20,821 nt of DNA. Origin: a virus. The position numbers and the translations under genes were made by a program. The notes under the pieces were generated by a model, which was not told the origin of the DNA, searched no databases, and worked only from the letters and a program-made list of their open reading frames with translations. This document shows, one piece after another, positions 1 to 20,821 of this stretch. The first letter of the stretch is position 1, and each line of letters opens with the position of its first letter. The DNA lies in IMG/VR virus record IMGVR_UViG_3300046535_000384, positions 1 through 20,821 of that record. One strand, 5' to 3'.

Positions 1-410
1 CGGTCGGGTCGGGAAAGATTATCGTGGTTGCTGGTGCGTACATCAGCTCGTACATCGTCGGTGATACCGCAGCTACGATCACTTCGATGCGAGGGTATCG
101 GGCGAGTGCGGTAAGCGGCGGAACGCTACAGGCCGCATCCGCTATCGCCAGGTTCCAGAGTTCGGCTCCCGCCCCGGTAGGGGAGATCAGGACTGGCAGT
201 GTCACCGCCACGCTCGGTGCCGGTATATTCAACTCTCCGCCGTTCATCGGTTCGGCAAAGGGTTCTATTCCGTTCGTTCATCAGGTTCCCATTCCTCCTG
301 CGGGAGGAGTCGTGTTCTCCTTGGCGGAAGGCGAGAGTGTCGTGATGCGCACCGAGGCTGGAGATGTCGATACTCGATGGAACCTGTCTGTCGCTTGGGG
401 TGAGATCTAA
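1..410 (+). CDS. Virion structural protein, 5' truncated by window edge
   Basis: The reading frame is open from the first complete codon (position 3) to the stop at 408-410. A GTG at 24 could be read as a start, but the codons before it (…GSGKII) run smoothly into the protein, so the true start is probably upstream of the window. The visible ~136 residues are rich in Gly, Ala, Ser and Thr with alternating hydrophobic residues, as in beta-sandwich decoration or tail proteins. There is no signal peptide or enzymatic motif. It overlaps the next gene by one base (TAATG), so the two are translationally coupled. Assignment as a virion protein rests on composition and on the downstream tail-like genes; the exact role is unknown. 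Confidence 0.6.
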   Translation, partial: VGSGKIIVVAGAYISSYIVGDTAATITSMRGYRASAVSGGTLQAASAIARFQSSAPAPVGEIRTGSVTATLGAGIFNSPPFIGSAKGSIPFVHQVPIPPAGGVVFSLAEGESVVMRTEAGDVDTRWNLSVAWGEI

Positions 411-760
411 TGTTTCAGGGAAGTCCTGGCTCTGATCAGATTCTAGCCGGTAGCGTTACAGCTACCGGAACTCTCATAACTATTCCGGCTGGCGTAATCT
501 TCAGCGGCAACCTCGCGGTTGCTGCGTCCTCTGCTATCGCGGGTACGTCCACCGTGGTTGTCTCTACCGCTGGAACCAACGTATCCCCTGCTGCGGGAGC
601 TATCGCACGAATCAGCGTTACCGGGCTCCTGGCGTCCGCTGGTGCGGACTCATACACCACGGAGATTGTGGTAAAGGCCCCGCCGGAGAACAGCGTGACG
701 CTCACCGTAACCGTTACCGGCACTGGCTCAGCCAGCGTGATCGGCTGGTTCACTACCTAA
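410..760 (+). CDS. Small beta-rich virion protein (116 aa), function unknown
   Basis: This begins with ATG overlapping the previous stop. The 116-residue product is almost entirely Ala/Gly/Ser/Thr/Val with alternating hydrophobic residues, predicting a beta-sandwich, and ends in an aromatic-hydrophobic tip (IGWFTT). Few charged residues and no cysteine fit an extracellular virion decoration or minor tail protein. Its composition resembles the preceding partial protein, so the two may be related, but I see no clear alignment. It sits 8 bp upstream of the 308-aa adaptor-like gene. Alternative: any small beta-structured capsid accessory protein. Confidence 0.65.
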   Translation: MFQGSPGSDQILAGSVTATGTLITIPAGVIFSGNLAVAASSAIAGTSTVVVSTAGTNVSPAAGAIARISVTGLLASAGADSYTTEIVVKAPPENSVTLTVTVTGTGSASVIGWFTT

Positions 761-768
761 GGAATCTC

Positions 769-1695
769 ATGGCCACCTATAACGACCTCGTGAGCCGAGT
801 GAAGCAGCAGCTTCTCGGTTACACCCGAGACCAGTCTTCCATCTCGTATCTCACGGCGCCTATGGGGGCCAGCGATATCACGTTCGTCGCCGACGTAGAC
901 ACAGTCAAGAGCATTTCTCGCGGACTCATCGAGATCGATGAAGAGATGCTGCTTGTAAAGTCCCGCGATCCTTCCACTGGGACTGTCAGCGTGATGGCTG
1001 GAATCAATGGCCGTGGTGTCGAAAGCACCACGGCTGCCAGTCACTCGGTGAATGCTATTGTCACCGCCGATCCCCGCTACCCGCGTGCTCGGATCATGGA
1101 AGCTATCAACGACACGATCAACGCGGTATACCCGGATCTCTGGGTGTTCGGGGAATTCGAGTTCCCTTGGATTGCAGCTCGTTACGAGTATCCGATTCCC
1201 GAGGAGGCGGAGGGAATCTACAGGGTGTCGACCAACACCATCGGCCCTTCGGCCGTATGGTTCCCCAACTCTTCGTGGCGGTTCAATTCTCAGGCGTCGA
1301 CTACGCCCGGACAGACCAAGCCTACTCCTGCACCCACAGGCAAGACGATTCAGGTGATGCGGGACTTCATCGTTCCCGGTCGGAACGTGCGGGTCATCTA
1401 TACCAAGAAGCCTGCAACCCTGGTCAACCTGTCTGACGACTTCAGCACCACAGGATTCCCTGACCGCTACATCGACATGATCGTGTACGGCGCCTGCTGG
1501 CGCCTTATCCCTGCTTACGAAGCAGCACGACTTCAGCAGACTGCTATTGAGGCCACCGAGCGAGCAGAGCTTGTGCCTACCGGCTCCGCCTCGAAGGCGT
1601 CGCAGTACTACTACAACCTGTACCAGACTCGTCTTGAGGAAGAGCGAGACCGACTGTTCCGTCTGTACGAGACCTACCAGACCTTCAACGGCTAG
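769..1695 (+). CDS. Head-tail adaptor-like structural protein (308 aa)
   Basis: ATG at 769 follows a GGAATCTC spacer. The N-terminal ~100 residues carry a beta-rich segment containing an ITFVADVD…IEIDEEMLLVKS stretch, a pattern I associate with phage proteins that define a site or contact loop. Residues ~105-240 are alpha/beta with many aromatics (YPDLWVFGEFEFPW), and the C-terminus is a long charged helix (residues ~245-308, rich in Arg/Glu/Tyr). That architecture, together with its place just before tail-fibre-like genes, fits a head-tail adaptor or tail-completion protein. No catalytic motif is visible. The family call is inference from context; virion function is likely, the precise role is not settled. 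Confidence 0.6.
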   Translation: MATYNDLVSRVKQQLLGYTRDQSSISYLTAPMGASDITFVADVDTVKSISRGLIEIDEEMLLVKSRDPSTGTVSVMAGINGRGVESTTAASHSVNAIVTADPRYPRARIMEAINDTINAVYPDLWVFGEFEFPWIAARYEYPIPEEAEGIYRVSTNTIGPSAVWFPNSSWRFNSQASTTPGQTKPTPAPTGKTIQVMRDFIVPGRNVRVIYTKKPATLVNLSDDFSTTGFPDRYIDMIVYGACWRLIPAYEAARLQQTAIEATERAELVPTGSASKASQYYYNLYQTRLEEERDRLFRLYETYQTFNG

Positions 1696-1702
1696 GAGAG
1701 TT

Positions 1703-2764
1703 ATGTCTATCAGGAATTACTCAAGCGTTGCCCCGGAGACGACTCTTCAGTCCGGCATCAATAACGTCGGCACGGTTATTCTCGTCACTTCCACAATCGG
1801 CTTCCCCGCCGCACCGTTCACTCTGGCGCTTGACTACGGCGCAGCCACCGAAGAGCTTGTTGACGTGACCAGCGTGGCCGGTCTGAGCCTTACTGTGACT
1901 CGTGCGGTTGATGGCACGGCAGCTACAACGCACGGCGCAGGCGCCAAGGTTCGTCACGTCTCCTCCGCCCGGGACTTCCGTGAAGCCAACCTGCACATCA
2001 ACACCTCAACCGGGGTCCATGGGCTTACGGGTGCGGTCGTCGGAACGACCGACACCCAGACTCTCAGCAACAAGACGCTCAATTCTCCGGTCATCAATGC
2101 GGGAATGACGTTTGACGGCACTATTACTGGTGGTGTTTCGATCGAATCGAACATCACTGGTGAAGCCACGCTCAAGCTGAAGGAATTCCTAGGCCAGAGT
2201 CAGCCTGCACTCGACATCCGTGACGCCTCGGACGCTGTCATCGCTTCGATCGGTGACAACACCGGGGCCAGAAGGACCATACTCAACTCGTCTGTCGAAA
2301 TCGACATGACCGGGGCCGGTGGAACCACCTGGAAGCAGGGCGCCAACACCGTGGCGTTCGTCGACAACTTCGGAGACGCCGAGTTCGCCAGTGCTGATCT
2401 CACGTCCGGAACCCTTTTCTCCGCTGCCGCAGGCTGGACAGTAAGCGGTTTGTCCGTTGCTGTCAGCAAGGCTCACGTCATCACCCTCAACGGAAGCTTC
2501 ACCCGAAGCGGTGCGAACATCACGACAAACGCCGCTGGGGCACTGTCGACAGGCATCATCGGCATGGGAACCATCAACGCTCTCTTCAGGCCCAAGGCCT
2601 CTCTCGGCCTCATCAACTTTGGGGCGTTCAATACTCTCGGGTTCGGTGGTGCACGCATCAATACCAGCTCAACCGGTCTTGTCGAGCTGGTCCGCTGGCT
2701 CCCCAGCCAGACCATCACTACCGGTGACACCATCTCGTTCACTGTCTCCTACCCGCTTACGTAA
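1703..2764 (+). CDS. Tail fibre / minor tail protein with TLSNKTL motif (353 aa)
   Basis: I start this at ATG 1703, preceded by AGGAGAG; the frame is open further upstream, but that part overlaps the 308-aa gene. The N-terminal ~100 residues are a small beta domain. Residues ~110-130 contain TDTQTLSNKTLNSPVI, a signature common in phage tail-fibre and receptor-binding proteins at the junction with the distal shaft. The rest is Gly/Ser/Thr/Asn-rich beta sequence ending in …TISFTVSYPLT, as expected of a trimeric fibre or its tip. Role inferred: host recognition or fibre scaffold at the tail. Followed 8 bp later by the large minor tail gene. Confidence 0.7.
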   Translation: MSIRNYSSVAPETTLQSGINNVGTVILVTSTIGFPAAPFTLALDYGAATEELVDVTSVAGLSLTVTRAVDGTAATTHGAGAKVRHVSSARDFREANLHINTSTGVHGLTGAVVGTTDTQTLSNKTLNSPVINAGMTFDGTITGGVSIESNITGEATLKLKEFLGQSQPALDIRDASDAVIASIGDNTGARRTILNSSVEIDMTGAGGTTWKQGANTVAFVDNFGDAEFASADLTSGTLFSAAAGWTVSGLSVAVSKAHVITLNGSFTRSGANITTNAAGALSTGIIGMGTINALFRPKASLGLINFGAFNTLGFGGARINTSSTGLVELVRWLPSQTITTGDTISFTVSYPLT

Positions 2765-2772
2765 GGAGAATC

Positions 2773-4686
2773 ATGGGGACTCTAGTTAATCGGATTCCTT
2801 GGGAGATCTCCGGCCGTGGCAGCGGTTCTCAGGGCCAGTACATCCCTACGGATCTCGACTTTGATTACGCGATCGGTGGAATTCCATTCGTCTCCGCCAT
2901 CAAGGACGAGTTCCCCTACACCGAGAGAATGGCTCCGATCCGGAAGGATCAGTTCGACAGCTTCGCCGAACCTGGCGAGCAGTCTCTTCAGGGATGGTGG
3001 CTTCGCAGCCAGTCCACCTTCACAGGTGGAGCTGGCGTTCTGTATCAGGACCCTGACAACGACAACCAGTTCAATTACAAGTTCGCTGATTCTCTTGGTG
3101 TCGACCCGTGGGACTCGGGTGATCTGAAGCTTCTTCGCCGCAGCATCAATATCACCTCCACCGCCGTCTCGGTTGTGCTCGCTCAAGGATACGTCGACCC
3201 TTCCGGGGTCGACTCTTACTGGCTGGTTCAGAACACCGACCTGACCAAGCAGACGGATTCTGGTTCTACCAACATCAGCGTTGGCGGAACGAGCATCCTG
3301 GATATCACCTCCACGGGCGCCACGTACATCATCGCGAGAACCAATGGCGTCTGGAAGGGCCTGGATACCGCAGCTCCGACCCAGCTGTACACGGATGCCC
3401 TGACCAATCCGGTTATTGAGTTTGTCAAGGACAGGCTGATCATCACGAACAGCGTCAATGTGTATCAGGGTGTCCTTACCGCCGCTGCGGTTGCACTGCC
3501 AGCTGCCAGCTATTCGCACCCTGACCCCAACTGGCGTTGGCGTTCCATCACGGACGGCCCCACGGCCGTCTATATCGCCGGAGACTCAGGAACCACCAGC
3601 CAGATTCACAAGTTCTCGGTCATCGACAATGCCGGGGTTCCTCAGTTCAAGTGGGCTGGCGTTACTGCGACCATGCCTGCTGGCGAGATCATTAATACGA
3701 TCTACTCCTACGTGGAATCGTTCATCGGTATCGCCACGAACAAGGGCTTCCGTGTCGGAGAAATCGACTCGAACGGCGATGTGGCTTACGGTCCGCTTAT
3801 CTTCGAGGTCTCTGGTGGAGCCCGGGGAATCGTAGGCAACGACAGGTTTATGTGGGTTGGCACCGGAGACGCGCACGATGGTGACTCCGGCCTGTATCGA
3901 GTCGACCTTGGTAACGCTACGCAAGAGCAGACCAGCCGCACAGTCCGTTACGCGTACGCCAGGGACATCTACGCCGAGATCACCAGCAACCTGGTGCAGT
4001 CTGTGACTATGTTCGGTGCATCCAATCGCAAGGTGTTCACGATTCCTCAGTTCGGATCTTACAAGGAAGCAGCCTCCGAGCTGCTTCCGACCGGGTATCT
4101 GACCACGGGGAGAATCAGGTTTAACACAGAAGAGCCCAAGCTGTACAAGTTCTTCTCCGTCCGGACTCCCGCCCCATTGACTGGGACCGTAGCCATTTCT
4201 GTTCTGCCTGAGGGCGGAGGAGAGATCCCGTACATCTCGTACTCGGGTAACTCTTCCTCGGGAACCAAGGATGTGGCAACGCCTCAGCCTGTCGGTCCGC
4301 AGAATTGGCTTGGACTCAAGTTCATCTTGGGCCGTGATCCGGTGAACAACTCCCTTGGTGGTGTGCTGAATGGCTGGCAGGTGAAGTCACTGCCTGGTTC
4401 CATCCGCCAGAGGATCATTACCGTTCCGGTTCTGTTGTACGACAACGAGAAGGATCGGGCCTACCAGTCGTACGGCTACAGCGGTTACGCACGAGAAAGG
4501 CTTGAGCAGTTCCAGAGCCTTGCCAGATCCGGTGACACCTGGCTTTTCCAGGAACTCGCCGAGGATCTTGTCACCGAGGTAGTCATCGATGACTGGGAGT
4601 TCAGGCAAGACGGGCCTCCCGCTCCTGCGGGGGCGCTCGGTGGAGTCCTCACCATGGTACTGAGGACAGTGGCAGAGTCCACGTAA
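2773..4686 (+). CDS. Large minor tail protein, beta-rich (637 aa)
   Basis: ATG at 2773 with an AAGGAGAATC ribosome binding site. The 637-residue protein has repeated blades of ~50-60 residues with hydrophobic/aromatic strands (for example TYIIARTNGVWKGL, VKDRLIITNSVNVYQG, AVYIAGDSGT, FIGIATNKGFRVGEI, RFMWVGTGD), which resembles a beta-propeller in the first ~400 residues. A beta-sandwich-like C-terminal part follows, ending with an alpha/beta segment (ARERLEQFQSLARSG…). It shares tail-protein context with the TLSNKTL protein. Likely a tail tip, tail tube or baseplate component; I see no hydrolase catalytic motif. The propeller reading comes from repeat spacing by eye and should be treated as inference. 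Confidence 0.65.
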   Translation: MGTLVNRIPWEISGRGSGSQGQYIPTDLDFDYAIGGIPFVSAIKDEFPYTERMAPIRKDQFDSFAEPGEQSLQGWWLRSQSTFTGGAGVLYQDPDNDNQFNYKFADSLGVDPWDSGDLKLLRRSINITSTAVSVVLAQGYVDPSGVDSYWLVQNTDLTKQTDSGSTNISVGGTSILDITSTGATYIIARTNGVWKGLDTAAPTQLYTDALTNPVIEFVKDRLIITNSVNVYQGVLTAAAVALPAASYSHPDPNWRWRSITDGPTAVYIAGDSGTTSQIHKFSVIDNAGVPQFKWAGVTATMPAGEIINTIYSYVESFIGIATNKGFRVGEIDSNGDVAYGPLIFEVSGGARGIVGNDRFMWVGTGDAHDGDSGLYRVDLGNATQEQTSRTVRYAYARDIYAEITSNLVQSVTMFGASNRKVFTIPQFGSYKEAASELLPTGYLTTGRIRFNTEEPKLYKFFSVRTPAPLTGTVAISVLPEGGGEIPYISYSGNSSSGTKDVATPQPVGPQNWLGLKFILGRDPVNNSLGGVLNGWQVKSLPGSIRQRIITVPVLLYDNEKDRAYQSYGYSGYARERLEQFQSLARSGDTWLFQELAEDLVTEVVIDDWEFRQDGPPAPAGALGGVLTMVLRTVAEST

Positions 4687-4707
4687 CGCCCATGAAAGGG
4701 GAAAAGA

Positions 4708-4998
4708 ATGGGTGTCGAAGCACTTGTAGCCGTACTTACCGGAGTTGCCGGTATCGCTGGAGGTTGGGTCGGAGGTAAAAGGAACGCAACGAGCGCTTCT
4801 GTTAGTATTGCTGCCGATACTGTTGAGCTTCTTCAAGTTCAGATCGAACTTCTGAAGGCAGAGAACGGCGAGCTTAAGGCTCGCGTGGAAGTTCTTGAAG
4901 CTCTCGTCACTCAGCGAGCGGAGGTCGAGCAGGTGAAGCAGGAAGTTCAGGGTGTTCGGGGCGTGGTCGATCGCATTGCCAATAAGGTAGGAGCATGA
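4708..4998 (+). CDS. Membrane-anchored coiled-coil protein of lysis cassette (96 aa)
   Basis: The start ATG 4708 follows GGGGAAAAGA. An N-terminal hydrophobic stretch (VEALVAVLTGVAGIAGGWVG, residues ~2-22) forms one membrane segment. Residues ~38-90 are a heptad-rich coiled coil (VELLQVQIELLKAENGELKA and continuing), ending in IANKVGA. Such short TM-plus-coiled-coil proteins are common beside holin and endolysin genes in actinophages, where they are thought to act as membrane or lysis accessory proteins. It overlaps the PG-binding gene by 4 nt (ATGA). A second holin or spanin-like function is possible but not shown. Confidence 0.6.
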   Translation: MGVEALVAVLTGVAGIAGGWVGGKRNATSASVSIAADTVELLQVQIELLKAENGELKARVEVLEALVTQRAEVEQVKQEVQGVRGVVDRIANKVGA

Positions 4999-5237
4999 GC
5001 GACCTACCATGGTTCAAGCGAGACATCATCCGCCCGACAGGCGAGTTCGAGCACGAAGCCGTACGTCACGTTCAGAGGGTCTTGCGCATGCCGGTGACCG
5101 GAGACATGGACGACATCACGATCGCAGCTCTACGGGGCGTACAGCATGTTTTCGGGCTACGTATGACCGGCATCCTCGATAAGGCCACAGCCGAAGAGAT
5201 CGAGAACATAAGGAGTTACTATGCCGTACGCGAGTGA
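4995..5237 (+). CDS. Stand-alone peptidoglycan-binding-domain protein (80 aa)
   Basis: ATG overlaps the previous stop (ATGA). The whole protein matches the PG_binding_1-type pattern: an amphipathic helix (EAVRHVQRVLRMPVTG), then D-x-x-T-x-x-A-L-x-x-x-Q, GLRMTG, and L-D-x-A-T-A-E-E-I. That fold usually sits at the end of cell-wall hydrolases. Here it is free-standing, with no amidase, lysozyme or protease domain attached. Predicted role: anchoring to the host cell wall, either as a split endolysin subunit or as a virion/lysis accessory. It lies between a membrane coiled-coil protein and a holin-like protein, supporting a lysis link. No signal peptide is seen. Confidence 0.7.
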   Translation: MSDLPWFKRDIIRPTGEFEHEAVRHVQRVLRMPVTGDMDDITIAALRGVQHVFGLRMTGILDKATAEEIENIRSYYAVRE

Positions 5238-5361
5238 CAAGCAGCGCAAGTTCATGTACGCGAAGCATCCTGAGATTGCTGCGCGATACGAGAAGGAAGG
5301 CAAGAACAAGGTGGTGAAGAAGGCCGCCAAGAAGACGGCCCCCAAGAAGGGCAAGAAGTGA
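5221..5361 (+). CDS. Small basic protein with DKQRKFMYAKHPEIA motif (46 aa)
   Basis: ATG 5221 has a good AGGAG 6 nt upstream and overlaps the previous gene by 17 nt. The N-terminus SDKQRKFMYAKHPEIAARYE resembles a short motif found in many phage small proteins, followed by a very lysine-rich tail (KKAAKKTAPKKGKK). No cysteine or membrane segment. The basic tail suggests nucleic-acid or cell-wall polymer contact, but function is unknown. The stop overlaps the GTG start of the holin-like gene (GTGA). Confidence 0.75.
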   Translation: MPYASDKQRKFMYAKHPEIAARYEKEGKNKVVKKAAKKTAPKKGKK

Positions 5362-5573
5362 GAGACGAATGGAAGCGTTCTGTCAGGACTGCGTTGCAGA
5401 CGCTGATTGCTGTGGCTGTTGCTGTCCCTGTAATTCTCCCAGCTCTGGGTATCTCGACGACTGTGGGGTTCGGTGCCCTCGCGGTGGCCGTTGCTGCTGG
5501 GCTGACGCGAGCGATGCAGATTCCACAGGTGGCTGAACTGCTCAACAAGTACCTCAAGGTACCCATGCCTTAA
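5358..5573 (+). CDS. Holin-like membrane protein (71 aa)
   Basis: GTG 5358 overlaps the preceding stop by 4 nt. A charged N-terminus (MRDEWKRSVRT) is followed by two hydrophobic stretches, about residues 13-32 (LQTLIAVAVAVPVILPALGI) and 35-50 (VGFGALAVAVAAGLTR), then a short C-terminus (QIPQVAELLNKYLK). Size, two membrane segments and place as the last gene of the rightward block just before a terminator fit a small phage holin. It has no other recognisable motif. Alternative: another phage membrane protein. No endolysin is visible within the window. Confidence 0.65.
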   Translation: MRDEWKRSVRTALQTLIAVAVAVPVILPALGISTTVGFGALAVAVAAGLTRAMQIPQVAELLNKYLKVPMP

Positions 5574-5588
5574 CATGGGAGACAACAC

Positions 5589-5620
5589 GGGGAGCCCTTT
5601 AGGGGGCTCCCCGCTTTTTT
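5589..5620 (+). terminator. Rho-independent terminator at end of rightward block
   Basis: A perfect 9-bp GC-rich stem, GGGGAGCCC (5589-5597) with GGGCTCCCC (5604-5612), a six-base loop and then GC plus six Ts (5615-5620). It lies 16 bp after the holin-like stop and between convergent gene blocks. On the minus strand the hairpin lacks a following T-run, so it is best read as a plus-strand terminator that may also slow leftward polymerase. Confidence 0.9.
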
Positions 5621-5625
5621 GCGTT

Positions 5626-5706
5626 TCAGGAAAGTTTCTTCCCGCAGCAATTGCAGTGGCCGTAATCCTTGGGGTTGCTGGCTCCGCAACCTAAGCAGGT
5701 CTTCAT
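5626..5706 (-). CDS. 26-aa zinc-ribbon microprotein
   Basis: ATG at 5706 overlaps the stop of the upstream gene (ATGA) and the ORF ends at 5626. The product has two Cys pairs, CLGC and CNCC, spaced about 13 residues apart with YGH between them, which is a minimal zinc-ribbon layout. It is the last gene of the leftward array, six bases from the terminator. No known family is recognised; metal binding is inferred from the spacing. Confidence 0.6.
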   Translation of the reverse strand: MKTCLGCGASNPKDYGHCNCCGKKLS

Positions 5707-5948
5707 GACATCGCTACCGATCCATCCATGTCCTGGGCGCGCCGATAATGCCCGTTCGACCAGCTTCCGTGGTCGAGACCGACGCTCTTGAGGACAGCTG
5801 CAATCTCTTCGGCGTGCCGACGGCGGCCCTCGCTGCTTCCCCCTACGCAGCCAAGAAGATCGGCCAGGAACTTACCCTCCTCCTGCGTCAGGTCAAGCCG
5901 ATAGAAATCCTTGACTACGGTCTCGGTACGCTTCTGAACCTCTGCCAT
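5703..5948 (-). CDS. Hypothetical protein (81 aa)
   Basis: ATG 5948 overlaps the stop of the preceding 19-aa ORF (TAATG). The protein is charged and helical (DFYRLDLTQEEGKFLADLLG), with a C-terminal stretch rich in His, Arg and Asp. No recognised domain. The LTQEEGKFLADLLG segment looks like a small helical pair. The coupling on both sides supports that it is translated. Confidence 0.65.
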   Translation of the reverse strand: MAEVQKRTETVVKDFYRLDLTQEEGKFLADLLGCVGGSSEGRRRHAEEIAAVLKSVGLDHGSWSNGHYRRAQDMDGSVAMS

Positions 5949-6007
5949 TACTTCTCCTTGACGATCGTAAGCCGAAGCCTGCCATCAGGCAGGCGTTCGA
6001 CGATCAC
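5948..6007 (-). CDS. 19-aa micro-ORF
   Basis: A GTG at 6007 overlaps the stop of the 24-aa ORF upstream (GTGA), and the stop TAA overlaps the ATG of the 81-aa gene (TAATG). The peptide is MIVERLPDGRLRLTIVKEK. Perfect coupling at both ends argues for translation, perhaps simply to carry ribosomes forward. Its beta-hairpin-like sequence has no known match. Confidence 0.4.
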   Translation of the reverse strand: MIVERLPDGRLRLTIVKEK

Positions 6008-6078
6008 CCTACGCACTTACAGGTTTCGAAGTTGCCGCCGCACCTGGGGCAGCGAGGCTCGGACTTCGTCGCCTTCAT
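6004..6078 (-). CDS. 24-aa Cys-rich zinc-knuckle microprotein
   Basis: Start ATG 6078 is preceded by AGGTGGATCGG; an in-frame GTG at 6087 would add three residues. The sequence contains CPRCGGNFETCKC, a CxxC…CxC metal-binding arrangement. It is coupled to the next ORF by GTGA. Zinc binding is inferred; partners and role are unknown. Confidence 0.55.
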   Translation of the reverse strand: MKATKSEPRCPRCGGNFETCKCVG

Positions 6079-6087
6079 CCGATCCAC

Positions 6088-6288
6088 CTATCCAATAGAG
6101 CGGGAAGGATTACTTCCCAGAAACTCGACGGAACCGACAGGTAGATGCTGACAAGTACACCCCTTACATCCGTCATGACCTTCTCCGGGCAGTAGAATAG
6201 TGGTGAAATTGCGAGCAAGTCGACCCTCAGCGATAAGGATGTTCGCCTTCTGGACGCCAGCACCGATCTGGCAGGGTTCGCAGATCAT
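6088..6288 (-). CDS. 66-aa Cys-rich protein with two Cys clusters
   Basis: I chose ATG 6288 because GAGGGG lies 8 nt upstream and the codon overlaps the stop of the preceding 25-aa ORF (TGATG); the frame stays open to GTG 6336. An N-terminal MICEPC pair and a CKGCTCQH cluster about 35 residues later form a possible zinc site, with a beta-rich segment between (ANILIAEGRLARNFTTILLP). No known family is recognised. Confidence 0.6.
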   Translation of the reverse strand: MICEPCQIGAGVQKANILIAEGRLARNFTTILLPGEGHDGCKGCTCQHLPVGSVEFLGSNPSRSIG

Positions 6289-6365
6289 CAGTGCATCCCC
6301 TCGCAGGCAGGCCACAGCATGTGATGAGCCCAGCACCAGTTCGGGCTGCGCATGTCATCATTCAT
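6288..6365 (-). CDS. 25-aa Trp/Cys/His-rich microprotein
   Basis: ATG 6365 lies inside the end of the 34-aa ORF; the stop overlaps the next ATG (TGATG). An alternative ATG is at 6353. The peptide carries NWCWAHHMLWPACEGMH, a C-x(3)-HH-x(6)-C-x(3)-H arrangement suited to one zinc ion. Unusual composition for random sequence, plus coupling, supports a real gene; function unknown. Confidence 0.5.
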   Translation of the reverse strand: MNDDMRSPNWCWAHHMLWPACEGMH

Positions 6366-6462
6366 CGTCGTCGACCGAGGCTTGAACAACGATCCAATCC
6401 GGCTGAACAGGTTCATCGGTGCACCAGCTTTCTTCGTCGTCAGTTGGAGTAGTCGAAGCCAT
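6358..6462 (-). CDS. 34-aa acidic microprotein starting inside thyX
   Basis: ATG 6462 lies 22 nt before the thyX stop and has GGAG at a 6-nt spacing, a convincing ribosome binding site. The product is very acidic (TDDEE near the N-terminus, SVDDDE at the C-terminus) with a WC and DW. Small acidic phage proteins often act as inhibitors or DNA mimics, but nothing here shows that directly. Confidence 0.5.
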   Translation of the reverse strand: MASTTPTDDEESWCTDEPVQPDWIVVQASVDDDE

Positions 6463-7168
6463 CGAGATCTCCAAACACGTCGGGGTACTCGATCAGAAGC
6501 TGACGCTTCACTTCCTTGGCGAACAGCTGCATCTCCGCGTCGGCATGCTTGGAGTCACGCTTCTTCAGAACATCTCGCCACGCTCGCAGGTTCCCGGTGA
6601 CGACGAACTTGGTCTCCGTGCCGGATGGGAGGAGATAGCGGGCAGCCTCTCGGGCCTGCTTGCGAGTGCCACCATTCCCCTGCGTTGCATTGACGCCAGC
6701 CTCATAGTAGGCCAGGTAGTCGCCAACCTCGGAGATCGAGGGGAAGTCCTCGTGGTACCTGCTCCGATGCGCAGGAGGGTTGACGAAGCGGGCATTGCTC
6801 ATGTCCACGAACCGCTGGGACAGTTCTGAGAACGACAGATGCCGATGCCGAATGAGTTCGTGAGACAGGTTGCGGCTGACTCCCTCTACGTAGAACGTCA
6901 CCGAGACGTGCTCAAGCACGCTCTCGTGCCCCTGAGAGATGATGTTGTGGATGTAGCCGGAGTTTGTGGCGGTGTCAGGATTAGGCAGGTGCCACGATTC
7001 GTAGCACAAGCGGCCAGCGAACTCGATCAAGTACTGACCGATCGAGGGTTCACCCCGCCAGTTCCACCAGTGCTTACGGAGTCGCTCCTCGAATGCACTA
7101 CCAGCGGCCTTGCCGGGAAGGTCCTGGCTGAAATGGAAGTCAGTCTTGCCGACGATGTAAACCTTCAC
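6440..7168 (-). CDS. thyX: Flavin-dependent thymidylate synthase ThyX
   Basis: ThyX makes dTMP from dUMP using methylene-tetrahydrofolate, with FAD/NADPH as reductant. The 242-residue product has the ThyX motif at residues 107-119 (RHRHLSFSELSQR), which binds FAD and dUMP, and an upstream GHESVLEHVSVTF segment (~80-92), also typical. Length matches the family (about 220-260). ATG 7168 overlaps the stop of the previous ORF (ATGA). Three genes away lies a dCMP deaminase that supplies dUMP, so the pair forms a thymidylate supply route. ThyX phages often replace host thymidylate synthesis during replication. Confidence is high from the motif. Confidence 0.95.
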   Translation of the reverse strand: MKVYIVGKTDFHFSQDLPGKAAGSAFEERLRKHWWNWRGEPSIGQYLIEFAGRLCYESWHLPNPDTATNSGYIHNIISQGHESVLEHVSVTFYVEGVSRNLSHELIRHRHLSFSELSQRFVDMSNARFVNPPAHRSRYHEDFPSISEVGDYLAYYEAGVNATQGNGGTRKQAREAARYLLPSGTETKFVVTGNLRAWRDVLKKRDSKHADAEMQLFAKEVKRQLLIEYPDVFGDLDGFDYSN

Positions 7169-7428
7169 GCGAGTACCACCCGATTCGTGTTGGTCCGCTC
7201 AACGACCTGCACCTTAGCGTAGGTCTGAGTCAGCCGTTCATACTGCTTCACTGCATCACCAAGACTCTCGTGACCATACCCCTGATCGATCCACTGATGC
7301 TCCCGCTTCGTCAGGAAGTAGAACTCGGGCTCACGCCACACCTGGACGTAGTATCGAGTCCAGCTCTCGGAGAAGTCGGGCGGGCTGATCACCTCGAACG
7401 TTACATATTCCTGCTTCTTCTTGCTCAC
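7165..7428 (-). CDS. Hypothetical protein (87 aa)
   Basis: GTG 7428 overlaps the stop of the 50-aa ORF (GTGA), and the end overlaps thyX by 4 nt (ATGA). Mixed alpha/beta protein with many aromatics (SWTRYYVQVWREPEFYFLTK) and no Cys. No family recognised. Positioned between dCMP deaminase and ThyX, it could be a small helper, but that is only by association. Confidence 0.7.
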   Translation of the reverse strand: MSKKKQEYVTFEVISPPDFSESWTRYYVQVWREPEFYFLTKREHQWIDQGYGHESLGDAVKQYERLTQTYAKVQVVERTNTNRVVLA

Positions 7429-7577
7429 GCGATCTCCACCCGTCCGTTGCGAACAGCAATGTCCTGCTTGATGGCTCGCTCAAAGCCGCAGCCATAGAGT
7501 TCGTCAATCGTGTAGATCCACACCTCAAGCTCCGGGTTCATTTCTTCGAGCACCGCGACCAGCTCACGAACGTTCAT
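7425..7577 (-). CDS. Hypothetical protein (50 aa)
   Basis: ATG 7577 sits 13 nt inside the dCMP deaminase gene; the stop overlaps the next GTG (GTGA). It starts NVRELVAVLEEMNPELEVWI, a helix followed by a strand, similar to the small phage proteins that begin with a helix and ELEV/…V strand. Unknown function. Confidence 0.65.
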   Translation of the reverse strand: MNVRELVAVLEEMNPELEVWIYTIDELYGCGFERAIKQDIAVRNGRVEIA

Positions 7578-7962
7578 CAACTACCACCCTCTCGATTCCT
7601 ACGTGCTTGATCAGTGTCGCACACTGGGTGCATGGCTCATCTGTGATGTAGATAGTACCGCCTCGGGCACGATCCGCTCCAGCGAGGAGGATCGCGTTGT
7701 GTTCAGCGTGGATTGCGTAGCATGGATATGCATTGTAGTCAGAGCCCGCTGCAACCTGACTGTAGCTGAGCTGCCCTCTGGGGCAGCCTCCATCCACACA
7801 ATGAGTAGCCCCGGAGATGACTCCATTGTATCCCTCGCCTACGATCTTACCTTCCCGGTTAACCAGCACAGCGCCAACCTGACGCCGGGAGCACGTGCTG
7901 AGGCTGGCCAGATCCCGGGCCGCCCGAAGGCGGACCCGGTCTAGCTTCTGCTGATCAGGCAA
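7564..7962 (-). CDS. dCMP deaminase (ComEB/cytidine deaminase family, 132 aa)
   Basis: This enzyme deaminates dCMP to dUMP, feeding ThyX. The zinc-ligand motif HAE is at residues 85-87 (HAEHNAILL) and the second motif PCTQC at 110-114; a CVDGGCPRG loop at ~55-63 matches the additional zinc-binding region of phage and bacterial dCMP deaminases. The start is TTG at 7962, overlapping the previous stop by 8 nt; no later ATG or GTG lies before the conserved region, so TTG is the best choice. Length 132 is typical (about 130-190). Confidence 0.9.
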   Translation of the reverse strand: MPDQQKLDRVRLRAARDLASLSTCSRRQVGAVLVNREGKIVGEGYNGVISGATHCVDGGCPRGQLSYSQVAAGSDYNAYPCYAIHAEHNAILLAGADRARGGTIYITDEPCTQCATLIKHVGIERVVVDERS

Positions 7963-8206
7963 CGTCTACCCACACGACCTCGGCCATCGCTTCATCTACT
8001 TCTTGCATTTGCACCTTGCAGCGACGCGTGCCCTTGAAGTAGCGCTCCCCGTACCGATTCTCCGCTCCGTCGATCGTAGCGATGGCCTGGCCCTTCTTGA
8101 AGTACGGGCCGTACACCAGAACCTCATGCCACTTGTCGTCATAGAACGACTCGACAAGCAGGCGGTAGCAGATCACCTCATCGGTGCGAGTCTGGGTCCT
8201 GGCCAT
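7955..8206 (-). CDS. Hypothetical protein (83 aa)
   Basis: ATG 8206 overlaps the stop of the upstream gene (TGATG). Alpha/beta protein (EVICYRLLVESFYDDKWHEVLVYGPYFKKGQAIATI…) with one Cys pair far apart. The FKKGQAIATIDG segment is a plausible small barrel strand. No family recognised. Coupled to dCMP deaminase. Confidence 0.7.
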   Translation of the reverse strand: MARTQTRTDEVICYRLLVESFYDDKWHEVLVYGPYFKKGQAIATIDGAENRYGERYFKGTRRCKVQMQEVDEAMAEVVWVDVA

Positions 8207-8631
8207 CAGCTATCGAATCCGATCACGATACGGATGTCTTCATCCGTCACCCACCCTCGTGCGCTGATGTAATCCATCCAGTGCATCCACGCCGGAAGCG
8301 CCTCGCGGAGAGTTCCCTCGCCGTCAGGCGAGGGCTGATCCCAGCCGTCCCACTCCTTAAGCTCCTTTAGCGTGAACCAGGAGTGGGAGTGCTCGCCGAG
8401 CCAGGCCGACCCATCATGAGCCCTCCAAAAGGGAACGCTTTCTCCATCTTCACCAAGCTCAATGTCCTCGGGGAGCCCACGAGGCTTGTCGATCGGGACG
8501 ATTCCAGAGTAGTTGCGGACATCGGCAAGCGCAGAGAACAGCCAGTAACTTCGGCCATCCTCGATCTCGCTCGCGGTGCGCCAGCTATCGCCGTGCCTGA
8601 TCTGTACGATTCCGTGAATGTCGGTTCCCAT
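8206..8631 (-). CDS. MGTDIHG-type phage protein (141 aa)
   Basis: ATG 8631 overlaps the stop of the next-upstream ORF by one base. The N-terminus MGTDIHGIVQIRHGDSW, the central RSYWLFSALADVRNYSGIVP and PRGLPEDI, and the HSHSWFTLKELKEW segment match, by recall, a widespread phage hypothetical family that begins MGTDIH. Function of the family is not known to me. Conserved His and Asp residues may suggest a metal site, but no enzyme fold is claimed. Confidence 0.75.
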   Translation of the reverse strand: MGTDIHGIVQIRHGDSWRTASEIEDGRSYWLFSALADVRNYSGIVPIDKPRGLPEDIELGEDGESVPFWRAHDGSAWLGEHSHSWFTLKELKEWDGWDQPSPDGEGTLREALPAWMHWMDYISARGWVTDEDIRIVIGFDS

Positions 8632-8804
8632 TACTTACGGTGCCTGCCCTTCGGCTTCTCGACACCCGCAGCATCAGCGTTGGGCGCGTTGGTGTACGTG
8701 CGGTTCGCGCTGTACCCACGGTCGAACTCGTCAGCCTTCTGCTGAGGAGTAGCGGTCGGATCCCACGTGGCGTTCGGGTCCTTGTCCTTGTTGCGCCTAC
8801 CCAT
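8631..8804 (-). CDS. Small basic hypothetical protein (57 aa)
   Basis: I start at ATG 8804, where the codon overlaps the end of the upstream 62-aa gene; the longer frame to 8834 would lie fully inside that gene. The 57 residues begin GRRNKDKDPN and end KPKGRHRK, mostly polar and disordered-looking, with an YSANRTYTNAPNADAAG section. No motif recognised. Confidence 0.6.
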   Translation of the reverse strand: MGRRNKDKDPNATWDPTATPQQKADEFDRGYSANRTYTNAPNADAAGVEKPKGRHRK

Positions 8805-8985
8805 TCTTCTTACCCCATTCGATAGCGTATTCAAGAAGGTCGCGAGGGTTCAAACTCTTTGTGAAATCCGTGACGTAATCGATTTCAAGCCCATCTGCAT
8901 AAATCGATAGGATTGGAAATCCGATAAACCTCGCCGGAATACCGCATTCCTCCTGAAGGTAATGCTTAAGCATATCCTCAAGCAC
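8797..8985 (-). CDS. Hypothetical protein (62 aa)
   Basis: GTG 8985 has AAGGAG 7 nt upstream and overlaps the previous stop; the longer frame up to 9057 is a shadow. The protein MLEDMLKHYLQEECGIPARF… combines a helix with a beta hairpin (FPILSIYADGLEIDYVTDF) and a C-terminal helix. No family recognised. Confidence 0.65.
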   Translation of the reverse strand: MLEDMLKHYLQEECGIPARFIGFPILSIYADGLEIDYVTDFTKSLNPRDLLEYAIEWGKKNG

Positions 8986-9202
8986 GGTCAAGCTCCTTGA
9001 TGTAGTAGGTGTCACGGTAGATGCCATGCTCCGGAGGGGCGAGGAACTTGCGCTCACCGTAAGGCATGTTAACCATCAGGTCCCCTGCGATGTCGTGCAG
9101 GGCGTCGAGCGCTTCCGACTCGCTAGCGTACCAGTACGGAAGGACATTGGTCAGCGTCTCTTCGATGTGCTCGGGCTCGTACTCTTCAACGATAATCCAC
9201 AC
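8978..9202 (-). CDS. Hypothetical protein (74 aa)
   Basis: GTG 9202 overlaps the primase stop (TAGTG). Starts with a strand MWIIVEEYEPEHIEETL and has a helix (SEALDALHDIAGDLMV), a small alpha/beta layout. No Cys. Function unknown; it directly follows the primase and could be co-translated with it. Confidence 0.7.
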   Translation of the reverse strand: MWIIVEEYEPEHIEETLTNVLPYWYASESEALDALHDIAGDLMVNMPYGERKFLAPPEHGIYRDTYYIKELDRA

Positions 9203-9849
9203 TAGCGCTTCACCTTTCCGAGGAGATAGTCAGGGCCGTACTTCAGGTACGAGGAGTTCACGTCCTCGCCTGCTTTCATGGGGATCTCCACGACCGGCAT
9301 GTCAAGCCGGTCTCGGATTGTCTCGAACATCTTATGCCCCGACGAATCCCCATCGGCGAACACGTAGATCTTGGAGAAGTCTTCGAACACATTACCCCAG
9401 TGGGGCTTCCAGGAGGAAGCCCCGGGGATGGCGATAGCAGGAATACCGAGCTGGCGGAGGATGAGGGAGTCTAGCTCGCCCTCGGTTACGGCGATCCAAT
9501 CGGTAGCATCCTTGATGGCACGAACCCCATATAGATTGGTGTCCCAGCCTCGCATCTTCTGATACTTGCCGCCACACCTGGCATGCCCGTCGTCCTCGCA
9601 CTGCGGGTTGATGCACCGGAACGACATGTTCACGATCCCGAAGTCCGTGACGTACGGGATGGCGAGGCGAGTGGCGTACGCCTCGTGCAGGTCCGGAGGG
9701 TCAACTACTGCGCCGAGTCCTTCGGCCTGCGCGTGAGTCAGATCCACCCCTCGCTCTTCCAGGATTGGAGCGAGTACTTCGAGGTGTGCCTGATAGTGAG
9801 CCGCCGTCGCTTCCAGAAATCGCCTTCGCTCTTTCGATAGCGCTGCCAA
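9202..9849 (-). CDS. DNA primase, TOPRIM part (C-terminal half of split primase)
   Basis: This carries the TOPRIM core: EGELDSLILRQLGIPAIAIPG (glutamate motif) followed by VFADGDSSGHKM (DxD motif), which coordinates metal in DnaG-type primases. An extra Cys cluster (CINPQCEDDGHARC) lies upstream. The zinc-finger half is in a different frame (10096..9701), one base apart, so a +1 shift is needed to make one protein of about 297 residues. The frame stays open up to ATG 9972, but that part translates to Arg/Ser-rich nonsense overlapping the zinc-finger region. I give TTG 9849 as an independent start because GAAGAGGG lies 8 nt upstream (product 215 aa). Either a frameshift or two separate polypeptides is possible. 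Confidence 0.75.
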   Translation of the reverse strand: MAALSKERRRFLEATAAHYQAHLEVLAPILEERGVDLTHAQAEGLGAVVDPPDLHEAYATRLAIPYVTDFGIVNMSFRCINPQCEDDGHARCGGKYQKMRGWDTNLYGVRAIKDATDWIAVTEGELDSLILRQLGIPAIAIPGASSWKPHWGNVFEDFSKIYVFADGDSSGHKMFETIRDRLDMPVVEIPMKAGEDVNSSYLKYGPDYLLGKVKR

Positions 9850-10096
9850 GACTGATGCCCTCTTCCTTTGCAATGATCTGCACAGCGTTGCCCGTGGGGC
9901 AACCCTTGTTCGCTGAACAGTTGAACACGCCGATCTCGGTGTTGACCGAGGAGCTAGCCTGCCTGTCTCCATGGAACGGGCACTTGTACTTCTTCCAGCC
10001 TATTCCTTCTTCCGCCCATTCTCCGCCGTATTCCATGAGGATCGGGACGATCGGGAATCTGCCGTCGTTATTCGCCTCTTGCTTCTCGAAGCTCAT
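9701..10096 (-). CDS. DNA primase, CHC2 zinc-finger part (N-terminal half of split primase)
   Basis: The product starts MSFEKQEANNDGR and has a CHC2-like zinc finger with C39, H42, C60 and C66 (CPFHGD…FNCSANKGC), followed by a helix (GNAVQIIAKEEGISLGSAIE) as in bacterial and phage DnaG primases. After about residue 93 the reading turns to Arg/Ser-rich sequence, where the other frame becomes primase-like, so the true coding probably leaves this frame near 9815-9850. Start ATG 10096 overlaps the upstream gene by 29 nt. Binds template DNA for RNA-primer synthesis. Downstream half: TOPRIM, 9202..9849. Confidence 0.75.
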   Translation of the reverse strand: MSFEKQEANNDGRFPIVPILMEYGGEWAEEGIGWKKYKCPFHGDRQASSSVNTEIGVFNCSANKGCPTGNAVQIIAKEEGISLGSAIERAKAISGSDGGSLSGTPRSTRSNPGRARGGSDSRAGRRTRRSS

Positions 10097-10337
10097 CCTT
10101 CAGCCCCTTGATGACTCGATGAAGATTGTAAATCTCTCGACGCTGCTTCGTTACTCGGTCAGCCGGGTAGCGCTCTTCGATGATCGAGGTCAGTACACCG
10201 ATCTCCTCGTTCTCCACATACCCGCCAGCCTCTCTCATGCGCTGAAGCGTCACCCTGAGACCGGCGATCTCGCTGTTGCGGCTAGCGACCTCTCGATTCA
10301 GTTGGAGGATCTTATCTTCTCCGCAGATCTCACTCAC
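10068..10337 (-). CDS. Coiled-coil protein upstream of primase (89 aa)
   Basis: GTG 10337 overlaps the end of the 66-aa gene and has GGAGGAG upstream; the longer frame to 10373 only shadows that gene. The protein is a long heptad-like helix (LQLNREVASRNSEIAGLRVT) and a second helical part rich in Arg/Lys. Likely an oligomeric or DNA-binding accessory for the primase next to it; inferred from position only. Confidence 0.65.
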   Translation of the reverse strand: MSEICGEDKILQLNREVASRNSEIAGLRVTLQRMREAGGYVENEEIGVLTSIIEERYPADRVTKQRREIYNLHRVIKGLKDELREARGE

Positions 10338-10530
10338 CGAACGTCTCCTCAAGATAGGCGTATGTGTAACCAAGCATACCGATCAGATCCTTTACGGCGA
10401 CGGGGCTACCCACTCGCTCCATCACGGAGACAATCAAGTCAAGCAGATCGTCGTGATCCGCGAAGCCGAGGGTGTCGACAATAGAGTCCTCGATCTGCTG
10501 TCTGTCAATATTAACCTGAACGCTGATCAC
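10330..10530 (-). CDS. Hypothetical helical protein (66 aa)
   Basis: GTG 10530 overlaps the stop of the 57-aa gene (GTGA). Strongly helical and acidic (IEDSIVDTLGFADHDDLLDL) with a YTYAYLEETFGE end. No Cys, no known family. Coupled to the coiled-coil gene downstream. Confidence 0.65.
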   Translation of the reverse strand: MISVQVNIDRQQIEDSIVDTLGFADHDDLLDLIVSVMERVGSPVAVKDLIGMLGYTYAYLEETFGE

Positions 10531-10700
10531 TTCAACTCCTCCTCGATGTATGCGGTGAGCTTGTCTCGCAGCTCGATGGTGAACTGAAGGTCACCGTACA
10601 CTTCATCCACCTGGAGCATGAATTCCATCAGCTTGTAGCCGATCACGGTCGAGGCGAGGGTTTCCGCCAGGTCTGCGAGATTCACTTCGGACTCAATCAT
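10527..10700 (-). CDS. Acidic helical hypothetical protein (57 aa)
   Basis: ATG 10700 overlaps the stop of the endonuclease VII-like gene by eight bases; the stop overlaps the next GTG. Protein begins MIESEVNLADLAETLAS and is almost all helix with an acidic C-terminal EEEL. Missed by length cut-offs but supported by coupling at both ends. Function unknown. Confidence 0.6.
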   Translation of the reverse strand: MIESEVNLADLAETLASTVIGYKLMEFMLQVDEVYGDLQFTIELRDKLTAYIEEELK

Positions 10701-11136
10701 CACCATCAGGCTTTACCTGTCCAATCCATCGGTAAGCGGGAGGCTGTCGGAGATAGAAGGCTCCTCGGTCAAAGGCTTGATCGTCGTCTCGAAAGTGACC
10801 AAGTACTTTGTTGCAGGGTCCGCACAGTAGGCCACGAACGTATCCGGATTGATGATCGTGATCAACTGCAAGTCTCTTAGCGTGCCCGGAAGCTCGCTCA
10901 CAGATGAAACACGTACCACCCTGCCGCGCATATAGTTCATCGTACTGCTCCTTGGTGATGCCGTACGTCTTGAAGATGTGGTTACCGTGGGCCGCCTCTC
11001 GGGCGGCCTTCTTCTTGGCTCGATGGTGCGTTGCGCATCGAGGACCGGGGTACGGGGTGGGACGCTTGGAAGCAGCGGGGGGCGGAAAGCCCCCCCACTC
11101 CTCCTTGCAGTCCTTACAGTTACGACTTTTCGACAT
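10693..11136 (-). CDS. Endonuclease VII-like HNH nuclease (147 aa)
   Basis: Resolves branched DNA (Holliday junctions, mismatches) in the T4 gp49 family, inferred from sequence. The core is GITKEQYDELYARQGGTCFI…VDHDHQSGYVRGLLC: zinc ligands C76, C79, C105 and C108, and the catalytic DHDH at 92-95 with N109. A second Cys cluster at the N-terminus (C7, C10, C34) may add another metal site. Length 147 fits the family. Start ATG 11136 lies 17 nt inside the upstream small ORF. It neighbours primase and small helical genes, consistent with replication/recombination. Confidence 0.85.
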   Translation of the reverse strand: MSKSRNCKDCKEEWGGFPPPAASKRPTPYPGPRCATHHRAKKKAAREAAHGNHIFKTYGITKEQYDELYARQGGTCFICERASGHAKRLAVDHDHQSGYVRGLLCGPCNKVLGHFRDDDQAFDRGAFYLRQPPAYRWIGQVKPDGDD

Positions 11137-11278
11137 GCCCGAAGTCTACCGAACATTCGAAACCGTTGTCGATGATTCCGTCAAGCTCGACTCGGATCTC
11201 TTCGATCTCTCGCCAGTCGATCTCATCGGGCTCTCGCTGGTCACTGATCCATACAGTGAACCTGATTTCAGAAGGCAC
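11120..11278 (-). CDS. Hypothetical acidic protein (52 aa)
   Basis: GTG 11278 has AAGGAGACGGATC upstream, a good ribosome site, and the end overlaps the endonuclease VII-like start by 17 nt. The protein is acidic and helical (REIEEIRVELDGI) with one Cys and no known family. Confidence 0.55.
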   Translation of the reverse strand: MPSEIRFTVWISDQREPDEIDWREIEEIRVELDGIIDNGFECSVDFGHVEKS

Positions 11279-11289
11279 GATCCGTCTCC

Positions 11290-11616
11290 TTAGAGCACGA
11301 CAACTCTAGGTCCGTTGTCGTCGTACTCATAATCGATCCACAGCGTGATGCCATTAACGCTCTGCTCCTTGAGCAGCTTGACGAAATCGTCAGCGCTCTG
11401 GTGGTTCAGAGTGAACCACAGAATGTTTGCTCCGCCAACCTTTCCGCCAGCCTGGAGAAGGTTGTCGTAGTCCTGGTGATCGTAGTTCAGGATGAACGGA
11501 CGTAGCGATCCGTGGTCCTCGTACCGCTTGGACAGGAAGCCGCCAGCAAGGTCGGCCACCTTGTCCATGACGATGTGCGACTGAGAGATCGCTACGATGT
11601 CGGTTACTGCGCTCAC
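11290..11616 (-). CDS. Hypothetical protein (108 aa)
   Basis: I place the start at GTG 11616, which overlaps the stop of the 32-aa microprotein (GTGA) and has GAGGGTAGC upstream; the frame remains open to 11634. The protein is alpha/beta (TDIVAISQSHIVMDKVADLAG, WFTLNHQSADDFVKLL, TLWIDYEYDDNGPRVVVL). No family recognised. Confidence 0.65.
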   Translation of the reverse strand: MSAVTDIVAISQSHIVMDKVADLAGGFLSKRYEDHGSLRPFILNYDHQDYDNLLQAGGKVGGANILWFTLNHQSADDFVKLLKEQSVNGITLWIDYEYDDNGPRVVVL

Positions 11617-11711
11617 GCTACCCTCGCTCCACACTCGGTGCAGTACGTGCCGCCGTCTTCGCGGCGTACGATCATCGGGTGATTACAGGAATAGTTCAGT
11701 GCTTCAGGCAC
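11613..11711 (-). CDS. 32-aa zinc-binding microprotein
   Basis: GTG 11711 has GGAGG about 9 nt upstream, and the stop overlaps the next GTG. The product has SCNHPMIVRREDG then YCTECG: ligands C, H, and CxxC in a knuckle layout. Part of a run of three tandem metal-binding micro-ORFs. Function unknown. Confidence 0.6.
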   Translation of the reverse strand: MPEALNYSCNHPMIVRREDGGTYCTECGARVA

Positions 11712-11809
11712 GGGATCGGACCTCCACAGATAGGGCAGGAGTTGGGACCGAAGTGCGGATGGTCCTTACCTTCGGACTTCTCGGGCTCGGACTTCTTGTG
11801 CTCATTCAC
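11696..11809 (-). CDS. 37-aa zinc-ribbon microprotein
   Basis: GTG 11809 overlaps the previous stop (GTGA). A charged Lys/Glu N-terminus (MNEHKKSEPEKSEGK) precedes CPICGGPIPC, plus three His around it, forming a probable single zinc site. Overlaps the next micro-ORF by 16 nt. Unknown role. Confidence 0.6.
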   Translation of the reverse strand: MNEHKKSEPEKSEGKDHPHFGPNSCPICGGPIPCLKH

Positions 11810-11952
11810 TGCTGCACCCTTCCGTTACCGAAGCACGTAGAGCACGTGCCGATGCTGTTGATGATGATCGGATTGCCGTTCGCGTCCGGCTCGGTATGCG
11901 GGGTAGCGGTCAAGCCGCTACCGTTGCACGCAGCACATACTACCTCGGCCAT
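11806..11952 (-). CDS. 48-aa DnaJ-type zinc-ribbon microprotein
   Basis: ATG 11952 overlaps the stop of the 199-aa gene (TGATG). Two CxxC(N/F)G(S/N)G repeats (CAACNGSG and CSTCFGNG) about 28 residues apart give the CxxCxGxG pattern of a DnaJ central zinc domain in miniature, without any J domain. Known DnaJ zinc centres bind unfolded proteins; here the role is inferred only by similarity. Confidence 0.65.
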   Translation of the reverse strand: MAEVVCAACNGSGLTATPHTEPDANGNPIIINSIGTCSTCFGNGRVQQ

Positions 11953-12551
11953 CAAAACTCCAAACCCCACTCATCGATTGGCTTTACCTGTTCGGTCCTG
12001 CATCGCTGGCATCCTCGCTGAACGGATACTCCAAGCACACTCGAATGCCCCGACGCCTCGCGAAGTCCGCACGTGCAGGGCGGCCCCACATCAGGACTCT
12101 CCGGAGCCCCCCGAATAGACCAGTCCGCAATCGACTGGGCCTCTTCAAGGACCTCTCCTATCTCTTCGAGCGGTGTTCCCCTGAAGAAGTCCCACGCGTC
12201 TCTGGCTGACTTCAGAAGAGGGACGATCATGAATCGTCCCCGCCCTGTCTTGGTTGATGTGTCCCAAGCCAGCTTTCCACCCTCTACACGCGAGGCTGTG
12301 TGCGCCTCGCTGCGAGCCTGCCACTGCTCCAACGTATCGAGCCTGCCTGCCGTGCTGTAAGGCCCTAGAGCGACCGTGTGGGCAGCTTCCTGGCCCGCGT
12401 ACTGGATCTGCCCGACTACGAGAATGCGCTTCTTCTTACCTCTCTCCTCATCAACCAGATCAAGGAGGAGTTCAGCCAGCTCGATGTCCGGCATGTCGTC
12501 GTTCTCCTCTATGGCCTTGGCCATCAATTTCTTGAGTGCGACCTCAGCCAC
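11952..12551 (-). CDS. Hypothetical protein with C-terminal Cys cluster (199 aa)
   Basis: GTG 12551 overlaps the stop of the upstream paralog gene (TAGTG). An N-terminal helical acidic region (LMAKAIEENDDMPDIELAELL) is followed by a mixed domain (RILVVGQIQYAG, VALGPYSTAG, RFMIVPLLKSARDAWDFFRG) and ends with a zinc-like cluster, CTCG…GCQRC. No family known to me. The VALGPYSTAGRLDTLEQWQ part is reminiscent of a short recurring phage segment, unassigned. Confidence 0.65.
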   Translation of the reverse strand: MAEVALKKLMAKAIEENDDMPDIELAELLLDLVDEERGKKKRILVVGQIQYAGQEAAHTVALGPYSTAGRLDTLEQWQARSEAHTASRVEGGKLAWDTSTKTGRGRFMIVPLLKSARDAWDFFRGTPLEEIGEVLEEAQSIADWSIRGAPESPDVGPPCTCGLREASGHSSVLGVSVQRGCQRCRTEQVKPIDEWGLEF

Positions 12552-12973
12552 TAGCCGCGCCGTCCCTCCGCGTACTCGTTGACCAGCTTGTACGCCTCCT
12601 CTTCGTCGAGGTAGAACAGAAGCGACTGGTTCTCGTTCAGGCCAAGAACCTTGGTGCCGACGGCTGTGAACGAGGAGGAGGAGTAGGAATCAAGCCCAAG
12701 CTCAAGACCCAGGCTATTCCTTACCAGATACAAAGGCTGGTTGACATCCAGCCCAAGACGTTCCGCTTCGAAATGAATCGCCCATCCGGCGACGCAGCGA
12801 GCGGTACTGCACTCCGAAGGGCTAGCCGTCTCCCACCCCGTAGCAGGATCGAAGTAGTCCCGATACCAGATCTCGGACTCCTCATAGTTCTGCTCCCAAT
12901 CCTCCATCGCGAAGCGAGTGGGCTCACGCTTGATCTGGTCGCGGATCTTCTTGAACAGCTCGGTGTTCACCAT
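12551..12973 (-). CDS. C-x-T-x-RC-AGWAIH family protein, copy A (140 aa)
   Basis: ATG 12973 overlaps the helicase stop (TGATG). After an N-terminal NTELFKKIRDQI helix and a DIW-like aromatic patch, it has CSTARCVAGWAIHFEAERLG (C55, C60, H67), then an AVGTKVLGLNENQSLLFYLD segment and a C-terminal helix. The gene at 18490..18960 shows the same order of motifs, so the two are divergent paralogs. Family function is not known to me; the Cys-Cys-His set suggests metal binding, which is inference. Confidence 0.75.
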   Translation of the reverse strand: MVNTELFKKIRDQIKREPTRFAMEDWEQNYEESEIWYRDYFDPATGWETASPSECSTARCVAGWAIHFEAERLGLDVNQPLYLVRNSLGLELGLDSYSSSSFTAVGTKVLGLNENQSLLFYLDEEEAYKLVNEYAEGRRG

Positions 12974-13839
12974 CAGAAATCTACCTCCACGTTGATCTTA
13001 TCCTCGGGACGGACTCCAGGTCCGTCCTTAAAGATGAGCGGAACTTCAACCTTCTGATCCATCTCGGAGATCTTCATGATCGAAGGCTGGGCCTTCATCC
13101 AGAAGATGTCCCGAGCCGTAGCATCCTGCGGACCGTGCCGGTTCTTGACCGTAGCAACCTGCATCTCCTCCTTGCGAGAGTCACCCCACAGCGTGAGGAT
13201 CAGAGCCGGAAGCTGATTGGCCTTACCCATGATCGCAGCACGGGGCGGAGGAGAGCCTGCCTTAGCGGACTCGGATGTGTGGTGAACCACGATCAGCGCT
13301 GTCTCCTGATCCCGGGCCATGTCCTTCAACTCCGCCATCAGTGCCCAGTAGTTTTGTTCAGGCACTCCGGGATAGTCGACATCCATCATGATGTCCAGGA
13401 ACGTGGCGTGAGGATACGTTCCCTTGATCTCCCGGTACGCCTCTGCCTCTGCCTTCATGTGTTCGATTGTGGGCGAGGACTTGAACGACCAGCGGACGTG
13501 TTCGAAATCCTTAAGGATTTCGTAAGCAAGATCCGACTGGCCCATCACCATCAGCTCGGTCTCGTCGGTGTTCTTCCCGGTCAGCATCGCGAGTGTACGC
13601 GATGCCATGGTGAAGTCATCCGAGTCGGACGAGTGGTAAAGGATGGGGACTTCGGGCCCGAACCTGTGAGCCATGTTGAGCGCAAGCGTGGACTTCATGC
13701 CGCCCGGAGGGGCGGCGATCATCGAGATGCTTCCGCGCCTGATCGAGATGCCCTGCTTGTCGAAGATGGGCCAAGGCGTGGGCAGTGGCTCGCCTGCCGA
13801 TACGCCTCGCTTGACTGTACGGTGCAGGGTCTTAGTCAC
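12973..13839 (-). CDS. DnaB/RecA-fold replicative helicase or ATPase (288 aa)
   Basis: GTG 13839 is the start: it overlaps the end of the 51-aa ORF and follows AAGGAG; the frame continues to 13950, but that part shadows the 51-aa gene. Walker A is at residues 43-51 (APPGGMKST, K49). A Walker B-like stretch is ATFLDIMMDVDYPG, and ALIVVHHTSESAKAG looks like the DnaB/RadA motif with conserved His. There is no separate N-terminal DnaB domain, as usual in small actinophage helicases. Likely unwinds DNA for phage replication, with the split primase in the same array. Confidence 0.8.
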   Translation of the reverse strand: MTKTLHRTVKRGVSAGEPLPTPWPIFDKQGISIRRGSISMIAAPPGGMKSTLALNMAHRFGPEVPILYHSSDSDDFTMASRTLAMLTGKNTDETELMVMGQSDLAYEILKDFEHVRWSFKSSPTIEHMKAEAEAYREIKGTYPHATFLDIMMDVDYPGVPEQNYWALMAELKDMARDQETALIVVHHTSESAKAGSPPPRAAIMGKANQLPALILTLWGDSRKEEMQVATVKNRHGPQDATARDIFWMKAQPSIMKISEMDQKVEVPLIFKDGPGVRPEDKINVEVDF

Positions 13840-13987
13840 ACAGCTCCTTCGTGAGGAACTGAAGGAGCTTTTCACTCTCTGTTTCAAGGACGTGCCTAGA
13901 TCGAGCCATCGAGAGGTCATGGAGAATTTCGTGCCACATGTCGAGGTCACCTGTAACGGTGATCATCTTGCTGATCTTGATTTCCAC
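13832..13987 (-). CDS. Hypothetical helical protein (51 aa)
   Basis: Start GTG 13987 (or 13990) follows AAGGAG and the stop overlaps the helicase start by 8 nt. The protein MEIKISKMITVTGDLDMW… is a strand followed by two helices (LHDLSMARSRHVLE, SEKLLQFLTKELCD). Unknown function; possibly a helicase accessory because of coupling. Confidence 0.6.
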   Translation of the reverse strand: MEIKISKMITVTGDLDMWHEILHDLSMARSRHVLETESEKLLQFLTKELCD

Positions 13988-14013
13988 CACAGCTCCTTAT
14001 TTCAGTGCGTGCG

Positions 14014-14089
14014 TAGGCCGGGCAGGGCTCGAACCTGCAGGTAACCGATCCTTTCGGGAGCGACGCTTTGCCAATTAAGCTACCGGCCC
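14014..14089 (-). tRNA. Atypical tRNA, anticodon uncertain (best reading GAA, Phe)
   Basis: Folding by eye on the minus strand gives a 7-bp acceptor stem (GGGCCGG with CCGGCCT, first pair G-U), U8-A9, a 4-bp D stem (GCTT/AAGC) with AATTGGCA loop, and a perfect T arm (GCAGG, loop TTCGAGC, CCTGC), then discriminator A; CCA is not encoded. The anticodon arm is odd: stem CGCTC/GATCG contains one mismatch, loop CCGAAAG would read GAA but lacks U33, and three extra bases sit between the D and T stems. It lies between the helicase and a small TM gene in the leftward operon. It could be a decayed or reprogrammed tRNA. Confidence 0.6.
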
Positions 14090-14093
14090 TACA

Positions 14094-14111
14094 GGCGCCC
14101 CTGAGGGCGCC
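14094..14111 (-). terminator. GC-rich hairpin between TM peptide gene and tRNA (possible terminator or processing site)
   Basis: Stem GGCGCCC (7 bp, perfect) with a 4-nt loop, located just after the stop of the 30-aa TM gene and 5 nt upstream of the tRNA. There is no T-run, so intrinsic termination would be weak; RNase processing of the tRNA precursor is also plausible. The same 7-bp stem recurs at 18330-18349. Confidence 0.45.
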
Positions 14112-14117
14112 CTTCTG

Positions 14118-14210
14118 CTAGTGCCTACTTCCGAACAGGGCGAACAGCGCTGCGAGCACGACTACCGAAGCAGCCAGCACGCCGAGCAGGGCGAGAAGGA
14201 ACGTGATCAC
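14118..14210 (-). CDS. 30-aa single-pass membrane peptide
   Basis: GTG 14210 overlaps the stop of the 158-aa gene (GTGA). Nearly the whole peptide is one hydrophobic helix (FLLALLGVLAASVVVLAALF) ending GSRH, so it is a membrane peptide. Position immediately upstream of a hairpin and the tRNA. Could be a toxin-like or lysis-timing peptide; role unknown. Confidence 0.6.
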   Translation of the reverse strand: MITFLLALLGVLAASVVVLAALFALFGSRH

Positions 14211-14683
14211 TCGCCAGCCTTCAGCTTGATCGCGTACTTGCGGGGCTTGGAGTCGTCGATCCACTTGATACCGGCGATCGTGCCAGCACCAACCTGAAGG
14301 TCGCGATCCTCCATCATCGACTCCTTGAACTTCTCCTCCTGGTTCTGATTCAGCTCCCAGGTGGTCTCGAACGGCTCGAAGTCCTCTCGGGCCTCACCCT
14401 TGGCGTTCTTGTAGGCCACGACCCGAACTCGGATGGAGATCTGAGTGAGCGGGAAGAACGAGTGCACCGACTCGGGATCGAACTGCGATTCCTGCTTCGG
14501 GCCCCACTTCCCTCCGTCCTCAACCTGCACCATAAACTTCTTCTCGCCGGACTTGAAGTCCTTCTGAGGAGACGTCGGGTCCGGCTCACCAAGGAACTGG
14601 ACGATGATCGTGTCACCGACAGCGTCCCACTTCATGTACTTGCCGCCGGACTTCTTGCCGAACAGGTCGTCGAACGTAGCCAC
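14207..14683 (-). CDS. Conserved-looking replication-region protein (158 aa)
   Basis: ATG 14683 has GGAGATAGCC upstream. N-terminus MATFDDLFGKKSGGKYMKWD, then a beta-rich core (TIIVQFLGEPDPTSPQ, KKFMVQVEDGG, TQISIRVRVVAYKNAKG) and a C-terminal strand (KYAIKLKAGE). It resembles phage single-strand-binding or recombination-mediator-like beta proteins in position and layout, between a RecB-like nuclease and a helicase, but I see no diagnostic SSB motif. Assigned as unknown with a tentative DNA-binding role. Confidence 0.6.
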   Translation of the reverse strand: MATFDDLFGKKSGGKYMKWDAVGDTIIVQFLGEPDPTSPQKDFKSGEKKFMVQVEDGGKWGPKQESQFDPESVHSFFPLTQISIRVRVVAYKNAKGEAREDFEPFETTWELNQNQEEKFKESMMEDRDLQVGAGTIAGIKWIDDSKPRKYAIKLKAGE

Positions 14684-14693
14684 AGGCTATCTC

Positions 14694-15044
14694 CTAAATG
14701 TCGAAGTCTTCCCACTGCTTAGCAGTGGTGGTAGGGGGATTGACAGTCCACGGCTCAACCGTGGTGGCTCCGAGCTGGTCCTTGATCAGAGACTCAGCCT
14801 GATCGGGTGTCGACTCAGCTTCCGGAGATTCCTGGTACTGGCCGGTAACTTCCTGAGGGGCGAAGTCGACAGACTTGCCAGCCTCGAAGCCCTGAGTCAC
14901 CAGACTCAGGAACTCCATCGCCTTCATGCCGACATCATACAGGCTAACACCTCCTTCGCTCAGCTCGTACAACTCCTGAGGGGTCATCCGAATCTTAGCG
15001 TTGCCATACTGCACGGTCGGGATGGTGAACTCGATCTCAGCCAT
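14694..15044 (-). CDS. Hypothetical protein with acidic C-terminal tip (116 aa)
   Basis: ATG 15044 overlaps the stop of the 50-aa gene (TGATG). The N-terminal part (EFTIPTVQYGNAKIRM, TPQELYELSEGGVSLYDVGM) is alpha/beta; the rest is a Pro/Thr/Glu-rich disordered linker ending QWEDFDI. An acidic hydrophobic tip after a disordered tail is reminiscent of SSB-type protein-interaction tails, although it does not match the usual sequence. It is followed by the 158-aa protein, so they may act together. Confidence 0.6.
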   Translation of the reverse strand: MAEIEFTIPTVQYGNAKIRMTPQELYELSEGGVSLYDVGMKAMEFLSLVTQGFEAGKSVDFAPQEVTGQYQESPEAESTPDQAESLIKDQLGATTVEPWTVNPPTTTAKQWEDFDI

Positions 15045-15196
15045 CAGAGCCGCCGAATACGGGGCTCTGAGAGCGCCTTGCAGGCGAGTTCATAGATAGT
15101 CTCCGGGTGCATTTGCTCAAGCTCCGACTCCTCGTAGCCGAGGTCATCAATCAAGTCGATCGTCTCGGGGATGATCCCGTACAGATAGCTACTCAT
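15044..15196 (-). CDS. Hypothetical acidic protein (50 aa)
   Basis: I start at ATG 15196, overlapping the end of the 52-aa zinc gene, rather than the longer 15247 frame that shadows that gene. Protein MSSYLYGIIPETIDLIDD… is helical and acidic, with a C-terminal LACKALSEPRIRRL. No family recognised. Confidence 0.6.
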   Translation of the reverse strand: MSSYLYGIIPETIDLIDDLGYEESELEQMHPETIYELACKALSEPRIRRL

Positions 15197-15347
15197 CGTC
15201 CTCTTCTCCCTCTCCGCTGCACCAGTTGCAGTAACCCTCAAGGTCATCCGGATCAGCCACCTCTTCCCGGCACATCACGCACAGAGCGTCATCCAGGTAG
15301 TGGTTCACGTACCTGTTCCAAGCCGGAGTGCTAGCGCGATACTCCAT
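15189..15347 (-). CDS. 52-aa acidic zinc-ribbon protein
   Basis: ATG 15347 is the overlap partner of an upstream short ORF stop (TAATG). It carries CVMC and, 14 residues later, CNWC, flanked by an acidic tail (SGEGEEDDE), giving a typical zinc-ribbon layout. No family known. Like the other microproteins, it is coupled to its neighbours. Confidence 0.6.
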   Translation of the reverse strand: MEYRASTPAWNRYVNHYLDDALCVMCREEVADPDDLEGYCNWCSGEGEEDDE

Positions 15348-15382
15348 TATTTGCACACCATCTCAAGCTGGTTACCAGACAT
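15347..15382 (-). CDS. 11-codon coupled micro-ORF or decayed gene end
   Basis: ATG 15382 has GAGGG 4 nt upstream and the stop overlaps the next ATG (TAATG). It encodes MSGNQLEMVCK. The GNQLE…VCK part also occurs inside the lipoprotein at 15555..15941 (see repeat). It may be the remnant 3' end of a duplicated gene, or a translated coupling ORF. Confidence 0.3.
   Translation of the reverse strand: MSGNQLEMVCK
15351..15376. repeat. Copy B of a 26-bp imperfect direct repeat (partner at 15709-15734)
   Basis: Matches 15709-15734 at 23 of 26 positions by eye. Here it spans the 3' end of the 57-aa gene and the micro-ORF. The partner lies inside the lipoprotein gene. Both encode NQLE(V/M)VCK in the minus-strand frame of the lipoprotein. 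Likely a vestige of partial gene duplication. Confidence 0.55.
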
Positions 15383-15545
15383 CAAACCCTCGCTTGCTCG
15401 GATAAGGGTATTCCTCGTTTGTCGGTCGGATTCTGAGGCCTTCACCGCAACAGCAAGTCGTGGCCTCAACAGTAAACCCATCCTTCTCCGCCAGGTTGAT
15501 CGCATCCTGGATCATGCGGTAATGCTCTTCCAGTCGAGCACCCAT
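15372..15545 (-). CDS. Small protein with CCC cluster (57 aa)
   Basis: ATG 15545 has GGGGAAG 2 nt upstream and lies 9 nt after the lipoprotein stop. The protein is MGARLEEHYRMIQDAINLAE…, a helix followed by a short strand with TCCCGEGLRIRP. Three consecutive Cys are unusual and might bind metal. Function unknown. Confidence 0.6.
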   Translation of the reverse strand: MGARLEEHYRMIQDAINLAEKDGFTVEATTCCCGEGLRIRPTNEEYPYPSKRGFDVW

Positions 15546-15554
15546 CACTTCCCC

Positions 15555-15941
15555 CTATCGCACATCGAAGTCAGGCAGAATCACCGAGGGCTTGAACGTC
15601 ACGCGGTACTGACTGGCGCTCGCGTCAACCGGTTCACCCTGTTCCACGAAGTACGAGACGTTGTCGGACAGCCCAAGAAAATGCTTCTTGTACTGATCCT
15701 TGCCGACCTTGCACACTACCTCAAGCTGGTTGCCCTCATCGGAGATCGAGCAGTTGCCAACGATCTCCATCAGGTACTTATCAGTGATGCCGTTGAACAT
15801 CACAATCCGACGGTTCACCTCGAAGTTGTCGGCTGCCTTTGACAGGTTCTCCGACACCACGTCGGCGTCATTAGCGCACCCGGTGAGTGTAACACCAGCC
15901 ACCGCCAGCATCGACAGGCTGATCATCGTCTTCTTGTTCAC
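15555..15941 (-). CDS. Phage-encoded lipoprotein (128 aa)
   Basis: ATG 15941 encodes a Lys-rich start (MNKKTM), a hydrophobic stretch and a lipobox LTGC (cleavage before C22), so it should be lipidated on the outer face of the membrane. The mature part has NLSKAADNFEVNRRIVMFNGITD…, GNCSI…LEVVCK, and HFLGLSDNVSYFVEQGEPV, ending VTFKPSVILPDFDVR. By recall it belongs to a conserved family of actinophage membrane/lipoproteins (NRRIV…NGITD). Phage lipoproteins often act in superinfection exclusion, but that role is inference here. It lies between an HNH endonuclease and small genes. Confidence 0.8.
   Translation of the reverse strand: MNKKTMISLSMLAVAGVTLTGCANDADVVSENLSKAADNFEVNRRIVMFNGITDKYLMEIVGNCSISDEGNQLEVVCKVGKDQYKKHFLGLSDNVSYFVEQGEPVDASASQYRVTFKPSVILPDFDVR
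15709..15734. repeat. Copy A of the 26-bp imperfect repeat, inside the lipoprotein gene
   Basis: Encodes the NQLEVVCK stretch of the lipoprotein (minus strand). See 15351-15376 for the second copy; three mismatches in 26 bp by eye. Confidence 0.55.
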
Positions 15942-15948
15942 GATTCTC

Positions 15949-16395
15949 CTAATTCCAGTTCAGCTTGATTGCGGATCGAACAGTCCAGCGACTCAGGCCA
16001 TAAGCCCTGCCAAGCCTACCGTAACCGTAACCCTTGTCGTGCAGAAACCGCAGCGCCTTCACTGCTTGTTCATTAAGGATCGCATTATGGCGACCCTCTC
16101 CACGCTTGTGGCCTCCGCGCTCTGTCGCCTCACGCATATTCTCGGCATGGGACCCCTCGCGCAGATGATCGGGATTCACGCAAGCTCTGTTGTCGCACGA
16201 GTGAAGCAACATCGATACGGGTTCACGCCCGTTGGCGATAGTGAAAGTGAATCGATGTGCCCGGTACCATTTCTGCCTGTAGGTGAGGGCACCGTACCCC
16301 GACTTGAGCTTAGCGCCACGCCAGATCAGGCACTCACCAGCCCGGTCAACTCGATCGGCGAGGTATTCATTCAGGTCAGTAGGGAAGTCCGTCAC
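15949..16395 (-). CDS. HNH homing endonuclease (148 aa)
   Basis: Start GTG 16395 sits inside the end of the RecB-like gene; the frame continues to 16443, but that part shadows RecB. Zinc-finger/HNH motifs: ECLIWRGAKLKSGYG, WYRAHRFTFTIANGREP, LLHSCDNRACVNPDHLREGS and the Asn after (AENMREA). A C-terminal helix-turn-helix-like part (AVKALRFLHDKGYG, LSRWTVRSAIKL) probably binds DNA. Fits the HNH_3-type free-standing homing endonucleases common in phages. Overlaps RecB by 20 nt, so it is embedded in the operon. Confidence 0.85.
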   Translation of the reverse strand: MTDFPTDLNEYLADRVDRAGECLIWRGAKLKSGYGALTYRQKWYRAHRFTFTIANGREPVSMLLHSCDNRACVNPDHLREGSHAENMREATERGGHKRGEGRHNAILNEQAVKALRFLHDKGYGYGRLGRAYGLSRWTVRSAIKLNWN

Positions 16396-17206
16396 GATCT
16401 GCCTTGTCGTAGAAGCGGGCCCTCTTTGTTGGTCCAGAAGCAAGCGTGCAATTCGGACGCTGGAAGCACATGTTGCAGTTGTACTTAGCGTACCTAGTCT
16501 GGTACAGCTTCGCCTGCATCTTCTCGTACGTCGCCTGATACTTGGCTCCCACCTCGGCAGGGTCTACGTGACTCAGGTCAATAGGCCTCGCCTTGCTGGC
16601 TTCAGGGTGGAGCATAGCCCACAGGCCGGTGAAGTGGGAAGCCCCAAGTACACGCTCTCCAGGATGCGGAGCTACAAGCAGGGCCTTGTACGTCTCAAGC
16701 TGGAAGTTATCCTTCGGCTTGGCCTTGCCGGTCTTCCAGTCAAGGATCACCGGACCATGCTTCTTGTGCTCACCAAGGATATCGATATACGCCTTGATGG
16801 GCACAGAAAGCCCTGGGAGCCTGCCTGAGGCGTCAAACTCTACCTCCCAGACATCTACCTCATCCAGGAATTCGAGAGCCTTGGAGAAGCACTCACGCAC
16901 GTGCCTGAGGGCACGGGCTTCGGTCAGCTTGCCATCAGACGCAGTCGAAGCCAGCCAATTCTTGTGGTCGGGATCAACCTGCATCTGCTTCTCAATCAGA
17001 GGATAGAAATAATCCTCGGCGGAGATGGAGTCACGTCCGGGGAAAGGCTTCTTAGGGTCAAGCCAGTCCTCAACCATCGAGTGAACCGCAGTACCGATAG
17101 GCAGATACCATGTCTGGCGCTGCTCGGCGCCAGCAATCTTTCCCAGATACCAACTGCGCGCGCAACGCTGATAAGTCGAGTACTGGGAGAATGAGATGTG
17201 ATCCAT
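16376..17206 (-). CDS. Cas4/RecB-like PD-(D/E)XK exonuclease with Fe-S cysteines (276 aa)
   Basis: ATG 17206 overlaps the HNH stop (TGATG); the longer frame shadows the HNH end. Motifs: FSQYSTYQRC (C15), GTAVH (38-42, H42), the D of YIDIL (D142), LDWKTG (D156, K158) and a Q-x-x-x-Y helix (FQLETY). Three Cys near the C-terminus, C244, C247 and C253, join C15 as a probable 4Fe-4S ligand set, as in Cas4 and AddB. Degrades or resects DNA ends for recombination or replication. No CRISPR array or cas1/cas2 is nearby, so it is a stand-alone phage nuclease, not an adaptation module. Confidence 0.85.
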   Translation of the reverse strand: MDHISFSQYSTYQRCARSWYLGKIAGAEQRQTWYLPIGTAVHSMVEDWLDPKKPFPGRDSISAEDYFYPLIEKQMQVDPDHKNWLASTASDGKLTEARALRHVRECFSKALEFLDEVDVWEVEFDASGRLPGLSVPIKAYIDILGEHKKHGPVILDWKTGKAKPKDNFQLETYKALLVAPHPGERVLGASHFTGLWAMLHPEASKARPIDLSHVDPAEVGAKYQATYEKMQAKLYQTRYAKYNCNMCFQRPNCTLASGPTKRARFYDKADRDGLPY

Positions 17207-17628
17207 CAGATTCGCGCCTCTCGCTGACGTCGAACCTTTTCCCGATGACACACCTTGCACCTTCGCCCACGGTCTTTGACTAGATTATCCGGCGTGTACT
17301 CGTGTCCTTGCGGACAATGCGTCTTCCTTGCGTTGATCGCGGTTGGCGCAGTTGATCGCAGGACGTTCACCCGCATCTCAACAACTTCAAGATGGTCGGG
17401 GTTTACGCAAAGAGTATTCTTGCAAAGGTGGTCCAGGGTCAAGCCGTCGGGTATGGCGCCAACCAGCATTTCGTAACTAGCTCGATGGGCAAAGAGGGGG
17501 GACTTTCGATCCTTGTGCTTCACCTGCCCATAGCCGTTACCCTTAGTTGACGCAGTCCATTCCCAGCAAACGCCAGAGGCGTCTACCTTAGACCAGAACC
17601 TATCGCGGAAAGCTTCGTTATATTCCAT
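17206..17628 (-). CDS. HNH endonuclease with zinc tail (140 aa)
   Basis: ATG 17628 (TTG 17634 also possible) begins EYNEAFRDRFWSKVDASGVC. Motifs: CWEWTASTKGNGYGQ, AHRASYEMLVGAIPDGLTLD, HLCKNTLCVNPDHLEVVE, then a C-terminal module THCPQGHEYTPDNL…RRCKVCHREK. That tail resembles the tandem zinc modules of the adjacent WhiB-like protein. Homing-type HNH nuclease with its own leaderless promoter just upstream. Interrupts the array between WhiB-like and RecB-like genes. Confidence 0.85.
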   Translation of the reverse strand: MEYNEAFRDRFWSKVDASGVCWEWTASTKGNGYGQVKHKDRKSPLFAHRASYEMLVGAIPDGLTLDHLCKNTLCVNPDHLEVVEMRVNVLRSTAPTAINARKTHCPQGHEYTPDNLVKDRGRRCKVCHREKVRRQREARI

Positions 17629-17634
17629 GTCCAA

Positions 17635-17643
17635 ATAGTATCA
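17635..17643 (-). promoter_or_regulatory. Extended -10 promoter, leaderless, for the HNH endonuclease
   Basis: TGA then TACTAT (extended -10 pattern TG-N-TACTAT), followed by a 6-nt gap and the ATG at 17628, so transcription would begin at the A of the ATG. No SD is seen. Flanked by TGTCCA (minus strand, ~17656) and TGGACA inverted repeat (see findings). Confidence 0.5.
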
Positions 17644-17672
17644 CACTTCGTGGACACGGGGCGGAAGGGAAG

Positions 17673-18296
17673 TCATGACTCCATGATAGCAGCCTTGGCC
17701 TTCTCGCGAAGCTTGTTGCGATTCACCCGATTACACTCACCGCAATACCTCAATCCCTGCTTACCGCTTCGAGCCTTCCGGGCTCGAAACTTATCGACAT
17801 GCCCCCTAGAGCATGTGCCAGGAAGATACGTGATCTTCTCTTTTGGATTGACTACAGGCCGCTCGCGCTCCTGCCTGCACTTCATGCACCGGTATCCGTC
17901 GTTAGAACGCTTACGGTAATAGCCGACATGCCCGCGACTGCATTCCTTGTTGGCTATATCCACGTTCGAATTGTTGGTACGGGGTCGACCTCTTCCTCTG
18001 AACTTGAACGCAGAAGGAAGCACTCCACCGCGAACAGTCCATGTGGAATCCTCGATCGATGCAGTCTCTTTGCACTCCATCTTGACCGGGCAGCTCTCGC
18101 AAAGAACAAGAGCCGCAGCGAACTTACTCTTGTTGTGGGATCGAATAGCCCGATCCCTTTCTTCGACCGACTTGATGTCTCGCCTGAAATTGGATTCACG
18201 TTCAGTCAAGTCGAACAGCTCTGGCTTGCCCTTGCAGGGAGTTTCCCCCTTACGTCCCTCCACTTTACCTCCGCCCTCTTTAGGAGACCGACCCAT
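17673..18296 (-). CDS. WhiB7-like regulator fused to two zinc modules (207 aa)
   Basis: Probable transcription regulator. The N-terminal domain has the WhiB cysteine set C21, C66, C69, C75 (CKGKPELFD … CESCPVKMEC) that binds a 4Fe-4S cluster in WhiB proteins, then W86-T-V-R-GG (like the WhiB GVWGG turn) and an AT-hook RGRGRPR at 101-106, as in WhiB7. The C-terminal half adds two CSRGH-x(13-18)-C-x2-C modules (C119/H123/C137/C140 and C162/H166/C185/C188) not normal in WhiB proteins. ATG 18296 was chosen with GGAG upstream; TTG 18329 is possible. A strong promoter and 155-nt leader precede it. Confidence 0.8.
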   Translation of the reverse strand: MGRSPKEGGGKVEGRKGETPCKGKPELFDLTERESNFRRDIKSVEERDRAIRSHNKSKFAAALVLCESCPVKMECKETASIEDSTWTVRGGVLPSAFKFRGRGRPRTNNSNVDIANKECSRGHVGYYRKRSNDGYRCMKCRQERERPVVNPKEKITYLPGTCSRGHVDKFRARKARSGKQGLRYCGECNRVNRNKLREKAKAAIMES

Positions 18297-18329
18297 AGGG
18301 AGGGCTCCGTTAGTAATGGATAGAACCAA

Positions 18330-18349
18330 GGCGCCCTTGATGGGGCGCC
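18330..18349 (-). promoter_or_regulatory. Leader hairpin before WhiB-like gene (possible attenuator)
   Basis: Stem GGCGCCC/GGGCGCC with 6-nt loop, followed on the minus strand by TTGGTTCT, a weak T-rich tract, about 34 nt before the ATG. A similar stem occurs at 14094-14111. Confidence 0.4.
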
Positions 18350-18381
18350 CTAGCTCACAGACATCAGACTACTGCTTAAGT

Positions 18382-18411
18382 CTACCTAATCTGTAATTTC
18401 TGAGACTTCAC
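18382..18411 (-). promoter_or_regulatory. Possible 9-codon uORF in the WhiB-like leader
   Basis: GTG 18411 with AGGGGGAA close upstream reads MKSQKLQIR then TAG. It starts just after the hairpin 18412-18433 and before 18330-18349, a layout that could couple translation to attenuation. No independent proof. Confidence 0.3.
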
Positions 18412-18433
18412 GTTCCCCCTTGAGGGGGGGAAC
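18412..18433 (-). promoter_or_regulatory. Leader hairpin GTTCCCCC/GGGGGAAC
   Basis: An 8-bp perfect stem with 6-nt loop about 20 nt after the predicted transcription start. No T-run follows, so it is a structured leader element rather than a clear terminator. It holds the possible SD of the uORF. Confidence 0.4.
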
Positions 18434-18458
18434 TGATACTCAACTACTTACAAGATTA

Positions 18459-18486
18459 AGTATACGGGACCTGGAAATCCTGTCAA
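18459..18486 (-). promoter_or_regulatory. Strong sigma-70-type promoter for the WhiB-like gene
   Basis: TTGACA (18486-18481), 16-bp spacer, TATACT (18464-18459) on the minus strand, a near-consensus promoter; predicted start near 18452. This gives a leader of about 155 nt carrying two hairpins and a possible uORF. It is the clearest promoter in the leftward array. Confidence 0.7.
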
Positions 18487-18489
18487 GAC

Positions 18490-18960
18490 CTAGCTCGTGT
18501 GACCTGCGTCACACCCTTCGACTTCGCAAGTCAGAGCATCCTGACCGCTGGCGTACCTGGCGACCCGGTCGAGCGCACTCCTGTCATCCATGTCGAAGAA
18601 GAGGCGCTGGCCATCGGACAGAGGGATGCCGAGGATGTGAGAGGCGATGACCTCGGCATCCATCCTGTCGGTGCCCCACATCCCATAGGGATCGCCTGCG
18701 TAGTGCTCCTCGATCAATCGATGGGTGTCGTGCTGTTCGGCGTACTCCTTCGAGATCACCTCGATAGGGGCGTTGGTGATGCCGTTGTCCGAACCCCACA
18801 GATGGATTGCCCAGCCCGCGATACAGCGGGTTGTGCCGCAGTGGGGTTCGGACAGCCAGACATCAGCCTCGGCCATCTCGAAGAACTTCTGGCTGTGCTG
18901 CTCGGGGTTGATCCTGATGATCTGCTCGATGCGCTGGAACATCTCGGTATTGATCGGCAT
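18490..18960 (-). CDS. C-x-T-x-RC-AGWAIH family protein, copy B (156 aa)
   Basis: ATG 18960 has GGAGGAG 7 nt upstream. Motif order is the same as in 12551..12973: INTEMFQRIEQI, an aromatic VWLSEP patch, CGTTRCIAGWAIHLWGSDNG (C41, C46, H53), a late ILGIPLSDGQRLFFDMDD segment, then a helix. It carries an extra ~20-residue insertion (EQHDTHRLIEEHYAGDPYG). The C-terminus adds a CEVEGCDAGH cluster. The two copies are divergent, with strong match only around the motif. Function unknown; metal binding inferred. Confidence 0.75.
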   Translation of the reverse strand: MPINTEMFQRIEQIIRINPEQHSQKFFEMAEADVWLSEPHCGTTRCIAGWAIHLWGSDNGITNAPIEVISKEYAEQHDTHRLIEEHYAGDPYGMWGTDRMDAEVIASHILGIPLSDGQRLFFDMDDRSALDRVARYASGQDALTCEVEGCDAGHTS

Positions 18961-18961
18961 T

Positions 18962-19267
18962 TCAGTTCTCCTCCAACTCTCGGATCGCCTGATCCACGGC
19001 TTTCTGTACGGCGCCTCTGGCGCGCTGCTCGATCTCGGGGCAGTCGTACCGGCCGTAGTCTCCGAGAGCCCTAGAGAGGGCCCTGAGAGTCTTCATGGGG
19101 GCACTGTCGTTCTCCGTGGAGTCGTAGTGTCCGCAGTTGCAGCCGTATGCCTTGGCGTAGGTCTCGCACACGGGCGTATCGCCATCGGTTGCCACGTGCT
19201 TGGCGCGTGAGGTGTGGTCATCGCACCACATCCCGTATCGATCCTCGGAGAGATCGCAGTACTTCAT
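18962..19267 (-). CDS. Cys-rich hypothetical protein (101 aa)
   Basis: Start ATG 19267 overlaps the upstream stop (TGATG); the frame to 19384 is a shadow. N-terminus KYCDLSEDRYGMWCDDHTS and CETYAKAYGCNCGHYDS give five Cys and several His, likely a metal-binding domain, followed by a helical C-terminus (QRARGAVQKAVDQAIRELEE). Family unknown. Confidence 0.65.
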   Translation of the reverse strand: MKYCDLSEDRYGMWCDDHTSRAKHVATDGDTPVCETYAKAYGCNCGHYDSTENDSAPMKTLRALSRALGDYGRYDCPEIEQRARGAVQKAVDQAIRELEEN

Positions 19268-19449
19268 CAGATCATCTCCACGTACTGAGACTGGAAGAGC
19301 GCGAAGTCGCGCTCTCCTTCCTGCTCGAACCCGACGACCGACATCGGCACCCCGTCCGCTCGGGGTGTCTCCATCAGGAGCCATCCGGTGAAGTCCTCAT
19401 ATCCAGGCGCTCCGACAACAGAGACCTCAGGATAGGTTTCGGGGTTCAC
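19267..19449 (-). CDS. Hypothetical protein (60 aa)
   Basis: GTG 19449 overlaps the previous stop (GTGA). Begins MNPETYPEVSVVGAPGYEDF, beta-rich with a GWLLMETPRADGVPMSVVGF stretch, no Cys. Unknown. Confidence 0.65.
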   Translation of the reverse strand: MNPETYPEVSVVGAPGYEDFTGWLLMETPRADGVPMSVVGFEQEGERDFALFQSQYVEMI

Positions 19450-19784
19450 TTCTCTGCCTCCAAGCTCGGGATGATGACGAGCATGTTCTTTGTGCGGTAA
19501 CTCTTCACGCCGACCTGAAACCCCTTCCAGGGGTTCGGGTCCTGCACTCCAAGGGAAATTACGTGCTCAGCGTCCGCGACCTCGTGATACGTGGTCCAAC
19601 GCCCCTTGGGCCAGCGGTCGAACTCGATTCGGCAGCCGTCCTCCTCTTGCACGAGTTCACCATCGATGGCGTACAGGCGACTGATTCCGTTGTCAGATAC
19701 GAGCGACGCTCGTACTCGTGCACCCTCGGAGTAAGAGACATGAACGCCCGTGAGGTCGATAGGGGCCACGATCTTCTCGCTCAC
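19446..19784 (-). CDS. Hypothetical beta-rich protein (112 aa)
   Basis: GTG 19784 overlaps the previous stop (GTGA). Strands include HVSYSEGARVRASLVSDNG, SRLYAIDGELVQEEDGCRIE, and VGVKSYRTKNMLVIIPSLE. No recognised domain. The repeated strands suggest a small beta barrel. Confidence 0.65.
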   Translation of the reverse strand: MSEKIVAPIDLTGVHVSYSEGARVRASLVSDNGISRLYAIDGELVQEEDGCRIEFDRWPKGRWTTYHEVADAEHVISLGVQDPNPWKGFQVGVKSYRTKNMLVIIPSLEAEK

Positions 19785-19996
19785 TTCTTCACCTCCGGAT
19801 CGATCAGGTCGGCAGCCATGTGCATGCCGTACGTCTCGTCATCCGAATCGACCTGGAGGCGCCTTGCCGCGAAGTCCCTGATCACCTCCGCCAGCTCGTG
19901 AGCGTGGCCGTTGAGGATGAGATCGGCAATTGCTTCGGGATTCCTGCCTCTGAGGCCCTGCTGCAATCGATGAATCAAGTATTCTCGTGTGTTCAT
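19781..19996 (-). CDS. Hypothetical helical protein, first of leftward array (71 aa)
   Basis: ATG 19996 has AAAGGAT upstream. Helical (MNTREYLIHRLQQGLRGRNPEAIADLIL, AHELAEVIRDFAARRL). First gene of the leftward array and divergent to the metallophosphoesterase across a 14-bp gap. Its promoter must lie inside the opposite-strand gene. Function unknown. Confidence 0.65.
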   Translation of the reverse strand: MNTREYLIHRLQQGLRGRNPEAIADLILNGHAHELAEVIRDFAARRLQVDSDDETYGMHMAADLIDPEVKK

Positions 19997-20004
19997 GATA
20001 TGAT
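19996..20004 (+). promoter_or_regulatory. Extended -10 promoter, leaderless, for the metallophosphoesterase
   Basis: TGA then TATGAT (19999-20004), 6 nt before ATG 20011, so the transcript likely starts at the ATG. No plus-strand SD is seen. The TG-N-TATGAT plus 6-nt spacing matches the HNH promoter at 17635-17643. Confidence 0.5.
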
Positions 20005-20010
20005 CCTTTC

Positions 20011-20772
20011 ATGCGAACAACACTGATTCTTCCGGACATCCAGTATCCGTATCATGATGCACTGATGCTTAAGAAGCTCATCAGTGTTGCATCCGACATT
20101 CAGCCGGACTCGATCCTTCAGATCGGGGACGGTATCGACTTCCCCCAAGTCTCCCAGTGGAACAAGGGCAGGGCTGGAGAATTCGCCAACGATCTCCAGG
20201 ATCACATCACAGGGTTTCGTGGCAACGTGCTAGAACCCCTGCGTGACGCCTGTCCTGACGCTAGTTTCACGTGGCTTGAGGGTAATCACGATCTGCGTAT
20301 CAAAGATTTCGTCTCGAAGTACGCCGCGCCACTTACCACACTCGAAGCACTCTCCTTCGACAACCTCTTCTCGCTCGAAGCCCTCAAGGTCGAATACGTC
20401 AAGGGCCCCATCCGGATCGCAACCAATACTTACGCAATACATGGTCACGAGTCGGGCGGATACGCTGCCACTGCTTCCGCCTGGGATCTCAAGTACGTCA
20501 AGCGGTACGGGAGCGACAAATCTTTCGTTTTCGGTCACACCCACCAGCCTTTCATCATTCACCGAGCCTTCGGATACGAGGGCAAGGTCAGCCCACGATT
20601 CACTATGAACGTGGGAAGCATTATGGACCCAGTACAGGCGTCATACGTCAAGGACGGAGCCGTGTCATGGGTGATGAGTTTTTCTGTGCTCAGGGATGAC
20701 GGTAAGCGGGTCTGGCCGGAACTCATCACAGCCACAGACCGAAAGTTCTACGTCAACGGAAAGCGGTACTAA
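20011..20772 (+). CDS. Calcineurin-like metallophosphoesterase (253 aa)
   Basis: A metal-dependent phosphatase or nuclease of the metallophosphoesterase superfamily. Motifs: PDIQYPYHD (D9, Q11 in place of the usual His, H15), IGDGID (D40), EGNHD (N92, H93), AIHGHESGG (~145) and VFGHTHQPF (~177). Phage members of this type (DTQ/DIQ variant) are common and may cut phosphodiesters in DNA or nucleotides; exact substrate is unknown. ATG at 20011 is leaderless. Stop overlaps the next ATG (TAATG). Confidence 0.85.
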   Translation: MRTTLILPDIQYPYHDALMLKKLISVASDIQPDSILQIGDGIDFPQVSQWNKGRAGEFANDLQDHITGFRGNVLEPLRDACPDASFTWLEGNHDLRIKDFVSKYAAPLTTLEALSFDNLFSLEALKVEYVKGPIRIATNTYAIHGHESGGYAATASAWDLKYVKRYGSDKSFVFGHTHQPFIIHRAFGYEGKVSPRFTMNVGSIMDPVQASYVKDGAVSWVMSFSVLRDDGKRVWPELITATDRKFYVNGKRY

Positions 20773-20821
20773 TGATTGACATCGAACGGCTTGCGCCGCT
20801 GCTTAAGAAGATTGCCGATTC
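20772..20821 (+). CDS. 5' end of a gene running off the window
   Basis: ATG 20772 overlaps the metallophosphoesterase stop (TAATG). The visible residues MIDIERLAPLLKKIAD look like an N-terminal helix; the rest is beyond the window, so function cannot be assigned. Confidence 0.6.
   Translation, partial: MIDIERLAPLLKKIAD

Follow-up and report, generated by a model that had tools for sequence, protein, structure and literature searches.

A WhiB-like protein with a zinc-finger-like tail, encoded ahead of a Cas4-like nuclease and behind a putative CRP site in an actinophage genome

The DNA analysed here (the window; 20,821 nucleotides, positions 1 to 20,821 of IMG/VR virus record IMGVR_UViG_3300046535_000384) carries on its minus strand a gene whose product joins a WhiB-like core to an AT-hook-like motif and to two modules with a zinc-finger-like arrangement of cysteine and histidine, raising the question of what kind of protein this is, how it came by its tail, and what it might do for the phage. 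The initial annotation had taken it for a WhiB7-like protein with an exceptional tail, possibly shuffled in from the HNH endonuclease encoded next to it.

The WhiB-like core and its tail

The gene and the parts of its product lie as follows.

17673..18296, minus (18296->17673): WhiB-like protein gene, 207 aa from ATG 18296 (open reading frame, Pfam, family alignment)
18006..18236, minus: WhiB core with C21, C66-X2-C69-X5-C75 and the WTVRGG turn (alignment of relatives, Pfam)
17979..17999, minus: AT-hook-like motif RGRGRPR, residues 100-106 (sequence)
17877..17942, minus: tail module 1, C-x3-H...C-x2-C, residues 119-140, CSRGH..CMKC (C119, G122, H123, C137 and C140 invariant)
17733..17813, minus: tail module 2, C-x3-H...C-x2-C, residues 162-188, CSRGH..CGEC (sequence; relatives with two modules)

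The open reading frame is single and unbroken, with 207 codons and a stop, and the cysteines of its core are spaced C-X44-C-X2-C-X5-C, bearing out the WhiB order C-Xn-C-X2-C-X5-C that had been read from the letters; all four (C21, C66, C69 and C75) are invariant in an alignment of 27 sequences, and across 15 relatives they are invariant together with C119, G122, H123, C137 and C140. The profile search proposed at the outset likewise returned the WhiB family, PF02467 being matched at residues 56-92 with an E-value of 6.3e-5 and 23.9 bits against a curated cut-off of 23.6, a score only just above the threshold, which counts against reading the protein as a regulator. The WhiB-like PHROG families match with E-values of 1e-4 to 2e-4, and the unnamed family phrog_1333 does so at 3e-9 over residues 45-147, so that the first tail module is included in the match. 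The WTVRGG turn is present at residues 86-91, as had been claimed, but it is not the canonical one, which reads G(V/I)WGG (PMC6282962) and in which the position of the Trp is here taken by Arg.

The AT-hook-like motif was also correctly recognized, and the phmmer alignment with M. tuberculosis WhiB7, a protein of solved structure, extends into the RPRGRPR of that protein, albeit weakly (E 0.025); a GRP or RGR motif is found in 24 of 51 distinct relatives. Both CSRGH...CxxC modules are in the same frame as the core, as described. Structure was predicted for the whole protein and for the tail separately, with poor confidence (pLDDT 59.7 and 58.7), so that the models lend support to neither a WhiB nor a treble-clef fold; in the low-confidence prediction, module 1 forms a hairpin followed by a helix. 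When searched alone, the tail matched no PHROG family, no Pfam family above cut-off and nothing in NCBIfam. It does match, marginally (E 0.07), a protein of a Pectobacterium phage in which two such modules precede an HNH domain, which suggests, at that marginal level, that the module may be common to phage DNA enzymes widely.

The start codon is uncertain. An alternative, GTG 18263 (giving 196 aa), is preceded by GGCGGAGGTAAA, which is conserved in the related locus L030, and ATG 18296 is conserved neither there nor in a further related locus, L031; the true start may thus be the GTG.

Relatives of the protein and its gene neighbourhood

In a tblastn search against 50,697 phage records, the window protein matched 29 records of Streptomyces phages, at 31-34% identity across residues 21-144. 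The records that were opened belong nearly all to the subfamily Beephvirinae, and their orthologs, 152-187 aa long, carry the annotation WhiB family transcription factor, or else hypothetical; every one examined has the WhiB core, usually a GRP motif, and then one CxRGH...GRCxxC module. In the alignment A2, all 15 members match both phrog_1333 and PF02467 (the latter at E <= 1). Among viral contigs, a scan with the window WhiB as a single protein found no relative and a profile scan found 16, the rest being reached by scans with the window's Cas4-like protein and metallophosphoesterase; an HMM search of all open reading frames of the fetched loci gave 85 matches, representing 58 distinct proteins. 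A scan of genome contigs found no encoded relative, and so gave no sign of a bacterial origin, and among open-access papers none was found that describes a WhiB protein combined with zinc modules.

Among 51 distinct alignable cores, the tail has no module in 10, one in 29 and two in 12, so that, contrary to the initial impression, it is not exceptional among these WhiB proteins: 41 of the 51 have at least one. The possibility that the fusion was a separate gene joined on by a sequencing error does not hold up either, and was rejected because many phages independently carry the fusion in one frame and with the same arrangement of parts. Two modules are found at L018, L030, L031, L080, L068, L081, L037, L039, L083, L085 and L095. 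In a tree of the cores, the window protein groups with that of L030 (support 96/91), so that its two-module state is common to its nearest relative; about eight changes of this state are needed on the tree, which is built from few columns and has many unresolved forks, suggesting that copies of the module were repeatedly gained or lost. From the several relatives without any module, it also appears that some phages can do without the tail. The WhiB relatives of L041, L059 and L075 stop right behind the core.

In 57 of 57 relatives, Arg occupies the position that Trp has in G(V/I)WGG, within the pattern x-(T/S)-x-R-(G/A/Q)-G, and this substitution, together with the WhiB-Cas4 pair, is the hallmark of the clade; Mycobacterium phage Nanosmite gp77, which is outside the clade, retains YGVWGG and lacks the tail module. 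Judged from these comparisons, the window protein is a divergent Wbl subfamily member rather than a canonical one, with the position of the turn and its glycine kept. Fe-S ligation looks intact in the clade, and the contact with sigma may differ, because the Trp of the WhiB-specific turn is Arg throughout.

The neighbouring genes considered are the following.

17206..17634, minus: HNH endonuclease between WhiB and Cas4 (Pfam HNH_3, 4.5e-11)
16376..17212, minus: Cas4-like PD-(D/E)XK nuclease, the conserved downstream partner (Pfam PDDEXK_1, 6.7e-20)
20011..20772, plus: metallophosphoesterase, the syntenic anchor (70-72% identical to Beephvirinae phages)

The Cas4-like nuclease is about 50% identical to its Beephvirinae counterparts, annotated as Cas4 exonuclease in Streptomyces phages, and the gene order is kept, with the metallophosphoesterase divergent and upstream, and WhiB followed by Cas4. 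From the shared genes and their order, the window is taken to be part of a Beephvirinae-like actinophage genome. In L030, L031 and almost all other loci, WhiB lies directly 5' of the Cas4-like gene, often overlapping it, with no HNH gene between; L014 is the only other relative with such an insertion.

Set beside known systems, the protein is closest to the Beephvirinae WhiB proteins of phrog_1333 (FlowerPower gp63, JPandJE gp67, Stella gp68 and Dennebes gp71), which have the same cysteines, an xTxRxG turn, usually the GRP motif and the C-x3-H...C-x2-C module, and which are encoded, as in the window, in the order metallophosphoesterase, small gene, WhiB, Cas4. They differ in that they are only 32-36% identical to it and have one module (about 152-187 aa) where the window protein has two, and in that the HNH gene is inserted before Cas4 in the window. 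WhiB7/WblC (class V Wbl) also has a WhiB core followed by an AT-hook (RGRPR), but it retains G(V/I)WGG, is shorter, at about 92 aa, and lacks zinc-like modules; the window protein thus shares the C-terminal AT-hook of that class, yet its closer relatives are the phage proteins of phrog_1333. By its similarity and gene order, the window protein is a member of an actinophage WhiB clade comprising Streptomyces Beephvirinae and many metagenomic phages, and its layout is, as far as these relatives indicate, the normal one for a poorly described clade that is more widespread than first thought and looks like an undescribed subfamily.

Further features were observed elsewhere in the window. It contains three homing-type endonucleases within 21 kb, one of endonuclease VII and two of HNH_3 type (10693-11136, 15949-16443 and 17206-17634). 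A primase-like gene is apparently split (9202-9972 and 9701-10096), with its CHC2 zinc finger and Toprim parts in different frames, owing either to a frameshift in the record or to a programmed frameshift. A ThyX-type thymidylate synthase and a dCMP deaminase are encoded close together (6440-7168 and 7564-7962), and a tRNA-Phe (gaa) lies at 14013-14089 on the minus strand. Two minus-strand open reading frames, 18490-18960 and 12551-12973, are paralogous (25% identity, E 3e-14) and share a TxRC(I/V)AGWAIH motif, with no Pfam family matched.

Promoter, leader and palindrome upstream of the gene

Upstream of the WhiB gene, the following elements were located.

18297..18455, minus: structured 5' leader of the WhiB gene (folding)
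18326..18353, minus: hairpin CTAGGGCGCCCCATCAAGGGCGCCTTGG in the conserved leader block (strongly conserved in L030 and L031)
18459..18486, minus: predicted sigma-70-like promoter TTGACA-16-TATACT (unique in the window, expected 0.00)
18498..18513: CRP-type palindrome TGTGACGCAGGTCACA, TGTGAN6TCACA, upstream of the WhiB promoter

The stretch 18285-18455 folds with a minimum free energy of -72.9 kcal/mol (z -5.33). A 26-base pattern taken from the leader block was found, within the viral collection, solely in the L030 and L031 contigs, and a 15-mer scan with the hairpin gave 11 matches, one of which was recognized as a relative of the window locus, while the rest may be due to chance. The leader block may act in attenuation, or may mark where a short RNA ends.

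The palindrome, which lies about a dozen bases upstream of the predicted promoter, is the sole TGTGAN6TCACA of the window (expected 0.01). This sequence is the CRP motif. Its 16 bases are invariant in the window, L030 and L031 amid DNA that has diverged; in the window they fall within the upstream open reading frame and encode its final residues, and in L030 they lie 3' of a stop codon, so that their conservation is not for coding reasons. The same association with WhiB is seen across the 51 distinct loci, where the 700 nt preceding the WhiB CxxC hold 25 sites in 35.7 kb, the other 422 kb only 5, all of them 758-1076 nt upstream of WhiB, and shuffled upstream DNA is expected to hold 0. Counted by locus, 26 of the 51 have a site within 1.2 kb of WhiB, and it is missing at WhiB in the other 25. 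Over the fetched loci, some of which overlap, there are 35 sites with a spacer of 6 against a mean of 0.5 with permuted half-sites, and 0 to 3 with other spacers. Across 22 related genomes, most of them close to 45 kb, the pattern occurs 28 times and its reversed form once. Some members of the clade also carry CRP-type sites elsewhere, for example 340 bp before the terminase gene in Manuel and between two genes in JXY1. CRP-type palindromes paired 55 bp apart were noticed in the genomes reached via L041, L073, L075 and L076, and in some of these genomes the pairs are far from WhiB.

The CRP motif of M. tuberculosis is similar to TGTGAN6TCACA (PMC4117774), and the window palindrome also conforms to GTG(N)6GNCAC, the sequence preferred by Crp of S. 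coelicolor (PMC10033298). The arrangement recalls the whiB1 promoter of M. tuberculosis, where a TGTGAN6TCACA-type site lies about 55 bp upstream of the whiB start, the CRP site being centred at -57.5 (PMC4117774); relative to the inferred start, the centre of the palindrome is at about -53 in the window and about -54 in L037. The difference is that the window palindrome belongs to a phage operon, in which CRP binding is putative. No CRP-type HTH or DNA-binding domain was found in the 22 related phage genomes, which points to control by the host's cAMP-CRP; the simplest reader of the palindrome would be host CRP or GlxR. Among open-access papers, none was found on CRP sites in actinophages.

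Competing readings and meaning for actinophages

Bacterial WhiB proteins dock on region 4 of sigma. The reading that we consider probable is that the window protein is an actinophage WhiB-like transcription regulator that would work in the same way, bound to sigma and steering it to promoters by means of its zinc-finger-like tail, from behind a putative CRP site. The four-cysteine core would hold a [4Fe-4S] cluster and dock on region 4 of the host's principal sigma factor, and the hook and the presumably zinc-binding modules would contact DNA and choose the promoters, much as WhiB7 steers SigA via its AT-hook (PMC3905903). The WhiB gene, ahead of that of the Cas4-like nuclease, is predicted to be driven by a strong promoter of sigma-70 type whose transcript begins with a structured leader, and the palindrome upstream fits host cAMP receptor protein (CRP/GlxR), which may bind there. 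Against this reading stand, besides the narrow Pfam score, the Arg of the turn, the poor structure models, the relatives without a module, the 25 loci without a palindrome at WhiB and the phages in which such sites lie elsewhere.

It is highly improbable that an HNH endonuclease, whether the neighbour or one like it, was the recent source of the tail and that the tail lends the protein a nuclease-like targeting of DNA. The arrangement C-x3-H...C-x2-C does occur at the end of many actinophage HNH endonucleases (the C-terminal module of the HNH_3 enzymes, phrog_826 type, has the same C-x2-GH...C-x2-C with a basic helix behind it), 169 phage records match the tail of the neighbouring HNH protein, and the marginal Pectobacterium phage match points the same way; the look-alike noticed in the C-terminus of the neighbour is, to that extent, real. 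The specific likeness is not, as in a shuffle test with Cys and His fixed module 2 scored z 2.4 against module 1 and z -0.5 against the HNH tail, which is no closer than shuffled sequence, and the WhiB tail lacks the HNH catalytic motif. Moreover, most WhiB relatives, the nearest ones included, have the module with no HNH gene nearby. The neighbouring gene was accordingly rejected as the source of the tail; the HNH gene is most readily explained as a mobile insertion, and the tail as a long-standing component of the WhiB family.

The other alternatives concern function. It is unlikely that the protein is mainly a partner of Cas4 when phage DNA is replicated or recombined, binding DNA through Fe-S and zinc parts and loading or regulating the nuclease instead of acting on promoters. 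In favour of such a role, wherever both genes were found (82 locus records, a redundant count) WhiB lies 5' of Cas4 on one strand, often with an overlap of a few bases, and the pairing persists although identity between the WhiB proteins has fallen to 25-40%; the region also encodes a DnaB-like helicase and a primase, and the invariant Trp-to-Arg change separates the clade from sigma-binding WhiB proteins. Against it, operon neighbours are not required to interact, the WhiB relatives of the protein are transcription regulators, and WhiB7 is known to bind promoters with an AT-hook. A dominant-negative protein that blocks host WhiB has a precedent in phage TM4, whose WhiB is reported to act in this manner against host whiB2, with superinfection exclusion (summarised in PMC8612146), and with its changed turn the protein could engage sigma or promoters without productive effect; the clade is, however, separate from the Mycobacterium phage WhiB proteins, as exemplified by Nanosmite, and we consider such a role quite improbable. 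As to the palindrome, the proposal that its reader is a phage protein and not host CRP, or that it works as a hairpin in RNA, is somewhat unlikely: most copies do form perfect 6-bp stems (TGTGAC...GTCACA), and phage-encoded operators are frequent, but copies such as TGTGATCTAGGTCACA and TGTGACCTACATCACA keep TGTGAN6TCACA while losing the longer stem, and the strict preference for a spacer of 6 also speaks against it, as does the search of 22 related genomes in which no CRP-type HTH was found.

A wider reading, on the whole clade, is advanced tentatively, with the balance slightly against it: a divergent WhiB regulator with an Arg turn and zinc-like, DNA-reading modules in variable number would come first in a conserved WhiB-Cas4 unit, and many of these units would be gated by the host's cAMP receptor, so that the phage would sense the nutrient state of the host through the CRP-to-WhiB wiring by which the host controls its whiB1.

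WhiB proteins are the most abundant regulators in actinophages, and according to PMC8612146 that of TM4 had been the only one studied for its function in infection. A clade with a variable-module tail and without the Trp turn would allow the parts of WhiB needed for sigma contact to be told apart from those needed for promoter choice. For phage gene expression gated by cAMP, E. coli phage T1 offers a precedent (PMC6737242), and if host CRP controls the operon described here, it would be a clear actinobacterial case.
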